Assembly (NCBI RefSeq): GCF_024218775.1
Contig: NZ_CP100405.1
Location: 186,001-250,000, forward strand
Length of the DNA: 64,000 bases
From: Haloarcula marina
GTDB taxonomy: Archaea > Halobacteriota > Halobacteria > Halobacteriales > Haloarculaceae
Reading direction: 5' to 3'
In this document: positions 1 through 64,000 of the stretch, one piece after another
How positions within the stretch are numbered: the first letter of the stretch is position 1
Layout of the letters: each line of letters opens with the position of its first letter
Translations under genes and position numbers: made by a program
Notes under the pieces: generated by a model
What the model saw: the letters and a program-made list of their open reading frames with translations, nothing else
What the model was told of the DNA's origin: nothing
The model's database searches: none

Positions 1-1230
1 TACGTTGCCGTTGCTGCTGCTGCTATCACTGCCGTCGGTTGGATCATCGCCGTCGGATTCAATGTTGAGGTAATTGCTCGGGTAGTGACCGTACTCGTCA
101 TTGCCTGTCCGCACGCACTCGGGCTCGCAATTCCACTCGTCGTTGCGATCAATACGTCGCTGGCGGCCCGTAATGGAATGCTCATCCGTGATCGCATTGC
201 GATGGAGGAAGCCAGGAACGTGGACGTGGTCGTCTTTGACAAAACCGGGACGCTCACGAAGGGAGAGCAAGGCGTTGTAGAGGTAGAAACCCTTTCAGGA
301 GTAGACGAAAATGAGGCACTCGCGTTAACCGCTGCAATCGAAGGAGATTCTGAGCATATCATCGCGCAAGCGATCCGTGAGGAGGCAACAGAGCGAAACC
401 TTTCCCTTCCCGAAATAGGGGACTTCGAGGCCATCAAAGGGCGCGGGGTTCGTGCGACGTCCAACGGCGATACTGTCCATGTTGGCGGGCCGAATCTTTT
501 GACCTACCTTTCGATTGAACCGTCTACCGAACTCAAGGAGTTTGCCGAAGAAGCAGGTTCGAACGCCCAGACGGTTGTCTATCTGGTTCGTGACGGCCAA
601 GCTGTCGCAGCAATAGCTCTTGCAGACGTAATCCGCGAGGAAAGTCGGCAGGCCGTGGAAGCACTTCACGACATGGGTATCGAAGTAGCGATGCTAACAG
701 GCGACTCTGAGGATGTTGCCCGAGCCGTCGCTGAAGACTTGGGAATCGATACCTACTTCGCTGAGGTCTTGCCGGAAGACAAAGACAAGAAAATCATCGA
801 GCTTCAGGAACAAGGAAAAAAGGTGGCAATGGTTGGCGACGGTGTGAATGATGCACCTGCTCTGACTCGGGCAGATATCGGCATCGCAATCGGAAGCGGG
901 ACAGACGTTGCGGTGGAGGCCGCTGATATTGTACTCGTCCAGAACAATCCGGTTGACGTAGTGCGTCTCATTTCTCTCTCCCGGAAAAGTTACAGGAAGA
1001 TGCAGGAAAATCTCGTTTGGGCTGCGGGGTACAACGTCTTCGCCATCCCATTAGCGGCTGGGGTACTTGCGCCGATTGGGATTCTCCTCTCGCCAGCGAT
1101 TGGCGCAGTCCTGATGTCACTATCGACCATTATCGTAGCCATCAACGCACAGTTCCTCCGTCGGAGTGACCTCAGCCTCCCAAGCCTACCGGGACGCTCC
1201 GCCCCGGTGGAAACACGACCAGCTGACTAG
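1..1230 (+). CDS. Heavy-metal P1B-type ATPase, CPH (CopB-like) class, 3' part
   Basis: The reading frame is open from base 1, so the gene begins outside the window; the first ATG-like codon near 85 is internal. The visible ~409 residues hold the transmembrane CPH metal-entry motif ([12 protein letters not shown]), the [10 protein letters not shown] phosphorylation motif, the nucleotide-binding HP motif region (SEHIIAQAI, where SEHP is usual), [10 protein letters not shown] and [10 protein letters not shown], and two C-terminal helices. CPH instead of CPC is typical of the CopB branch (Cu/Ag export); this is family knowledge and the metal is inferred. It would pump metal out of the cytoplasm. 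A copper-protein island lies 8-15 kb downstream, and a relic of another such ATPase sits near 17.1 kb. Confidence 0.95.
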
Positions 1231-1436
1231 TTTGTTCTACTTGGATTTATTACACTCTCAAAAGGAACGTATGTAGTCTGCGGGATGAGCTACAGGAGGC
1301 GTCCGAATTGACGTGATGACCCCAGTTGAATTGTACCCTGAGATACCTAAGCGATTGTTTGGCTGATGAAGACGGTACGCACCCTGTGAATATTCTCACA
1401 CCCAGACGTTATGTGAAATCGAGTACAAGCTAACCT

Positions 1437-1742
1437 ATGCCTCACGACGATCAGAGTCAACCTAGCGAAGTCAGACTCAAACCTGGGCAAAAGCTGTACA
1501 CCAATGACGGTGTGGAAATTGGTGTGATTCAGGGAATTACTGACATCGGAGTTGAGGTCAATGTCCACGACGACTTCTCGAAACTCTCCCTAGAACACGC
1601 TCCGAACGAAAACTACGGTGAAGGCTATCTTGTTTGGCGGTGTTCAAATTGTGGAGAGTTAGGCGATATCGACGAGATCCCGGATGAGTGTCCGAACTGT
1701 GGGCAAGGTCGAGAGGAACTCTATGCTTACCTTGAAGACTGA
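1437..1742 (+). CDS. Small protein with C-terminal zinc ribbon (DUF7130-like)
   Basis: 101 aa. The N-terminal ~60 residues look like a small beta-barrel (LKPGQKLYTNDGVEIGVIQGI) and the C-terminus is a rubredoxin-like ribbon with two knuckles, CSNCGE and CPNCGQ, followed by an acidic tail. A paralogue with the same two-part layout lies at 58871-59209 in this window. Haloarchaeal genomes carry many such proteins; I recall them as DUF7130 and know no proven function. The four cysteines suggest zinc binding. The ATG follows a short AT-rich upstream region, and the gene stands alone downstream of the P-type ATPase. Confidence 0.85.
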   Translation: MPHDDQSQPSEVRLKPGQKLYTNDGVEIGVIQGITDIGVEVNVHDDFSKLSLEHAPNENYGEGYLVWRCSNCGELGDIDEIPDECPNCGQGREELYAYLED

Positions 1743-1835
1743 ATATCTCTCACCTTTAGTATATGAGTTCTAATATTTTGTCTGTAGAGCGCGAACGCTA
1801 ATTCTGACTGGTTCGGTTATTACGAGTGCCGCATT

Positions 1836-1920
1836 CGCGCTATCTATTCAGCAGCGCCCTGTTCGAACTACTCGGCTTCTGTCAGTTACCATGTGACCGA
1901 TACAGAGGGTATATTCATCA
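1836..1920 (+). repeat. Dispersed ~85-bp repeat, type I, copy 1
   Basis: This is the first of seven intergenic copies. The shared plan is a left end like CGCGCTCTGTATGCAGCACG, a middle carrying CTGTCAG, and a right end like GTGACCGATACAGAGGGTGT followed by ATGCAGCA. The inner ends CTCTGTAT and ATACAGAG are inverted repeats, so the unit can fold into an imperfect hairpin. This copy has a diverged left end (TATCTATTCAGCAG) and a well-kept right end. It has no coding potential. I do not recognise it as a named element. Confidence 0.7.
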
Positions 1921-1944
1921 CTGTACTACCACTCGTACGCTGAG

Positions 1945-2043
1945 TTAGATGAGGCCGATCCCCTGGGCGATGAGAGCCAGTGAGATGAGAATACTGAGCA
2001 TTCCAAGGACGATTCCGACGCGTCCTTTTTGTGTTGTGGTCAT
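1945..2043 (-). CDS. Tiny single-TM membrane peptide (32 aa)
   Basis: This short reading frame starts with ATG and encodes MTTTQKGRVG followed by one ~20-residue hydrophobic helix ending GIGLI. It lies between two repeat copies. The N-terminal charged stretch plus single helix is a plausible membrane miniprotein, and similar tiny membrane ORFs lie at 3013-3183 and perhaps 28920-29060. There is no homology evidence beyond composition, so expression is uncertain. Confidence 0.4.
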   Translation of the reverse strand: MTTTQKGRVGIVLGMLSILISLALIAQGIGLI

Positions 2044-2100
2044 ATCTAGAATCAATACTCGTTTGACAAGAACATTGCGCTAACCTACTCTCGATACACA

Positions 2101-2184
2101 CGCGTTCTGTATGCAGCACGACCTCAGAAACCTCACCAGTCCCTGTCAGAAGTGCCGTGCAAGATATAGAGGGTGTATGCAGCA
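2101..2184 (+). repeat. Dispersed repeat, type I, copy 2
   Basis: This copy has the left end TCTGTATGCAGCACGACC, the central CCCTGTCAGAAG and the right end ATATAGAGGGTGTATGCAGCA. A 66-bp core starting at TCTGTATG is repeated at 3260-3342 with a single mismatch, so these two copies diverged recently or were homogenised. Confidence 0.8.
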
Positions 2185-2480
2185 CCAGTCGCTGGTAGGT
2201 TTCACGTTGTGACGCCTGATTCAGCCGGTATTGTGAGTGGCGTAGTTACCGCCGAGAACCCTGTCTGATTTGATTGGTGTTTGGAGAGCCGTGCTGCATA
2301 CAGTGCGCGAGTGGGTCATCAGTCAGTCAAGACTCGTGGAGCGGGCACACCGCCGGTGTCAGCACTGGCATTCGACAGAGGGTAGCAGATATGTTTCTTC
2401 TACCGGAACCATTGACCGGCGCTACCGCCAGTACTAGCTCACTTACTATGCTCGTGTGGGGGCCAGCGGCGTATGCACCT

Positions 2481-2708
2481 ATGATAAGCCGGGCACGCAT
2501 TTCAGTGACCATCATCCTCGTTCTCGGGCTGACGCTCGCCGGGACGGGCGTGGCCGCCGCCGCGCCGAACGGGCCACCGTGTGAGTTCCCCGGCGAAGGG
2601 AACGACAACGCGCAATCGAACTACGACGAGAACACCGATACCGCCCGCGACAATCGCGGAACCAGTGGCGAGTGTGATGATGGATTCCCCGGTGGTGGAG
2701 CCGGGTGA
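2481..2708 (+). CDS. Small secreted hypothetical protein with signal peptide
   Basis: 75 aa from the ATG at 2481; in-frame upstream ATGs exist, but the upstream residues are unlike a protein N-terminus. A basic start (MISRARIS) is followed by a hydrophobic stretch ending in TGVAAAAP, which looks like a Sec signal peptide. The mature part is about 48 residues, rich in Asn, Asp and Gly, with two cysteines (CEFPGEGN and ECDDGFPGG) that could form a disulphide. I do not recognise a family. It lies between repeat copies with no operon partner. The GC-rich coding bias from 2450 onward supports it being real. Confidence 0.55.
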   Translation: MISRARISVTIILVLGLTLAGTGVAAAAPNGPPCEFPGEGNDNAQSNYDENTDTARDNRGTSGECDDGFPGGGAG

Positions 2709-2864
2709 TAGCAGTCCAGGTATTTCAGGGTCATAAGTCGGATTTGTGTCAAATCTTTTGGCAGCCCTCTCGATATCGCCGTCACCTGTAGCCCCCTGTT
2801 GACTACACCCTCTGTAGTGAACAATCCAGTCGGCGCGAGAGTGAACGGTCGTTCGTGACCGACT

Positions 2865-2949
2865 CGCGCGCTGTATGCAGCACGGGCCGTCCTAACTACT
2901 CAATTTGTGTCATGAACGCCGTGACCGACTCAGAGGGTGTATGCAGCAG
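2865..2949 (+). repeat. Dispersed repeat, type I, copy 3
   Basis: The left end is GCGCGCTGTATGCAGCACGG and the right end is CCGTGACCGACTCAGAGGGT followed by GTATGCAGCA. Both ends carry the direct repeat GTATGCAGCA. A fragment of the right end in opposite orientation (CTACACCCTCTGTAG) lies just upstream near 2804-2818. Confidence 0.75.
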
Positions 2950-3012
2950 TTGGCCAACCTGGATTTCCCACCGAAACAGATGAATTAGTTAGTAAGTAGA
3001 ACTGCGTATCTC

Positions 3013-3183
3013 TCACTTAGACCTTCCGACTAAAGCCATGGCAACTCCCATGGCGATGATGAAAACAGAGGGAAGCACCGCTTTGGAGAACGACTGAGTT
3101 GTCGCTACTGAACCGCTAATAACTCCAATCCCGATGAGAAGAACACCAGCAGATTCTAACTGATTCATATCTCCTTTTCCCAT
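3013..3183 (-). CDS. Small two-helix membrane protein (56 aa)
   Basis: This frame encodes a protein beginning MGKGDMNQLE and having two hydrophobic segments (GVLLIGIGVISGSVA and VLPSVFIIAMGVAMALVG) separated by a short Thr/Ser-rich loop, ending GRSK. An alternative start is the Met at residue 6. The start region has AAAGGAGAT, a possible Shine-Dalgarno for the internal ATG. The gene sits between repeat copies 3 and 4. It looks like one of the many orphan haloarchaeal membrane miniproteins; no function can be read from the sequence. Confidence 0.5.
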   Translation of the reverse strand: MGKGDMNQLESAGVLLIGIGVISGSVATTQSFSKAVLPSVFIIAMGVAMALVGRSK

Positions 3184-3259
3184 TTTGACACGTTAAATAG
3201 TTTCTCTATACTGACCGATTCGAGTCGGTGGAATTGTGTTCCGAACCGATGGCCGATAT

Positions 3260-3342
3260 GTGCTCTGTATGCAGCACGACCTCAGAAACCTCACCAGTCC
3301 CTGTCAGAAGTTCCGTGCAAGATATAGAGCGTACATTCAGCG
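3260..3342 (+). repeat. Dispersed repeat, type I, copy 4
   Basis: This copy is nearly identical to copy 2 over 66 bp (one mismatch after CAGAAGT) and then diverges at its right end (GAGCGTACATTCAGCG). Confidence 0.8.
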
Positions 3343-3431
3343 CGGCATCTTTGGGACGAGTCACCTACGATAATTCTTTACAAAAGATTATGAGGATTGA
3401 CAGCTATAGTTACATCCCCTAAGGGGAGCCA

Positions 3432-4034
3432 GTGATTCCATTGACGACTTCAGAATTTTCCGAGGTTAAGACCACCTCGAAAGCCGACGAACAGCACGTT
3501 ATCGATACTCTTGTACTGGCGTTCAGTTCAGACCCGTTAATACGTTGGTTCTACCCCAACCCGCACGATTACCTGCAATATGCCCCGAAGCTTTTCGAGC
3601 ATTACGGTGGCAAGGCGTTTGATCACGAAACGGCTTATTACGTTGAAGATTTCAGCGCAGCCGCGCTTTGGCTTCCACCCGGTGAATCCTTCGACGAGGA
3701 GGCAATCGGAGCCTTGTTCCAGGAAACCTTATCGGAAGATCGCCAAGAGCAGGCGTGGACACTTTTTGAGCAGATTGACAGCTATCATCCCAACGAGCCG
3801 TACTGGTTCTTGCCAGCGATTGGGGTTGATCCTCCACACCAACGAAGGGGACTTGGATCAGTATTAATGAAACACGCCCTCGCTACATGTGATGAAGAGG
3901 AGACCCTTGCGTATCTTGAATCAAGTAACCCCGAGAATATTCAACTCTACGTCCGGCAGGGGTTCAAGATACTCGGCACGATCCATGGGGAGACGATGCC
4001 ACCTGTCACTCCGATGCTACGCGAACCTCAGTAA
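3432..4034 (+). CDS. GNAT-family N-acetyltransferase
   Basis: 200 aa. The acetyl-CoA-binding signature QRRGLGSVLMKHAL (R/Q-x-x-G-x-G/A) lies around residues 138-151, preceded by the beta-strand WFLPAIGVDPPHQ and followed by the typical LESSNPENIQLYVRQGFKILG C-terminal block, where an Asn and Tyr pack on CoA. The start is GTG at 3432, with GGGGAG about six bases upstream as a possible ribosome site. Substrate unknown; this subgroup resembles GNATs acting on small molecules or antibiotics. It is monocistronic and flanked by repeat copies 4 and 5. Confidence 0.88.
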   Translation: MIPLTTSEFSEVKTTSKADEQHVIDTLVLAFSSDPLIRWFYPNPHDYLQYAPKLFEHYGGKAFDHETAYYVEDFSAAALWLPPGESFDEEAIGALFQETLSEDRQEQAWTLFEQIDSYHPNEPYWFLPAIGVDPPHQRRGLGSVLMKHALATCDEEETLAYLESSNPENIQLYVRQGFKILGTIHGETMPPVTPMLREPQ

Positions 4035-4106
4035 TAGGGCACCGAGCAGCCTTTTTAATATCCGCGGTCGTCTTGGCGATTGATCTGCTTGGAAGTGTAA
4101 TACATA

Positions 4107-4188
4107 CGCGCTCTGTATCTCGCACCGTCGCCGTGACCTACCCTGTTTCTGCCAGAATCTCCGTGACCGATACAGAGGATGTGTTCAG
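4107..4188 (+). repeat. Dispersed repeat, type I, copy 5
   Basis: The left end CGCGCTCTGTATCTCGCACC and right end CCGTGACCGATACAGAGGAT show the 8-bp inverted repeat CTCTGTAT/ATACAGAG clearly. The last bases (GTGTTCAGGG) supply the stop codon of the neighbouring minus-strand SRPBCC gene. Confidence 0.75.
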
Positions 4189-4631
4189 GGATGCGACGAG
4201 CTGTTCTCAACTCGTCGTTTGAGTGCTTCATTCACTTGATTGAATCCTGCCTCGACATCATCGCCGATTCGACGGTTGATGAATCCCACTAGTACACCAT
4301 GGAAGGTTTCGGCCTGTGTCAGTCGTGTTCGTTCACCATCATCAAGCGCAGTGAGTACGAACCGATGTTCGCCGTCGTAGAGTCCTGCGACAAACAGGTG
4401 GCCTTGCCACCGGAACTCGGTCGGCTTGTCCATAACGAGAACCTTTGGGCGGAACGTCATCGCTCGCGTGTTCTCGTACTCCATCGTCACCTCTAGTCGT
4501 TTGCCCTCTACCGCTTCTCCTGTTATCTCTAAGGCTGGATTCCAATCGGGATATGCCTCGAAGTCAGTCAAGACAGCCCACACAGCCTCTGGCGAAGCAT
4601 CGATCTCGATTTCTGTCACGATTTCGTCCAT
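4185..4631 (-). CDS. SRPBCC (START-like / polyketide cyclase fold) protein
   Basis: 148 aa, the usual length for a stand-alone SRPBCC domain. The N-terminus ITEIEIDASPEAVWAVLTDF-like block (residues 4-24), the YPDWNPALEITG strand and the C-terminal long helix (IGDDVEAGFNQVNEALKRR) fit the helix-grip fold that binds a hydrophobic ligand in a central cavity. The ligand and reaction are unknown. The gene ends inside repeat copy 5, so its last residues (about SSSHP) may derive from repeat insertion; the usual end of the domain helix is reached before that point. Confidence 0.85.
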   Translation of the reverse strand: MDEIVTEIEIDASPEAVWAVLTDFEAYPDWNPALEITGEAVEGKRLEVTMEYENTRAMTFRPKVLVMDKPTEFRWQGHLFVAGLYDGEHRFVLTALDDGERTRLTQAETFHGVLVGFINRRIGDDVEAGFNQVNEALKRRVENSSSHP

Positions 4632-4714
4632 AGGGTTTCACATAAGGGTACACAACCTAAAGCAGTGTCGTGAGTTCTGCTGAGCAGACCCCTGTCCGTG
4701 CAAGATACGCGCTC

Positions 4715-4768
4715 TCTATTCAGCACGGCCTCAACAACCTATCAGTGAATGAGGATTTCAACAGAGCC
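4715..4768 (+). repeat. Dispersed repeat, type II, copy 1 (ends TTCAACAGAGCC)
   Basis: This repeat joins a CTATTCAGCACGG left end, shared with type I, to a right end of TATCAGTGAATGAGGATTTC followed by AACAGAGCC. Bases 4724-4768 match the reverse complement of 17664-17708 with two mismatches in 45. The terminal GGCTCTGTTGAA (reverse strand) resembles the terminal inverted repeats of IS6-type elements; that link is inference from general knowledge. Confidence 0.7.
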
Positions 4769-4866
4769 ACGCGAACTGATGTCGGCGTCAAATCCAACGA
4801 CGGTGAGCTGATCCGCTGTCGTCAACGCGGTTGTCGCAATATCGAACGCAATAGTGCTGAGGGGGG

Positions 4867-5184
4867 TCAGCAGCTCTCACGCTTCTGTGGCTCAGTTCCT
4901 GAGCTGTTGCCATCACGAACGCTCTCCAGCGCGGCTTCGAGCTCTTCGAGTCGTTCCTCGTGGTCGTCGAGGCGCCTTTCCTGTTCGAGATCGACGCTGA
5001 GCAGCGCCGGCAGCAGCGGATTCTGGTGGTTCAACAGCCCACTCGCGTCAGCGTGCTCGCGGGCGTACTCGAACAGCCGGTCGAATCGCGGCTGGTCGCG
5101 ACGCCGCAGTGCCCGGCGGAACTCCGCCCAGCGCTCCTCGATAGCCCGGAGTGCATCCCGGTACGTCGGGTTCGTGCGCCCCAT
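4867..5184 (-). CDS. Small helical protein, DUF8156-like
   Basis: 105 aa from the ATG at 5184 (MGRTNPTYRD). That start lies two bases after the stop of the upstream gene and 10 bases after the purine run CAGGAGGCC, a good Shine-Dalgarno inside the end of that gene; the pair is therefore translationally linked. The sequence is a helical bundle followed by a coiled coil (LEQERRLDDHEERLEELEAA). The same two-gene arrangement recurs, as far as I recall, on haloarchaeal plasmids and in variable regions. I know no function; involvement in plasmid or DNA maintenance is a guess from context. Confidence 0.75.
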   Translation of the reverse strand: MGRTNPTYRDALRAIEERWAEFRRALRRRDQPRFDRLFEYAREHADASGLLNHQNPLLPALLSVDLEQERRLDDHEERLEELEAALESVRDGNSSGTEPQKRESC

Positions 5185-5186
5185 CG

Positions 5187-6128
5187 CTATCGGCCTCCTG
5201 TATCGGCCGCGGTCCACGCATCGAGCAAGGGGTCCGCGGTGGCCGGTATCGTCTCACCGTCAGCTGTGATGCCCGTCCCGACACCGTCTGGAGTCGGCGT
5301 CGACGGCGCCGGTGCGGGTTCCACGCCGACCTGCGTGGCGCGTGCTGCGAGCAACTGCCGCCAGTACGCGAACGTCGTCTGGTAGTACGTGCCGTCGTCG
5401 ACGGGGTAGAGTAGCGTCTCGAAGTCGTCGCCGACGATCCGTGGCCCCATCCGGGTTTGCTCGCACTCGAGGCGGTGGTCGGTAGCCGTCGCGACCGGCG
5501 CGGTGAAGTCGTCGCGGCTGGTCCGGGTGACGAGTACGGGGATATCGTACCCATCGGCGTAGGTCGACAACCGGGCAAGCGTTCGGGCTTGGAGGGTTTT
5601 CGCGTGGGGCTTGCCAAGAGTATCCTCGGCACGATACTGGGCGTCGACGGCCGGAATGACGATGAGTGACGGTGTATACGGGGCCGAGTTCTCGTCACGA
5701 ATTAGTGCCTGTCGGTCACGTATCCCGGGCACAGCGGTGGATTCTTGGATTGACTGGTTCACCGCTGTCGGGAGATCACAGACGGCGCCGTAGTGCTGAT
5801 ACGCGGTGAATCCACGTGCGACGTGGATCCGATCGAGCAATCGTCGACTGGGCGCGATCTGCGCGAGCGTGGTCGTCGTCGCATGGCCGTTCGCGTCGAC
5901 CCAGAAGGCAGGCCCCTCGTGTAAGAGGAGATGGTCGAGCACGAGCGACTGCAGGATCGGGACGCCGCGGCCCCCCTCGACGTCGAGCAACGTGATGCCG
6001 TCGTCGAGTGACGGCAATAGCATCTCCTCGGTGGCCGAGTCGGTGTCGTCGGCGAGAGTTCGATTTCGGTCAGCGCCCCGTGTCGGCTGGTCTACTGCCC
6101 ATTGGTTCGGCGTTGCGCGTTCTCCCAT
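5187..6128 (-). CDS. Haloarchaeal conserved protein, RecA/RadB-like fold suspected
   Basis: 313 aa from the ATG at 6128; an upstream in-frame ATG at 6212 is less likely because GCTTATCTGG, a TATA-like box, lies ~30 bases before 6128. Landmarks: LLDVEGGRGVPILQSLVLDH (where a RecA-type Walker A would sit, but without GK[ST]), HEGPAFWVDANGHA, LLDRIHVARGFTAYQH, SLIVIPAVDAQYR (Walker-B-like strand) and ARTLARLSTYADGYDIPVLV. The order resembles RadB/RecA-like cores with a degenerate P-loop; this is inference. It precedes and is linked to the DUF8156-like gene. A ~20-residue fragment of the same family (GPAFWVD) lies near 23.95 kb. Confidence 0.75.
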   Translation of the reverse strand: MGERATPNQWAVDQPTRGADRNRTLADDTDSATEEMLLPSLDDGITLLDVEGGRGVPILQSLVLDHLLLHEGPAFWVDANGHATTTTLAQIAPSRRLLDRIHVARGFTAYQHYGAVCDLPTAVNQSIQESTAVPGIRDRQALIRDENSAPYTPSLIVIPAVDAQYRAEDTLGKPHAKTLQARTLARLSTYADGYDIPVLVTRTSRDDFTAPVATATDHRLECEQTRMGPRIVGDDFETLLYPVDDGTYYQTTFAYWRQLLAARATQVGVEPAPAPSTPTPDGVGTGITADGETIPATADPLLDAWTAADTGGR

Positions 6129-6293
6129 ACTCGATTGGATGGCCACAATCCAGATAAGCCGCGGCGTGGCGCTTCCGTGTTTCAGGAAAGAGACGAGATT
6201 GGTAGTGATCAATGCTCAGTGGTTAAGTTTCTCTGGACTTTCGACTGTTTCAGAAAACGCTTCCAGAGTCAGACTCTCCCCGCTATTGCTTTG

Positions 6294-6334
6294 TTAACCA
6301 ACGAATCACCCCAGTGTTGCAGTATGTTGGTTAA
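6294..6334. promoter_or_regulatory. Inverted repeat TTAACCAAC-N23-GTTGGTTAA
   Basis: Perfect 9-bp arms are separated by 23 bases in a non-coding, AT-richer stretch upstream of the 5187-6128 gene (minus strand). The same arms with a 22-base spacer occur at 56206-56245. This could be an operator for a dimeric regulator or a remnant transposon end. Confidence 0.5.
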
Positions 6335-6345
6335 GATTTCAGAAC

Positions 6346-6498
6346 TGTGATGAGCTCCGCGACCTCCTCGACCGGGCCCGCGAACAGGGCTATACGCTCG
6401 AAGAGATCGCAGAGGAGACGAACCGCTTCGATGATTTCCAGTCGCTCGTCGAGGAGCCACGGGGCTGCTCACCGGCTGAGGAAGCTTCCAACCACTAA
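6346..6498 (+). pseudogene. C-terminal gene fragment beside an IS200/IS605-type end
   Basis: This open frame without a start codon encodes ~50 residues, DELRDLLDRAREQGYTLEEI and onward to EEASNH. The first 35 residues look like a helical protein segment with normal haloarchaeal codon use; the last residues may come from an inserted element, because a hairpin typical of IS200/IS605 ends follows 5 bases after the stop. I do not recognise the parent protein. Confidence 0.45.
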
Positions 6499-6502
6499 CA
6501 AG

Positions 6503-6522
6503 CCCACGACTTTAGTCGTGGG
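6503..6522. mobile_element. IS200/IS605-type terminal hairpin remnant
   Basis: CCCACGACTTTAGTCGTGGG forms a perfect 8-bp stem with a TTTA loop. Hairpins of this form mark the ends of IS200/IS605 (TnpA/TnpB) elements in haloarchaea. No tnpA or tnpB remains beside it, and the zinc-finger gene that follows is beheaded at this point, so it is best read as a scar. Confidence 0.65.
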
Positions 6523-6531
6523 TAACTGACC

Positions 6532-6771
6532 CACCCGATCTGTGTCAACTGTGCGATTCAGGCGGAGCCGGATCCCGACGAGCGCGATCACGTCGTCTGT
6601 GACGGCTGTGGGCTGGTCGTCGACACGCTTGCGGCGCTCACCCGGTTCCGGGTGGAACTCGGGCACCTCGAAGGCCCGTTGCAGTTGTGCGCCCGGTGTA
6701 GTCCGGGTGGGCTCGCGACGTACTGGACACGCGACCTCGAAGACCATCTCGTCGCGACGCCAGCGGATTAA
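6532..6771 (+). pseudogene. 5'-truncated zinc-finger protein (DUF7558-like)
   Basis: The frame runs HPICVNCAIQAEPDPDERDH, then VCDGCGLVVDTL, LQLCARCSPGG and a C-terminus ending VATPAD. Full-length relatives, as I remember them, have another CxxC pair and about 30 residues before HPICV. Here the sequence upstream is the IS200/IS605-type hairpin and no start codon is available, so the gene lost its 5' end. The remaining cysteine pairs would bind zinc. Confidence 0.7.
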
Positions 6772-6819
6772 CCCAAACACTCTTTACCAATTCGCTGTAA
6801 ACTGTAATCAAGAACGCCC

Positions 6820-7416
6820 GTGTCACGCACCTCAAATCGCGCCGACGGCGACATCGTCCGCGACTTCCTCTCGGTCGCTGACCTCCTCGAGGAGCCACAG
6901 CTCGCCCAGCTGTACGCGTACCTCGCTCGGGAGGGGGAGGCGACCGTCCAAGACGTGATGGACGACCTTGAGCTCCCCCAGGGGACCGCCTACAGCTACG
7001 TCAACCGGCTCGTCGACGCCGGCGTCATCGACGTCACCGACGACGAGCAGCCCCGGCGGTACGCCGCCCGCCCGATCGACCTGACCGTGACGACGGGCGC
7101 CGGTGACCGCGAGTACACGATCACGCCAGCGCTCATCGACGCCGTCGGCCGCCGCGAGACGGACGCCGACATCGACACCTACATCGACCGCCACGGCGTC
7201 GCCGGCCTCGCGACCGCGCTCACCTACGCCGTCGCTCGGGAGCGCGGCGAGATGACCCACCGCCTGATGGCCGAGGACCTCGATATTTCGCCGCTGGCCG
7301 CGGAGATGATTCTGCAGGCGCTCCGCCCTGTCGTCCACGAGCACTACGACATCGAGGAGTCTGGGGCGGGGCTCGGCGAGTTGGACATCCACGGCGACGG
7401 CACTGACGACGCGTGA
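6820..7416 (+). CDS. Winged-helix regulator / antitoxin-like protein (DUF7437-like)
   Basis: 198 aa, GTG start (MSRTSNRADG). An N-terminal winged HTH covers roughly residues 15-90 (PQLAQLYAYLAREGEATVQD, LPQGTAYSYVNRLVDAGVID); the C-terminal half is helical and ends in an acidic tail. The stop overlaps the GTG start of the next frame by four bases (GTGA), and that next frame begins like a PIN-domain toxin. The arrangement is that of a toxin-antitoxin operon, with this protein as antitoxin or autoregulator; that role is inferred. The toxin partner is truncated, so the gene may persist as an orphan. Confidence 0.82.
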   Translation: MSRTSNRADGDIVRDFLSVADLLEEPQLAQLYAYLAREGEATVQDVMDDLELPQGTAYSYVNRLVDAGVIDVTDDEQPRRYAARPIDLTVTTGAGDREYTITPALIDAVGRRETDADIDTYIDRHGVAGLATALTYAVARERGEMTHRLMAEDLDISPLAAEMILQALRPVVHEHYDIEESGAGLGELDIHGDGTDDA

Positions 7417-7520
7417 GCCGGCTCCACATCGCCGACACCGGCCTGTTCGTCGCGATGGGGCAACCGTCGAACAGTCGGTACCAAGCCGTTCGGCGGTTCG
7501 CTCGCCGTCACTCCGTCGGC
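7413..7520 (+). pseudogene. PIN-domain toxin, N-terminal fragment
   Basis: Starting at GTG overlapping the upstream stop, the frame reads MSRLHIADTGLFVAMGQPSN and SRYQAVRRFARRHSV. This matches the start of VapC-like PIN proteins (first strand with the catalytic Asp in IADTGLFVA). After about 36 residues the PIN pattern is lost and the frame runs into the 3' end of the convergent orc gene. Three of the usual four PIN acidic residues are therefore missing. Confidence 0.6.
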
Positions 7521-8536
7521 GACGTGGCTGCCGAATCGACGAGTGAGTACTCTCGATCCCGACTCGTTCCTTCCGCGTGCAGAAGGTTGTACTGTGCCAT
7601 TTTCGAGAGGTAGCTTCGAACGGTACGCTTCGTTCGGGGGTCATCTGCCTCATCAGTATACCGCTCGTAGATCGCGCCCGGTCCGAGTGGCTCGTCGTCG
7701 CGGACGATATCGTAGACGAGGCGTTGGTGCGGGGTGAGTGACTCGATGCTCTTCTGTCTGATCTGTGCTCTGGCGTCGTCTGCGGCCGCCAAGAGCATGT
7801 CGTCGGTGATCCGCGACTGGTTCTGCCGGTCGGCTGTGCTGGCCGCCGACCGGAGAATCCCGATCGCCAGTCGTGCATCGCCGGCGGCCGCATCCGCGAT
7901 GCGGTACAGTTGCGCGTCTGTTACCGACTCCGGTTCGAGGCCCCACTTCACTCGGGCCCGGAGAATGTCGTAGAGCTGTTCGTCGTGGTACTTGTCCATC
8001 CGGACGTGTTCACTCGACCGGAGACGGCTTACAAGACGGTCGTCGACGCTGTTCATCAGTTCGGCTTCCTTGTTGGCGATACAGACGAGTGCGAACTGCG
8101 GGAGGCTGTGGAGGTGGTAGATCACGTTGGGGTCCTCCAGTTGGTCGACCTCGTCGAGAATGACGACTACGCGTGGGCCGTCGTACTGCTGGAGGCGGTC
8201 GACCAGTTCGTCGTGTGGCGTCGACTGGCGATGGATGTCGATAGTGTGCCCGAGGTCGTCGAGGATCTGGTACAGCGTCCGGAAGCGGGTGTAGTTGCGC
8301 CAGCAGTTCACGTAGGTTGCTTCGACGTCGAGGACTTCCTCACGGAGTTGCTCGGTGACGAACTGCGAGAGGCAGGTCTTCCCGACGCCGCTCGGACCGG
8401 TTACGACCGCTGTATCCGCTGGCTCGCCCTCGGTGATCGGTCGGAGGACACTCGAGAGATGGTTCACCTCGGCGTCGCGATGCTCGATCTCTCGTGGGAC
8501 GAACCCGGCACGGAGGACACGAGCATCACGAATCAT
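7508..8536 (-). CDS. orc/cdc6: Orc1/Cdc6-family replication initiator
   Basis: 342 aa from the ATG at 8536 (MIRDARVLRAGFVPREIEHR); the in-frame Met at 8626 lies in the origin-like repeats and is rejected. Walker A is GPSGVGKT (about residues 46-53), Walker B VVVILDEVDQ, sensor-1 ALVCIANK, the arginine-rich RLVSRLRSSEHV block follows, and a C-terminal winged helix (GPGAIYERY, RTVRSYLSKMAQYNLL) recognises origin DNA. Length is at the short end for the family. It acts as the origin-binding AAA+ ATPase. A divergently placed origin candidate and a truncated parA follow upstream, as in haloarchaeal replicon loci. Confidence 0.93.
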   Translation of the reverse strand: MIRDARVLRAGFVPREIEHRDAEVNHLSSVLRPITEGEPADTAVVTGPSGVGKTCLSQFVTEQLREEVLDVEATYVNCWRNYTRFRTLYQILDDLGHTIDIHRQSTPHDELVDRLQQYDGPRVVVILDEVDQLEDPNVIYHLHSLPQFALVCIANKEAELMNSVDDRLVSRLRSSEHVRMDKYHDEQLYDILRARVKWGLEPESVTDAQLYRIADAAAGDARLAIGILRSAASTADRQNQSRITDDMLLAAADDARAQIRQKSIESLTPHQRLVYDIVRDDEPLGPGAIYERYTDEADDPRTKRTVRSYLSKMAQYNLLHAEGTSRDREYSLVDSAATSPTE

Positions 8537-8584
8537 CGGCTTGTGTACCGGTTCTGTACCGAGTGATAAAAGTCTGCGTGGGTA

Positions 8585-8684
8585 GTTTCCGGAAAGGGAC
8601 CTGCTGGGAAGGCAGCGGAAACTCACGAGGGTCAGCGGTCGGTTATCTCCAATGAAAAGGCTGTTTCGGGGTGTTTCCGGAAAG
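8585..8684. other. Candidate replication origin with ORB-like repeats
   Basis: Two direct copies of GTTTCCGGAAAG lie at 8585-8596 and 8673-8684, each followed by a G-rich stretch, and an inverted, partial copy (GCGGAAACTC) lies between them. Haloarchaeal origin recognition boxes sit beside orc genes and contain similar TTCC...GGAAA plus G-string patterns. The position immediately upstream of orc supports the call. No obvious long AT-rich unwinding element is visible, so activity is uncertain. Confidence 0.55.
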
Positions 8685-8733
8685 AGAGGGGTCGGGTCGG
8701 AGAAGTTGAGCGCAATTTCGACCAGTCGGGACG

Positions 8734-9060
8734 GTGCTTAAGCAAGCCTCGCTGTCGTACTTACTCGACGCCGACGAGGACCGGGACAACAGTTCGGCAG
8801 ACTCGCTCGTCCGGCACCTGGTCGAGCGACCGCGTGGGGAGTTTGACGACCTGATCAAGACCAGCGAGGGCGTCGACGTGATGCCGGCTCACAACAGTCT
8901 CTCGATGCTCGGTAAGCACCTACAGCGGCGTGAGGAGGAAGCGAACGACTTCGGGGAGAAATCGAACCGGACTGTCCAGTTGTTGCGCGTCCTCCGAGAC
9001 AACGATATCCAAAACCGCTACGACACACTCATCACCGACCCACCCGCGACGGTCGACATC
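8734..9060 (+). pseudogene. ParA-family partition ATPase, internal fragment
   Basis: The readable frame starts at GTG 8734 (VLKQASLSYLLDADED) and continues through LVRHLVERPRGEFDDLI, GVDVMPAHNSLSMLGKHLQR and YDTLITDPPAT (the switch II/Walker A' region). The N-terminal KGGVGKT loop is missing: an in-frame stop lies just upstream. After DPPAT the sequence turns into an unrelated tail. ParA proteins of haloarchaeal plasmids are ~260-290 aa, so only the middle third survives. With orc and the ORB-like repeats it marks a former replicon. Confidence 0.75.
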
Positions 9061-9104
9061 AGTGTGACCTTTTATCGACCCACCGTCGCCCGTCGACTGT
9101 CGGG

Positions 9105-9380
9105 CTACTCGAGAAAGGAGCGCAGCAGGACACCGAGCGCGAAGACGAGAGCCACGGATTCAGCAATATGGACCTGCGTGAGCGTCAGTCCAGTGAACTG
9201 ATAGAGGAATCCTTCAATCAGCACACCAACTGTGATGAACGCGAACCCGATCGTTGCATCACGGAGATATCGGGTTCTCTCTCGGCGGTAGGCACGGAAG
9301 CTGATCGCGGTCGTCGCAAGACCCATGAGGAGTAAGAGAACACGAACGCCGACTAGTACGAGGTCCCAGTGACCGGTCAT
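9105..9380 (-). CDS. Small three-helix membrane protein (DUF7521-like), copy B
   Basis: 91 aa with three hydrophobic helices: DLVLVGVRVLLLLMGLATTA, a central IGFAFITVGVLIEGFLYQF and a final VALVFALGVLLRSFLE. It overlaps the upstream paralogue by four bases (ATGA), so the two are co-translated. Both sit downstream of a winged-helix regulator. Proteins of this type are common in haloarchaea next to small HTH regulators; I know no biochemical role. A membrane-embedded sensor or partner for the regulator is a possible reading. Confidence 0.8.
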   Translation of the reverse strand: MTGHWDLVLVGVRVLLLLMGLATTAISFRAYRRERTRYLRDATIGFAFITVGVLIEGFLYQFTGLTLTQVHIAESVALVFALGVLLRSFLE

Positions 9381-9676
9381 GTGCCGTCCTCCCGTTTCGC
9401 TCGCTGTGGTATCTGCCCGTACAGCGAGTAGAGAATGACGAGCATTCCGACTGCGACGATGGCCGTCTGGATAGTGCCCGCCTGGAAGATCGACAGCCCG
9501 ACGACGTCGAAGAGGATGCCCTCGATGACCGAGCCGACACTGATGAACAGGAAGCCGATGGCGACGTACAGCATCGGCTCGTATCCGTACGTTCGATACC
9601 CTTTGTACGCCTGATACGTTATCAACAGCCCAAGTCCGACCGTGACAACCTTCGCGATGACGAGTTCGATGTGCAT
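9377..9676 (-). CDS. Small three-helix membrane protein (DUF7521-like), copy A
   Basis: 99 aa from the ATG at 9676 (MHIELVIAKVV); the longer frame upstream is low-complexity Ser/Thr and overlaps the regulator gene, so it is rejected. The helix pattern and the motif IGFLFISVGSVIEGILFDVV align with IGFAFITVGVLIEGFLYQF of copy B, showing tandem duplication. It sits 7 bases after the regulator stop and runs into copy B by a 4-base overlap, forming a three-gene operon. Confidence 0.82.
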   Translation of the reverse strand: MHIELVIAKVVTVGLGLLITYQAYKGYRTYGYEPMLYVAIGFLFISVGSVIEGILFDVVGLSIFQAGTIQTAIVAVGMLVILYSLYGQIPQRAKREDGT

Positions 9677-9683
9677 AGGTGAT

Positions 9684-10049
9684 TCAACTCTCCCGGATGT
9701 CGCTCCAGATGCGCGAGAACCGCTGGGCGGCGTCCTCTCGAATGTGGACGCTGACATCGATGGTTCCGTCGTCGATGTCGACGTCGAGGTGGTCGACGTT
9801 CGCCTCGTAGACGCTGTGGTGGCTCCCATCTGATTCGATCCGTGTCCGCTCAACGAGCAGGTCGCTTTCGATCATGGTCTCGACTCGGCGATAGATCGTC
9901 GAGAGGGCGACGTCACACTCCTCACCGAGCTCCTTTGCCGACTTGGGATCGCTGCTCGTCGCGGCCAGAATCTGTCGGACTCGCTCTTGCCCGAGCAGTT
10001 CTAGGAGCTCGTCGGCGTGGTCGTCGTTGGACACGGCTGTTCCTCGCAC
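9684..10049 (-). CDS. ArsR-like winged-helix transcriptional regulator
   Basis: 121 aa with a GTG start at 10049. A TATA-like TTTTAAGTA lies about 24 bases upstream, fitting a leaderless transcript; an internal GTG at 10034 is an alternative. The HTH covers about residues 20-80 (LGQERVRQILAATSSDPKSA, ECDVALSTIYRRVETMIESD). The C-terminal strands (LDVDIDDGTIDVSVHI) may dimerise. There is no Cys-rich metal site of the classic ArsR type. It heads the operon with two DUF7521-like membrane proteins and is divergent from the His-rich halocyanin, so it may control both. Confidence 0.85.
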   Translation of the reverse strand: MRGTAVSNDDHADELLELLGQERVRQILAATSSDPKSAKELGEECDVALSTIYRRVETMIESDLLVERTRIESDGSHHSVYEANVDHLDVDIDDGTIDVSVHIREDAAQRFSRIWSDIRES

Positions 10050-10165
10050 TACGAGGTACTTCCTCGAAGGTACTTAAAAGAAGGACCGTTTTGCGTGACG
10101 TGCAAAACAGGAACCTCCCCTATGGCCCTGCCCTTCCTATCTCGAACTGTACGGTGACCTGAGCT

Positions 10166-10981
10166 ATGAACGAACCACGCCTCACTCGACGGAAGCTGCT
10201 CGCAGGAACTGCCGGTCTGACCGTTGCTGGACTGGCTGGGTGTACCGCGGCTCCTAGTACCTCGGACCAACAGCAAATCGGAGGCTCCTCGTCCGCAGAG
10301 AGCGAGGATTCCGGCGGCGACGATCATGCCGGCCACGGGGACGAAGCGCATGGCCACGACACCGTGAGCGAACCCAAGGCCTCCCGCGAAGTGGTGGTCA
10401 ACACCGCGCGAACCGAGGGCTCGACCGAGTATCACTTCAACCCACACGTCACGTGGGTCGAGCCCGGCGGGACGGTCACCTGGCGCCTCGAGAGCGGAAC
10501 GCACACCGCGACCGCGTACCACCCCGGCAACGACCAGCCGCGACTCGTGCCAGAGGGGACCGAAGCGTGGGATAGCGGGACGATGTCGGAGGAAGGCGAA
10601 ACGTTCGAGCAAACCTTCGAGACCGAGGGCGTCTACCACTACCTCTGTACGCCCCACGAATCATTCGGGATGATCGCCACCGTCATCGTCGGAGAACCCC
10701 ACCTCGAGGACCAGCAGGCGCTCCAGACGATGCCAGAGGACAAACCCGAGGAAGTCCACGCGAAGCTCGAGGAACTCAACGGGATGTGCCGAGAGATACT
10801 GAGTGAGGGCCACCACGAGGAGGGCGGCAGTACCGAGGAGGGTCACCACGAGGAAGCGGAGGGCCATCACGAAGAGGGCACCAGCACTGAAGAAGGCCAT
10901 CACGAAGAAGAGGCGGGCCATCACGAAGAGAGCACCAGCACTGAAGAAGGCCACCACGAAGAGGAGACCCATAGTGAATAG
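10166..10981 (+). CDS. Halocyanin-like blue copper lipoprotein with His-rich repeat tail
   Basis: 271 aa. A Tat signal (LTRRKLLAGTAG) ends in the lipobox AGLAGC, so it is anchored outside the membrane. A His-rich linker (HAGHGDEAHGHD) leads into a cupredoxin domain (~residues 85-180) with ligand patterns HTATAYHP and YLCTPHESFGM, i.e. the type 1 copper His, Cys, His, Met set. The last ~60 residues are six GHHEE-type units alternating with STE spacers, an obvious metal-binding tail. Halocyanins carry electrons; the tail suggests copper (or zinc, nickel) buffering. The gene is divergent from the winged-helix operon and first in the copper island. Confidence 0.9.
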   Translation: MNEPRLTRRKLLAGTAGLTVAGLAGCTAAPSTSDQQQIGGSSSAESEDSGGDDHAGHGDEAHGHDTVSEPKASREVVVNTARTEGSTEYHFNPHVTWVEPGGTVTWRLESGTHTATAYHPGNDQPRLVPEGTEAWDSGTMSEEGETFEQTFETEGVYHYLCTPHESFGMIATVIVGEPHLEDQQALQTMPEDKPEEVHAKLEELNGMCREILSEGHHEEGGSTEEGHHEEAEGHHEEGTSTEEGHHEEEAGHHEESTSTEEGHHEEETHSE

Positions 10982-11071
10982 TCGGCAGTACGAATTCCAT
11001 TGAGAGTCCAGATGGGACTACCTACGGAAGCCGAGGACAGGCGGTTTCTGGCTGACTGAAGACCGATATCC

Positions 11072-11593
11072 ATGGCACAACAGCTCCAGACGACGATGCT
11101 TGGCCGGGAGTACACGCTCGATCTCTCGGCGACGCTGACGGGATACTGGCTCGTGTTTCTCCGACTGCTCGTGGGCTGGTGGTTCCTCCACGAGGGGTTG
11201 AACAAGTACGCCACACCGGGCTCGTTCCGAGCCGGCTGGTTTCTCGAGAAGACGGGTACGATCGTGTCGCCCGTGCTCAACGCGTTTGCAGGCGGTGCGA
11301 CGGAGGCGGCCGTCAACCTCGTCGTTCCGATCGGCGAGTTGCTGATCGGTCTCGGGCTGATACTCGGTGCCCTGACGCGCACAGCCGCCGTCTTCGGCGC
11401 GTTCATGATGGTTTTCTTCTACTTCGGCGGCGAGCACTGGCGACGCGGGCTCGTCAACGGCGACCTGCTGGGACTGGTGCTGTTCGTGACGATCGTCGTC
11501 TTCGGCGCGGGGCGCGTCTGGGGAATCGATTCGTATCTCGAACGGACCGATACCGTGCGAGCTAGACCGTGGCTTCGGTACCTGCTCGGGTGA
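11072..11593 (+). CDS. DoxX/DoxD-family membrane protein
   Basis: 173 aa, four transmembrane helices (LVFLRLLVGWWFLHEGLNKY; AAVNLVVPIGELLIGLGLIL; AAVFGAFMMVFFYFGGEHW; LLGLVLFVTIVVFGAGRVWG). The first helix carries the R-x6-FxxEGLNK pattern of DoxD-type subunits of thiosulfate:quinone oxidoreductase and other DoxX proteins. In this setting it is likely part of a quinone-linked redox or thiol-stress system; its exact substrate is unknown. A small membrane gene follows 7 bases after it. Confidence 0.87.
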   Translation: MAQQLQTTMLGREYTLDLSATLTGYWLVFLRLLVGWWFLHEGLNKYATPGSFRAGWFLEKTGTIVSPVLNAFAGGATEAAVNLVVPIGELLIGLGLILGALTRTAAVFGAFMMVFFYFGGEHWRRGLVNGDLLGLVLFVTIVVFGAGRVWGIDSYLERTDTVRARPWLRYLLG

Positions 11594-11600
11594 GAGGGCG

Positions 11601-11888
11601 ATGACAATGTCACCGCCGCGTTCGGACTACGGATGGCTCGACGAAGCCGTGCTCGCCACCGGACTCGGGCTTGTTCTCCTCGGGCTGGTGGTGATGGGCT
11701 TTTTCGAGACGCTCGCCGGCAGCGCTCACTTCACCGAACGCGTCGTCGGGGTAGGCACCGTCATCGTCCACACGTCGTTTAGTCCCCATCTCCGAGCGTC
11801 CGTCATTGCTCTCGGTTTCCTCGTCCTCCTCGCGTTGGGCGTCTCCCGGGTGGGTCGTGTGATCATCGCATCGCGTTCCGAACCGTGA
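11601..11888 (+). CDS. Small membrane protein downstream of DoxX
   Basis: 95 aa with two or three hydrophobic helices (AVLATGLGLVLLGLVVMGFF; VVGVGTVIVHTSFSPHL; SVIALGFLVLLALGVSRVGR). It starts 7 bases after the DoxX stop; an ATG at 11607 is an alternative start. The close spacing suggests a complex with DoxX. I do not recognise the family. Confidence 0.7.
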   Translation: MTMSPPRSDYGWLDEAVLATGLGLVLLGLVVMGFFETLAGSAHFTERVVGVGTVIVHTSFSPHLRASVIALGFLVLLALGVSRVGRVIIASRSEP

Positions 11889-12090
11889 GAGCGTGCGGAC
11901 GCTCGTGCACACGTACAGCGTTCGCACGATGCCGTTACCCTCACCCTGCCGAATTCGGCGCGGATGAACGGTCCTGTCTTTGAGAAACGAGTAGAGCCCC
12001 CTATACACGCTCTCGAACGTTTTCCTATCTTGGTTCGCGCCCACGCGGATAACTTCCGAGTGGGCGTCGGAGGAGTCGAGGAGAAAGCCA

Positions 12091-12282
12091 ATGACCAATT
12101 TCGAACTCAGCCGCTGGCTGCTCGTGGCGCTCGCAATCGTCGGACTCGTGTTCGCGCTCGCGCGTGACGCCGACCGATCCGACGAACGACCGCTATCGGT
12201 CCTTCGAGAACGCTACGCTCGTGGCGAACGCTCGGACGGCGAGTTCGGGCGACGGGGCGAACAGTTAGAACGTGTTGGATGA
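12091..12282 (+). CDS. Short membrane-anchored SHOCT protein
   Basis: 63 aa: one N-terminal helix (WLLVALAIVGLVFALARD) and a C-terminal SHOCT-like module (LSVLRERYARGERSDGEFGR). SHOCT is a short oligomerisation domain found at protein termini. This is the first and most degenerate of four SHOCT tails in 12.1-15.3 kb; the usual DEEFE is replaced by DGEFG. A 200-base non-coding gap precedes it, and a TATA-like signal is not obvious. Confidence 0.7.
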   Translation: MTNFELSRWLLVALAIVGLVFALARDADRSDERPLSVLRERYARGERSDGEFGRRGEQLERVG

Positions 12283-12374
12283 GCCATCCGGTATCGGTTC
12301 CGACATTGGTGATCCAATTCGGAGCGACCACTTCGAACCCCAAACTTTAACCGCACTAACACGAATTGTATTGT

Positions 12375-12791
12375 ATGGAGTACACAATACAAAAGCCGGT
12401 CTCCGGCGAGTTCGACGACGTCGTCGAGACGACCATCTCCGCACTCAAAGACGAAGGCTTCGGCGTCCTCTGTGACATCGACATCCAGGCGACGCTCGAG
12501 GAGAAACTCGGCGAAGAGTTTCGACAGTACCGCATCCTCGGGGCGTGCAACCCACCCCTCGCGCACGAAGGACTGACCGAGGAGATCGAACTCGGTGCGC
12601 TCCTCCCCTGCAACGTCATCGTCTACGAAACCGACGATGGCGAGATCATGGTGAGTGCCGTCGACCCACAACAACTCGTCGGTATCGCCGACAACGAGGC
12701 GCTCGATTCGATTGCAAACGAGGTTCACGACCGGTTCGAACGCGTCCTCGACAGCATCGCTGAAGACCTCGAATCCTCGTCGGAGGTCTGA
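12375..12791 (+). CDS. DUF302 family protein
   Basis: 138 aa from the ATG at 12375 (MEYTIQKPVSGEFDDVVE). CTTTAACC ~31 bases upstream is a likely TATA box, implying a leaderless start. DUF302 landmarks: LKDEGFGVLCDIDIQATLEE, YRILGACNPPLAHEGL and LLPCNVIVYETDDGEIMVSA. The conserved GACNP cysteine and the LLPCNV cysteine are both present. DUF302 proteins recur in metal- and redox-stress islands; the molecular function is not established. The next SHOCT gene begins within a few bases of its stop (TGAGTG). Confidence 0.9.
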   Translation: MEYTIQKPVSGEFDDVVETTISALKDEGFGVLCDIDIQATLEEKLGEEFRQYRILGACNPPLAHEGLTEEIELGALLPCNVIVYETDDGEIMVSAVDPQQLVGIADNEALDSIANEVHDRFERVLDSIAEDLESSSEV

Positions 12792-12797
12792 GTGCCG

Positions 12798-13151
12798 ATG
12801 TCCTCGTCGAACCAACTCGATACGACGACCATCGTCCTCCTCATCCTCGGGGCGATCATCGTCCTCCCCCTCCTCACGATGGGGATTGGCTTCGGCGGGA
12901 TGATGGGGTACGGCGGAATGATGGGCGGATACGGGACGACCAGCGGGTGGTGGCCGCTCGTCGGGATGCTCGTCCAGCTGGTATTCCTCCTCGTCCTGCT
13001 CGGTGGAGGCTACCGCCTCTTCCGCCGCATGACTGACTCGCAGTCGTCGCGGAATCCCGCGATGGAGGAACTGCGCATGGCGTACGCTCGCGGCGATCTC
13101 ACCGATGAAGAGTTCGAGGCGCGTCGGAACAAACTCGAACTCTCGGAGTAA
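12798..13151 (+). CDS. SHOCT-domain membrane protein with Met/Gly-rich loop (1)
   Basis: 117 aa from the ATG at 12798; a GTG at 12792 overlapping the upstream stop is an alternative. Two helices (TIVLLILGAIIVLPLLTMGI and WWPLVGMLVQLVFLLVLLGG) flank a loop of GFGGMMGYGGMMGGYG. The C-terminus is a canonical SHOCT (MEELRMAYARGDLTDEEFEA). Met-rich loops facing the outside can bind Cu(I); here that is an inference supported by neighbouring copper proteins. Co-transcribed with the DUF302 gene. Confidence 0.85.
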   Translation: MSSSNQLDTTTIVLLILGAIIVLPLLTMGIGFGGMMGYGGMMGGYGTTSGWWPLVGMLVQLVFLLVLLGGGYRLFRRMTDSQSSRNPAMEELRMAYARGDLTDEEFEARRNKLELSE

Positions 13152-13274
13152 TCGGCTTGACCACCGACTCCGGAGTTACTGACGTACGCGTCCTTGGATT
13201 CCGAAATCTGCGACCCGTGCGGCTTTTGGATGTGAATAGAAGTGGGCTAAAGACCCAATACCGTACTACCAACT

Positions 13275-13583
13275 ATGACCGAAGTGATCCTCTTCACGCA
13301 GGAAACCTGCGGAGCCTGCGCAACGCAACGAGAGAAAAACGAGGGTATCGAAGCGGCGTACCAGGACGTCGAATTTCGGGAGGTCGACATCCAGACCGAT
13401 CTGCAGACGGCCGAGGAGTACGGCGTCCGAAAGACGCCGACGACGCTCGTGTACGCGAACGGGGGCCGGACTGCCGAGTTTATCGGCATCGTCGATCGAG
13501 ACGAGTTGGAGGCGGCTATCGAAGATGCAGACCAGCAATTAACCAGACTGACGCAACGGCTGGCCAGCATCATACGCGGCTGA
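13275..13583 (+). CDS. Thioredoxin/glutaredoxin-like protein
   Basis: 102 aa. The redox motif C12-G-A-C15 (TCGACATQ) follows the first strand VILFTQE, and the cis-Pro motif is KTPTTLVY around residues 58-65. This is a full-length minimal thioredoxin fold, cytoplasmic (no signal peptide). It probably handles thiol reduction linked to metal stress in this island. It starts ~120 bases after the SHOCT gene and ends 10 bases before the halocyanin-SHOCT gene. Confidence 0.88.
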   Translation: MTEVILFTQETCGACATQREKNEGIEAAYQDVEFREVDIQTDLQTAEEYGVRKTPTTLVYANGGRTAEFIGIVDRDELEAAIEDADQQLTRLTQRLASIIRG

Positions 13584-13593
13584 CGGAAACCAA

Positions 13594-14349
13594 ATGACAC
13601 AGATGATGAACTACAGTAGACGCCAATTTCTGGGAGCGCTCGGGGCCGGGACGGTCGCGACGGCTGGCCTATCTCGCTCAGTTGCTGCTCAGGAGACACC
13701 CGTCGTCAGGATGGGGAACAACTACTTCGACCCGATTGGGCTCCACGTCGAGCCCGGAACGACCCTCCGGTTCGAGGTCGCGGCCGGGGCACACTCGGCG
13801 ACGGCCTACGAGAGCCGGATTCCGGCTGCTGCCAGCGCATTCGATAGCGGGGTCATCTCGTCGGGGGGATTCGAGCACACTTTCGAGGAACCGGGCACGT
13901 ACGACTACTACTGCATCCCGCACAAGTCGGTCGGGATGGTCGGTCGCATCGTCGTCGGCAGCCCTGGTGGGCCAGCCGAAGGGAGTCCGATTCCGGACGG
14001 CGACGTGCCGGACAGCGACACGATTGTGGAGCGAGGGGCTGTCGCGTATGGGTCGAGCGCGGACGGTAACGCGACCCCTGGTGGCGGAATGATGGGGCCA
14101 GGAATGGGTCGTGGGCCCGGAATGATGAACGGCGGCTGGGGTGGCGGACTGCCGTTCGTCGGCGGGGCACTGGGACTGCTCGGGCTAGTCGGCGGACTCA
14201 TCTACTGGGCACTACGTCGGGGAGATGCGTCTTCACGGGCTGATGATTCCGCGATGGAAACCCTCCAGCGACGATACGCACGCGGCGATATTGACGACGA
14301 GGAGTTCCAGCGACGACGTGAGCGGTTAGGAGAGGATCAGCAGGACTGA
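13594..14349 (+). CDS. Halocyanin fused to TM helix and SHOCT tail
   Basis: 251 aa. The Tat signal YSRRQFLGALGAG ends around SVAAQE with no lipobox Cys. The cupredoxin domain (~residues 35-125) has the ligand motifs AHSATAY and YYCIPHKSVGM. A Met/Gly-rich linker follows (GGGMMGPGMGRGPGMMNGG), then one TM helix (GGALGLLGLVGGLIYWAL) and a cytoplasmic SHOCT tail (METLQRRYARGDIDDEEFQR). The topology puts the copper domain outside and SHOCT inside. This is an unusual fusion that links the copper carrier to the SHOCT proteins next door. Confidence 0.9.
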   Translation: MTQMMNYSRRQFLGALGAGTVATAGLSRSVAAQETPVVRMGNNYFDPIGLHVEPGTTLRFEVAAGAHSATAYESRIPAAASAFDSGVISSGGFEHTFEEPGTYDYYCIPHKSVGMVGRIVVGSPGGPAEGSPIPDGDVPDSDTIVERGAVAYGSSADGNATPGGGMMGPGMGRGPGMMNGGWGGGLPFVGGALGLLGLVGGLIYWALRRGDASSRADDSAMETLQRRYARGDIDDEEFQRRRERLGEDQQD

Positions 14350-14422
14350 ACACGTCTCCTCTGCTGAGAGTGGCGAGCACAGCGATTTATGCCGGTTCCT
14401 ACCGTACGTTCTAGCGACCAAG

Positions 14423-14584
14423 GTTCGGTGCTACATCTGTGAGTCACAGTGTGCCAGCGATGACGAGGTGTTCGTCTGTGAGACCTGTGGAATCACTTGT
14501 CTCCGACACTGTATGGCGGAAGACGACACCGACGTCTGCCCGAAGTGTGTGGGTGAGCCGATGATCGGGGCAATCGAATTTTAA
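14423..14584 (+). pseudogene. Cys-rich zinc-finger protein (DUF2180-like), no start codon
   Basis: The frame reads VRCYICESQCASDDEVFVCE, then TCGITCLRHC and CPKCVGEPMIGAIEF, ending TAA. The CxxC spacing resembles DUF2180-type proteins that begin M-[KR]-C-Y-x-C. The codon at the expected start position is GTT, and no ATG or GTG is in frame nearby, so either the start was lost or a rare start is used. It lies directly upstream of another, frameshifted, Cys-rich gene. Confidence 0.55.
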
Positions 14585-14592
14585 CAGTAGAG

Positions 14593-14813
14593 ATGGCGAC
14601 GGCTGTCGAACGTCCCGAAGATGACGAGACGTGTGCCTACTGCGGGTCGAGAATCTACGATCACAAGCCGATCTGTGTTCGTGACTGCACCGACGACTGC
14701 GGTTCCCGACGTACTTCTGTAACTACGCGTGCCTCTCCGTGTACATCGACGAAAATAGTCTGACGACGGGTGATGCGTGCGAGTGGTCGCCTGACGGAGC
14801 CGACTGCTGCTGA
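14593..14813 (+). pseudogene. Frameshifted Cys-rich protein (DUF7576-like)
   Basis: It begins MATAVERPEDDETCAYCGSR with CVRDCTDDCGS and then shifts frame at the C-run 14705-14707. In the other frame the protein resumes TYFCNYACLSVYIDENSLTT and ends ACEWSPDGADCC followed by TGA at 14811. One missing C (TCCC for TCCCC) explains the shift and would restore ~74 residues with conserved cysteine pairs. It could be a recent mutation or a sequencing error. Confidence 0.75.
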
Positions 14814-14942
14814 CTGGATTCACCTCGATAAAGACACGGACCAACATCGTGTCTGTCTTCGACTTTCAGGCCATTCCCGGAGCAGTACTGCCAGCCGACC
14901 AACTTTATGTCCGTCGTGGACGAACGTCTCTACTGGTACACC

Positions 14943-15311
14943 ATGTCGACAGAGCGCTCTTCCGACGGCCTGCTCCGCATCGTCCTGATCGTCCTCGCTG
15001 TGATCGTCCTGTTTCCGATGCTGATGATGGTCTTCGCCGCCCCGATGATGGGGATGATGGGCTGGTGGTGGGGCGGCGGCACGGCCGGGGGCCTCTCGCC
15101 GCTGTGGGGCATCGGGATGATGCTCGTCTGGCTCGTCGTCCTCGTCGGCATCGGCTACCTCCTCTATCGCGGCCTCGTCGGTGGTGTCGGGTCGTCGATG
15201 ACCACTGACAGGGCGCTCGAGGAGCTTCGGGTCGCGTACGCACGCGGCGATCTCTCCGACGAGGAGTTCGAGGAACGGCGTGCGAAACTCACCCGCAAGG
15301 AGTCACAATAG
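14943..15311 (+). CDS. SHOCT-domain membrane protein with Met/Gly-rich loop (2)
   Basis: 122 aa from the ATG at 14943 (MSTERSSDGLL); the ATG at 14907 is an alternative. Two TM helices (LLRIVLIVLAVIVLFPMLMM and IGMMLVWLVVLVGIGYLLYR) flank APMMGMMGWWWGGG. The C-terminal SHOCT is LEELRVAYARGDLSDEEFEE. It is a close relative of the 12798-13151 product in layout and sequence, so the two are paralogues. The CuA-like lipoprotein gene starts 8 bases after the stop, implying one transcript. Confidence 0.85.
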   Translation: MSTERSSDGLLRIVLIVLAVIVLFPMLMMVFAAPMMGMMGWWWGGGTAGGLSPLWGIGMMLVWLVVLVGIGYLLYRGLVGGVGSSMTTDRALEELRVAYARGDLSDEEFEERRAKLTRKESQ

Positions 15312-15319
15312 GTTCCAAG

Positions 15320-15910
15320 ATGTCCCCGACAGTACAGCGGCGCGAGTTACTCACTGCGCTCGGAGCCGGCCTCGCGAGTCTCTCGGGCTGTGTCGGCAAT
15401 CTTCCGGGAAGCAGCGGCGGCGTCGATCGAACGATCTACGTCGGCGCGTATCACTGGGGGTTCATCATCGTCGACGAATCCGGCGAGGAACAGGACCGCA
15501 TCAGCCTGCAACGGAACGATGTTCTCCGTGTGGTCGCATTCAACACGCTCGCGAGTCAAGCCGTCCAGTCCCTTCCAGCATCGGTCCAAGACGCCCTACC
15601 CGACCACGAGGCCCTCGAAGAACGAAATGCGGAACGCATCCCGGCCCCGGCCGACGGCGACTTCCACGAACTACTGGAAGAAGCGAACGAGCAGTACCCA
15701 GATCATAGCCTGGCAATTATGCCTTCCGGACAGATTCACATGGGCGGTGGTATGATGATGCACCCAGTAGCCCTTCCGCAAAATGCCACCAGACCCATCG
15801 TTCGTCGGTTAGGAGCGACGCAACGGGGCGATTACACGCTGAGTTGTCTGACCTACTGTGGCTATGGACACCCATACATGGAAATCGACGGTGGCATCGT
15901 CGTCACGTAG
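15320..15910 (+). CDS. CuA-motif cupredoxin lipoprotein (COX2-like domain)
   Basis: 196 aa. The Tat-like start [13 protein letters not shown] leads to the lipobox LSGC (Cys24). Near the C-terminus, C176-LTY-C180-GYG-H184-PY-M187 is the C-x3-C-x3-H-x2-M signature of the binuclear CuA site of cytochrome oxidase subunit II, and the early YHW (residues ~43-45) could give the other His. There are no COX2 TM helices and no oxidase subunit I nearby, so it is a free-standing electron carrier or copper-delivery protein. A Met-rich [11 protein letters not shown] segment lies in the middle. Confidence 0.85.
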
Positions 15911-16276
15911 GGATCCGTCGTAGATGTCTCCAGTACCAGTTCGCTCTCGGACGACATCGACGCAGGTGTCGATGTATCGATTCACGTAGTCTCCCAGCGT
16001 CAGCGACGCGTCGAGTCGGGCTGAAGGTCGAGGCTGTAGGGACGGTTAATCAGCGCGTAGACGACGAGCAGTGGCCGAGTCGGTCGTCGGTCAGGGGCTC
16101 GTAGTGTAGGTGGTCGAGTTTGTTCTCGGAGTATATGACCTCACTCGACGTCTGTCCGACCTCGACGGACGCGAGTTCTCCGAGTCGCTCTGGAAGAAGG
16201 CGCATCTTCTCGATGGATTCCGTTCCCTGGTTGAGCATTCTGTGTTGAATCTCCAGTGGGCCGTGAACGGATTCAT
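15911..16276 (-). pseudogene. phaC: phaC (class III PHA synthase) 5' relic
   Basis: Reading from 16276: MNPFTAHWRF, then a one-base loss, then RMLNQGTESIEKMRLLPERL and GELASVEVGQTSSEVIYSEN in another frame, then a second shift to [20 protein letters not shown], then a deletion, and last [20 protein letters not shown]. These blocks match, in order, the N-terminal half of haloarchaeal PhaC. The catalytic Cys region and everything after are absent. It directly follows a same-strand PhaJ-like gene, as in PHA operons. Confidence 0.8.
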
Positions 16277-16302
16277 CTGTCTTGGTTTGGCTATCAGGTG
16301 AG

Positions 16303-16941
16303 TCACTCCGGAAGAGCGTCGATCAGCACTGTCGCTGTTCCATCGAGGACGATCTTACCAGCATCGTTCTCGATTCGTGTCGTGAGGCGATACCGGTCGT
16401 CTTCGAGTTCGTCGACGATCTTGCACTGGGCCGTCAGTGAGTCGCCGATGTCGACCGGGCGTCGGAACTCGAGATTCTGCGAGATGTAAATCGTGAGGCC
16501 GGGGAAACACGCGAGGGCGGCGCTAATCAATCCGGAGACGAGCGTCCCGTGGACGATCCGGTGGCCGAACCGCGTTTTCTCCGCGAACGTGTCGTTGAGG
16601 TGGAGGGCGTTCGTGTCGCTGGTCGCCTCGGCGAACTTCCGGACGTCGTCATCCGTGATCACCTTCGAGAAACTCACGTTGTCGCCCTCTTGGAGGGCCG
16701 TGGGGTCTGTGATATCGATGTCGAATTCACCTTTCGCACGGCCGTATGGCAAACGGGGGAGGATAGCCCCGCCTGCCTCAACAAGATGTGGATGGGGTGT
16801 ATCGACGTACTTCTCGGGCGCGCTAGCAAACAACGCTCGGCAGTCGTTCGAGCAGAAGTAGAATGAATCGCCTTCGTACTCGGTAGTCGCTTCGGCGGTC
16901 TCTGTCGGGATTTCCATCCCACACACGGGGTCAACTGGCAT
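16303..16941 (-). CDS. YHS domain fused to MaoC-like (R)-enoyl-CoA hydratase
   Basis: 212 aa. Residues 1-45 form a YHS metal-binding domain (VDPVCGMEI, YFCSNDCRALF), and residues ~75-210 a MaoC/PhaJ hot-dog hydratase with the catalytic D-x4-H pair in NALHLNDTFAEKTRFGHRIV and the HGTLVSGLIS helix. PhaJ supplies (R)-3-hydroxyacyl-CoA for polyhydroxyalkanoate synthesis, and a phaC relic follows on the same strand. YHS usually occurs on copper ATPases and heavy-metal proteins, so the fusion links a metal-sensing or -binding domain to a PHA enzyme. Confidence 0.88.
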   Translation of the reverse strand: MPVDPVCGMEIPTETAEATTEYEGDSFYFCSNDCRALFASAPEKYVDTPHPHLVEAGGAILPRLPYGRAKGEFDIDITDPTALQEGDNVSFSKVITDDDVRKFAEATSDTNALHLNDTFAEKTRFGHRIVHGTLVSGLISAALACFPGLTIYISQNLEFRRPVDIGDSLTAQCKIVDELEDDRYRLTTRIENDAGKIVLDGTATVLIDALPE

Positions 16942-17107
16942 GGGTACGCTGAATTGATGGCTCGGTCGCGAACGGGTTCGCCGTCGGAGCTGTTCAACAG
17001 GCCTGCTAGAGAGTAACGTGGCGAATCACTATCAACGTACGTGTCGGTATCTGCTTCTCAGAAAACACCGAGAGCGATCGGGAACCCGTGAGCGACCGTC
17101 GATGACC

Positions 17108-17245
17108 TCACCCGGCGCTATCATGGGTCGGCTCAACTGAGACCCCGACCGGCGACACCCGACTCAACCGGTGCGCGTTCGTGGTGACCGCGAGACTCAC
17201 CCCCATATCTCCGAGAATGATCGCGAGCGCTACGTATATGAGGTA
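17108..17245 (-). pseudogene. C-terminal fragment of a P1B-type ATPase
   Basis: The residues IYVALAIILGDMGVSLAVTT followed by NAHRLSRV match the last TM helix pair of metal P-type ATPases (…DMGVSLAVTLNALRL). No upstream ATPase sequence remains; the adjoining minus-strand DNA belongs to another gene. It is a leftover 3' end of a metal pump, near the metal island. Confidence 0.7.
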
Positions 17246-17255
17246 TGTCTGTGAT

Positions 17256-17585
17256 TCAGAATTGCTCAACAGGGCGCGCAGATTCCCCTTCAACCTGCTC
17301 GTACATTTCATCCGGGAAGGGAAGGCTCCCCCAGATTGAGTACGGACACTGCTCCTGGCCGATGCAGTACCGCTGCATATCGTCGTTGTCACAGTTCATC
17401 GGAAGCGGGGTGTCGCCCCCAATCGTATTCGAGAACGCATAGCGAATCTGGTAATTAGTGACCTGTTCGTCGTACCAGGGCCACCGCGAGAAGACGTCCT
17501 TGAGGTCTGCGACAATCGTCTCGAGGTCGCTGTCCTGATACTGTGGAAGCCACATCACTATCCGGGCGAAGTTGTACAGGTCCAT
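17256..17585 (-). CDS. Cys-containing hypothetical protein, possibly a primase-like C-terminal fragment
   Basis: 109 aa beginning MDLYNFARIVMWLPQYQDSD. Landmarks: RWPWYDEQVTNYQIRYAFSN, then C-x8-C-x5-C in PMNCDNDDMQRYCIGQEQCP and YSIWGSLPFPDEMYEQ. The cysteines could hold zinc or Fe-S. The layout reminds me of the C-terminal zinc region of haloarchaeal plasmid/phage primase-like proteins, but I cannot confirm this, and the short length suggests a 3' remnant with a fortuitous start. It lies between two gene or IS scars. Confidence 0.5.
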   Translation of the reverse strand: MDLYNFARIVMWLPQYQDSDLETIVADLKDVFSRWPWYDEQVTNYQIRYAFSNTIGGDTPLPMNCDNDDMQRYCIGQEQCPYSIWGSLPFPDEMYEQVEGESARPVEQF

Positions 17586-17663
17586 TCAGACTTAATTGGT
17601 CACCCAATGGCCCACCGATCGTGCTCTTGGGAAAGCCAATCGAGTGTAAATATTAGTCAAAAC

Positions 17664-17708
17664 GGCTCTGTTGAAATCCTCAGTCACTGATAGGTTGTTG
17701 GGGCCGTG
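17664..17708 (-). repeat. Dispersed repeat, type II, inverted copy
   Basis: It begins GGCTCTGTTGAAATCCTCAG and runs to GGGGCCGTG. It matches the reverse complement of 4724-4768 with two mismatches in 45 bases. It lies in the ~270-base non-coding gap before the histidine kinase. Confidence 0.7.
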
Positions 17709-17854
17709 GGTCGGTCAATACCATCTGCCACTGTAGTCGTCTAGCCCCTATCCTATTTGAAATCTATCACATATGCCATACAGGTGACAGAGTGTGAGTG
17801 TAGCAGAGCGGTATTAAAAACCAATACTTATCCCCCACTCGGCAAATTTGTCTC

Positions 17855-19507
17855 TTGGTGAAGTGGCTTTTTATTGGCTATGTGATGCTTTTTTCGGTCA
17901 CAGCGGTCGTCTGTCTTGCTACTATTCCACGTGCTCGGTCCATCCAGCATCCAGGAACGCGGAAGGGGCTCATCGGACTCTTGGGGTCGGTATCCCTTTG
18001 GTCAGCCGGCTACGTCGGATATTTCCTTGCTCCGACTGAACCAGTCAAATACGCGTTCTATATCATTGGCTTCGTCTTCGCATTTGTCGCAGTCGGTGCT
18101 TGGCTATACTTCTGTGCTGCCTATACAGGTCGTCCACCACGAGAAGCCCCCTACCGAAACGTCGCTATAGGCATCTTCCTAGTGTTTACTGTTCTCAAGT
18201 TCACTAATCCACTCCATAATCTCTATTTCACCGCTGAATGGACAACCGATCCGTTTCCACATCTCGCAATACAGCATCAATTGCTTTATTGGATCGTACT
18301 TGGGCTGTCCTATGCGGTCATCGCAGTTGGATTCTTTATGCTCATTGAACAGTTCTATCACACCGGAACAGACAGTCGTCCGCTCATAGGTCTTCTCGGC
18401 CTCACTGCGATTCCTACTATAGTGACGATCCTTGGCGAGCAAATCGAGGAAGTCCTTCCCTTGATGTATGAGCCCCCCGGTGTCGCGCTGTTCGCTGTGG
18501 GCACGCTATTCGTCTATATCCACCGGTTTGAGGCAATCAGATTGACTGGTGAGACTGACGACCCCGCCGTATTCCTGGGCACGAATAGACAGATTCTTGA
18601 CTATAATCAAGCAGCCAGCAGAATTTTTCCGGACCTGCAGGATTCAATCGGTACCTCAGTTGAGTCTGTAAGTTCCTCACTTGCAGAAAAAATATCCGAG
18701 AAAGGGATACTCACAGTAATGTCGAATGACGGAATTCGGGCCTATGAGGTGTCATCTGCGCCATTTATGGCAGGTGAAGTTCAGACGGGCCAGTTAGTGA
18801 CACTAACTGATGTCACAGCTCGGGAATCCTACCGGGAGCAACTCGAAGAGAAGACAGAACAACTCGAAGCTCTGAATCGTATGGTCCGCCACGACATCCG
18901 AAACGATATGCAAGTGATTCTCGCCTGGGGCGAACAACTTCAAAATCACGTCACGGTCGAGGGAAAAGACGCGCTTGACCGGGTGTTACGGAAATCCCGT
19001 CACGTGATTGAAATTACAGACATTGTGGGAGACTTTGTTGAGTCACTCTCGGATGAGCGAATGGCCGAGTTGGAACCGATTGCGCTGGATGAGATACTCG
19101 AATCCGAGCTCGCTACGGTACGTGATTCACATCCGGATGTGACCTTTCGCGTGTCGGGTAACCTACCGCAGGTATCGGTTTACGCAAATGAGCTGTTATC
19201 GTCTGTCTTCCGAAATCTATTCGAAAATGCGGTCCAGCACAACGACGAAGAGATACCGGAAATCACGGTTACCTACACAGAGACCAAAGAGACCGTTCGC
19301 GTTCAGATTGCGGATAATGGGCCAGGAATCCACGATAGCCGGAAAGAGCAGATCTTTGGGAAGGGTCAAAAAGGCCTCAACAGCCCCAGTACCGGTATTG
19401 GTCTCTATCTCGTCTACACATTAACGAGGAAGTTTGACGGGGACGTGTGGGTCGAAGATAACGAACCTAAAGGCGCAGTATTTATTGTCGAATTGTTGAA
19501 ATCATAG
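17855..19507 (+). CDS. 7TM sensor histidine kinase
   Basis: 550 aa starting at TTG 17855 (GTG 17858 is possible). Seven hydrophobic helices fill residues ~1-225 (histidine-kinase N-terminal 7TM type), a degenerate PAS-like region (NRQILDYNQAASRIFPDL) follows, then HisKA with the phospho-accepting His in MVRHDIRNDM (~residue 345), and an HATPase domain with the N box NLFENAVQHN, G1 DNGPGI and G2 GIGLYLV. It is membrane bound and would phosphorylate an unlinked response regulator; none lies nearby. Codon use is more AT-rich than in flanking genes. Confidence 0.92.
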   Translation: MVKWLFIGYVMLFSVTAVVCLATIPRARSIQHPGTRKGLIGLLGSVSLWSAGYVGYFLAPTEPVKYAFYIIGFVFAFVAVGAWLYFCAAYTGRPPREAPYRNVAIGIFLVFTVLKFTNPLHNLYFTAEWTTDPFPHLAIQHQLLYWIVLGLSYAVIAVGFFMLIEQFYHTGTDSRPLIGLLGLTAIPTIVTILGEQIEEVLPLMYEPPGVALFAVGTLFVYIHRFEAIRLTGETDDPAVFLGTNRQILDYNQAASRIFPDLQDSIGTSVESVSSSLAEKISEKGILTVMSNDGIRAYEVSSAPFMAGEVQTGQLVTLTDVTARESYREQLEEKTEQLEALNRMVRHDIRNDMQVILAWGEQLQNHVTVEGKDALDRVLRKSRHVIEITDIVGDFVESLSDERMAELEPIALDEILESELATVRDSHPDVTFRVSGNLPQVSVYANELLSSVFRNLFENAVQHNDEEIPEITVTYTETKETVRVQIADNGPGIHDSRKEQIFGKGQKGLNSPSTGIGLYLVYTLTRKFDGDVWVEDNEPKGAVFIVELLKS

Positions 19508-19555
19508 TGAGAGAACGACTGACCCCCCTTCCTGCAGGATATACGCAGTGTGTTC

Positions 19556-19634
19556 ATACTGCCGGCTGTAAGTTCGCAAAACTATTCGCCATCTCGGGGT
19601 GGTGAGTTACTTAGTTTGTTACAGCCGGCAGTAT
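19556..19634. mobile_element. 79-bp MITE with 16-bp perfect terminal inverted repeats
   Basis: The left end ATACTGCCGGCTGTAA (19556-19571) is the exact reverse complement of the right end (19619-19634). The 47-base interior is non-coding. The flanks (GTGTTC and CAGCAGGACT) look like one dispersed-repeat end split by the insertion. A target duplication of at most 2 bp (AT) is visible. The parent transposon is not in the window. Confidence 0.75.
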
Positions 19635-19742
19635 CAGCAGGACTCTCTGAAGATCTACGTTGATTAGCTTGTTCCCTGGCGTCGATATGCAGGCCTACTG
19701 AACAAACCCTTCGTTGACTTCAGCGTGAAAAAATGAGGCTAC

Positions 19743-19828
19743 CGTGCTGAATACACCCTCTGTATCGGTTACGGCGGTACTGACAGCATCATAATAGATT
19801 TCCGAGGTTGTGCTGCATACAGCGCGCG
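19743..19828 (-). repeat. Dispersed repeat, type I, copy 6
   Basis: On the minus strand it reads GCGCGCTGTATGCAGCACAA ... CTGTCAG ... GTAACCGATACAGAGGGTGT and ends ATTCAGCAC. It keeps all consensus parts, in opposite orientation to copies 1-5. Confidence 0.75.
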
Positions 19829-20201
19829 TATGCATGGTCAGATTCGGCTAACACGTCTCCAAGTACAGGTAAATATCATCTAGGCATTCGTGGAGAAAAC
19901 ACACGCGCAGAATACTTTGATTGTGACTTATGGTATGTGTGCAGAGTGGGGTTAGAATTGACCGACCTTTCCCTCGTCGCTAATCCTGTGCAACCTCATC
20001 ACCTAAGGAAGGCTTTCAGCCAGCTCCGGTAATGTTCGGGCCCTCACGAATCTGAGAATAATCGGCTGTTTCCATTCAAGCCCACTTGGTAATCCCTGAC
20101 ACGAACTATCGTGTCAACAAATAACAAAGTCAGAGGTATACCTACGGCTGTTTGCACTTAGTGCCACCGTCGGCGTGGCTCATGGTGCAGGAAACCAACT
20201 G
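19829..20201. other. Non-coding gap upstream of the MBL hydrolase
   Basis: About 370 bases between repeat copy 6 and the MBL gene. No convincing reading frame is seen. AACAAATAACAAAGTCAGAG near 20120 is AT-rich and may hold promoter elements. Confidence 0.4.
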
Positions 20202-21269
20202 ATGCCATCGCCAACCTCGGACGAAACCGACAGACGAGACGCACCGCGATTCCGACTGAACCGACGTGAGTGGCTCGCGGGGTCGGCAGCATTACTCGGC
20301 CTCGGCGGTCTGGGTAGTGCGACAGCTCACCCCCTTTCGTTCTCGGCCCAAGATGCCGCCGTCGGCGCCAATGCTTCCCTACAGCAACAATACGACCTCA
20401 GAGATCTCGGTGATGGGTTGTACTTTCTCTCTGACGGAACGTACCAGATAATGTTTCTCGTATCCAACGAGGGCGTCGTCGTAGTGGACGCACCGCCGTC
20501 GCTCGTCGCCAGCATCTTCCCAGCCGTCGACGAAGTTACTGACCAACCGATCACGCACCTCGTCTACAGCCATTACCATGCAGACCACATCGGTGGAGCG
20601 AGCCTGTTCGACGACGAGGTAGAAATCATCGCCCACGAGGAGACCGAACGGTTGCTCTCGCAGTTTGAGGATCCCAATCGGCCGGCACCGACGAAAACTT
20701 TCACGGGGAGTTACAACCTCGAGGTCGGCGATCAGGAACTCGATCTCGATTACAGGGGACCGAACCACACGCCGGACAACCTCTTCATTTACGCACCCGA
20801 CCATGCGGTGTTGATGCTGGTCGACGTGATCTTCCCCGGTTGGATTCCCTTCAAAGCCCTCGCCGTCTCACAGAATATCCACGGCTACATCGAGGCCCAC
20901 GAGATAGCTTTGCGCTACGATTTCGACACGCTCGTAGCCGGCCACCTCGCGGAGCCAGGGACACCGGAGGACGTCCGGACGCAACTCGATTTTGTCACCG
21001 ATTTGAAAGCAAACTCGGAGGAAGCGATCGAGTCGGTGGACTTTCAGGCCGTCGCCCAGGAAGCCGAGTCGACCAACCCGTGGGTGCTCTTCGACGCGTA
21101 TCTAAACGCCCTGACCGAGCAGGCAGCGGAGGCGACGCTCGAAACGTGGTCCGGTCGGCTTCAGGGTGCAGAGGTGTTCATGGAGAGTCACGCTGAGACG
21201 ATGATAGAGGCTCTCAGGGTCGACTACGGGATTCTCGGACCGTTCGGCCCTCCCGAGGAGGTCAGTTGA
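20202..21269 (+). CDS. Tat-exported metallo-beta-lactamase-fold hydrolase
   Basis: 355 aa from the ATG at 20202 (MPSPTSDETD); the ATG-like start nine codons earlier adds nothing recognisable. The Tat motif NRREWLAGSAALLGLGG precedes the cleavage region. The zinc site HxHxDH is SHYHADHIGG at ~residue 122, and later ligands are in GPNHTPDNLF and the LVAGHLAEPG His. The C-terminal ~90 residues are helical. It is a soluble or anchored enzyme outside the cell membrane; the nearest general class is alkyl-sulfatase/quinoprotein-associated MBL proteins. Substrate unknown. Confidence 0.88.
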   Translation: MPSPTSDETDRRDAPRFRLNRREWLAGSAALLGLGGLGSATAHPLSFSAQDAAVGANASLQQQYDLRDLGDGLYFLSDGTYQIMFLVSNEGVVVVDAPPSLVASIFPAVDEVTDQPITHLVYSHYHADHIGGASLFDDEVEIIAHEETERLLSQFEDPNRPAPTKTFTGSYNLEVGDQELDLDYRGPNHTPDNLFIYAPDHAVLMLVDVIFPGWIPFKALAVSQNIHGYIEAHEIALRYDFDTLVAGHLAEPGTPEDVRTQLDFVTDLKANSEEAIESVDFQAVAQEAESTNPWVLFDAYLNALTEQAAEATLETWSGRLQGAEVFMESHAETMIEALRVDYGILGPFGPPEEVS

Positions 21270-21345
21270 GTTCTTCCGACGGGCCGCATATTACGAGGAT
21301 ACGTGGCCGACATTTCAGTAACCAAATCGACTACCGCTGACTACA

Positions 21346-21399
21346 CTCTCTATATTCAGCAGGCCACACCTATCAAACTCAGAGGGTTTCAACAGAGCC
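21346..21399 (+). repeat. Dispersed repeat, type II, copy 3
   Basis: The left end TCTCTATATTCAGCAGG is followed by CTATCAAACTCAGAGGGTTT and CAACAGAGCC. It lies between the MBL gene and htpX. The arrangement and the terminal TTCAACAGAGCC match copies at 4715-4768 and 46346-46402. Confidence 0.65.
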
Positions 21400-21575
21400 G
21401 TCAAAACAGAATTTGGTCCTCGGCGTTCATTTTCGCCCATTCCTGATTACTAACATACAATTAAGATTTGGCAATAAGTGATCGGTTGGCGTGTTGGTAA
21501 TCATCAAGGCGGATGCTGAGGCTACTGGAGGCCCGTTCAGTTCACTTGAGTATCGGACGCAGAGGGCCCTGTCAT

Positions 21576-22463
21576 ATGAGCGAACCGATCGTGAGTGTCA
21601 TCAAGAGGGTTTTACCGGCAGACGGAGTAGACCCTCCCGTGACAGACTTCGGCCTGCAACTACGGATGCTCGTCGTCGGTGCAATCCTGTTTGCGTTCTA
21701 CATATTCGCCGGGACTGCACTGTCGGTCCTCTTGGGACTGCCACTGCTACCGGTGTTACTGATCGGGATCCTCGTCGTCCCGGCGATCCAGTACAAACTG
21801 GGTAAATGGCTAGCGCTCCGTCGCGCCAAAGATATGCCCGACGACCAACGGTTCGGCTACGTCCACCAGATGGTCCGACGGCTCAGTCGAGATATGAGCA
21901 TCGACGAACCACGCCTCATGATGATGGACATGGGCGTCCCGAACGCTTTCGCTGTCGGGCGGAAGGGTGCCGGGGTAGTCGTCGTCTCCACCGAATTGAT
22001 GCAGCTGTTGGACGACGACGAACTCGAAGGTGTGGTCGCGCACGAACTGGCCCACATCAAGAACCGTGACGTGATTACCATGGTAATCGGGCAGTCGATC
22101 GGGATGCTCGTGGGCTACGTCGCGTACTTCGCGGTGCTGTTCGGTGGTGAGCGCAACATCGGGTCCTGGATTCTTGCGATGGTCGCCTCCTCGCTCGCAA
22201 ACGCCCTAGTGATGGTGTTCGTCCTCGCCATCTCGCGGTACCGTGAGTACGTCGCTGATGCAGACGCCAGGCAAGCCATCGGCACCGGCGAGCCACTGGC
22301 CCGCGCCCTCGAAAAAATCTCTCGCGGTGCGGAGGGTCGGGAGTCGACTGTAGACGACAGCATGAGTGCCCTCTGTATCTTCAACGCGGACAAGGGGCTG
22401 TTCGAACGACTGTTCTCGACGCATCCGCCCACGGAGAAACGAATCGACCGACTCCGTAACTGA
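21576..22463 (+). CDS. htpX: HtpX-like membrane zinc metalloprotease (M48)
   Basis: 295 aa from the ATG at 21576 (MSEPIVSVIKRVLPADG). Two TM helices (LVVGAILFAFYIFAGTAL and LLPVLLIGILVVPAIQY) precede the catalytic HExxH in GVVAHELAHIKNRD (~residue 155); two more helices follow, then the third zinc ligand Glu in SRYREYVADADA. The C-terminal FSTHPPTEKRIDRL is the typical M48 ending. It degrades misfolded membrane proteins at the cytoplasmic face. Monocistronic, followed after ~85 bases by a convergent lipid-kinase gene. Confidence 0.93.
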   Translation: MSEPIVSVIKRVLPADGVDPPVTDFGLQLRMLVVGAILFAFYIFAGTALSVLLGLPLLPVLLIGILVVPAIQYKLGKWLALRRAKDMPDDQRFGYVHQMVRRLSRDMSIDEPRLMMMDMGVPNAFAVGRKGAGVVVVSTELMQLLDDDELEGVVAHELAHIKNRDVITMVIGQSIGMLVGYVAYFAVLFGGERNIGSWILAMVASSLANALVMVFVLAISRYREYVADADARQAIGTGEPLARALEKISRGAEGRESTVDDSMSALCIFNADKGLFERLFSTHPPTEKRIDRLRN

Positions 22464-22549
22464 GCAGCGTCGAACCCAGTGGCTGACCGCGCGAAAAGAT
22501 CGAACGAAAGATCGTCTGTTGGGCAGAGGAAGCGAGGTTCGACGCGTGA

Positions 22550-23470
22550 TCAATTCTTGACGGGCCTGCTCCATTCTTCCGGTGCGGGGTCGTAGTCGTC
22601 GCCAACGAAGAACTCGATCGCGCCCGGGTTACTATCGACCGTCAGTTCGTTCGTTTCGATCATTTCACCGTCGAGGCTGAACTGAACGGGGTCGCCATCG
22701 TGTGTGACGTGGAGGTGTGAGCTCTTGATCCGTGTGAGGTGGCTGGCTCGGCGACGGAGGAGTCTGTCCGCCGCGCCTTTCGAGAGGTAATCGATGGCTG
22801 GTGCATCCTCGATGATGACGGCGTTGACCATCCCGTCTTCCATGTTCGCTTGGCGCATCTGTTCGCCGGGGAACCGACGACCGTTCCCGACGAGCAACAT
22901 CAGGGCTTCGCCAGCCCACGCCGGATCACGCTCTGGTCCCACAGACACCCACAACGAGAGTGGCTCGAAGTCCCGTGTCGTCGAGAGCGTTGTCAGGACA
23001 TATGCCAGGACGCCCAGTCGTCGCTTGAGAGAGCGGGATGTCTTCGCACTCGATTCGGCAGTCAGCCCACCGACACAGGAGTTCAGGAACAGTCTATCGT
23101 TGGCCGTCCCGAGGTCTAGCCGTCGACACTCGCCGGAGTCGATGACCTCGAAGGCGTGGTCGATACCCCGGATCCCGATGTTGTCGGCGAAGTCGTTGCC
23201 GGTACCCGCCGGGAGAACGCCCATGGACACATCGTCGAGCAGGCCAGCGTTCTGGACGCCCTGGACGGTTTTGTTGAGCGTTCCGTCACCGCCACACGCG
23301 ACTACTGTGTCGGCTCGCTGGGCGGCTTGGGCTGCGAGTTCGATGGTATGCTCACCGCCCTGACTGTCGAGGACTTCCCAGCCGCGATTGGCCGCGATTG
23401 TTTTCGCACGCTTGGTTCGTTTGCCGTCGCCGCTGTTGGGATTCCTGACGACGACACGGGTCGGACCCAT
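22550..23470 (-). CDS. Diacylglycerol/lipid kinase family protein
   Basis: 306 aa. The N-terminal DAGK catalytic domain has RNPNSGDGKR at the start, the nucleotide-binding ACGGDGTLN (~residues 58-66) and PAGTGNDFADN. The C-terminal half is the beta-sandwich of the YegS/DgkB type (FLNSCVGGL, LMLLVGNGRRFPGE, VQFSLDGEMIE). It phosphorylates a lipid alcohol at the membrane; in archaea the substrate may be an isoprenoid diether, which is inference. Convergent with htpX and single. Confidence 0.93.
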   Translation of the reverse strand: MGPTRVVVRNPNSGDGKRTKRAKTIAANRGWEVLDSQGGEHTIELAAQAAQRADTVVACGGDGTLNKTVQGVQNAGLLDDVSMGVLPAGTGNDFADNIGIRGIDHAFEVIDSGECRRLDLGTANDRLFLNSCVGGLTAESSAKTSRSLKRRLGVLAYVLTTLSTTRDFEPLSLWVSVGPERDPAWAGEALMLLVGNGRRFPGEQMRQANMEDGMVNAVIIEDAPAIDYLSKGAADRLLRRRASHLTRIKSSHLHVTHDGDPVQFSLDGEMIETNELTVDSNPGAIEFFVGDDYDPAPEEWSRPVKN

Positions 23471-23923
23471 TGATACATACTCTGCACCGGTACTGAAAAC
23501 TGTGCGGGTGGCTGATTCGGGGCCCCGCTAACAGCGGAAACGGTGGTGTGGTATGCTCCCATCGACCCGGTGGTTGGCGTCGACTTCGACGGTGTCGGAT
23601 GGAGGGGGCTTCCTTCCACTGCTACCCGGACCGCACAATTCCTACAGTAGGTCCCCGAAACCCTGACCCAATTCACCAAGAAACGCATCGCACACCGTTA
23701 GTTACCCGAGTGCCGGCGTGAGAACGTTGCTGGCGGCCGTGTTCATATCGTTCATTGTCTTGTGTCGGAGTCGCGTAGTCGGCGGGGCACTGTCTGCGTC
23801 GTCGATCATCTACTTTTGGTTCCACCACGGCGACACCGTCGACAGCAGCGGGCGCCGCGATATCGTAGGCCTGCTGGGAGCAGGGTATGCGGGTCGTCAG
23901 CTTGGGAACGCGTAGCTGTAGTT
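23471..23923. other. Non-coding region between the lipid kinase and the gene fragment
   Basis: GC-rich, with no frame showing a recognisable domain. Short frames on both strands lack start signals. TGTTAGCGGGGCCCCGAATC-type GC-rich stretches on the minus strand are reminiscent of transposase-gene ends but too short to assign. Confidence 0.35.
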
Positions 23924-23983
23924 TCCCTCATCCACGACGGTCCCGCATTCTGGGTCGACGGCGACCGGATGACGACGATGTAA
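23924..23983 (+). pseudogene. Fragment of the GPAFWVD (RecA/RadB-like) family
   Basis: The frame reads SLIHDGPAFWVDGDRMTTM then TAA. The core HDGPAFWVDG corresponds to HEGPAFWVDANG in the 5187-6128 product. Nothing before or after continues the homology, so this is a ~20-residue scrap. Confidence 0.4.
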
Positions 23984-23997
23984 CTCCGCAGACGTCT

Positions 23998-25527
23998 TCA
24001 CTCACCCCGCTCTCGAAGCGCTCTCAATTCGTATCGGTCACCCGATTTCTCGACGTAGACGACATACCCCTCGGCGGCGGCGATGGGGGAGACGATGTCA
24101 CCGGACGAATCCGGCGCAAACTCCCAAAGCGCGTTGCCAGTGGTCGCGTCGAGCGCGGCAACCCCATCGGGATTTCCAGCCGTATAAACCGAACTCTCCG
24201 AGGCGAACGCCTGCATGCCGTACAAGTTTTCGCCGCGCCACTGGATATCTCCGCTCGAGGGATCGACGGCAAAGATACCCTGACGGCCAGACTGAGTACA
24301 GACGAATATCGTCTCGGTACCGACGATGGGTGTCCTGTCGACCCGGTCCACGGGGAGGTCCAGCACCCAGGACTCGGACCCGTCGTCGATATCGAGCGCG
24401 AATAGCGTTCCGCTTCCCTGCCCACCGACGCCGTAGACTGTGCCGTCGTCGACGACCGGATTGGGTGGATTCTCCTGCCCGGCACCGAAGTAAACCCACT
24501 CTTCCTCGCCGGTTTCGGCCGATTGACAGACCAAGCCGTTTCTGGTTGCGGCGACCACTTTGTCCTCTGCGACGGCCACGGCACCGTCGGCAACCCAGCC
24601 GATACCCTTCTGCCAGAGAACGTCGCCAGATTCGGCATCCACAGCCATCACGCCACTTCCTCCACCGATGTAGACCGTCCCGTCGACGACTGTCGGCGAG
24701 AACGCCGCGATCTCGGCCTCCCATTCCACGTCGCCAGTTTCGCGGTCCAGCCGATAGCCGACCGCGCTGTTGCCCGCGCCGAGGTAGACTGCGTCGTCTG
24801 TCACCGCCGGGACCGTCGAAATCGTCGCGTCATCGCTGACGATATCCGGCGCGGCCGCGTCGAATTCCCACTGTAGTTCGCCTGTCTCCAGCGACCGCGC
24901 GTCGAAGTGTCGGTCGTAGGTCCCGTAATAGACCGTTCCGTCGCGGATCGCGACCTGCTGGATGACTCTCCCTACCTCGGCAGTCCACGCTTCCTCGACT
25001 CGAGTCCCACCGACCACGCCCGGATTGCGGCCTGTGTTCGACGGGACTGCGGATTTCATCGCGGCCGCCCCGCCGTCGTTGAACTGACCGAGGACGGTCG
25101 TCGCCCCGTCGCTGACATACTGCACCGAGACAGGTGCAGCGGGCGTGAGGGGCCAATCGAGTCCGTCGGGACCGTCTGTGAGCGTGACCGCCTGACCTGG
25201 CTCGATATCTCCGCTAGACCCCTTTAGCTCCGCCCACGGAAGCGTGGTTCCGTCGACCACTAGCTGGAGATTCGCCGTCGAAAGAGCCGGACCCGTGTCG
25301 TACCGAACCGTCAGTTCCGGTGGTACCGCGCCAATCTCGTACGAAAACGAGAACGCTGATTCGCCCAGTTGCTGAGGCGTTTCGTTGGTACCGCCCGAGG
25401 TGCCAGTCGGTTCGTCTGTTTCCGTGTCCTCGTCCGTCTGATCCGTGGGTTGTGAACCGCGTAGACAGCCCGCAGAGAGGCTCAATACCCCGAGAAGTAG
25501 AGACCGCCGCGTCCGACTGGATAACAT
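23998..25527 (-). CDS. PQQ-like beta-propeller lipoprotein (A)
   Basis: 509 aa from the ATG at 25527 (MLSSRTRRSLLLGVLSLSAG); a longer frame upstream adds an unlikely N-terminus. The lipobox LSAGC gives a membrane anchor, followed by an Asp/Glu/Thr-rich linker. The C-terminal ~330 residues are tandem propeller blades, each with a G-x-V/T-Y-x-G strand and a W-docking repeat (LETGELQWEFDA, RETGDVEWEAEI, AESGDVLWQKGI, AETGEEEWVYFG, PSSGDIQWRGEN, ATTGNALWEFAP). It is extracytoplasmic and resembles BamB/PQQ-binding-like scaffolds; cofactor binding is not evident. Divergent from a second propeller lipoprotein. Confidence 0.88.
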   Translation of the reverse strand: MLSSRTRRSLLLGVLSLSAGCLRGSQPTDQTDEDTETDEPTGTSGGTNETPQQLGESAFSFSYEIGAVPPELTVRYDTGPALSTANLQLVVDGTTLPWAELKGSSGDIEPGQAVTLTDGPDGLDWPLTPAAPVSVQYVSDGATTVLGQFNDGGAAAMKSAVPSNTGRNPGVVGGTRVEEAWTAEVGRVIQQVAIRDGTVYYGTYDRHFDARSLETGELQWEFDAAAPDIVSDDATISTVPAVTDDAVYLGAGNSAVGYRLDRETGDVEWEAEIAAFSPTVVDGTVYIGGGSGVMAVDAESGDVLWQKGIGWVADGAVAVAEDKVVAATRNGLVCQSAETGEEEWVYFGAGQENPPNPVVDDGTVYGVGGQGSGTLFALDIDDGSESWVLDLPVDRVDRTPIVGTETIFVCTQSGRQGIFAVDPSSGDIQWRGENLYGMQAFASESSVYTAGNPDGVAALDATTGNALWEFAPDSSGDIVSPIAAAEGYVVYVEKSGDRYELRALRERGE

Positions 25528-25585
25528 TTGGCAAAGAACTATTAGGTCTGAATAAAATTCTTGCGATATACTGGATTCCATACGA

Positions 25586-26821
25586 ATGAAGGAGCCTCTC
25601 TCTCGTCGAGCAATCCTCGCATCTCTGTGCGGCGCACCCTTCTCTGGCTGTCTCAACTTTCAGGAAGCGGGGCAGCCGAGTTCGACTCAGTCATCCGCGA
25701 CGGAACGGGACCGGGAGACCCGGGAGACCCGGGATCAGTCGACGACACAACAGACGACGGAAGAAGCGACAACTGAACGAGAGACGACGACAAATCAGGT
25801 CGAGTTGAGTGAGATGTGGGCGGCAGACATCTCCTCGCGTCACTTCGCTGTCGGGAGCGACCGGGTGTATGCGGCGCATCCAGACGATTACGTCATCGCG
25901 TTGGACCGCGCGTCCGGCGAGGAGCAATGGCGGTCGCTCGGAAACACTGACTTCGGACACGTCGATGGCTATCTCCCGTCTATCGCTGTGATAGCACCGG
26001 GCTCTGTGACGCACGTCCTAGGGCGGGACAACGACGGCGACGAATACGCCCTCTTCCGGATTGCAGAAACCGGCGACGTCGTGGAACGGCGACCGCTCGA
26101 CCGCGTTCCCATGGGAATGATGATGACCTCGGATGGCCTCATGCTGGACCTCAGCGTCGAGGGAGAACACGAGGTGTCGCGGGAATACAGTACCAGCCAC
26201 TGCGATTACGCCGGCGGTGCCGTCGAATGGCTCGACTCGGATTTACGCGTAACGCAGTCTATCGACAAACCTGACGAGGCCTGTCGGTTCGATTTGCTCG
26301 ACGCCGTTGGCTCGTTCGCCCTCTTCGACGGTGCGTTTATCCGGGGTTTCGACGCCACCACCGGCACACAATGGAAACGCGAACTGTATTCAGACGGCGG
26401 TGTCGTTCAGTCGGACGGCGGCTGCTTCCTGATCACGCTCAACGAGGGTCTCCTCCGGCTGAATCCGGGTGACGGGTCGACTGTCTGGCAGTTCGAACAA
26501 TATGCGGGCGGCAGGGGCATCGCGGCCGGTGACGAAACGGTCTATCTCGCCGGCGCTGGACTGTCGGCGATACGTACAGCGGATGGAACTCGGCGATGGA
26601 GGCAATCAATCAACGGGACTCCCGTCGCAGATCCGGTCGTCACTGCCGACGGCGTCTGGGTCCTCACCGAGCAGGAAATCGTGCTCTTTGACACTGTGAG
26701 CGGAGAACTGTATCACAGGAGTCCGTCGCCGGCGATGGACAGGCACCCACGATTGTTCGCCGACGAGGGCCAAGTGCTGGTCACCAGTACCGCAGGCGCC
26801 AGGGTATTCCAGGTCCAGTAG
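25586..26821 (+). CDS. PQQ-like beta-propeller lipoprotein (B)
   Basis: 411 aa. The N-terminus SRRAILASLCGAPFSGC has a twin Arg and a lipobox-like FSGC, followed by a Thr/Glu-rich linker. Blade motifs: RASGEEQWRSLG, ATTGTQWKRELY, PGDGSTVWQFEQ, ADGTRRWRQSIN and VSGELYHRSPS. It is shorter and more divergent than lipoprotein A, from which it is separated by a 58-base divergent promoter region, so both may be expressed together and interact at the cell surface. Confidence 0.85.
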   Translation: MKEPLSRRAILASLCGAPFSGCLNFQEAGQPSSTQSSATERDRETRETRDQSTTQQTTEEATTERETTTNQVELSEMWAADISSRHFAVGSDRVYAAHPDDYVIALDRASGEEQWRSLGNTDFGHVDGYLPSIAVIAPGSVTHVLGRDNDGDEYALFRIAETGDVVERRPLDRVPMGMMMTSDGLMLDLSVEGEHEVSREYSTSHCDYAGGAVEWLDSDLRVTQSIDKPDEACRFDLLDAVGSFALFDGAFIRGFDATTGTQWKRELYSDGGVVQSDGGCFLITLNEGLLRLNPGDGSTVWQFEQYAGGRGIAAGDETVYLAGAGLSAIRTADGTRRWRQSINGTPVADPVVTADGVWVLTEQEIVLFDTVSGELYHRSPSPAMDRHPRLFADEGQVLVTSTAGARVFQVQ

Positions 26822-26922
26822 CGCTGGCTGTGCGGTACTGTTCCGCCGTGATGCTGAGAGACTGTGCTTTAGGCAGCCCTGCCTGCTTTCAGACATTCCG
26901 CACCTAACTGACCGGCTCGTCC

Positions 26923-28290
26923 GTGAGCCAGACGGACGACGAGAACAACATTTTTCTCACCGGGCGGATACCCGTCGAGTACGCAACTGTGGGACTCTCA
27001 CATCCGCCAACGCAGTCGGGGCTGCCGATTCTCGGTAACACGGTGGCGTTCGCCACCGACCCGTTCGGATTCGTCAGGCAGGCCGTCGAGACGACGGGCG
27101 ACATCTTCCGAATGCGGTTGCTCGGCAAGGATGTGTACGTCCTCGCCCACCCCGACTACGTCGGGTCGGCGCTGCTGGACCGGGACACCTTCGCCAAACT
27201 CGACGATTTCGAGGTGGCGTTCGGCGACGCACTCCTCTCAGCCGAGGGCGAGCAGTGGCAGCGACAACGGCACGCGATGGAGAGCTTTTTCAGCCCGACG
27301 CATATCGGCGAGTACGCCGAGCGGATGGGGGCTGTCACAGCGTCTCGAATCGACAGATGGGACGGCGGACAGACGCTTCACGTCGACGAGGAGATGCGGA
27401 CCATCGCCCTAGCCAACCTCTTCGAAGTAGTGCTGGGACACTCGCCATCGGAGGCGGAACTCGAGGAGTTGGCTGAATCGGCACACGCCCTCAACCTCTG
27501 GTTCAAGCCGACTTCGTGGGTGCTTCCCGACGGCGTCCCGACACCCGCGCGCCGACAGTTCCACCGAGGCAGAGAGGAGCTACGAGACCACGCGCGAAGA
27601 CTCTTGGGTGAAAGCGGTGCAACGCCCGACGACGACAGTTTACTGGACACACTGGCGGCGCTTCGGGACGACCCCGACTCCGAATTCGACGAGGAAGAGG
27701 TGCTCGACCAAGTCGTCGGGATGGTCTTTGCCGGACACGAGACCACCGCGCTCGCGATGACCTACTCCCTCTACCTCCTCGGGTCGAATCCCAGCGCCGC
27801 CGAACGGTTCTACGCGGAGGTTGACGCAACCGTCAACGGTGTCCCTTCACTGGCTGACTTACAGGATATGCCGTATCTCGACCGCCTCGTCGACGAGGCG
27901 CTTCGCCTCTATCCGCCCGTCCACGCGATTCCGCGCGTCACGACGGAGTCCGTCGAAGTTGGCGGGTACACCATCCCCGAGGGCGCACAGGTGTTGCTCT
28001 CGGTGTGGAACATGCACCGCGATTCGCGGTTCTACGACGACCCACTCAGGTTCGACCCGGACCGGTGGGAGACGACCACGCCCCGGGAGAAAGGCCACGC
28101 CTACGTCCCGTTCGGGTCGGGCCAGCGCATCTGTATCGGACGGCATTTCGCCCGGTTAGAGATGAAGGCCGTCCTCACTGCCATCGGTCGCCGCTATCGA
28201 GTGAACGCAGTCGAGGAGGTATCGGTCTCCCCGCAGATGACCTCCCAACCCGCCGGAGCGGTTCCGATCCGAATCACCGAACGCGACTGA
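26923..28290 (+). CDS. Cytochrome P450
   Basis: 455 aa with a GTG start. I-helix motif AGHETTALAM (~residue 270), K-helix ExxR in DEALRLYPP, the PERF-like FDPDRWE and the heme loop FGSGQRICIGRHFA with the Cys ligand at ~residue 404. There is no signal or membrane anchor, so it is a soluble class I-type P450 needing ferredoxin, none of which is adjacent. Haloarchaeal P450s of this group resemble CYP174-like enzymes; substrate unknown, with retinoid/terpenoid oxidation one possibility. Confidence 0.93.
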   Translation: MSQTDDENNIFLTGRIPVEYATVGLSHPPTQSGLPILGNTVAFATDPFGFVRQAVETTGDIFRMRLLGKDVYVLAHPDYVGSALLDRDTFAKLDDFEVAFGDALLSAEGEQWQRQRHAMESFFSPTHIGEYAERMGAVTASRIDRWDGGQTLHVDEEMRTIALANLFEVVLGHSPSEAELEELAESAHALNLWFKPTSWVLPDGVPTPARRQFHRGREELRDHARRLLGESGATPDDDSLLDTLAALRDDPDSEFDEEEVLDQVVGMVFAGHETTALAMTYSLYLLGSNPSAAERFYAEVDATVNGVPSLADLQDMPYLDRLVDEALRLYPPVHAIPRVTTESVEVGGYTIPEGAQVLLSVWNMHRDSRFYDDPLRFDPDRWETTTPREKGHAYVPFGSGQRICIGRHFARLEMKAVLTAIGRRYRVNAVEEVSVSPQMTSQPAGAVPIRITERD

Positions 28291-28558
28291 TGTTAGGTGT
28301 ATTACCCGTGGGCCGAGCTACGACACGGTCACTTGGCCTTTGACTGCCCCGACGGTGAGCAGAGACCAATCACCTCGTCTTGTGGAGACTCTGAATTGCA
28401 ATTGCGAGGATCGTTCATACACTATCTATTTCATTGCCAATAGCAGCAACATGTTTGCCAGCATTAAAGCAAGTATTCATTCACGGCGTCTTTCTAACTA
28501 CTCTTGCAGTCCGTATTTAGAGATAACAGCGCCTGCGTTCGAACGGCCCTGTAAGTTA

Positions 28559-28645
28559 CGCGCGCTGAATGCAGTAGCGCGTCATCAACCTACTCGATTC
28601 ATATCAGTAACGGCATGACCGATACAGGGGGTGAAGTCAGTAGAG
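28559..28645 (+). repeat. Dispersed repeat, type I, copy 7
   Basis: The left end CGCGCGCTGAATGCAGTAGC, the middle CATATCAGTAAC and the right end GCATGACCGATACAGGGGGT follow the consensus with more substitutions than copies 2-6. Confidence 0.65.
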
Positions 28646-29240
28646 ATATGAGTTAGATTTCGACCACATGGAGAGAAACAGTCTGTCCAATCGAGTAGCT
28701 ATACCTCCGTTTGAGCATCTGAATGACTTCTAAACCGCTAAGTCACAGTCCTGCACGTTCTGGACGCTCCCCGGCAGGCCCTATCACAGATTGCAGGGTC
28801 GTGGTCCGCAGATTTGGAAGAGAGCAGGTCAATAACCCGTATTTTCTGCTTCCAATGTGTGATGGGGATCACCGGAACAGTACACCGTAGCGAGCTTATT
28901 TTGTGCGGATAGAGAAGAATTAGAACATGAAGGGTCCCAAGACCGCGATTAGTGTCCCGATGGCCATTAGATCGTTCAACAGCTGAGGAACCGCAACATT
29001 CGAGAAACGGATGTTATACTCCGCAACCTCTCCGATAAGGATTAACCCGATACCAATCACTGAACTTCACTTGATGAGGCACCATGGATGAGATACGTGG
29101 CCGGTTCGAGTGTGACAAGATTTCATTTTCTGTCAGATAATGTGCTCATTTTGGCAATTATCAGAGAATATAATAAAATAGGGTGGCATTAAACCCGTAT
29201 TAATAAAATTTTATCCAGTGTTCGTCCGACCTCCTGAACA
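28646..29240. other. AT-rich intergenic region
   Basis: ~600 bases with no long reading frame apart from the small minus-strand candidate at 28920-29060. The stretch 29130-29225 is strongly AT-rich (GGCATTAAACCCGTATTAAT and similar) and ends near the promoter of the FMN reductase gene. Confidence 0.5.
28920..29060 (-). CDS. Possible small membrane protein (46 aa)
   Basis: From a GTG at 29060 the frame encodes VIGIGLILIGEVAEYNIRFS, a short polar stretch with two Asn-Val/Asn-Asp parts, and LLNDLMAIGTLIAVLGPFMF, i.e. two hydrophobic helices. An in-frame stop precedes the GTG closely, while an ATG in another frame lies ~25 bases further upstream, so a frameshifted longer gene is also possible. 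Confidence 0.35.
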   Translation of the reverse strand: MIGIGLILIGEVAEYNIRFSNVAVPQLLNDLMAIGTLIAVLGPFMF

Positions 29241-29804
29241 ATGGATGAGAAACCATTCGTCGTTGCGATTTGCGGGAGCTTGGGTCAGCGGAGTACGACC
29301 CGGATGGCACTCTCGTACGCGCTCAAAGGTGCCAGTGCTGAGGGTGCCGAGACGGAACTGATCGACCTCCGCAAGTGGGACATCCCGTTGTTTGATCCCG
29401 ATGACAGAGACCGGGGTGACGCAGGAGAGTTGAAACGGACTGCGGAGCGTGCAGATGCAATCATCATGGGGACCCCCGTGTACCACGGGATGATCTCCTC
29501 AGCACTGAAAAACGCCTTCGACTATCTCGGAAAGGATCAGTTCTCGGGGACGACTGTGGGACTGCTGGCTACTGCTGGTGGCGGCTCCTATGCGCATACG
29601 CTCGAACACATGCGGACTGGTATCCGGACAGTGCATGGATGGACCATTCCCCACGAAGTTGGCATTCGGAACGCATCATCAGTTTTCGAAGACGGTGAGA
29701 TCACCGACGCAGATATCGAAAAGCGGATCAGAATTCTTGGAGAAAAGGCTGTCAACTACTCAAACATTCGAGCGAATACGACGCGCCGCGGCCGTACCGA
29801 GTGA
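29241..29804 (+). CDS. NADPH-dependent FMN reductase family protein
   Basis: 187 aa flavodoxin-like fold: the N-terminal phosphate loop CGSLGQRSTTRMAL, the flavin-contact motif GTPVYHGMISSALKNAFDYL and the LLATAGGGSYAH loop. It reduces FMN or quinones with NAD(P)H in the cytoplasm. The ATG at 29241 follows a strongly AT-rich promoter region. It may supply reduced flavin or detoxify quinones; the convergent MATE exporter next to it suggests, weakly, a shared xenobiotic role. Confidence 0.9.
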   Translation: MDEKPFVVAICGSLGQRSTTRMALSYALKGASAEGAETELIDLRKWDIPLFDPDDRDRGDAGELKRTAERADAIIMGTPVYHGMISSALKNAFDYLGKDQFSGTTVGLLATAGGGSYAHTLEHMRTGIRTVHGWTIPHEVGIRNASSVFEDGEITDADIEKRIRILGEKAVNYSNIRANTTRRGRTE

Positions 29805-29841
29805 TAATTCTGCGAGCTGTCCTTGCATTCAGAACTGCCAC

Positions 29842-31275
29842 TCAATCAGTAGGTTCAGCCGAATATTCTGTGTTCGTAATAGCACCTCCTCGCCAAGTGC
29901 CGAGTTTGAACCACCAGACAGCGAACAAAAACGACAGGAATCCACCGGTTGCATAAGCCCACCACAGGCCTTCGACCCCCCAATCGAGTGCCGTAACGGT
30001 GAAGGTAGAACCCGGAATGGTGAACGACCACGCGAACGCCAGGACGAGTGCCACCGGAACACGGAGAATCCACCGTGACAGGAGTGAGAGCATCATTGCC
30101 GCTTTCGTTGTCCCCGCACCGCGGAACGCCCCCTGAATCACCATCACTCCACCAAAGAAGGCCCAGAACGGGGCGATAATCCGGAGGAAAACGATTCCCT
30201 CTGTGATCACTGCAGGGTCGTCGATGAAGAGCCTGATTGCTGCTGCCGGGAAGGTGGTGACGACGCCAGCAATACCGAACAACAGCGCCATCGTTGCGAC
30301 CATCGCTTTCCACGTAACTTCGACCGCGCGCTCCGGCCTGTTCGAACCCAGATTTTGCCCAACACCCGTCGCTGTCGCCTGGCCCACACCACCCGAGATT
30401 GTCCACGTAACGGACATCAACCTGACTCCAACACCGTAGGCAGCAATCGCTGCGACACTGAACTGCGCGACCAGTCCGACCATCACGACGGCGGCGAAAC
30501 TACGCGCCCACCCGTCGATGGTCGCCGGGTATCCGATCGAAACAAGTTGTTTCTGCAGCTCCCAGTCGGGCAGCAACTCACGCGGGTTGAGATTGACGCC
30601 GTACCCGCCACGGAGGAGCAGATAGAGCCCAGCCACAGCAACAAACGCCCGGGACGCGAACGTCGCAATCGCCGCGCCCTGCGTCCCGAGAGCTGGGAAC
30701 GGCCCCCAGCCCAGAATTAGAACTGGGTCGAGTACGACGTTGATGCCTGCAGACAGTACCATCAACCACATCGCCGTCTTCGTATCACCGGCACCTTGCA
30801 GCGAGCCCCGAAACGCGAAAAAGAGGAACGTGAACGGTAAGCTCAGGAAGATGATTTCGATGTACGCCAGCGCCTCGATGTACACCTGACCGCTCGCCCC
30901 GATGGTAGTCAGGATCGATTCCCGGAACAGCAGTCCGAGGGCGCCCAGTACTGTGGCGACAACCGTCGTCAGCAGTGCGGTCTGCGCAACGACTTTATCG
31001 GCCATCGACTGGTTGCCCGCACCGATGTGTTGCGATACCAATGCGATCGTCGCAGCTGTAATTCCCATCGCCGTCGAGATGAACATGAACGAAAGCGGGA
31101 ACATCAGCGAGACGGCTGCGACGGCAGCCCCGCTCACACGGCCCACCCAGAACATATCTGCCAGATTATAGACCGTCTGGAGCAGATTGCCGATTACGAG
31201 TGGCCACGTCAACGTGAACAGTTTCGGGACGATTGAGCCTGTGGTCATGTCCACAGGTGAACTCCGTTGACTCAC
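29842..31275 (-). CDS. MATE-family multidrug/cation antiporter (1)
   Basis: 477 aa, twelve predicted helices, with the usual MATE internal duplication: residues ~15-230 and ~245-450 each start with a PLVIGN/GYPATIDG-type helix. Landmarks are LFTLTWPLVIGNLLQTVYNL, FRGSLQGAGDTKTAMW and the second-half counterpart FRGAGTTKAAMM. It exports drugs or metabolites by Na+ or H+ antiport. Convergent with the FMN reductase and just upstream (same strand) of alpha/beta hydrolase 1's 3' side. Confidence 0.93.
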   Translation of the reverse strand: MSQRSSPVDMTTGSIVPKLFTLTWPLVIGNLLQTVYNLADMFWVGRVSGAAVAAVSLMFPLSFMFISTAMGITAATIALVSQHIGAGNQSMADKVVAQTALLTTVVATVLGALGLLFRESILTTIGASGQVYIEALAYIEIIFLSLPFTFLFFAFRGSLQGAGDTKTAMWLMVLSAGINVVLDPVLILGWGPFPALGTQGAAIATFASRAFVAVAGLYLLLRGGYGVNLNPRELLPDWELQKQLVSIGYPATIDGWARSFAAVVMVGLVAQFSVAAIAAYGVGVRLMSVTWTISGGVGQATATGVGQNLGSNRPERAVEVTWKAMVATMALLFGIAGVVTTFPAAAIRLFIDDPAVITEGIVFLRIIAPFWAFFGGVMVIQGAFRGAGTTKAAMMLSLLSRWILRVPVALVLAFAWSFTIPGSTFTVTALDWGVEGLWWAYATGGFLSFLFAVWWFKLGTWRGGAITNTEYSAEPTD

Positions 31276-31364
31276 GTTCTGGTCCGTGTGGTATAACTGC
31301 GGGTCGGCGGCGATGAAGTGTCGAACACGTCCCTGAGGGCCAGATGTGAGGGTCGGACCACTGC

Positions 31365-32348
31365 CTAGAAGAATTCGTGCGGTTCGTCTGCCCCTTCCCC
31401 GTGGTAGAAGTCGAGAAATTCGACAAAGGTGCTGGCGAGTTCACGCGGGTGTTCCATGAAGATCATGTGCCCGCAGTGGTTGATGGTCTTCATCCGGACC
31501 TTGCCGTTGTGCTCGCCGATCATATCGTAGGCTGCAAGGGCCATCACCGGCGGGACCGTCGGGTCGTCCCGGCCGAGGACGTACAGAACCGGCATATCCA
31601 GCACTCCGTCTTTGATTCGCATATGTGTCTCTTTCATATGGGCGTCGAGTGACTCGGTCCACGAGTCGATATAGCCCTCATCGTCCATTATTCTCGCCGT
31701 TTCGAGCGCTTTGTCCCTATTTTCGAGATAGGCACAGATGTTTGTCCGATTTTCAGTGATATACTCCTTCTGATGTGAGTACTGATAGTAGAAGTACTTC
31801 ATGTACTCCGGGTCAGTCTTTTCGAGCCCGAGTTCGTCCTGTTTGAAGATGATATCAAACCGGTGGGCACTGTCTCCCGCGGATGGACCGAGTGTCGCAC
31901 TGTTGCAGATAATGAGGCTGTCGATGCGGTCGGGAATCTCGACGGCTACACGGGTGACGAGTCCGCCACCGCGTGACCAGCCAGCGATATGCGTCGTCTC
32001 CAGGTCGAGTGCGTCGAGAAATCCGATAATGTGGTTGACGTCGGATTCGTAGCGGAAATCCTCTGGATCGTCGGGATTGTCGGTCATCCCACAGCCGATG
32101 CGGTCGACGGCAAGCACCCGGTAATCATCGGCGAGATACTCGAACATTTCAGACCAGGTGTTCGCGTTGCTTGACCCGCTCCAGCCGTTGCCGTGAACTA
32201 ACACGAGTGGTTGGCCGCTACCTACGTCGTAATATCGTGTCTTGATGTCCTCGAGGTGGCCGTGTGACACGTCGACATACTTCGGTTCGTACCCGCCAAT
32301 CGCTGCGTCCGGGTCTACGTCTTCGAATCGTCCAGTTGTTTTGCTCAT
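31365..32348 (-). CDS. Alpha/beta hydrolase (paralogue 1)
   Basis: 327 aa. Oxyanion-hole motif VHGNGWSG (~51-58), nucleophile elbow GWSRGG with Ser125, catalytic Asp candidate in VLGRDDPTVPP and His in NHCGHMIFMEHP. A cap domain with many Tyr (YMKYFYYQYSHQKEY) lies between. There is no signal peptide, so it is cytoplasmic. It is ~89% identical (36 differences by my count) to the product of 43316-44299. The gene lies on the opposite strand from the peptide-type ABC importer that starts ~970 bases away. Confidence 0.92.
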   Translation of the reverse strand: MSKTTGRFEDVDPDAAIGGYEPKYVDVSHGHLEDIKTRYYDVGSGQPLVLVHGNGWSGSSNANTWSEMFEYLADDYRVLAVDRIGCGMTDNPDDPEDFRYESDVNHIIGFLDALDLETTHIAGWSRGGGLVTRVAVEIPDRIDSLIICNSATLGPSAGDSAHRFDIIFKQDELGLEKTDPEYMKYFYYQYSHQKEYITENRTNICAYLENRDKALETARIMDDEGYIDSWTESLDAHMKETHMRIKDGVLDMPVLYVLGRDDPTVPPVMALAAYDMIGEHNGKVRMKTINHCGHMIFMEHPRELASTFVEFLDFYHGEGADEPHEFF

Positions 32349-33321
32349 GGATGGGTGGATAGATCATTACCCTCCCAACGGACGGGCGGGCATCAATCGT
32401 AAAGGAGCCGATTCAATCAGTATATAAATAGCTTCTGTATAAAAGATGGAAGAATTTTAATATTGTTAATATTATAATGCTGTTTCTTCTTTACCTATTC
32501 CATAGATTTTCAATATTTGTGCTGTTACTGAACCTTCAAACGCTATTAGTGGCATATAGTGTGTATTTCTCCAGATTAAATTCTTATCTTAAATCTTCCA
32601 ATAATTTGAACATATTGTCTTTATCCCCAGAGATGTATGGAACGTCAAATAGATGTCGAAATAACTGTCCGGTAGTGCGTTCGTGCCTGACAGGTGTCCA
32701 AGAATGCAGCGGTGGATGGCCCCATTCCACCCATCGGCAGTTACGGTCCTACGAAGGGGCACGAAGCTGGAATGTCGCGTACCGTGGGCCCAGACATGGG
32801 GAACCATCGACCCGATACGGTCGAAGCAATCGAGACCGATGCAACAGCTATCGCAGGTGATGTGCCCGCATGGGACGCGGAGATCGCGCTGCGTAGTGGC
32901 GATATCGACTCGACCAGTACGGACAACTGGAAGCGAATACGCTGGCGACACTTTCGATTGTTCCGCAGCCATGGAGGTCTCGTTCGCACTCGACGTCGCA
33001 CCGGTGACAGAGTACTGTGTGCGACCCCCAATACGTCATTCAAATCACGTGACTGCAACCGGTTCAGTGTCTCTCCGGGCGCAAGCCACGACGAGACCAG
33101 TAATATTTGAATATTTTGGAGAGATTTGGATAATCATGTGAAGATTTATACCCTTTGAGTGTTACACTTGCTAATAGTGAAGCAAATCTTGAAATTGCTG
33201 GACGAATACTAGGATAGCAATATGCTCCCCCACATCTTGTAGAGTTTAGCCAATCTTTAATATGTTAATCATATACCCACGAAATTCTTATATGTCTGAT
33301 TAAGGTCCGGATAATTGCAAT
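32349..33321. other. AT-rich region with a possible decayed GC-rich gene in the middle
   Basis: The flanks are very AT-rich (32450-32650 and 33100-33320) and probably hold promoters. The centre (32690-33100) is GC-richer with open frames on both strands, the best being GTG 32694 on the plus strand (DTVEAIETDATAIAGDVPAW). I cannot match it to a family and suspect a decayed gene. A TATA-like TTCTTATATG at 33285-33294 precedes the substrate-binding protein gene. Confidence 0.45.
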
Positions 33322-34947
33322 ATGAAATCGAATCGACGGCGTTTTATGAAAAGTATTGGAGCTGCGTCAGTAGCGGGACTATTTGCAGGCTGTTCTGAAA
33401 GTTCGGGCGGAGAGAGTGACCAGGGTTCGAGTGAGGAGAGTGACCAGAGTTCGGGTGGAAATCTATTCCCGAACCGTGAACTCAATCTAGCCGCGCCGAC
33501 GATCAGTAGCGGGGTTATCGATCCGCATCAAACTGGCGCAATCCAGAACAACGCCGCCATCACGATGGCGTACGAACGCCCGATTCTTCGAGGACCTGAG
33601 GGCGATAAGATGCCGGGCCTCGCGACGGACTGGGGACGCGAAGAACCTGGCCGGTTCCGGTTCCAGATCCGTGAGGGCGTCACGTTCCATAACGGGGACG
33701 AAATGACCGCTGAGGACTGGGAGTACAGCGTCGCCCGGATTCAGGACCCTGACGTACACGTAACCAGTGCGCTACAGGGTAATCTTCCCGGCGTGACTGG
33801 AACGGAGATCATCGACGACTACACCATCGACATCCTCTCGGATGGGACCAACTCGTTCGTCGAGAACGCGTGCGCTCACTTCCTTGGACTGTCGATCGTC
33901 AACAAATCGTGGACGCAAGAACGGAGTCCTGACGAGACGGCGGTCCAGTCGAACGGGACTGGGCCGATGCAGCTTGTCAACCACAACCCGGGGAACGACG
34001 CGACGTACGAGCCCTACGAAGACTACTGGGGCGAGTTGCCAGAGTGGGCTTCCGAAGTCGATACGGTCACAGTCGACTGGATCGCGGAGGATTCGACGCG
34101 GGTCTCTGGACTCCGCGCGAACGAGTACCAGATTGCGGAATCCGTGCCACCGACGGAGGTTCCGGCAATCAACCAGAACGAGGACCTCGGGATCAGCACC
34201 TCCCCGACATCCAGGGTGCTGAAAATCGTGATGGACCAGCGTCAGGAACCGTGGAACGTCTGGGAGATGCGCCACGCGATGAACCTCGCCGTCGACGTCG
34301 ATGGATATATCGAAGACGTGATGGACGGGTTCGCCGTTCGATCTACCCAGCCGACGCTTCCGCAGATGTACGGGTACGACCCGGACATCGAGCCGATTCC
34401 GTACGATCCCGACCGCGCAGATGAACTGATCGAAGAAGCTGGCTACGCTGGGATGGAGCTCGAGCTTACCGTCCCGACCGGCCGGTTCCTGCTGGGCGAA
34501 GAGTTCGGTGTCGCAGTCGCAAACCAGATCGACCAGCTCGAGACAATCTCCTGTGAACCCGACATCGTTCCATACGGCGGCGGCTTCACCGACAAGTGGG
34601 CCCGGTCCCGACCGATGGACCTAGACTTCTTCATCGTCGGATACGGGCACCCATCGTACGACGGCCGAGAAACCATCAACAGCACGCTGATCGACACGAA
34701 TGGACAGAGCCGGTTCGGAGAAAACCCGCGATACGACGAACTGGTGGATCTCTTCGAGGAATCCATCAGCACGCCGCTGGACGAAGCTGAACCCATCGTC
34801 CAGGAGATGAACCGACTTGTCGTCGAGGAGCGAGGGTGGGTGTTCCTCCATGGCCAGCAAGCACTGATCGGATACGATAACGCCCTCGATTATCAGGGCC
34901 GTGAGGACGAGCTACTGACCCCGCTAGACAGCGGTCTCGCGGAATAG
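33322..34947 (+). CDS. ABC transporter substrate-binding lipoprotein (dipeptide/oligopeptide type)
   Basis: 541 aa, SBP family 5 length. N-terminus NRRRFMKSIGAAS with Arg pair and lipobox LFAGC, then a Ser/Gly/Glu-rich linker. Family-5 landmarks: ITMAYERPILRGPEGDKMPG, GVTFHNGDEMTAEDWEYSV, NGTGPMQLVNHNPGNDATYE, PWNVWEMRHAMNLAVD and QEMNRLVVEERGWVFL. It captures the ligand outside the membrane and delivers it to the two permeases encoded next. It heads a five-gene importer operon. Confidence 0.95.
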   Translation: MKSNRRRFMKSIGAASVAGLFAGCSESSGGESDQGSSEESDQSSGGNLFPNRELNLAAPTISSGVIDPHQTGAIQNNAAITMAYERPILRGPEGDKMPGLATDWGREEPGRFRFQIREGVTFHNGDEMTAEDWEYSVARIQDPDVHVTSALQGNLPGVTGTEIIDDYTIDILSDGTNSFVENACAHFLGLSIVNKSWTQERSPDETAVQSNGTGPMQLVNHNPGNDATYEPYEDYWGELPEWASEVDTVTVDWIAEDSTRVSGLRANEYQIAESVPPTEVPAINQNEDLGISTSPTSRVLKIVMDQRQEPWNVWEMRHAMNLAVDVDGYIEDVMDGFAVRSTQPTLPQMYGYDPDIEPIPYDPDRADELIEEAGYAGMELELTVPTGRFLLGEEFGVAVANQIDQLETISCEPDIVPYGGGFTDKWARSRPMDLDFFIVGYGHPSYDGRETINSTLIDTNGQSRFGENPRYDELVDLFEESISTPLDEAEPIVQEMNRLVVEERGWVFLHGQQALIGYDNALDYQGREDELLTPLDSGLAE

Positions 34948-34973
34948 CGGACGGATTTTACCACAGTATTACA

Positions 34974-35927
34974 ATGAGCAATATATCAGACTTTTTAGTC
35001 AGGCGGGCTGTGCAGGCCGTAGGAGTGATATGGGGGATCGTTACCCTCGTGTTTCTCCTGCGGTTCCTGTCGCCACAGGATCCCGCGTCGCTGGTCGCCC
35101 CACAGGATGCGGATTCAGAACTCATCGAAGCAATCAGACAGGACCTTGGTCTCGACGAACCCATCATCTTCCAGTATCGTGATTACCTTCTGGAACTGGT
35201 TCAGGGCAGCCTGGGGTACTCCTACGCCAGCAAAGTCCAGGTCAATGACCTCGTGGTCAACGCGCTACCTGCGACGCTAGAACTTGCGTTTGCCTCATTG
35301 ATCTTCGCGGTCGCATTGTCCGTGCCGCTGGGGTTGATAAGCGCAAAACGTCGTGGATCCGGTGTCGACTCGATGTCGAATTCGGTCTCGCTGATCGGGC
35401 TCAGCACCCCCAACTTCTGGCTTGGGATCATGCTTATCCTCCTGCTGGCAGTGCAATTCAACATCTTCCCGACCAGTGGGAGAGTCTCACCGACGGAGAG
35501 TCTCTCCCAGTGGGCCGCCCACATGGTCTTGCCGACTGTGACACTTGGTACCTACTTCATGGCGCTCATCTTCCGGATGACGCGTAACAACATCATCGAA
35601 GAGCTGAACAAAGAATACGTCAGGGCAGCCAGAGCAAAAGGGCTCCCCGAGAATATCGTCACGCTCAGATACGTGATGCAAAACAGCATGGCGCCGGTAA
35701 TCACGGTCGCTGGCCTCCAACTGGGCGTGCTAATCGGTGGCTCCGTCGTCGTCGAAGCTGTGTTCAACTGGCCGGGTCTTGGGACGCTGTTCGTCTCGGC
35801 GTTACAGTCTCAGGACTGGCCAATCATGCAGGGGATACTGATCGTCGTCGGCATCGGGTACGTGAGTATCAACATCCTCGTCGATCTGATCAATTCCCGT
35901 CTCGACCCAAGGGTAAATCTGGCATGA
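34974..35927 (+). CDS. ABC importer permease, DppB type
   Basis: 317 aa with six TM helices. The N-terminal first helix plus conserved LVRRAVQ-like start, the LSVPLGLISAKRRGSGVDSM region and the EAA loop (YVRAARAKGLPENIVTLRYV) that contacts the ATPases are all present. It starts 26 bases after the SBP stop and its stop overlaps the next start by four bases. Confidence 0.95.
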   Translation: MSNISDFLVRRAVQAVGVIWGIVTLVFLLRFLSPQDPASLVAPQDADSELIEAIRQDLGLDEPIIFQYRDYLLELVQGSLGYSYASKVQVNDLVVNALPATLELAFASLIFAVALSVPLGLISAKRRGSGVDSMSNSVSLIGLSTPNFWLGIMLILLLAVQFNIFPTSGRVSPTESLSQWAAHMVLPTVTLGTYFMALIFRMTRNNIIEELNKEYVRAARAKGLPENIVTLRYVMQNSMAPVITVAGLQLGVLIGGSVVVEAVFNWPGLGTLFVSALQSQDWPIMQGILIVVGIGYVSINILVDLINSRLDPRVNLA

Positions 35928-36922
35928 TAAAACAACGAACCAAACAGAGCCTGAAGAAGGAACTTTTCCGGAACAAAGCGGCGCTGCTCGGTGTCGTCGT
36001 CTTCAGTATCCTCGTGTTCGCCGCGGTCTTTGCGCCGTTCCTAGCGCCACACGACCCGACAGCACAGTACACCGACAAGACCCACCAGGCGCCGCTTGGG
36101 TTCGGCAGTGTAAGCGAAGAGACGCAACTCGTCGACGGTGAAATTCAGTCCATCGAGCGGGACAACAGCGGGACGGTCACCCACCTGTTCGGCACCGACG
36201 CGAATGGTCGCGATCTGACCTCGCGTGCGCTCTATGGGCTCCGAACGTCGCTGATGGTCGCCGTCACTGCGATGATCCTGTCTGTCGTCGTCGGTTCGAC
36301 GTTCGGACTCACAGCCGGCTACTACGGCGGGAAGGTAGACAGTGGCGCGATGCGGTTCGTCGACGTCATCCTGGCATTCCCGTCACTACTGATGGCGCTG
36401 GCACTGTTCGGAATCATGGGGCCGCTCACGCTCTTCATTCCCGATCCGTTCGCCTATTTGGGTCTGGTCGAAAATCGACCGGACGCGGTCCCGTTCCCCG
36501 GGACGGTAACGCTTGCAATAACGGCGGTAATATGGGTCTGGATCGCTCGAGTCGCCCGTTCAGAAGCAATCTCGGTGAAAAACGAAGAGTACGTTACGGC
36601 TGCGAAGACGATGGGAATGAGTGATTTCGCAATCATTCGGAAACACGTGTTACCGAACAGTCTCACTCCGATCATGGTGCTGGGAACGGTGCAACTTGCC
36701 ACGATAATAATTCTCGAGAGTTCTTTGTCTTTCCTTGGGTTCTCAGGGACGACATTGTCACTTGGGTGGGATATCTCCCTCGGACGGACGTATATCGGCT
36801 CGTCCTGGTGGATATCCTCCGTCCCGGGGCTGTTCATCGTCGCCGCAGTCATGTCGATCAACTTCATCGGTGACTGGTTCAGAGACGCGCTTGACCCCGA
36901 CATCCAGGGAGAGGGGCAATAA
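35924..36922 (+). CDS. ABC importer permease, DppC type
   Basis: 332 aa. N-terminal helix LLGVVVFSILVFAAVFAPFL followed by the DppC hallmark HLFGTDANGRDLTSRALYG and five further helices. The EAA loop is YVTAAKTMGMSDFAIIRKHV. An ~30-residue insert after APHDPTAQ is longer than usual. It overlaps the DppB-type stop (ATGA) and its own stop overlaps the next start. Confidence 0.95.
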   Translation: MIKQRTKQSLKKELFRNKAALLGVVVFSILVFAAVFAPFLAPHDPTAQYTDKTHQAPLGFGSVSEETQLVDGEIQSIERDNSGTVTHLFGTDANGRDLTSRALYGLRTSLMVAVTAMILSVVVGSTFGLTAGYYGGKVDSGAMRFVDVILAFPSLLMALALFGIMGPLTLFIPDPFAYLGLVENRPDAVPFPGTVTLAITAVIWVWIARVARSEAISVKNEEYVTAAKTMGMSDFAIIRKHVLPNSLTPIMVLGTVQLATIIILESSLSFLGFSGTTLSLGWDISLGRTYIGSSWWISSVPGLFIVAAVMSINFIGDWFRDALDPDIQGEGQ

Positions 36923-38115
36923 TGGACAACAAAAAGAAACTATTTAGGGTCCGAGACCTCACCACGAAGTTCTTCACCGAAGAAGGAACGATCAACGCAA
37001 CCGAGAAAGTCAGCTTCGACATCAACCAGGGAGAGATACTCTCCGTCGTCGGGGAGAGCGGGAGCGGCAAGAGTGTGACCGGACGCTCGTTGCTCGGACT
37101 CATCGAGGCACCGGGTGAGATCGTCGACGGCCAGATCTGGTACCGATCCCCCTCGCTGGCCGCAGAGTGTGACAGTGGCGCCGTCGACGGCGAGTACGTC
37201 GATCTACGCGCCGTAGGTGCCGAGACGAGGCAGTCCCTTCTACAGCAGGACTTCAGCATGATCTTCCAAGACCCCGAGGAGAGTTTCAACCACTCGCTGA
37301 CGGTCGGGAGACAGATTGCGGAGGCCGTCGAAGTGAAGCGTCGTGCAGACAGCGGCGACGTGTACGGGAACCTGCAGCTGCTCAAAGACATCCTCAAACC
37401 CGGTGCAAGCTACGTCTCCGAAGAGAGTTACGACCGCGCGATAGAACTGCTAGAACTCGTCGACATCCCGGACCCGACCGCACGTGTCGATGAGTATCCA
37501 CACGAGTTTAGCGGTGGCATGTTGCAGCGAGCGATGATCGCACAGGCACTCGCCTGTGGTCCCGAGTTTCTCGTCGCTGACGAACCGACGACCGGGCTCG
37601 ACGTGACGATTCAATCGGGGATTGTCAATCTGCTCAAGAACCTGCAACACGACCTCGACCTGACTGTCTTACTCATCACGCACAACCTGGGAGTCGTTTC
37701 TCGGCTCGCCAATCGGTCCGCAGTGATGTACGCTGGCGAGTTCTTCGAAGTCGGACCGACGGACTCCGTCATCAACGAGCCGAAAAACCCCTACACGAAG
37801 GGCCTAATCCAGAGCCTCCCGGACATCGACAACCCCAGCGCGCACATCGAACCCATCCCCGGGAATGTCCCGAGTCTGTTAGACTCAGAGATGGGGCCTG
37901 GATGCTCGTTCGCGGACCGGTGTCCGGAGGCGACAGACGAGTGTACCGCCTCACCGCCACCCGTCCGGAGTGTAAACGGCGACGAGGAGTACCGTGTGAT
38001 GTGTGTTCACGCAGGCAACGAAGACAGCGAAATCAACATGTCTAAAGTTCAATCAGACGCGTCCGAAGACCGTGCCGTAGTCGAGCGAAAAGCCCTGGAG
38101 GGAACCAATGAGTAA
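36922..38115 (+). CDS. ABC importer ATPase, DppD type
   Basis: 397 aa. Walker A GESGSGKSV (~residues 46-54), signature FSGGMLQRAM, Walker B FLVADEPTTGLD, and the C-terminal oligopeptide-transporter extension with Fe-S-type cysteines (GPGCSFADRCPEATDECTA). A ~30-residue insert around residues 70-105 (SPSLAAECDSGAVDGEYVDL) and another around 150-175 make it longer than most DppD proteins. Translationally coupled to its neighbours on both sides. Confidence 0.94.
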   Translation: MDNKKKLFRVRDLTTKFFTEEGTINATEKVSFDINQGEILSVVGESGSGKSVTGRSLLGLIEAPGEIVDGQIWYRSPSLAAECDSGAVDGEYVDLRAVGAETRQSLLQQDFSMIFQDPEESFNHSLTVGRQIAEAVEVKRRADSGDVYGNLQLLKDILKPGASYVSEESYDRAIELLELVDIPDPTARVDEYPHEFSGGMLQRAMIAQALACGPEFLVADEPTTGLDVTIQSGIVNLLKNLQHDLDLTVLLITHNLGVVSRLANRSAVMYAGEFFEVGPTDSVINEPKNPYTKGLIQSLPDIDNPSAHIEPIPGNVPSLLDSEMGPGCSFADRCPEATDECTASPPPVRSVNGDEEYRVMCVHAGNEDSEINMSKVQSDASEDRAVVERKALEGTNE

Positions 38116-39499
38116 CGACGTTTCAACGGCGAACGAGGTGGAATCTGTCTCGGAAATCAACACCAACGAAGACCTGTTCGACGACGACGGAGCAATCGCA
38201 GCTGGCGACGACGATCACCGGCAAGGAGACCCCATCCTCGACGTCACCGAGCTAGAGAAACACTACATCGATAAACAGGGGCTTCTGGAGCGAGTCTTCG
38301 CACGTGACTCCGAACCTACTCGGGTCAGAGCCGTCGACGGGGTATCGTTCACCGTCAATCGAGGTGAAACACTCGGTATCGTCGGGGAATCTGGCTGTGG
38401 CAAGTCGACGCTGGCCGAGACGCTGCTTGGACTGAAACAACCGACTGGTGGCAGTGCCTCCCTCTTTGGGAAAGATATCCACGAGTGGGTCGACGTCGAC
38501 CGCAAGCGGTTCGCCAAGCAGATCCAGTTCGTCTTTCAGGACCCCTCGTCGTGTCTCGACCCGAAACTGACCGTCCGAGAGCTCATCCGCGAACCGCTAG
38601 AGATACACAGTATCGGTGACAATGCACACAAGAACCAGCTGGTCCAAGAAGTCATCGAACAGGTCGGACTCTCCGCAGACCAGTTAGACCGCTATCCCAG
38701 CGAGATGTCTGGCGGGCAGCGACAACGTGTCGGCATCGCACGCGCCATTATTCTTAAACCACAGCTGCTGGTTCTCGACGAACCGACCAGTGCGCTCGAC
38801 GTCAGCGTGCAGGCCCAGATCCTGAATCTATTGAAAGAGATTCAGGAGTCGTTCAATCTGACCACGGTCATCATCTCACACGACATCTCAGTCATTCAGT
38901 ACCTGTGTGATACGGTTCTGGTGATGTATCTGGGTCAGATTGCCGAAATCGGTCCAACCGATCGTGTGTTCTCCGAGCCGGCTCACCCGTACACGCAGAC
39001 GCTCTTCGACAGTGTTCCTAAAGTGGGTGTCACCGACGCGGAGCACACCGATATCGATCCGGACATTCCGTCACCACGGGATCCCCCGGACGGGTGTCGC
39101 TTCCACACGCGCTGTCCAGATGTTATTCCGCCCGCGGAGTACGACCTCGAACAGGAAGAATGGCTCGCGGTATTCAAGTACAAACTGGATATCAACTCCG
39201 GAAAACTGACCAGCGAGAAGTTGCGGGAGTTGCGCGACGATCTCGATGTAGACCACGAGGCGCCAATGGAGGAACTCGTCCGGGAGCGGTACGATATTCC
39301 ATCGCCCCTCTCGGATAGTGCTGCAGAAACCGCCCTCGACGAGACTCTGGACTATCTGCTCGATGACGATATCGAGGCCCTTTCGTCCCTGTTAGCCCGA
39401 GCGTTCAGATCCCCATGTGAAGCAACCACTCCCGATTCGATAAGTGTGAGTGAGGATCACATGGCGAACTGCCATCTTGTACTCGAAGATGAAGTATAG
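38108..39499 (+). CDS. ABC importer ATPase, DppF type
   Basis: 463 aa. Walker A GESGCGKST, signature MSGGQRQRVGIA, Walker B LLVLDEPTSALD and a C-terminal cysteine region (DGCRFHTRCPD). An acidic N-terminal extension and a ~140-residue C-terminal extension (YKLDINSGKLTSEKLRELRD and onward, ending CHLVLEDEV) make it longer than typical; the extension is partly charged-helical and ends with further cysteines. It overlaps the DppD-type gene by eight bases. Confidence 0.93.
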   Translation: MSNDVSTANEVESVSEINTNEDLFDDDGAIAAGDDDHRQGDPILDVTELEKHYIDKQGLLERVFARDSEPTRVRAVDGVSFTVNRGETLGIVGESGCGKSTLAETLLGLKQPTGGSASLFGKDIHEWVDVDRKRFAKQIQFVFQDPSSCLDPKLTVRELIREPLEIHSIGDNAHKNQLVQEVIEQVGLSADQLDRYPSEMSGGQRQRVGIARAIILKPQLLVLDEPTSALDVSVQAQILNLLKEIQESFNLTTVIISHDISVIQYLCDTVLVMYLGQIAEIGPTDRVFSEPAHPYTQTLFDSVPKVGVTDAEHTDIDPDIPSPRDPPDGCRFHTRCPDVIPPAEYDLEQEEWLAVFKYKLDINSGKLTSEKLRELRDDLDVDHEAPMEELVRERYDIPSPLSDSAAETALDETLDYLLDDDIEALSSLLARAFRSPCEATTPDSISVSEDHMANCHLVLEDEV

Positions 39500-39624
39500 C
39501 ACCGTGTACGCTCGCCACTATAGGCAGATACCGGGAGACATATGACAAAATCGGGACGTATCTCTCCCTTCGTACCGTACGCTTCTTTTGGGAGCCTCCG
39601 ACAGCGTTCAGTGGGGCGATTCGC

Positions 39625-41046
39625 GTGAGTTCTGCGTTCAAGAAGATCCTTTCGAGCAGGCGCTATCGGACCGAAATCCTCGCAAACTGGAAGGATATAC
39701 TCTCGCTGGGGTGGCCAATCTCAGTCCAGACAGCCGTTAGGACTGGCATGCGAACGACGGACCTCGTCGTCGTGGCCATCTTCTCCTCATCCGCCATCGC
39801 CGCAGTCGGTCTGGCAAACCTCTATACACAAATCGCGCTGTTCATCGGTATCGGCCTCGGGACCGGGGGGCTCGCCCTCTCCAGTCAAGATACCGGAAGC
39901 AGAGCCTTCGCAAACCGGGACGAGGCCATCTCGCAAGCGCTGTTGATCGGGTTTCTCATCGGGATCCCGATAGCCGCCGCCGCGCTCTTGTTCAGCGAAT
40001 ACTTCATGCTTGTGTTCGGCGCCCCCGAAGAAGTTGTCACGCTCGGTGGGACGTACCTGGCGATCGTCCTGGGGACGGCCCCGTTTCGAATCCTGACACT
40101 TACCGGTGAAAAGTCGCTCCAAGGAACCGGCGACACGATCACGCCGATGCTTATCCGCGGCGGTTCGAACGTCGTAAACATCGTCGGGACTGTCGGTCTG
40201 GGTCTTGGTATCGGCTTTCTACCCCGACTGGAGGTCCTCGGCGTGGCAATTGCGACCGGCGTCGCAAACGTGCTGGCTGGTGTCGCAGTCATCGTCGTCT
40301 TCCTGAGCGCACGCACCGACGTTCGGCTGGCGCTTCCCAAAGACATCAGAATCGCGAAACAACTCCTGAAAATTAGCGCCCCCCGAACCGTCCAGGGATT
40401 GTCTAGGACCGCAGCCACCTTCCCGCTGAACATAATCCTGGTCGCCTTCAGCGTCGAGGCCTATGCGGCCTACACCGTGGGCCGACGTGTGTTCCAGCAG
40501 GTCACTGGCCCGATTGCCCGTAGTGCAAACGTCGTCGCCAGTATCATCACCGGTCAGGATCTTGGCAAGGACGGCAGTAACATCGACTCGAGTACCGAAC
40601 TTCGGGCCAGACTGTTCGCGCTCGCACTGTTGAGCGCCATTGCGATTTCGCTCCTCGGAGCGGTGATGTTTCTGGGGAACAACACACTGGCGAGCTTTTT
40701 CGGCGACGACGAAGCGACCAGGGCGCTCACGAACAACTTTATTCGCGCGTTCGCGTTATCTGCGCCCGCTGCCGGACTTGCCCGAGTGTACGCTGGCGTC
40801 CTCCAGGGGAGCGGCGAGACGATGAAACCCTTCATCGCCGAACTGATCGGTAATTTCGGCATGCTGCTGGGTATTACGTACGTCGGTGGCGTCCTGTTGG
40901 GGTACGGGGTCGTCGCGGTGTACGTCGCAGTCGTCGCATACGGCATCTGTAGATTCGGGCTGGTGTTCACCTGGTACCAGCAAGACAACTGGGTGAAAGA
41001 AGCGTTCGATCGAATGGAAGACAGGGGGAGCATCGCTGACAATTAA
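39625..41046 (+). CDS. MATE-family antiporter (2)
   Basis: 473 aa, GTG start, twelve helices in two halves (ILSLGWPISVQTAVRTGMRT; GVLQGSGETMKPFIAELIGN). It carries the MATE pair GEKSLQGTGDTITPM and GVLQGSGETMKPF. It follows the importer operon on the same strand after 125 bases and may export a degradation product. A C-terminal fragment of a related MATE protein lies at 45777-46020. Confidence 0.92.
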   Translation: MSSAFKKILSSRRYRTEILANWKDILSLGWPISVQTAVRTGMRTTDLVVVAIFSSSAIAAVGLANLYTQIALFIGIGLGTGGLALSSQDTGSRAFANRDEAISQALLIGFLIGIPIAAAALLFSEYFMLVFGAPEEVVTLGGTYLAIVLGTAPFRILTLTGEKSLQGTGDTITPMLIRGGSNVVNIVGTVGLGLGIGFLPRLEVLGVAIATGVANVLAGVAVIVVFLSARTDVRLALPKDIRIAKQLLKISAPRTVQGLSRTAATFPLNIILVAFSVEAYAAYTVGRRVFQQVTGPIARSANVVASIITGQDLGKDGSNIDSSTELRARLFALALLSAIAISLLGAVMFLGNNTLASFFGDDEATRALTNNFIRAFALSAPAAGLARVYAGVLQGSGETMKPFIAELIGNFGMLLGITYVGGVLLGYGVVAVYVAVVAYGICRFGLVFTWYQQDNWVKEAFDRMEDRGSIADN

Positions 41047-41188
41047 CGCTGCGGCAGCCAGCCCAACCGGCGAGCGTTGGAGACGCGTAAGTGGACCAAC
41101 AGGATACACTCGTCCCACGCCACACTCCGGTCGTGGCACACCCGAACAGGTGACCACTGTCGCCGAGCCCTATACTAGTTACCATGGT

Positions 41189-41198
41189 TTTATATTTT
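41189..41198 (+). promoter_or_regulatory. TATA-like box of the dehydrogenase gene
   Basis: TTTATATTTT is centred ~25 bases before the ATG at 41218, the classic spacing for a leaderless haloarchaeal transcript. It decides the start at 41218 over the GTG at 41209. Confidence 0.6.
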
Positions 41199-41217
41199 AA
41201 CGAGTTTAGTGATTCAT

Positions 41218-42303
41218 ATGGTTGGTAATTCCTCGAATAGGTTGTGGTTTTTATCAGAAAAAGACATACTAGACACTGATTGTTTAGATATGTCTGGCTG
41301 TATCGAGATGATGGAGTACGTCTTCGAGCTCTACAATCAGAATCAGGTCATAATGGGTGAATCCGGCCAGTATCTACACGGCCACATGACGACGTTTCCG
41401 AGCAATCTGTCCGACGAGCAAGCGGCGACCGTCGAAGACGGGAGCCGATTCGGCGCGATGCCCGCATACGTCGGCGGGGACATCGACATGGTCGGTGTCA
41501 AGTGGTACGGTGCTGTGCCATCGAGTACGGTCTACTCACGCCCACTATTGACCCTGAGCGACCCAGCCGACGGGCGTCCAGTCGCGATTCTCGACGGCTC
41601 GGTCATCAGCACGATGCGAACGGGAGCGATGGTCGGGTTGGGGGCCGCCACGCTGCAAAAGCACAACGCTGAGACGGTTGCGATACTCGGGCCCGGAAAA
41701 ACGGGACAGGCAGCCGCGATCGGCGTCGATACTGCACTCGACTCGGTCGAAAAGACATACGTCGTCCATCCGGAGCAAAACAAGGCAGCAGCCTTCACGG
41801 ACGCCATGCAAGAGCGCGTGTCCTTCGAACTCGTCCCGACCTCGTCAGTGAATACGGCCGTGCAACGGTCGGAGATCGTCGTCTCGACGGCGACACCGAG
41901 TCCAGCCCCAGAAATCGAACCCGAATGGCTGCGCGACGACTCGACCGTCGTCCAGATCGGTGACCTGAAAGTCCCTCTGGACGCGTTCGATCACGAGCAG
42001 ATATTCTGTGATATCTCGTCTCATCCGTTTGAATTCGAGGAGCAAATCGGCTGGGAGATCACACGTCAGTTTACGACCCACTATGGCGAGAACAGGGCCG
42101 AGAAATCCGACATCCGAACACTCCACGAACTGATCGGCGGTGACGACACCGGGCCGACCAGCGGGAAATCGTTCCTGTCGTCGCTCGGCCTTCCGATGGA
42201 AGACGTAGCGTGGGGCACTGCAGTGCTGCGGACCGCCCTCGAAAAGAATCTCGGCACCCCTCTCGATCTCTCCACCCAGTCGCCGTTTTCCAGACCATAC
42301 TAA
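41218..42303 (+). CDS. Ornithine cyclodeaminase / mu-crystallin family protein
   Basis: 361 aa (MVGNSSNRLW). The Rossmann core is VAILGPGKTGQAAAIGVDTA (~residues 155-174), preceded by the dimer/substrate region with MVGVKWYGAVPSST and DGSVISTMRTGA (the K-W and R-T-G-A motifs of the family). It has longer N- and C-terminal parts than typical OCD proteins. Members reduce ketimines, deaminate ornithine or act as alanine dehydrogenases; some longer ones are annotated as tyramine oxidase subunit B. It probably handles an imino or amino acid released in this island. Confidence 0.88.
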   Translation: MVGNSSNRLWFLSEKDILDTDCLDMSGCIEMMEYVFELYNQNQVIMGESGQYLHGHMTTFPSNLSDEQAATVEDGSRFGAMPAYVGGDIDMVGVKWYGAVPSSTVYSRPLLTLSDPADGRPVAILDGSVISTMRTGAMVGLGAATLQKHNAETVAILGPGKTGQAAAIGVDTALDSVEKTYVVHPEQNKAAAFTDAMQERVSFELVPTSSVNTAVQRSEIVVSTATPSPAPEIEPEWLRDDSTVVQIGDLKVPLDAFDHEQIFCDISSHPFEFEEQIGWEITRQFTTHYGENRAEKSDIRTLHELIGGDDTGPTSGKSFLSSLGLPMEDVAWGTAVLRTALEKNLGTPLDLSTQSPFSRPY

Positions 42304-42542
42304 CAGCGTCCCGACACCCGGTTCGCAGTTCGTCCTCGCTCGTCTGCAGATAGTGTGCTTGATCGTGATTCAGTCTACCATCCGATGGATCCCATTCACC
42401 CGCAACCGAATAGAGGGGGATTTTCTTACAAACGTCTAAAGAGGTTCTTGAGAATCGAAAAATGATGCGGTGTACTAGGAATAGCACCATGTTAAGTGCA
42501 TATATGCGGCATTGTTATTACGCGACATGGGAGTGACTAATT

Positions 42543-43283
42543 ATGAGTGAAGACTCATCGTACGAGAGTTACGTTCCGGACGTAGTGCCAGAAGAAGACC
42601 TTGCCCAGTTCGGCGGGGAAAATCTAGACTCGATCGGTTCGTCGATCGGATGGGGTGAGACCGTCGCGGTGTTGGTCATCGACATGACTGACGCCTTTGT
42701 CACCGACGAATATCCGACCGGTCGTGCCGCGACGGGCCAACCTGCCGTCGAAGCCAACGAGAAGTTGCTGGAGACTGCCCGCGATATCGGCCTGCCAGTC
42801 TTCTACACCAAAGGCACCGGATCAGAAATGTATCCCCCCGATTACCAAGGGACGACCAAGTCGGGTTCTAGAGAGAAATCCGAATCCGAGCAGGAGCGAT
42901 GGGACGAGGGGAACGTTATCACCCAGCCACTCGCTCCCGAGGACGGCGACGTCGTGATCGAAAAACCGCGTGCGAGTGCCTTCTTCGACACCCATCTGGC
43001 CAACGTATTGCACTATTATCACATCGACACGGTGATTCTGACCGGGATGACGACCAGTGGGTGTGTCAGGGCCAGTGCTGTCGACGGTCACTCCAGTAAC
43101 TTCCGGATGATCATCCCCCACGAGTGTACCGCTGACCGCTCGATTATCTCCCACGAGATATCGCTGTTCGATATAGATATGAAATATGCGGACGTGCTCT
43201 CGTTAGACGACGTTCTCGAGACGCTCACGACGGAGTACGCCAGCGACGGGCAAGCAGCCGAACTCTCCGCGGCCGACGACTGA
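42543..43283 (+). CDS. Isochorismatase-fold cysteine hydrolase
   Basis: 246 aa. Catalytic Asp in VLVIDMTDAF (~residue 46), Lys in IEKPRASAF (~139) and nucleophile Cys in TGMTTSGCVRASAVD (~174), with the cis-peptide GMTTS before it. Members include N-carbamoylsarcosine amidase, nicotinamidase and other amidases. The surrounding amide-hydrolase genes favour an amidase here. It follows the dehydrogenase gene on the same strand after a 240-base gap with its own AT-rich promoter. Confidence 0.92.
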   Translation: MSEDSSYESYVPDVVPEEDLAQFGGENLDSIGSSIGWGETVAVLVIDMTDAFVTDEYPTGRAATGQPAVEANEKLLETARDIGLPVFYTKGTGSEMYPPDYQGTTKSGSREKSESEQERWDEGNVITQPLAPEDGDVVIEKPRASAFFDTHLANVLHYYHIDTVILTGMTTSGCVRASAVDGHSSNFRMIIPHECTADRSIISHEISLFDIDMKYADVLSLDDVLETLTTEYASDGQAAELSAADD

Positions 43284-43315
43284 GCCCAGCGAAAAATCGT
43301 AATTTTTGGAGTCGA

Positions 43316-44299
43316 CTAGAAGAATTCGTGCGGTTCGTCTGCTCCCTCACCGTGATAGATATCGAGGAATTCGACGAACGTGCTGGCGAGTTCGCGCGGG
43401 TGTTCCATGAAAATCATGTGCCCGCACCGGTTGATGGTCTTCATCCGGACCTTGCCGTTGTGCTGGCCGATCATATCGTAGGTGGCAAGGGCCATCACCG
43501 GTGGGACCGTCGGATCGTCTCGGCCGAAGACGTACAGGACCGGCATATCCAGCACCCCGTCTTTGATTCGGCTATGAGTCTCTTTCATATGTTCCTCGAG
43601 TGACTCGGTCCACGGTTCGAGGTATCCTTCCTCATCCATGATCCGCGCTGTCTCACGAGCTTTCTCGGTGGTTTCTAGGTAGGCACAGATGTCGAGACGG
43701 GTATCGGTGATGTACTCCTTCTGATGTGAGTACTGATAGTAGAAGTACTCCATATACTCCGGGTCGGTCTTTTCAAGCCCGAGCTCGTCCTGCTTGAACA
43801 TCACGTCCCGTATGTGGGCATCGTCACCCGCAGCAGGGCCGACCGTCTGGCTGTTACAGATGATGAGGCTGTCGATGCGATCGGGAATCTCGACGGCCAC
43901 ACGGGTGACGAGTCCGCCACCGCGTGACCAGCCAGCGATATGCGTCGTCTCCAGGTCGAGCGCATCGAGGAATCCGATAATGTGGTTGATGTCAGACTCG
44001 TAGCGGAAATCCTCCGGGTTGTCCGGATTGTCGGTCATCCCACAGCCGATGCGGTCAACGGCCAGGACACGGTAGTGGTCGGCGAGATACTCGAACGTCT
44101 CTGTCCAGGTATTCGCGCTGCTGGACCCGCTCCAGTTGTTGCCGTGGACCAACACCAGTGGTTGGCCGCTACCCACGTCGTAATATCGTGTCTTGATGTC
44201 CTCGAGGTGGCCGTGTGACACGTCGACATACTTCGGTTCGTACCCGCCAATCGCTGCGTCCGGGTCTACGTCTTCGAATCGTCCAGTAGTTTTGCTCAT
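43316..44299 (-). CDS. Alpha/beta hydrolase (paralogue 2)
   Basis: 327 aa, same length as the product of 31365-32348, with identical N- and C-termini and the same catalytic set (VHGNNWSG, GWSRGG, FGRDDPTVPP, GHMIFMEHP). Differences cluster in the cap domain (around residues 150-165 and 200-250), i.e. near the substrate pocket. It is convergent with the isochorismatase gene, 33 bases apart. Confidence 0.92.
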   Translation of the reverse strand: MSKTTGRFEDVDPDAAIGGYEPKYVDVSHGHLEDIKTRYYDVGSGQPLVLVHGNNWSGSSSANTWTETFEYLADHYRVLAVDRIGCGMTDNPDNPEDFRYESDINHIIGFLDALDLETTHIAGWSRGGGLVTRVAVEIPDRIDSLIICNSQTVGPAAGDDAHIRDVMFKQDELGLEKTDPEYMEYFYYQYSHQKEYITDTRLDICAYLETTEKARETARIMDEEGYLEPWTESLEEHMKETHSRIKDGVLDMPVLYVFGRDDPTVPPVMALATYDMIGQHNGKVRMKTINRCGHMIFMEHPRELASTFVEFLDIYHGEGADEPHEFF

Positions 44300-44575
44300 A
44301 CGGTTAGTGGCAGATGTCTGTGCTCGGAGTACGGGACTCGAACCAACACCAGCTCTGGGCTAACACAAAATAATCGGAAATATAGCTTTTGTGTACATAT
44401 GCTATGCTATTTTAATATGAATCTAGTGAAGACTAATGAATTGAATCAAAATACTGGGATAAAATTCGAAGAATATGGGATTTTTCTGTATGTGGAGATC
44501 TGAAAAACAGGACTGACGACTCGACTCCACACCCCCGCCGACGCTGACGCCAGTGACATGCGCAGTCCACTCGCT

Positions 44576-45595
44576 TCAGTATTCCTCGAAGAACTCCTGC
44601 AGTTCTTCGGGGTCCGCGGTCTCGGTCAGCCCTAACGCGAGGAGAATCCGCGCCTTCTGTGGGCGAAGTGTGTCACCACCGATACCGTAGCCGCCTGGGT
44701 AGTCGGTGACACGTTCCCGACCGATACTGCCGTAGCTGCCGCGCGTACACATTACGACGGGAATCTCGTTCTCGGCGGCGCGTTCGAGCGCGTCGGACTG
44801 GGACGGTCCCGCCGGACTCGCAGCCCCGCCCGTGAGAAACCCTGCGACGACGATCCCGGCCGCATCATCGGCGATCGCGTCGACCATCGCACCCGTATCA
44901 CCCATCGAGGCGTAGACGATGTGGATGTCGGTCAACGGGAATTCTTCGACGGGTGTCTCGACGATGTCGAACACCGTATCAGGTGCGGTCGTCCGGTCGA
45001 CTGATCGGTAGAACGTAATCGGCTGGCCAGGGGTCGCGAGGCCTATCTTCCCGAAGTTCGACGACTGCCATGCGTCGGGGCGCTTGCTTGCCAGCTTTGA
45101 GACATCACGGGAGTGGTGGATCTCGTCGTTCGTGACGAGCATTGTCCCACGCCCGGCGGCATCTGGCGAGGCGGCGGTCCGTACGGCGTCGAACAGGTTC
45201 TTGAACCCGTCCGACCCTGTCGCGTTGATACCTCGCTGTGCAGCCGTCACAACGACGGGCAACTCGGTTTTCAGTGTCAGGTTCAGAAAGTATGCCGTCT
45301 CTTCGGAGGTGTTAGAGCCGTGGGTGACCACGAAACCGTCAGGCGGGTCCTCGCTGTTCGCCTGGATCATAATTTCCTCGTAGGTTTCGTACCAGACTTC
45401 GGGGGTTAGCGATGAGCTCCCGAGTCGAGAGATTCCCGTCGACGTCACCTCGGCAACTTCCGACATCTCGGGCATCTCCTTGGTGAGCGCGTCGGCAGTC
45501 AGGAACCCGTCGGGACTGTCGTAGTCGCCGGTGACGTTGGCAATGGTTCCGCCAGTCGCGACGATATGTACGTGTGGTTTCTCCTGTGTACTCAT
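44576..45595 (-). CDS. Asparaginase-like amidohydrolase with altered active site
   Basis: 339 aa, type II length but no signal peptide. First motif ATGGTIAN with Thr14. The second motif reads VVTHGSNTSEETAYFLNLT: the catalytic pair equivalent to Thr89-Asp90 of E. coli AnsB is Ser94-Asn95. The substrate-binding GSQ is GSS (RLGSSSLTPEVW). The catalytic Lys is kept (DVSK, Lys167). The fold is therefore asparaginase but the substrate is probably not L-asparagine. Same strand as hydrolase 2, ~275 bases upstream of it. Confidence 0.88.
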   Translation of the reverse strand: MSTQEKPHVHIVATGGTIANVTGDYDSPDGFLTADALTKEMPEMSEVAEVTSTGISRLGSSSLTPEVWYETYEEIMIQANSEDPPDGFVVTHGSNTSEETAYFLNLTLKTELPVVVTAAQRGINATGSDGFKNLFDAVRTAASPDAAGRGTMLVTNDEIHHSRDVSKLASKRPDAWQSSNFGKIGLATPGQPITFYRSVDRTTAPDTVFDIVETPVEEFPLTDIHIVYASMGDTGAMVDAIADDAAGIVVAGFLTGGAASPAGPSQSDALERAAENEIPVVMCTRGSYGSIGRERVTDYPGGYGIGGDTLRPQKARILLALGLTETADPEELQEFFEEY

Positions 45596-45776
45596 CTGTC
45601 GTCCACCTCGCGCCCGGACTCATTTTTATATGTTCGTTCATTATTTTCCGATATATGGCTGTTATTTTGCAACATTATCCAGTAAAAAGTATAATTTCGC
45701 CAGTGATAAAGTGCTAGTGCGACATGATTTAATGTATTGTGTGGTGCTAGAGGTGCGGCGTCGGACGGCGACAGAA

Positions 45777-46020
45777 TTAGTCGCCGGAGGCCTTCTCGCG
45801 AGCATCCATCATCCGCCCCGCACGGTTGTACCAGGCGTCCCGGTCGAACCAGACCCACATGAACACCGCTGGTCAGACGCTATATACGACGATTCCAGCA
45901 CCGACCATCGAGACGCCGTACCCTACCACGACACCGCCAACGGAAGGTACCCCAAGCATGAACATCACAAGGCCGCTCAGGTCGACGAGAAACGGGATAC
46001 GGGTTTCGCTCTGCATGACT
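45777..46020 (-). pseudogene. MATE transporter C-terminal relic
   Basis: On the minus strand: SETRIPFLVDLSGLVMFMLG, VPSVGGVVVGYGVSMVGAGI, a stop after VVYSV, then in the adjacent frame PAVFMWVWFDRDAWYNRAGR and MMDAREKASGD. This matches the last two helices and tail of MATE proteins such as the 39625-41046 product (SGETMKPFIAEL ... YGVVAVYVAVV ... FTWYQQDNWVKEAFDRMED). A frameshift and loss of the upstream ~400 residues make it a relic. Confidence 0.7.
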
Positions 46021-46073
46021 CAGGCAATTCGAAGTATCGAGAGTTCGCTCGACGAGTGGAGCGAATCAAAATC

Positions 46074-46235
46074 ATGGCGATGGGTGAGATCACGAAGAAT
46101 ACTGCCGAGGAACTGACACAGTACTTTCTCCAGGGTGTCAAGAAGCAAGACAAGTGGAATGGAGCTGAATCAATCGATGAAACCTCCGTCGAAATAGTCA
46201 GTGAGTTATATCGACGAGTAGAGAGAACGGTCTAA
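46074..46235 (+). CDS. Short hypothetical protein or 3' gene fragment
   Basis: 53 aa (MAMGEITKNTAEELTQYFLQ ... VSELYRRVERTV). The same frame stays open upstream for ~20 more plausible residues (KYREFARRVERIKI), so it may be the C-terminus of a lost gene. Helical and charged; family not recognised. Confidence 0.35.
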   Translation: MAMGEITKNTAEELTQYFLQGVKKQDKWNGAESIDETSVEIVSELYRRVERTV

Positions 46236-46345
46236 AAAATAACTCCTGAAGGTTGTAACGGATTGAGGAAAGGATGAGAAGTGTCTTGCATGTACTGAGT
46301 GATTCTCCTGCTCGAATGCGAAAGAGATTTTGTTCAAATTATGCG

Positions 46346-46402
46346 TGTTGTATTCAGCAGGACTGCTAAAATCTATCACCGATTGAGGGTTTCAACAATG
46401 CC
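46346..46402 (+). repeat. Dispersed repeat, type II, copy 4
   Basis: The left end GTGTTGTATTCAGCAGGAC and the right end CTATCACCGATTGAGGGTTT then CAACAATGCC follow the same plan as 4715-4768 and 21346-21399, with a diverged last base pair set (AATGCC for GAGCC). Confidence 0.6.
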
Positions 46403-46558
46403 AGTTTTTTGCGCTTGCCGACGGTCACCCTCCCATACCGAAACTCGACGTTCCCCCATCTGCAGTGTCGCCGTGACTGCTCGTCAGACTGTTCCGACAT
46501 CCCGATTCACGGTAGACTTTTTATCGTTCCGGTGATACTTCTGACAGGGTATCCGAAG

Positions 46559-47095
46559 GTGACCGACGAATTTGAACGCACACTCGACCGACCGTCGCCG
46601 GTCGAACGAAGTCCGTCTGGCCTCGTTTCGCGTGACTACCGCCCGCTGACGCGTGGGCCGGACCTCATCGCCTCGTGGCCGTTGGGGCCCGCCCCACGTC
46701 AGTCGGAACCCGGCGACGTCGACTGGCAAATCGCGAGCGAGGAGTACGTCACTATCCAGAAGAACCGACTCACACTCCCGTACGCTGGCGACGTCGAGCG
46801 CGCGCCGCTCTACCTCAACGTCCGCGGCCGCGTCCGTGTGACCCCCGGCGCGACGCTCACCGTTCACCTCCGGACAACACACCTGCGAGAGGGGAAGCCC
46901 TACGACGTGCGTATCACGCTCTCGAACGACGAGGCCGACGACTTCCAGACGCCGTTCGTGGAGTTCGCACCCGAACGGCCCGGCGACTACGCGGACCTCG
47001 GCGAAGTGTACGCGGGCTACGAACTCGAAGCGAAGGTCACCGACGGAAACGGCTATCTCGACCAAGGAACGAGCGTCGCCCTCTATAGCGAGTGA
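46559..47095 (+). CDS. Beta-rich hypothetical protein
   Basis: 178 aa from the GTG at 46559 (VTDEFERTLDRPSPVERSPS); the frame is open upstream but the residues there are not protein-like. The body is mostly predicted strands (YLNVRGRVRVTPGATLTVHL, KPYDVRITLSNDEAD, YELEAKVTDGNGYLD), like an Ig- or jelly-roll-type sandwich. No signal peptide. It ends 4 bases before the metallophosphoesterase start, so the two form an operon. Family not recognised. Confidence 0.65.
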   Translation: MTDEFERTLDRPSPVERSPSGLVSRDYRPLTRGPDLIASWPLGPAPRQSEPGDVDWQIASEEYVTIQKNRLTLPYAGDVERAPLYLNVRGRVRVTPGATLTVHLRTTHLREGKPYDVRITLSNDEADDFQTPFVEFAPERPGDYADLGEVYAGYELEAKVTDGNGYLDQGTSVALYSE

Positions 47096-47099
47096 GACC

Positions 47100-47972
47100 A
47101 TGCGAACGATAGGCCTCCTGTTCGACCTGCACATCATGTCCGACACGCACGCCGAGGGCGAGCGTCGCGAGTACGACGGCGTCGACCGCGCGAAGCGTGC
47201 CTGTGCAACGCTCAACGAGGTCGGGGTGGACTGGACCGTCGTCGGCGGCGACCTGCGGACGCTCGCGTCGCACTCCCCGCACCGAACCGACTGGGGCGGG
47301 TGGCACGGCGACCCCGACAACACGTACTATCGGAAGGACTTCCGACGCGCGAAGCGACTGCTGGACGACGAACTCGACGCGACGTATCACCCCATTCGGG
47401 GGAACCACGACCGACCGCTGTCGGTGTGGGAGGAGTTCTTCCCGCCCGAGACGTATCCGCAGTGGTTCCACTTTCGCGAGGACGGCGCGCGCTACGTCTT
47501 CCTCGACTCGAACCCGCATCAGGGGTATCACCACCTGACGCAGACGCAGAACTTCGTCACCGCGCCGCAACTGTCGATGCTGGAGCGCCTGATGGACGCC
47601 GACCCGGCGGTTCCGACGTTCGTGTTTTGCCACGCCCCGCTCGCAAAGCACACCGACCTCGACCCGGATTGGGAGACGGGCTACACCAGCGCCTATCGGT
47701 TCACGCTCAACTACCCGTCCGTCCAGCACGTCCTCGAACGCGGCAACACGGTCCTCGTCAACTCCGGTCACTACTCCGCCGACCACGGCCGATCGGTCAC
47801 CGAGGTCAACGGCGTCACCTACGCCGTCGCGCGCCATCTCGGCGGGAGCGACCCGACCTACGCGGGCGACGTGCGCTGGCTGACCGTGGACACCGAGAAC
47901 TGCGAGGCGACGGTGACGTACTACGACCTCGATGCGGACGAGGAGGGCACCCTCGCCGAGGTTGCATGGTGA
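47100..47972 (+). CDS. Calcineurin-like metallophosphoesterase
   Basis: 290 aa. Motifs in order: DLHIMSDTH (D-x-H), VVGGDLR (GD), IRGNHDR (GNHD), FCHAPL (GH-like) and VNSGHYSADHG (GHxH-like, with Tyr-Ser). These place two metals in a phosphodiesterase-type site, although the first motif is unusual: DLH and SDTH are both present. No signal peptide. Coupled to the beta-rich protein upstream and convergent with the ATP-grasp gene. Confidence 0.82.
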   Translation: MRTIGLLFDLHIMSDTHAEGERREYDGVDRAKRACATLNEVGVDWTVVGGDLRTLASHSPHRTDWGGWHGDPDNTYYRKDFRRAKRLLDDELDATYHPIRGNHDRPLSVWEEFFPPETYPQWFHFREDGARYVFLDSNPHQGYHHLTQTQNFVTAPQLSMLERLMDADPAVPTFVFCHAPLAKHTDLDPDWETGYTSAYRFTLNYPSVQHVLERGNTVLVNSGHYSADHGRSVTEVNGVTYAVARHLGGSDPTYAGDVRWLTVDTENCEATVTYYDLDADEEGTLAEVAW

Positions 47973-47984
47973 GTGGCTTCGCGG

Positions 47985-48755
47985 TCACCACAGTGACGCG
48001 CCGTTGCGTATGGTCTCTTGGATGAGGGCATCGTATATTTCGACGGCGTCCGCGACGCCTTCGAGGCTCACGACCGGGTTCACGTCGACGACGTACAGGC
48101 TCTTGTGGACGACGATGTCGAGTTCGAATATCCCCAACTCGAACAGCGCGGCCACTCGCTCTGTCAGATGGACGAACCGCCGACTGGTCTTCGTCTCCTT
48201 CGGCGTGCCGTCCGCGGCGTCGTGTCTAGTCGTCCGGACGCGGTCACCCACCCGAAAAATCTTGTAACTGCGCTGTGGGACGACGTAGCGCTCGACGAAC
48301 TGCTCACCCTCGAACTCGATTGGCCCGGTGCGGACGAGATGGAGCCAATGGCCGTCGGGGCCTCGTTCGTGGCGCGGTTTGACGACCACTGGCGGTTGGA
48401 GGGTGATGTCCTCGGCCCGACCGAACTGAAACGCGGGGACGTGAAACCCGTTGTCTCGAAGCGTCTCGGAGCGGTCGAGTCGGTCGCCGAGTCGCCCCGC
48501 GCCAGCATACGAATTGAGCGTCGGAATCCCCGCGGCACACGCCCGCTCGAGGTCGGTGAGTGCGGCGGGACGCCAGCGAGCCATGTGATACAGGTCGAGG
48601 TCGCGCTCCCCGAGTTCGGGGTGTTCTCGCTCCGGGTCCAACAGTTCGAGGTCGGCCCACGACCGAAGCCGCTCGAAAAGTTCGAATTTGATGGGGTTCC
48701 CGCGGTCGGCGTAGTACGAGATGGCGATTCTGGGTCGAGGGTCGTCATTGGACAT
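47985..48755 (-). CDS. ATP-grasp (RimK-like) protein
   Basis: 256 aa from ATG 48755 (MSNDDPRPRIAIS). N-terminal pre-ATP-grasp domain (ELFERLRSWADLELLDPERE), then PPVVVKPRHERGPDGHWL (ATP-binding Lys), FVERYVVPQRSYKIFRVGDR and the metal-binding end FELDIVVHKSLYVVDVNPVV. ATP-grasp enzymes join a carboxylate to an amine or thiol, or phosphorylate small molecules. Substrate unknown. Its 3' end faces the metallophosphoesterase 12 bases away. Confidence 0.85.
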   Translation of the reverse strand: MSNDDPRPRIAISYYADRGNPIKFELFERLRSWADLELLDPEREHPELGERDLDLYHMARWRPAALTDLERACAAGIPTLNSYAGAGRLGDRLDRSETLRDNGFHVPAFQFGRAEDITLQPPVVVKPRHERGPDGHWLHLVRTGPIEFEGEQFVERYVVPQRSYKIFRVGDRVRTTRHDAADGTPKETKTSRRFVHLTERVAALFELGIFELDIVVHKSLYVVDVNPVVSLEGVADAVEIYDALIQETIRNGASLW

Positions 48756-48849
48756 CGGTCGCAATAGCCAGTTATTGTTTCTTCACCGACAATATAGCCT
48801 CGGCGAATAAAGTAGTTCGCCTGCGATTGGCCGGTTTCGTTCCGCGAGT

Positions 48850-49208
48850 CCTCTCACTATGGAACCAGTCCATCTCGTGCTCGTCGGCGTATGCGAGGAT
48901 GGACTGGTGAATCGACTCACCCCTTCGATGACCGCCGTCGTCACCTAGACGCTGATGACTGCGCCCATTTCGGTGACCGTCGACACGGCATCGTTCCCCC
49001 GCTCCGAAAACTCGTCCGTCTCTGGGTCGTGGACTCCCGGTGGTAGCTCCCCGAATTCTACGACGTGGATGACGTGTAACGCCGCGCCGAATCGGTCGGC
49101 GAACGAGATCGTCGCTCTGACTGCAGCCATTGCGTCCTCGCTACCGTCGGTGGGGAGTACAATGCGGTCGCATATGGAATCCCTTGGCCGCGACTCCGTG
49201 TTTGTCAA
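48850..49208 (-). pseudogene. Universal stress protein (UspA) pseudogene
   Basis: The N-terminal part is intact: DRIVLPTDGSEDAMAAVRAT and ALHVIHVVEFGELPPG. It then meets a TAG after VISV; the frame continues with VTTAVIEG and, after a further shift, IHQSILAYADEHEMDWF, all parts of the UspA fold. The nucleotide-binding G-x2-G-x9-G(S/T) end is lost. So one nonsense codon and at least one frameshift inactivate the gene. Confidence 0.75.
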
Positions 49209-50195
49209 ATGTAAAGTACGGTGTGGGCCGCTCCGGAGTTCCGTGGGGTCACCTGTGGGCGGGTGCCAGGATTCGCCCCGTCTCTCGATACAGGATGTGA
49301 ACGATAGGTAATTCGGGGCCGCGCAACTGGCAATCTGCTGCCGTTTCGACTGCCCACTGCGTTCCCCTCAACAGGGTACTGTCTGCGGCCGTGTGGCGTA
49401 TTCCATCTCGGCTCTCGCGATTCCCGTACTGTGCCCGGAACCAGGCGTCTAACAGCGGAAGCGGTGGGGTGGGTGGCACAAACGAGACACCGTTTCAGTC
49501 GTGGATCCGGTAGAACGTGTCTTACCTCACCTCGTACTGGGCCTTCGATGCGAACTTCTGGAGATGTATGGTAGAGGACATTCTTGACATTTTTAGAGAT
49601 AGATTTCAACTCTCAATTTTAGATAAATCTTTATTTCTGCTTTAAGTATGGATTTCTGTTTTTAGTGGTGGGTATAATGCCCAATATTGATATATATTTC
49701 TAGACATTCACTATTCCGACAGAGATGAAGAGTAATAGTCAGCTTATGTGGATAAATAGAATCGAATTCGAACATCGGCAGCAAGTATGCAGCCTTCTGC
49801 TCAAACCACGCTGTTTCGAGCGAACGGTGGAGTTAGTGTGGGCAGCTGGCGGAACCACCACGGGGACCATCGTGACTTTTCGTACCCTTTGACATCGAGC
49901 GAGTCGTCCGCGAGTGATTCGAGTGGATTGCTTAGTCACCTAATTCTATTAAACAAAATAGCAATACGATATAGCTATATCATATAGCTATACTAAATGG
50001 CCACTCTTTTCCACTGGCTTTAGCAGCCAGGTATCCTGGTCAATTCCATCGTTTCAGGACAGTCTATCGGGTTTCAGCCGCTGAGGTGCCCCGTTTAGGA
50101 AGCGGTAGGGATCTTGGTACCTATTCCTCGTAACTATCTCTCCCCGTCTGCACGACGGCAAAAACTTTGCACGTGGGCGACCAATTCCTTTGACA
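49209..50195. other. Long non-coding region, GC-rich then AT-rich
   Basis: ~990 bases without a convincing gene. The first half is GC-rich with short open frames on the minus strand (one reads TLLRGTQWAVETAADCQLRG) that may be a decayed gene. The second half (49570-50000) is AT-rich and contains the palindrome at 49970-49992. The stretch before 50196 should hold the promoter of the mutase gene. Confidence 0.5.
49970..49992. repeat. Perfect AT-rich palindrome (11-bp arms)
   Basis: The arm TATAGCTATAT is followed by one C and its exact reverse complement ATATAGCTATA. It lies in AT-rich DNA ~200 bases upstream of the mutase gene. It may be an operator or simply low-complexity DNA. Confidence 0.6.
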
Positions 50196-51890
50196 ATGTT
50201 TGACGAAGACGACTTGGCGGAGATTTCTAAGCGACGGGAGGAGTGGGAAGAAGAGACGCTCCGCCCGTCTCTCGAACGGGGGGAGCGACAGGACAGGTTC
50301 GCAACGGTGTCAAACCACGAGGTCGACAGGCTCTACACGCCGGCGGACCTCGACGTGGATTTTCTGGACGACATCGGATTCCCCGGTGCGGAACCGTTCA
50401 CACGGGGGGTGTACCCGACGATGTATCGCGGCCGGACGTGGACGATGCGACAGTTCGCCGGTTTCGGGACCGCAGAGGAGACGAACGAGCGCTTCCACTA
50501 CCTCATCGACGAGGGACAGACCGGCCTGTCGACAGCGTTCGATATGCCCTCGCTGATGGGACTGGATTCGGACGACCCGATGAGCATCGGCGAAGTCGGC
50601 AACGAGGGCGTCGCCGTCGACACGCTTCGGGACATGGAGATTCTCTTCGACGGCATCGACATCGGCGAGGTTTCCACGTCGTTCACCATCAACCCCTCCG
50701 CGGCGGTCATCTACGCGATGTATATCGCGCTCGCCGACCAGCAGGGCGTCCCGCGCGACGAGATTCGCGGGACCCTCCAGAACGACATGCTCAAAGAGTA
50801 TATCGCCCAGAAGGAGTGGGTCATCCCGCCGCGACCAGCGGTGTCCGTCGTCACAGACACTATCGAGTTTGCCGTCGACGAGACGCCGAACTTCTACCCG
50901 GTCTCCGTCTCGGGCTATCACATCCGCGAGGCGGGGTCGACCGCCGCACAGGAAGCCGCGTTCACCCTCGCCGACGGCTTTGCGTACGTGGAGGACTGTC
51001 TCGACCGGGGCCTCGACGTCGACGAGTTCGCACCGTTGCTCTCCTTTTTCTTCAACTCGCACAACTCTATCTTCGAGGAAATCGCGAAGTTCCGCGCCGC
51101 CAGGCGAATATACGCACGCGTGATGGACGACTGGTACGGTGCCGAGGACGCCGCGGCCAAACGCCTGAAGTTCCACACCCAGACCGCTGGCCAGTCACTC
51201 ACCGCCCAGCAACCGCTGAACAACATCGTCCGGGTGACGATTCAGGCGCTCGCTGGCGTCCTCGGTGGCACGCAGAGCCTCCACACCAACAGTTTCGACG
51301 AAGCGCTCGCGCTCCCGAGCGAAAAGGCGGTCCGCGTTGCGCTCAGAACCCAGCAGATAATCGCCGACGAGTCTGGCGCGGCGGACATCGTGGACCCGTT
51401 GGGTGGTTCGTTCGCCATCGAGAAACTGACCAACGAGATGGAGGCAGAAATCATGGCCTACATCACCGAAATCCGGGAGATGGGCGACGGGTCTGTCAGG
51501 GAAGGGGTCTTCGACGGCATCGAAGGGGGCTACTTCCACCGCGAGATTCAGGACGCGAGTTACGAGTACCAACAGCGCGTCGAGACGGGCGAGGAAGTTG
51601 TCGTCGGCGTCAACAAGTACACTATCGAGGAGGACACCAGTCTCGAGATTCACAGCGTCGACGAGGCGACGCAGGACCGGCAACTCGAGCGGTTGGCACG
51701 GGTCAAAGACGAACGGGACGACGAGGCCGTCGCGTCGACGCTGGCCGCCCTCGAGGACGCTATCGACGAGGGCGAAAACGTCATGCCGTGGATCGTCGAC
51801 GCCGTCAAGGCGTACGCCACGATGGGCGAGATTATGCAGGTGTTCGAGGACCACTACGGGTCCTACTCCGAAGAAGCCGCGCCAGCCTGA
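50196..51890 (+). CDS. mcm: Methylmalonyl-CoA mutase, large (catalytic) subunit
   Basis: 564 aa from ATG 50196 (MFDEDDLAEI). Landmarks of the TIM-barrel: TRGVYPTMYRGRTWTMRQFA, GLSTAFDMPSLMG, TSFTINPSAAVIYAMYIALA, GTLQNDMLKEYIAQKEW, FYPVSVSGYHIREAGS and LKFHTQTAGQSLTAQQPLNN. It ends before any cobalamin-binding domain, as in split archaeal enzymes where the B12 subunit is a separate gene. It isomerises (R)-methylmalonyl-CoA to succinyl-CoA in propionate/odd-chain metabolism. No B12 subunit is adjacent. Confidence 0.96.
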   Translation: MFDEDDLAEISKRREEWEEETLRPSLERGERQDRFATVSNHEVDRLYTPADLDVDFLDDIGFPGAEPFTRGVYPTMYRGRTWTMRQFAGFGTAEETNERFHYLIDEGQTGLSTAFDMPSLMGLDSDDPMSIGEVGNEGVAVDTLRDMEILFDGIDIGEVSTSFTINPSAAVIYAMYIALADQQGVPRDEIRGTLQNDMLKEYIAQKEWVIPPRPAVSVVTDTIEFAVDETPNFYPVSVSGYHIREAGSTAAQEAAFTLADGFAYVEDCLDRGLDVDEFAPLLSFFFNSHNSIFEEIAKFRAARRIYARVMDDWYGAEDAAAKRLKFHTQTAGQSLTAQQPLNNIVRVTIQALAGVLGGTQSLHTNSFDEALALPSEKAVRVALRTQQIIADESGAADIVDPLGGSFAIEKLTNEMEAEIMAYITEIREMGDGSVREGVFDGIEGGYFHREIQDASYEYQQRVETGEEVVVGVNKYTIEEDTSLEIHSVDEATQDRQLERLARVKDERDDEAVASTLAALEDAIDEGENVMPWIVDAVKAYATMGEIMQVFEDHYGSYSEEAAPA

Positions 51891-51950
51891 CGCTTCTCGC
51901 ACCTCCCGCCGGACGCCACGCAGCGCATCGCGTTGCGACGACGCCGAAAT

Positions 51951-52199
51951 CTATTCGGACGCCGTCTCGGTTGTCGATTCCTCACCGGCCTCGGTGGCCG
52001 TCGTCTCGTCCGTCGCGCCCGCCTCGGGTGTCGGCGTCTCGGTCTCCTCCATCTCGTCGCCTTCCGTCTCGGTCCCGCCGGGCGATTCGGTGCCGGTGCC
52101 CGCTGGCTCTTCCGCTCCCGGGGAGCCACAACCCGCGAGCGCGGCGACGGCGACACTCGAACCTGTTCCGACGAGTCTGAGATACTCGCGTCGATTCAT
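51951..52199 (-). CDS. Small lipoprotein with acidic low-complexity tail
   Basis: 82 aa from the ATG at 52199 (MNRREYLRLVGTGSSVAVAA). Arg pair and lipobox ALAGC (Cys24), then a Thr/Glu/Gly-only tail (ETEGDEMEETETPTPEAGAT). No folded domain is visible, so it could be a 3'-truncated lipoprotein gene where only the linker survives. It sits between the mutase and the SMC-like gene. Confidence 0.6.
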   Translation of the reverse strand: MNRREYLRLVGTGSSVAVAALAGCGSPGAEEPAGTGTESPGGTETEGDEMEETETPTPEAGATDETTATEAGEESTTETASE

Positions 52200-52319
52200 T
52201 GGCGTGTGATGAGAGGAGCAGGAGGGGGAAAGTTCCAAAGTACGCATATTCATGCCGGAGCCCCGGTTCCGCGGTCGATGGGGCGGACGAACCGGTCGCA
52301 TACGGTCGACAGGCGGGCG

Positions 52320-54236
52320 TCAGGCGGGCGCTTCGCCCATCTGTATCCGGTCGTACCGTGACGGTAACGCGGCGGCGTCCTCCGGAAGGAGCGCGACGAC
52401 GAGATACGGGACGAACTCGGCGAAGTACGACACCAACGCGGCGATTCGGTCGGCGTCGATGGCCTCCAGCGAGTCCAGAAGCATCACAGGCACCGTCTCG
52501 TGAACGTCGTGGACGAGATAGCCCGCGAGGGCGACGACGAACCCGATGACCTCTCGTTCGGACTCCGAGAGGTGGTCGACCGTGTCCTCGTAAACCGTGC
52601 CGTCCGTCGTCGACCGGACGACGTGGAGGGCGAACGCGCTTTCGTCGACATCTTCAGTCCCCTCGACTCGGCGCTCTATCCAGATGCGTTCGACGTTTTC
52701 GTAGCCGAGCAAGTCGAGGACCGTCGCCATGTGCTCGTTGAACGTCTCGACGGCGCGCCGTTCGAGGTCGGCGATGCGGTTACGTGCGTCGGTGCGGTCC
52801 GCGCGGCGCTCTTCGATACGGGCTTCCAGTTCGGCAGTTCGCTCGGCCGCTTCGCGCGCGGACTGAAGTTCCGCTTCGAGCGATTCGACCTGCTCTTCGA
52901 GTTGGCCGCGTTCGTACTCCAGTTCCGAGAGTCGTTGGTATTGCTCCAGCAAGTCGCTGTCGCGGATGTCGTTAGACGCCGCGGCGTCGGTCTCTAGCTC
53001 CTCGATGCGGTCCCGCTGTTCGGTCGCCCGTTCTTCGAGCGCCTCGATGCGCGACTCCCGCTCCGTTATCTCCGCGTCGATGTCGGCGAGTTGGTCCCTG
53101 AGAGACTGCCGCTGGTCCGTCGCCGCTCGAATCTTGTCGAGCGCGGACCGTCGCTCCCGTATCTCGTCGTTCAGTTCGTTCCGCTCGCGCCGCTTCTCGT
53201 CGATGACCTCCCTGAGCGAGTCGAGTTGGGCGTCGAGTTGCTGGCGTTCGACGCGCGTCCCGCAGGTCCAACACTCGACGGTCTGCCGTTGCGGGTCGAG
53301 GGCGGCCGAAACGTCGTCGTCCGAGTCGGCAGTCGGCAGCACGCCCTCGTCGGTCAGGCCCTCGTTGAACTCGACGACCGAGAGGAGATTGTTGATGGTG
53401 TTCGCGATGTCGCGCTCCCGACGTTGCAGTCTCGAAATCTCGTCTTCCAACTGGTCGCGGTCGGCATCCGGTTCCGTCAGATTCGCCAGGTCGTCCGCGA
53501 CGGACGCCCGCTGCGTCTCCAGCGATTCGAGGGCGCTCCGCTGTGTTTCGAGTTGCTGACGAACGCGCTCGTACTCCTCGCGGACGGAACGCAGGTCCTC
53601 GACGACGGCTTCGGCCGCTTCGGCCGTGTCGGCGTCGGCCTCGTACTCAGCGACGGTCTCCCGGACAGAGTGGAGAGCCGAGCGAACCTCCGCCAACTCT
53701 TCGCGACGAGCGCCGAGTCGTTTCTCCAAGTCCGGACGGCGGTTCGCTTGCTCCCGGGCCTCCTCGAGGTCTGAACGTAGCGCCTCGATGTCTCGCTGGA
53801 TGCGCTCTATGGTGGCTTTGACTTCCGCCGTGTCGACGGGAGCCATGACGAACTCGCGCAGTGCCGCACGGTCACCGCGTTCGACGGCCACTCGTGCGGG
53901 ATTGTCGGCGAGCAGACAGGCGTACTGGTCGACGAGGATGCCGTCATCGGTGTACGGGGTCCCGCCAACGCGGATGGACTGGTCGTCACGCTCGTACGTC
54001 CGGGTGTACTCCGTTCCGTCGAACGAGAGCGCGACAGATCCCTCGTCGGCGTCGGCTTTCAGTTCGCCCGAGGAACCGCCGAGGGCGGCGCCAGTCGCCC
54101 GGAGGAGGGAAGTACGGTTGGTGGCGTTCCGACCGGTGAGTATCGACACGCCGGGGTCCAGCGTCACCTGCAGCGAGCGGATGCCACCGATGTTTTCTAC
54201 CGCTATCGTCAACGAGTCGGACGCGTCGGGGACCAT
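52320..54236 (-). CDS. Archaea-specific SMC-related coiled-coil ATPase (Sph-like)
   Basis: 638 aa. N-terminal head with a non-canonical P-loop GRNATNRTSLL (residues 35-45; no GK[ST]), ~400 residues of coiled coil interrupted by a zinc hook CWTC (Cys322, Cys325), and a C-terminal head with the signature LSESEREVIGFVVAL and Walker-B-like VPVMLLDSLEAID. This is the Rad50/SMC layout with an altered ATP site. Family members are known from haloarchaea (Sph). It lies 89 bases downstream of rdfA on the same strand, the pairing reported for cell-shape determinants in Haloferax. Confidence 0.9.
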   Translation of the reverse strand: MVPDASDSLTIAVENIGGIRSLQVTLDPGVSILTGRNATNRTSLLRATGAALGGSSGELKADADEGSVALSFDGTEYTRTYERDDQSIRVGGTPYTDDGILVDQYACLLADNPARVAVERGDRAALREFVMAPVDTAEVKATIERIQRDIEALRSDLEEAREQANRRPDLEKRLGARREELAEVRSALHSVRETVAEYEADADTAEAAEAVVEDLRSVREEYERVRQQLETQRSALESLETQRASVADDLANLTEPDADRDQLEDEISRLQRRERDIANTINNLLSVVEFNEGLTDEGVLPTADSDDDVSAALDPQRQTVECWTCGTRVERQQLDAQLDSLREVIDEKRRERNELNDEIRERRSALDKIRAATDQRQSLRDQLADIDAEITERESRIEALEERATEQRDRIEELETDAAASNDIRDSDLLEQYQRLSELEYERGQLEEQVESLEAELQSAREAAERTAELEARIEERRADRTDARNRIADLERRAVETFNEHMATVLDLLGYENVERIWIERRVEGTEDVDESAFALHVVRSTTDGTVYEDTVDHLSESEREVIGFVVALAGYLVHDVHETVPVMLLDSLEAIDADRIAALVSYFAEFVPYLVVALLPEDAAALPSRYDRIQMGEAPA

Positions 54237-54325
54237 TATTTGTCAACCACGCTGGGTTAGATATGTCGACTATCGTTTATACTTTGTGGAACCTTACCTT
54301 CGGTAGGGGGAGGTTACGACGCCGT

Positions 54326-54943
54326 CTAATCGGAGACATCACACTCACAGCCGCCGCGTTCGAGGAACCGCTCTATCGGGTAGCTCTTGCCACAGTCCGA
54401 GCACGACACCCTGATGACGTGGCCGACTTCGACTTGACCTGAGTGGAAGCCTTCGGTCTTCTGTAGTCGCTCGATAGTCCGTTCGACGATGCCCGCACTC
54501 CGGGAGCGTGCCCACTCGACCGTGCCCTTCGCGTCCTCGACGGTGAGCGTCGCCTCGCGGTTCGTGTCGACGTCGAGGCACTCTCGGAGGTGAGTCCGAA
54601 CGGTCTGGTACGAGACGAAATCGTCGAGGAGCGCATCCGGGTCGCCCCCGGCCCGCGTGAGCCACTCCCTGACTTCGGTCCGCTCACCGGCGCTGGCGTC
54701 GTCGTCGGTGAGTCGTCGGTACATCGTCGAAACGTCCCCGATGACGTCCGTCTCGGCCCGCCGAAGCGTCGCCCTGAGAATCATCTCGTTGACGACTGTC
54801 TCCAGTCGCCGGAGGCTGGCTCCGTCGTCACGACGGCGCAGCAACTCCTCGTCGAGCCCCTCTATCCCGTACTTCTCGGCGTTTCGGCCGATTTTACAGG
54901 CACACCCCGTACCGGACGCTGAGACGCCCTCACGGTCGCTCAT
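54326..54943 (-). CDS. rdfA: Rod-determining factor RdfA-like protein
   Basis: 205 aa from ATG 54943 (MSDREGVSASGTGCACKIGR). N-terminal CACKIGR with a Cys pair, a helical centre (LDEELLRRRDDGASLRRLET, VVNEMILRATLRRAETDVIG), and a C-terminal zinc ribbon VSCSDCGKSYPIERFLERGG then CECD. This matches the family annotated as rod-determining factor RdfA, a regulator of cell shape in Haloferax volcanii. It precedes an SMC-related gene, as expected. Symbol given from family resemblance. Confidence 0.8.
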   Translation of the reverse strand: MSDREGVSASGTGCACKIGRNAEKYGIEGLDEELLRRRDDGASLRRLETVVNEMILRATLRRAETDVIGDVSTMYRRLTDDDASAGERTEVREWLTRAGGDPDALLDDFVSYQTVRTHLRECLDVDTNREATLTVEDAKGTVEWARSRSAGIVERTIERLQKTEGFHSGQVEVGHVIRVSCSDCGKSYPIERFLERGGCECDVSD

Positions 54944-55647
54944 GGGCACAGACGGGTAATCGTGTACTTACAGTCGACACCCGCAGACATCATACTACAT
55001 GTTACTGCTAATACATACTTATGGGTTTTGGCGAAACGACAGCGGCGACTGAACATATGACCCGGTCGGATAAGGGTGTGCTATGGGGTGGACAGCGTAC
55101 GAAAACGCAACGAACCACGGCGTCGTCGCGTTTTTCGTCTCGGACCACGCCACCGCTCAGCGTCGGAATTCCGACCCATTTGACGGCCCAAACCTTCGCA
55201 GTGCGATGTGTTTCCGTTCCTCTCTCGACGGAATTAAGCAGTGACTAGCCGTTACAGGCTCTCTCGACCAGATGAGTAGGCCACACTGTCGTCGGTGGAC
55301 TATCGGACACAGAGTACGTAACAACGATATCGTTGTTAGGCAAACGGTCGTCGGACTGGCAGAACCGGGGATGCTCTGCTTGCACTCGCCAGTTCGAATT
55401 GTCCGTCGACACACGGCGCTGTCTGCGACGGGCCACGCTGAGTCCGCAGTCCGTATCGCTGACTGTCTGCGACGGGCCACGCTGAGTCCGCAGTCCGTAT
55501 CGCCGACTGTCTTCGAAGTCTCCCACCCCGGGAAAATTCGAGTGAAGCCTGTCGCATCGCTAGCGGAAACGAGTATTTTCTACGACTTCCCCCGGTCGCT
55601 CACCCGACGAAGCGGATGCGATGGTGTCCTCTCCGGCGACGCTCCTC
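54944..55647. other. Intergenic region with a 44-bp tandem repeat
   Basis: ~700 bases with no supported gene; frames present contain no recognisable motif. The first 100 bases are AT-rich and hold the rdfA promoter. Confidence 0.5.
55420..55507 (+). repeat. 44-bp tandem repeat, two copies
   Basis: Copies 55420-55463 and 55464-55507 begin TGTCTGCGACGGGCCACGCT and differ by one base (CTGAC/CCGAC); a short third start (TGTCTTCGA) follows. Non-coding as far as can be seen. Confidence 0.85.
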
Positions 55648-56022
55648 CTAGGTTGTCCTGTTGTCCCTCGTGTCGTCGCCTTCCGCGTCGGCACTGGTCT
55701 GGGTGGCGGCGGCCTCCGCCGCGTCGGTTTCCGTCGGCGTGGTACCGCCCCTGTCGGAGTAGTGCGTTCGCCCCCCGCTACCGCTGGGCATCTGCGAGAG
55801 GAGCATCTGTCTGACCCCGTCGGGGGACTCGAAGGTGGTCTTGCCCATGTCTCCGAACAGTTCCCGGACCGATATCGGGTCCGCGTTGGTCCGTTCGAGT
55901 TCCCGATCGCCGTACCTCTCGACGAACGCCGTAGCGGTAATGGGGTACGAGATTTCGTCGAGTACTGGGTTGATCGAACTGAAGACCACGCCTTCGCTCT
56001 GCGTTGGACTATCGTCGGCCAT
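55648..56022 (-). CDS. DUF5789 family protein
   Basis: 124 aa (MADDSPTQSEGVVFSSINPV). The ~90-residue domain with YPITATAFVERYGDRELERT, SVRELFGDMGKTTFESPDGV and RQMLLSQMPSG is a typical haloarchaeal DUF5789; the last 30 residues are an acidic/Thr-rich tail. Small acidic cytoplasmic protein with no known function. Single gene. Confidence 0.85.
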   Translation of the reverse strand: MADDSPTQSEGVVFSSINPVLDEISYPITATAFVERYGDRELERTNADPISVRELFGDMGKTTFESPDGVRQMLLSQMPSGSGGRTHYSDRGGTTPTETDAAEAAATQTSADAEGDDTRDNRTT

Positions 56023-56205
56023 ATCGACGGTTCGAGGCGCACGTGTAAGTTGCTTGTCCAGATTTACTGACCATCATCTCGCCGTGAATTTGTGTGGAGG
56101 GGAGGACAGCGGCGAGAAAAAACCGGTGGGAGAGCAGGACCTACAAACTCCGCTGGCACTCGCAGGTCCGTGGAAGAGGTGCCGGGAGCGTCGTGGCGTC
56201 TACGC

Positions 56206-56245
56206 TTAACCAACAACACGCGGAAGACTGCGAAACGTTGGTTAA
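56206..56245. promoter_or_regulatory. Inverted repeat TTAACCAAC-N22-GTTGGTTAA
   Basis: The same perfect 9-bp arms as at 6294-6334, in the non-coding region between the DUF5789 gene and the Gln-rich gene. Twin occurrence ~50 kb apart suggests a shared regulator or a common mobile origin. Confidence 0.5.
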
Positions 56246-56666
56246 CTTATCATTTCATCGCTCCGTTCCGCACATCGGTCCATCTCCCGAGCGTGGGACC
56301 GCACGCATCGCCGATGACTTCCTGGCGAGCGACGGCGACCTATCCGTGCCGCCGGTAACCACGGTACAACTACACACATTGCCCGCTTCGATCGACGAGG
56401 ACGACACTCGCGAATCGAATCGCACGGTATGGGGCGGGAGATAGACGACAGCGGGCGCGGACGCTGGAGTAATACGCTGTTGCCCACGGTAGCAGTCGGC
56501 TATGTATCTGAACTGTCGCAACGGGTTTATCTCGGTCAGTCGATGCCACAGACGGGATCAATGACGTGGTCCCGCGCCGGTGATGTCTCCGTTGCACGGC
56601 GGGCGAAGCCACGTCGACGACCGCCGTAGCGGGGAGTCACGAGACAGGCAGAACCAGCGACACATC

Positions 56667-57428
56667 ATGAGCTATCACGGAAATCAGCCGTACGGTCAGC
56701 AGCAGAATCAGCACGGATACCAGCAGGGGACACAGCAGCAGGGAGTCCCGAACCAGCAGGGAGTCCCGAACCAGCAGAGATTCCAGCCGCAGGGGCAACA
56801 GACCGGGCAGTTGGGTCAGGCGTCGCCCCAGCAACAGAACGAACAGCAGAGCCAGTGGGGCCAGTCACAGCAACTCCCGCAGGTCAGTCAGCAGGGCGCG
56901 ACTCCACAGCAGATATCGAGTCAGGGCCAGCCGACGACCGATCAGTTCCAGCAGCCACAGCAGATGGCCCAGCAGGGACTCCAGAGCGAACAACGTAGCG
57001 CGCAGGCCCAACAGTTCCAACAGCCGACGAGTCAACAACAGCCCCAACAGCCACAGCAGTTGGGCCAGCAGGGCCAGCAGTACCAACAACAACCACAGCA
57101 GCAGTTCCAGCACCCCAGCCAGCAGGGCCAGCAGGGCCAGTGGGGTCAGTCACCGCAACAGTTCCAGCAACCCCAGCAACAGGGGCAGTGGAACCTGCCA
57201 CAACAGCAGTTAGGACAGCAGACCCAGCAGTTGCCACCGTCTCAGCAACAGATGGGACAGCAACCCCAGCAACAGATGGGACAGCACAGCCAACAGCCAC
57301 AGCAGCCCCAGCAGGGCCAGCAACCACAGCAGAGCCAACAGCAGCCCCAGCAGGGTCAGCAGGGCGGACTGCAACTCCAACAGCGGCCGCAGGACCAACA
57401 GCAGTCCGGTCAGTCTCAGCAGTACTGA
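56667..57428 (+). CDS. Gln-rich prion-like low-complexity protein
   Basis: 253 aa from ATG 56667 (MSYHGNQPYGQQQNQHGY). Nearly half of the residues are Gln, mixed with Gly, Pro, Ser, Leu and Met; there are no charged domains, helices with heptads or cysteines. Repeats such as QGVPNQQGVPNQQ and QQPQQ recur. The codons are mostly CAG/CAA in GC-rich haloarchaeal style and third positions vary, which argues against a mere DNA slippage tract. Such sequences form condensates in other organisms; that is an inference here. No signal peptide. It opens the low-complexity cluster. Confidence 0.8.
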   Translation: MSYHGNQPYGQQQNQHGYQQGTQQQGVPNQQGVPNQQRFQPQGQQTGQLGQASPQQQNEQQSQWGQSQQLPQVSQQGATPQQISSQGQPTTDQFQQPQQMAQQGLQSEQRSAQAQQFQQPTSQQQPQQPQQLGQQGQQYQQQPQQQFQHPSQQGQQGQWGQSPQQFQQPQQQGQWNLPQQQLGQQTQQLPPSQQQMGQQPQQQMGQHSQQPQQPQQGQQPQQSQQQPQQGQQGGLQLQQRPQDQQQSGQSQQY

Positions 57429-57617
57429 ACGCGACGGCGGACCCTGACCACCCATTTTATCGGCGCGACTGGACAGGTGCTTAACAGTAGCATCAGTGTT
57501 ACTCAGCCGGACCGTCCGACTCGCAATCGACTAATCCGGCCTTTCGAATGGGAAATCTCTCACTTGTCGGCGTGAGGGCCCCATACTTTTCCGTACGGAC
57601 TGTGGCACGAACGGCCG

Positions 57618-58256
57618 ATGAGCACCATCCTGAAAGCGAGCGTCCCGGCCGAGCAGTTCGCGCTGGCGGCGACGTTCGAGGCGGTACCGGCGGTGGAATT
57701 CGATGTCGTTCGACTGGTCCCGCGTGGACCGGAGCGAGTGATACCGTTGCTGTGGGCGACGAACGCCGATACCGAGTCCGTCCACGCCGCGATGGCCGAC
57801 GATCCGAGTGCGACCGACGTTCGTCTCGTCTCCGAGCGAACCGACACGTCGCTGTTCCAGATGCACTGGACCGAACGGATTCGATTTGTCACAGACGTTC
57901 TCTCCGCGGAGAACGGAGTCATCTTGAGTGCGCGCGGGACGAGCAGTGAGTGGACCTTCCGCCTCCTCTTCCCGGAGCGACAGTCCGTTTCGGCGACCTA
58001 CGAGGCCTGTGACGAGTGCGATATCGACATCCGACAGATCCGGCCGCTCGACACTGATCCGTCGGTCGACAGGGTGCGACTCACCGACGAACAGGTCGCG
58101 ACCGTCAGGACCGCCGTCGACAACGGCTACTACGCGGTCCCCCAGGAGACGAAACTACAAGACCTCGCGTCCGAACTCGGCGTTTCCCATCAGGCGGTCT
58201 CAGAGCGTCTGCGACGGGGCCACCGGGCGCTCGTAGAGACGGTGGTCGAGCGGTAG
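57618..58256 (+). CDS. Bat-type HTH-10 transcriptional regulator
   Basis: 212 aa. N-terminal ~140 residues are the bacterio-opsin-activator-associated domain (LKASVPAEQFALAATFEAVP, GTSSEWTFRLLFPERQSVSA); the C-terminal HTH_10 is LTDEQVATVRTAVDNGYYAV, LASELGVSHQAVSERLRRGH. A TATA-like ATACTTTTCC ~27 bases before the ATG implies a leaderless transcript. It is likely the local regulator of the Gln-rich/HalOD1 cluster; a partial paralogue lies at 63506-64000. Confidence 0.9.
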   Translation: MSTILKASVPAEQFALAATFEAVPAVEFDVVRLVPRGPERVIPLLWATNADTESVHAAMADDPSATDVRLVSERTDTSLFQMHWTERIRFVTDVLSAENGVILSARGTSSEWTFRLLFPERQSVSATYEACDECDIDIRQIRPLDTDPSVDRVRLTDEQVATVRTAVDNGYYAVPQETKLQDLASELGVSHQAVSERLRRGHRALVETVVER

Positions 58257-58428
58257 CAACGTCGGATGCCCGGCAAGCCGGGATTACTCCATCAATCCGC
58301 GGCGGAAATCGAGAGCGAAAACGCCCCGCTGACCCTACTCCCGTTGGTTGTTTCTCAGCGACACGACGCGCGGAGTTCGGACAGAAAGCTTTTGTTACGG
58401 TAATTGCTACGGGAGTGTGTCACAAGCT

Positions 58429-58779
58429 ATGTATCGTAACGAAGCAAACGTGCAACCTCGCCCTCCCCAGCAGTACTCGGTGCGGAACACGCAGACGTAC
58501 TACGTCACCCACGACTTCGACGGTTCAGCCCATCTGACGACAACCCTGGCCCACGCTATCGCCGACGTGAGCGGACTAGACGTAACCGAAACCGGGTTTA
58601 CGTTGTATGACCACGTAGATCCCGATGCCCTCGACTCCTTGTTTACGCCGAAGGAAGACGGAACGCCCCGGACGAACGGGATGCTGACGTTCACCGTCCG
58701 CGGGCATCAGGTGAGCGTCTACAGCGACGGGCAAATCGCCATCGTCCCACCACGACGCGGCCCGGCGAGACAGCAATAG
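58429..58779 (+). CDS. HalOD1-domain protein with Gln/Pro-rich N-terminus (1)
   Basis: 116 aa from ATG 58429 (MYRNEANVQPRPPQQYSVRN). The HalOD1 domain runs TYYVTHDFDGSAHLTTTLAH, AIADVSGLDVTETGFTLYDH, VDPDALDSLF and MLTFTVRGHQVSVYSDGQIA. HalOD1 is a haloarchaeal output domain often fused to response regulators; here it is alone. The short ends are rich in Pro/Gln/Arg (PPRRGPARQQ). A GCTTTTG element lies 41 bases before the ATG, matching the paralogue at 60610. Confidence 0.85.
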   Translation: MYRNEANVQPRPPQQYSVRNTQTYYVTHDFDGSAHLTTTLAHAIADVSGLDVTETGFTLYDHVDPDALDSLFTPKEDGTPRTNGMLTFTVRGHQVSVYSDGQIAIVPPRRGPARQQ

Positions 58780-58870
58780 CCGAGGAAGTCAGCGACCGCA
58801 CTCTCTCGATGACGTGGGACCGTCGGCCGACCCAATGGGGCAGAGACTGACGGGGTTGTGCCGACGCGAC

Positions 58871-59209
58871 TCAGTCCTCGGTCCAGTACATCAACCGTTC
58901 ACGCTCCGCGTCGCAGTTGGGGCACGTGTCGGGAACGCCGCCGTCCAGTTCGCCCATCTCTCCGCAGTTCGTACACCGCCACATCAGTTCCGCTTCGCCG
59001 AAGGTGTGCCCCGAGCGGGCGTGCTGGACGCTGAGCGCCTCGACGCCCTCGCGGGTCGTCAAAAAGACGCCGCCCGCCTCCATCCCGCGTACCGTTCCCA
59101 CTGGCTCGCCAGCCTCGTCGTAGAGGACCTGCCCGAACGAGAGTGATGTCGCCGCGTCGGTGGCTCCCGCGTCCGATTCCGCTGCCGGGGTTTCGCCGTC
59201 ACCGGTCAT
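58871..59209 (-). CDS. Small protein with C-terminal zinc ribbon (DUF7130-like), paralogue
   Basis: 112 aa. Ser/Ala/Asp-rich start, beta-barrel-like FGQVLYDEAGEPVGTVRGME, and ribbon knuckles CTNCGE and CPNCDA followed by RERLMYWTED. Same two-part layout and ending as the 1437-1742 product (YAYLED). Single gene, divergent from 59329. Confidence 0.85.
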   Translation of the reverse strand: MTGDGETPAAESDAGATDAATSLSFGQVLYDEAGEPVGTVRGMEAGGVFLTTREGVEALSVQHARSGHTFGEAELMWRCTNCGEMGELDGGVPDTCPNCDAERERLMYWTED

Positions 59210-59328
59210 ACTCCCCGTTTCGTTCTCGTGGGAAAAAACTCTGTTTGGACGACAGGTTTGCTGGCGTTCCGGACACGACCTGCGTGCGCCAGCCTCGTGT
59301 TTTCCCCGACGGCGGGCGTGTCTTGCCT

Positions 59329-59601
59329 ATGGCGAAACCGCTGAAAATCACCGCGGTCGGAACGGGAGACGAATACGTCCACGTGCGGTTCCGGGACCCG
59401 GACCAGTTCGACGAGATTCGGACGCCCGGCTGGGCGCGAGAGGTCGCCGCCTCCGTCGTCGTGGGAAGCGAAGTCCGAATGGGGCGGAACGACCGCACAG
59501 GCGGCTGGACCATCCAGCGCGTTCAGATTCCGAAGGCCGATATAGACGAGCAGACGGCAATGAAACGGGCGAAGCGAATCGTCGGGAAAATTCACGACTG
59601 A
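59329..59601 (+). CDS. Small conserved haloarchaeal protein, function unknown
   Basis: 90 aa from ATG 59329 (MAKPLKITAVGTGDEYVHVR); the longer frame upstream overlaps the divergent zinc-ribbon gene and is rejected. Mixed strands then a C-terminal helix (DEQTAMKRAKRIVGKIHD). Its basic surface (pattern R/K every few residues, GSEVRMGRNDRTGGWTIQRV) could suit nucleic-acid contact, but there is no diagnostic motif. I recall similar ~90-aa haloarchaeal proteins without a known role. Confidence 0.75.
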   Translation: MAKPLKITAVGTGDEYVHVRFRDPDQFDEIRTPGWAREVAASVVVGSEVRMGRNDRTGGWTIQRVQIPKADIDEQTAMKRAKRIVGKIHD

Positions 59602-59646
59602 CCGGTCACGTCGCCGAGATATCGCCGTGGGGCGAACCCGCTCCCG

Positions 59647-60204
59647 TTACCTCCGCCGGAGGGTCCACGGATGGGCAGCAGACCGGTCGGCGTACGCGGC
59701 GAGGGCGTGTATCGACAGGCCGACGGCCAGGAGTCCTGCGTTCCACCACGACGAGTTGTACCAGATGAGGTCGACCGACCAGGGCTTGTCGAACAGCGGC
59801 CAGAACGGTTCCACCGGGGCCGCGACGTCGGGGGCCGAAAGCATATCGGCGAACAGGTGACTGAAGCCACCGAGCAGGAGGCCGCCGAAGACGAATGCGA
59901 ACAGCGCCCACCTCGGCACTGTGTAGCCACGCTCCGTCAGCCACAGTTGCTCCAACCGCGACTTGAGTCCGAACTCGACGAGGAGGGCAGTGACGAGGGC
60001 GACGGCGGTCACGAAGACCACCGTGTGCGTGACGCCGTGATGTTGCACCGGGAGCACCGACCGTAACACCAGATCCACGTCGGGAAGCATCGCCGTCGAG
60101 AGTGCGAACGCCACGAACGCGAGACTGACGCGGCCCTCCCAGACGGCCCACGCGGGGGTCGCCCAGAGCAGCGCCATGGCGAAGTGACCCATGACGTCAA
60201 CCAT
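59647..60204 (-). CDS. Membrane-bound metal-dependent hydrolase family protein (YdjM-like)
   Basis: 185 aa with four or five TM helices. N-terminal DVMGHFAMALLWATPAWAVW and LPDVDLVLRSVLPVQHHGVT, with the conserved H/D/HH metal ligands (GHF..., PDVD, HHG...THT), and a later GGFSHLFADMLSAPDVAAPV. This is the archaeal counterpart of DUF457/YdjM inner-membrane hydrolases, with an active site at the membrane face. Substrate unknown. Transcribed against its neighbours. Confidence 0.88.
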   Translation of the reverse strand: MVDVMGHFAMALLWATPAWAVWEGRVSLAFVAFALSTAMLPDVDLVLRSVLPVQHHGVTHTVVFVTAVALVTALLVEFGLKSRLEQLWLTERGYTVPRWALFAFVFGGLLLGGFSHLFADMLSAPDVAAPVEPFWPLFDKPWSVDLIWYNSSWWNAGLLAVGLSIHALAAYADRSAAHPWTLRRR

Positions 60205-60609
60205 CGCGATACAACCTGAAATCGTTCACATCCAGACAAGCGTAGCCGATTAGATAATCGTTGGGGGGACATATGCAGGCCGAAGCCACACACCCCACCG
60301 CTCGACTCCACTGATTCGCTGGGCGTTGGTGACCCGGTCGCACCGCGTGACTCGATGGTGAGGCGGCGCGGCCGATTCGCGGAAGCCACAGTCGGGGTCG
60401 GAGTCCCACCCGATGTGGTACGGTCCTTGCAGTTTCTCTGCTCCCGGGTCGAGACGATAAGGCGGTCTTACCGAGTTTACGACGTGGGCTGTGCATCTGC
60501 CCACGCTCGGTCGGTTCGCATTTCTAACCGCTCCGGAATCGCCTGACTGCGGGGGAACTGAGCAGAAGGCTTTTGCTACTCGATGGACAACGAACTGTTG
60601 TTACTGCAC
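60205..60609. other. Intergenic region upstream of the second HalOD1 gene
   Basis: ~400 bases without a supported gene. It contains the GCTTTTG promoter-like element at 60569-60575. An in-frame ATG at 60583 could extend the HalOD1 protein by nine residues. Confidence 0.5.
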
Positions 60610-60951
60610 ATGCATCGCAACGAATCGAACGGCTATTCTCGCGGCTACGGCCACGTCGACGCCCCCCAGACTTACGTCGTCAAGCACGATTTCGGCGGGA
60701 CTGCGGCGTTGACGACGACACTCGCCCACGCAATCGCCGACGTGACGGGGGTCGACGTCACGGATGCCGGATTCACGCTCTACGACCACGTCGACCCCGA
60801 GGCGCTGGACCGCCTGTTCAAACCGAAAGCGGACGGGTCGCTCCGGGTAGACGGCTATTTCACCTTCACCATCTGGGGCAATCAGGTCACGGTCCATAGC
60901 GACGGGCGTATCGCTATCGTCCCACCGCAACAGCCGCCACAGAACCGCTGA
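60610..60951 (+). CDS. HalOD1-domain protein with Gln/Pro-rich tail (2)
   Basis: 113 aa from ATG 60610 (MHRNESNGYSRGYGHVDAPQ). Strong similarity to the 58429 product (TLAHAIADVTGVDVTDAGFT, LYDHVDPEALDRLFKPKADG, FTFTIWGNQVTVHSDGRIAI), plus a C-terminus of VPPQQPPQNR. The start is chosen because GCTTTTG lies exactly 41 bases upstream, as in the paralogue, and because MHRNE aligns with MYRNE. Probably the product of a segmental duplication within the cluster. Confidence 0.85.
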   Translation: MHRNESNGYSRGYGHVDAPQTYVVKHDFGGTAALTTTLAHAIADVTGVDVTDAGFTLYDHVDPEALDRLFKPKADGSLRVDGYFTFTIWGNQVTVHSDGRIAIVPPQQPPQNR

Positions 60952-61250
60952 CTGCTCGGAGACGACTCTCGGCGCAATACGTTGGAGGCTACGCACACGT
61001 TACCGACGGGGCGTGGGAGTTCGGCCGCGGTCCGAACACGTTACACGGTCTGTCGGGAGGCTTACCCGCCGTCCGGCGGTGACTTACAGCGTAAACGGTG
61101 GCGGGCGTTTATTAGCCGAACAGCCATCGCCCTCCGTGCACACGGTTGCTGTGACGAATCGAAACCCGACGGGAGCGGCCCGTGGGGCGCGATTCGTCCA
61201 GAACGGTGTGCACCTACGTCTGAGCTATCCGCTCGGACCATCACGATACA

Positions 61251-62282
61251 ATGAACGAAACAGCGAACCTGATGGAGAAGACCATCGAGATACAGCGAAA
61301 CGCGATAGCACAGAGTCAGCGCGCGCTCGAAGACGCCGTCGAGATACCCATACAGCAGTCGCTCGAACTGCAGAAGAACGCCGGACGACTGTTCCTCAAC
61401 GGGTTGGAGATGACCAACTGGTTGCAGGACCGGAGCGTCGACCTCACGCGCGAGACGCTCGACGCCTACTTCACCTCCGTCGACGACGCCGCTCGGCGCG
61501 CCGAGACCCTCACTGAACAGGGGATGGCCGAGGCAAACCGCCTCGGACAGGAGGGACTCCAGACGCAGCAACAACAGTTAGCCGCCGGGGAAGCCGCGGC
61601 CCGAGCGAACGAGCAAGCGTGGGGGACCGCGGCCCAGCAGTCGATGCAGGCACCCGTCGGCCAGTGGACGCAGCAACAATCCGTCGGGCAGCAGCCCTCG
61701 ACAGTCGGGTCTGCACAGCAACCGCAGGGGTCGGCGGCGAGTTACCAACAACCGAGCCAACAACCGACGACCACGTTCCAACAGTCGAACCAGCAACCGG
61801 CCGGGACGTACCAGCAAACGGGGCAGGCACCGGCCACACCGTACCAGCAGTCGAGTCAACCGCAGACGGGAGCGGCACCGAATCAGCAGTCGAGTCAACC
61901 GCCGACGGGAGCGGCACCGAATCAGCAGTCGAGTCAACCGCCGACGGGAGCGGCACCGAATCAGCAGTCGAGTCAACCGCCGACGGGAGCGGCACCGAAC
62001 CAGCAGGCGATAGGTCCCGCACAAGCGAACGCGGGCCCTCCGCAGGGGCCGCAACCGAGCGCCCAACCGTCGCCGGGCGTCGGACAGGGGCCGCCACAAC
62101 AGCCACCGACACAGTATCAGGCCGCCCCCGGGCCGTACGAATCCGGGGACCAGACGACGGGAGTACCTGCACAGACCGCCCAGCAACCGCCGGGACAGCA
62201 GGCACAGGCACCCCCAGCGGGCGTCGGCGGACCCGCCGACGAGGAGCGTCAGCAGACAGAGTCGGTCGTCGACAACACCTGA
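61251..62282 (+). CDS. Phasin-like helical protein with long Gln/Pro-rich tail
   Basis: 343 aa. Residues 1-~120 are amphipathic helices without Cys or Gly (EKTIEIQRNAIAQSQRALED, IQQSLELQKNAGRLFLNGLE, LTRETLDAYFTSVDDAARRA), the pattern of phasins that coat PHA granules. The rest is low complexity: Gln, Pro, Ser, Gly and Ala with four perfect copies of a 13-residue unit (QQSSQPPTGAAPN). Granule or condensate surface binding is an inference from the helix pattern. Alternatives: a coiled-coil scaffold. No signal peptide. Confidence 0.8.
   Translation: MNETANLMEKTIEIQRNAIAQSQRALEDAVEIPIQQSLELQKNAGRLFLNGLEMTNWLQDRSVDLTRETLDAYFTSVDDAARRAETLTEQGMAEANRLGQEGLQTQQQQLAAGEAAARANEQAWGTAAQQSMQAPVGQWTQQQSVGQQPSTVGSAQQPQGSAASYQQPSQQPTTTFQQSNQQPAGTYQQTGQAPATPYQQSSQPQTGAAPNQQSSQPPTGAAPNQQSSQPPTGAAPNQQSSQPPTGAAPNQQAIGPAQANAGPPQGPQPSAQPSPGVGQGPPQQPPTQYQAAPGPYESGDQTTGVPAQTAQQPPGQQAQAPPAGVGGPADEERQQTESVVDNT
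61845..62000 (+). repeat. In-frame 39-bp tandem repeat, four copies
   Basis: Units start at 61845, 61884, 61923 and 61962, each beginning CAGCAGTCGAGTCAACCG; copies 2-4 are identical except for the last base and copy 1 has CAGACGG for CCGACGG. They encode QQSSQPPTGAAPN and show recent expansion. Confidence 0.95.
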
Positions 62283-62467
62283 GCGGACGACACCGACCGA
62301 CCAGCCGTTTTCGCGAGCCCATTTTTCTCTACCGCGCGCTACGGGCGTGACGCCGTGGCGGTCTCTCACCACAGACGGCGAGTAATCTGAAGATACAGCG
62401 TGACCCGGACAGCTAGCCAATTAGTACTTAATGGGCGGGCGGCAGAAGCCTCGGCCGGTGATTCACC

Positions 62468-62833
62468 GTGCAAATCATCTGTAAAGACGGAACGACGATA
62501 CAGTGTGAGGACTTCGAAGTAATCGGTTCGGGCGTCCTCTTCTTCCAAGAGCGAACCGGCCAGCGACAGGCCGCGGAGGAGGGCGACGAAGACGAGGACA
62601 GTGAGGAAGCGATTCAGGACGGGCGGGCAAGCGGATTCATTCCGATGCCCGAAGTGCACTTCGTCCTCCCGGACGAGATGGTCCAGCAGACACCTCAGCC
62701 CGCTGGCACCGCGGAGCGGTCCCAGACAGCCCAGGTGCCGCCGAACGCACAGGGACAGCAGAGCGGCGGGATGTCACAGCAACAGCAGATGCAAAACCAT
62801 CCCGGCAACTCGGGACCGCAGGGCGGTTACTGA
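62468..62833 (+). CDS. Conserved haloarchaeal small protein with Gln-rich tail
   Basis: 121 aa with a GTG start (MQIICKDGTTIQCEDFEVIG). The N-terminal ~75 residues form a small beta-rich domain (SGVLFFQERTGQ, GFIPMPEVHFVLPDE) that I recall from several haloarchaeal proteins; an acidic insert (EEGDEDEDSEEA) is unusual. The last ~45 residues are Gln/Gly/Pro-rich (GQQSGGMSQQQQMQNHPGNS). TATA-like AGTACTTAATG lies ~42 bases upstream. It ends the low-complexity cluster. Confidence 0.8.
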   Translation: MQIICKDGTTIQCEDFEVIGSGVLFFQERTGQRQAAEEGDEDEDSEEAIQDGRASGFIPMPEVHFVLPDEMVQQTPQPAGTAERSQTAQVPPNAQGQQSGGMSQQQQMQNHPGNSGPQGGY

Positions 62834-63505
62834 GCCGACAGGACCCTCTCCCCGATACCCGTGGGTGAGACGGGCCCGGACAGAAGCAGGCACAGAATCG
62901 GTCGACCGCCACCGGTGACGCCGATTCGGCGTCGCCACTCGCGATTCGACCGGTTTTTCTCGACCTGGATTACGGCCGACGTGCCCAGATGCCTCGATAG
63001 CGTCGACGGAGCAGTCGGTCAGAAGGTAACGGCGAGGCGCGTGGCGATAAGGAGCGTTGCGACGGGTAACGTCGCGACATCAGCGCCTCACTGCCCGTAG
63101 CCTCGCCGTTCGGATGACGGCCGCGATGGCCGAACACCCGATGTACATGGGGTAGGGTGGTGACTGTCGGGACGAACGGTCCCTCTGAAACCGAGGCGGT
63201 TGTTGGAGCGGCACTCGGAATTCCGTTGCGCCCGACATCTCTCTGTACCGGCCCCACGCCATTAGGGGGACTGCTTGCGTCTGCCAGTCTGGCCCATCGA
63301 AGCCTGGATCGAGGGGTTGGAAACGCGTTTTCCCCCGTCACAGCCTGTTTCACAGTGATTTCGCTGTTAACTCCGGAACGAACTGTGGTGTCGGCAGGAG
63401 GCTCCTCGACGGGCACGGACCACACTCGTCCGTCGAGAATTGTTGACGAAACTACCTAACTCTATAGGGGCCACGTACTTCGGTCCCAGATGTGACCTTA
63501 CAGAC
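62834..63505. other. Intergenic region before the last regulator
   Basis: ~670 bases with only short, unsupported frames. TAACTCTATAGG near 63460 may be a promoter element of the downstream HTH-10 gene. Confidence 0.5.
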
Positions 63506-64000
63506 ATGACTACAATAGTGGAGGCGACAATACCGGCGGACGAGTTCGCACTCGAATCGGCCTTCAACCGGTTCGGAGGCGTCGAGTTTCGGATGGTTCG
63601 GTTGGTCGCCCACGGACGGACGGAACTCGTCCCGTTCCTCTGGGCCGATTGCGCGTGTTCCGACCGCCTCTGTGAGACGCTCGAAACGGACCAGAGCATC
63701 GACTCGTTCGAACTCCTCGCGGAGTTCGACGGCGACTGCCTCCTGCATCTGAACTGGGGACCTCACGTTCGCTTACTCGCCTCTGTCCTCGACGCCGGGA
63801 ACGCCGCAATCCTCGATGCGACGGGCTACGACGGCGTCTGGTACCTCCAGCTATTCTTTCCGGACCACGACGGCGTCTCGACGACGTACGACCAGTGCGA
63901 GGAGTACGGCATCGACATCGGATTCGAGCGCATCAACCACCTTTCGGAACGGTCCCGATACGGCTACTTCGGCCTCACGGACCGTCAGTACGAGACGTTG
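63506..64000 (+). CDS. Bat-type HTH-10 regulator, partial (runs off the window)
   Basis: 165 residues visible (MTTIVEATIPADEFALESAF). The N-terminal domain aligns block by block with the 57618 product (LKASVPAEQFALAATFEAVP; QLFFPDHDGVSTTYDQCEEY against LLFPERQSVSATYEACDECD). The HTH starts at FGLTDRQYETL at the window edge. With 57618 it flanks the low-complexity/HalOD1 genes, as a second candidate regulator. Confidence 0.88.
   Translation, partial: MTTIVEATIPADEFALESAFNRFGGVEFRMVRLVAHGRTELVPFLWADCACSDRLCETLETDQSIDSFELLAEFDGDCLLHLNWGPHVRLLASVLDAGNAAILDATGYDGVWYLQLFFPDHDGVSTTYDQCEEYGIDIGFERINHLSERSRYGYFGLTDRQYETL

Follow-up and report, generated by a model that had tools for sequence, protein, structure and literature searches.

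The closest described systems are the type II L-asparaginases (class 1; AnsB and the Wolinella enzymes 5k4g/1wsa). In the accepted scheme for the E. coli enzyme EcAII (PMC8256714), Thr12 is the nucleophile and Tyr25 the proton conveyor; Asp90 and the substrate α-carboxylate act jointly as proton sink, ammonia release and water activation fall to Thr89 and Lys162, and an Ala has a role in the oxyanion hole. The Asp is counted there among the five crucial residues of therapeutic asparaginases, as the general base, or proton sink, of the first catalytic step. In the H. pylori enzyme (PMC4496674), Gln63, Asn255 and Glu289 cluster near the substrate, the last being the conserved Glu of the other subunit, and the E289A replacement cuts kcat 40-fold.

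We analyzed a stretch of DNA of 64,000 nucleotides (the window), for which an earlier note had described an asparaginase-like gene with Ser-Asn in place of the catalytic Thr-Asp. The gene belongs to a plasmid-borne cluster that looks suited to taking up and breaking down some nitrogen compound. As its relatives share the Asp-to-Asn replacement, sequence comparison suggests that the protein is probably a functional amidase whose substrate is not asparagine.

Residues Retained and Replaced in the Asparaginase-Like Protein

The gene (44576-45595, minus strand, ATG start) encodes a full-length asparaginase-fold protein of 339 amino acids. It belongs to the Pfam families Asparaginase (PF00710, 161.6 bits) and Asparaginase_C (PF17763, 73.8 bits), both curated cut-offs being exceeded. 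Among solved structures, the Wolinella asparaginase 5k4g matches best (E-value 4.7e-53, end-to-end alignment), and the nearest relatives, aligned over the whole length, are type II enzymes from Wolinella and E. coli. A structure predicted from a three-row alignment gave a poor model (mean pLDDT 53). The only other PF00710 protein of this genome is GatD (L001); a gene of the Ntn-type asparaginase family is present as a separate copy on another contig.

The translation contains the motifs ATGGTIAN (Thr17, codon 45545-45547), LGSSSL (Ser60-Ser61, 45413-45418), THGSNTSEE (Ser94-Asn95, 45311-45316), TAAQR, and SRDVSK (Lys167, 45095-45097, the catalytic Lys equivalent), all coordinates referring to the minus strand. 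Thr17 is the counterpart of the nucleophile Thr12 of E. coli AnsB (PMC8256714). The change from HGTDT to HGSNT is borne out both by the codons tct aac at 45316-45311 and by the alignment with asparaginases.

For the family comparison, 59 non-redundant asparaginase-family sequences were aligned. The second catalytic pair is Thr-Asp in 41, Ser-Asp in 1, Ser-Asn in 13, Thr-Ala in 3 and Thr-Gly in 1. Asn95 is thus found in 13 of the 59 sequences and in none of the 46 others, Ser and Asn always occurring together. Thr17 is invariant in all 13 Ser-Asn members (the others have T in 44 and S in 2 cases, n = 46), and Lys167 is K in 59/59 rows, in agreement with the earlier statement that the first Thr and the Lys remain. 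A Ser instead of the second Thr also occurs with the Asp kept (HGSDT in L003); by this comparison the noteworthy substitution is Asp to Asn, not Thr to Ser.

Seven residues are invariant in the Ser-Asn clade, whereas 0-2% of the remaining family members have them: N20, S94, N95, A118, W176, T255 and G286. N20 sits after the nucleophile loop. A118 is the residue before the Ala that helps to form the oxyanion hole; T255 is at the site of the Asn contributed by the neighboring subunit, and G286 lies at the Ser-Arg motif that follows this site. The GSS in place of GSQ, although present as earlier reported, is not special. Ser60 is conserved, and Ser61 occupies the Gln59-equivalent site, which has Gln in 3/13 Ser-Asn sequences and 2/46 others; clade members carry G, S, Q or H there, and non-members E, F, P, D, S, Q, A or T. 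Since this site varies across the family, we regard the difference as ordinary variation and give it no weight.

In the alignment, the flexible loop is shortened in the Ser-Asn clade, and the position of its Tyr is not constant there. No Glu of the variable loop is conserved across the clade, but this loop aligns poorly and with gaps, so that the loss of the Glu in the asparaginase-like protein is not certain. Compared with the H. pylori enzyme, the clade is altered at the Gln63 and Asn255 sites, and the Glu289 site, in the gapped loop, is not conserved.

Distribution and Descent of the Ser-Asn Form

Besides the protein of the window, the 13 Ser-Asn members comprise one from G077 (75-76% identity), one each from G283 and G309, one from a plasmid of the alphaproteobacterium Palleronia, and two paralogs apiece from G036, G052, G066 and G076, which are small genomes related to one another. 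At an E-value threshold of 1e-40, hits were obtained in 9 of 392 genomes of the order, eight of them Ser-Asn and one (G159) HGTDT; at 1e-60, 3 of 146 family genomes gave hits. A scan of contigs for relatives returned one distant relative. No Ser-Asn form was found in the Bacteroidota sample (296 genomes, 7 of them with a total of 8 hits) or in the phylum sample (4 methanogen hits). All of these hits were HGTDT, which argues against a wide spread of the Ser-Asn form; its bacterial spread is known from plasmid records only.

The 11 complete Ser-Asn rows, 10 haloarchaeal and 1 alphaproteobacterial, form one clade with support 99/95 in a tree of 39 rows from which the motif columns had been removed. 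This tree was made from the 59 rows after leaving out 17 near-identical GatD rows, two truncated Ser-Asn rows (L006 and L043) and L076. A second tree, built from 29 rows (22 from the original 59 plus three new plasmid rows and 4 of the 8 from Bacteroidota), gave 99/96. A sister relationship of the Ser-Asn and Thr-Ala groups, weakly supported at 93/85 in the 39-row tree, was lost once further rows had been added in the 29-row tree. For G052 and G066, the sole unsaturated pair of asparaginase-like genes, dN/dS is 0.071; between the gene of the window and that of G077, dN is 0.177 and dS is saturated. The Ser-Asn form is old, selected and of single origin, and no recent mutation.

The gene is haloarchaeal and here plasmid-borne. 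A 100% identical protein, annotated as 'asparaginase', is encoded on the Haloarcula marina plasmid NZ_CP100408.1, and positions 24570-49563 of the window are 99.5% identical to this plasmid (strain YSSS71), with divergence beyond 49563. At 49563-50119, the window is without about 15.6 kb that are present in NZ_CP100408.1 (L057, 461-16033); this extra DNA carries IclR, ABC importer, leuC/leuD and FAH-family genes.

Gene Neighborhood and Partner Hydrolase

In the window, a copy of an alpha/beta hydrolase gene (copy 2, 31365-32348, minus strand) is followed on the plus strand by a family 5 solute-binding protein of an Opp-type importer (33322-34947), the corresponding two permeases and two ATPases (34974-39499, four ORFs in B-C-D-F order), a MATE transporter (39625-41046), a protein of the ornithine cyclodeaminase/mu-crystallin (OCD) family, of ketimine reductase or cyclodeaminase type (41209-42303), and an isochorismatase-fold cysteine hydrolase (42543-43283). 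Then come, on the minus strand, copy 1 of the alpha/beta hydrolase (43316-44299) and the asparaginase-like gene. The cysteine hydrolase, termed partner below, has its closest matches in a solved isochorismatase-family hydrolase and in N-carbamoylsarcosine amidohydrolases; its Asp47, Lys141 and Cys174 are invariant in 4 rows, and dN/dS for the pair from G052 and G066 is 0.051.

Several other features of the region were recorded. The two alpha/beta hydrolase copies (89% protein and about 88% DNA identity, direct orientation) flank the block of transporter, OCD and isochorismatase-fold genes and could permit recombination across about 12 kb. A cytochrome P450 (26923-28290) lies upstream of the cassette, and there is a second MATE gene at 29842-31275 (minus strand).

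The partner neighbors the asparaginase-like gene in all six core-subclade genomes, in three arrangements: tandem, divergent, or split by the alpha/beta hydrolase. In G077, an alpha/beta hydrolase gene leads into the five Opp genes; MATE, the asparaginase-like gene and the isochorismatase-fold gene come next, in this order, before the contig ends. The Opp-MATE-hydrolase cassette of the window is retained there at 64-76% identity, and a cassette of Opp transporter, MATE and alpha/beta hydrolase genes around both genes is seen in two genomes. In G052, G066, G076 and G036, the two genes are head to head, and no importer gene like that of the window was found within 6 to 20 kb around the pair. In two of the eight Ser-Asn genomes (G283 and G309), the asparaginase-like gene is away from the partner, which is also not nearby for the Palleronia gene and the second f2/g6 paralogs.

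Close members of the partner family (E-value 1e-53 or better) were found in 13 of 392 genomes of the order, six with a Ser-Asn asparaginase-like gene and seven without any. Presence of the partner in 6/8 Ser-Asn genomes versus 13/392 overall has a hypergeometric probability of 1e-8, a value that treats related genomes as if they were independent, which they are not; counted by genus, the numbers are 3/5 versus 10/95 (0.008). The asparaginase-like gene is linked with both a solute importer and another amidohydrolase.

An ordinary L-asparaginase or glutaminase-asparaginase that tolerates Ser-Asn, with the substrate carboxylate or some other group as base, would explain the full-length fold, the retained Thr17, Ser60 and Lys167, and the lack of any other PF00710 protein besides GatD in the genome. 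We consider it rather unlikely, as the clade has fixed seven changes, several of them at active-site motifs, the score with the type II model TIGR00520 is 243.9 bits (cut-off 314.3), and the gene is linked with another amidohydrolase and with an importer of Opp type, not one for amino acids.

It is improbable that the asparaginase-like protein and the partner act in separate pathways and merely share a mobile island. The Ser-Asn gene is indeed sporadic (8/392 genomes of the order) and plasmid-borne here, and in G376 and G200 the partner lies with Opp and MATE genes while no asparaginase-like gene occurs in the 20 kb examined, but adjacency has been kept in three arrangements and two families.

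In G376, a RidA-family protein and a nucleoside hydrolase are also beside the partner. In G246, four paralogs of the partner lie within 40 kb of contig 91 (L113-L115) together with TRAP, Opp, luciferase-like, UbiD and molybdenum hydroxylase genes, in what looks like a large catabolic island of a haloarchaeon; one of them comes after an OCD gene, and UbiD, flavoprotein and molybdenum hydroxylase genes are found in that region. We infer that an OCD reductase or RidA beside the partner would suit an enamine or imine product. A pyrimidine (Rut-like) pathway was also considered and is unproven: the partner and the alpha/beta hydrolase match the RutB and RutD models far below the cut-offs, and no RutA-like gene was found among the ORFs tested in the window.

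Proposed Activity

According to the earlier note, the Asp of asparaginases binds the substrate amino group. This understates a role that, in PMC8256714, is mainly that of general base and proton sink, and the Asp-to-Asn change therefore touches catalysis as well as amine binding. As the same scheme calls the Asp crucial, the Asn may even abolish hydrolysis. A binding or regulatory protein, or a relic, is nevertheless improbable, because, even though the Asp and Tyr among the five crucial residues (PMC8256714) are changed or not positionally conserved and one Thr is Ser, the nucleophile and the Lys are fixed in all 13 Ser-Asn members, purifying selection is strong, and linkage to an intact cysteine hydrolase is long-term.

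From the residues, clade, purifying selection and conserved linkage that were observed, we propose an activity, a substrate class and an order of steps. Tentatively, and with guarded confidence, we favor a working, specialized amidohydrolase that would be derived from type II asparaginases and act on an imported amide without free α-ammonium group. Going by the kept residues and the EcAII scheme, Thr17 would attack the side-chain amide carbonyl to form an acyl-enzyme, and Ser94 and Lys167 would protonate the leaving group and activate water, so that a carboxylic acid is released. The pocket would be neutral where asparaginases hold the α-ammonium, because the Asp is Asn and neighboring amine-contact sites are changed, and the proton sink would be the substrate's own carboxylate instead of an enzyme Asp. 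Among the options, a substrate without α-ammonium and with its own carboxylate as sink appears to fit the residue changes best. Likely candidates would be small amides, for instance half-amides or amino-acid amides bearing an N-acyl or N-carbamoyl group, which the Opp-type importer may take up and which may be processed jointly with the N-carbamoylsarcosine-amidase-like partner.

The earlier suggestion of a different amide is thus a fair inference from the linkage to the importer and the partner hydrolase, from the amine-site changes and from a clade-conserved residue under purifying selection; strengthened by clade and linkage, it is plausible. Given the role of the Asp, a loss of activity must also be considered. 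A natural, selected lineage without the Asp would offer a direct test of whether the proton-sink mechanism is required or replaceable, and would show how the asparaginase fold acquires new amide substrates. The public-record label 'asparaginase' for Ser-Asn proteins is probably misleading.

Comparison with Known Systems

No characterized member of the Ser-Asn clade was found, and searches of open-licence PMC papers turned up no mention of the clade, of an HGSNT or of a D90N asparaginase. The protein resembles type II L-asparaginases in its full-length two-domain fold, the nucleophile Thr, the Ser of the GSQ motif and the catalytic Lys. It differs in having Ser-Asn for Thr-Asp, Ala118 for the Gly of the GAMR motif, Thr255 for the Asn of the other subunit, and a shorter flexible loop without positionally conserved Tyr. 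From the type II catalytic set of Thr, Tyr, Thr, Asp and Lys, it keeps Thr17 and Lys167, Ser94 and Asn95 are changed, and the Tyr is unfixed in the clade; the TIGR00520 cut-off is not reached. GatD, present in the same genome, shares the asparaginase fold, but keeps HGTDT and forms a distinct clade, and the GatD models NF003217 and TIGR02153 give 98 bits, against cut-offs of 310 and 324.

Thr-Ala or Thr-Gly proteins of proteobacterial plasmids (L060, L062, L066, L067, L129 and L130) likewise lack the catalytic Asp, but retain the second-site Thr and a Gly at position 118. Two of these genes lie near amide- or ring-opening enzymes (isochorismatase/amidase/nitrilase in one case, hydantoinase A/B in the other) and one adjoins a Rieske protein, whereas L062, L066 and L067 are without such catabolic neighbors. 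Plasmid 'asparaginases' of this kind are L130:5974-6978 (THGTGT), which immediately follows hydantoinase A/B genes in Agrobacterium leguminum, and L129:5995-6987 (THGTAS). It is possible, if doubtful, that the class-1 asparaginase fold has repeatedly shed its general-base Asp (to Asn here, to Ala or Gly in proteobacteria) and so given rise to amidases that do not require an α-ammonium and act on amides derived from ureides, imides or N-heterocycles. Attractive as it is, the idea of repeated Asp loss, with a switch of substrate on each occasion, is unproven. The haloarchaeal Ser-Asn clade would then be one such case, its enzyme and the carbamoylsarcosine-amidase-like partner acting together on a compound that the Opp system imports.
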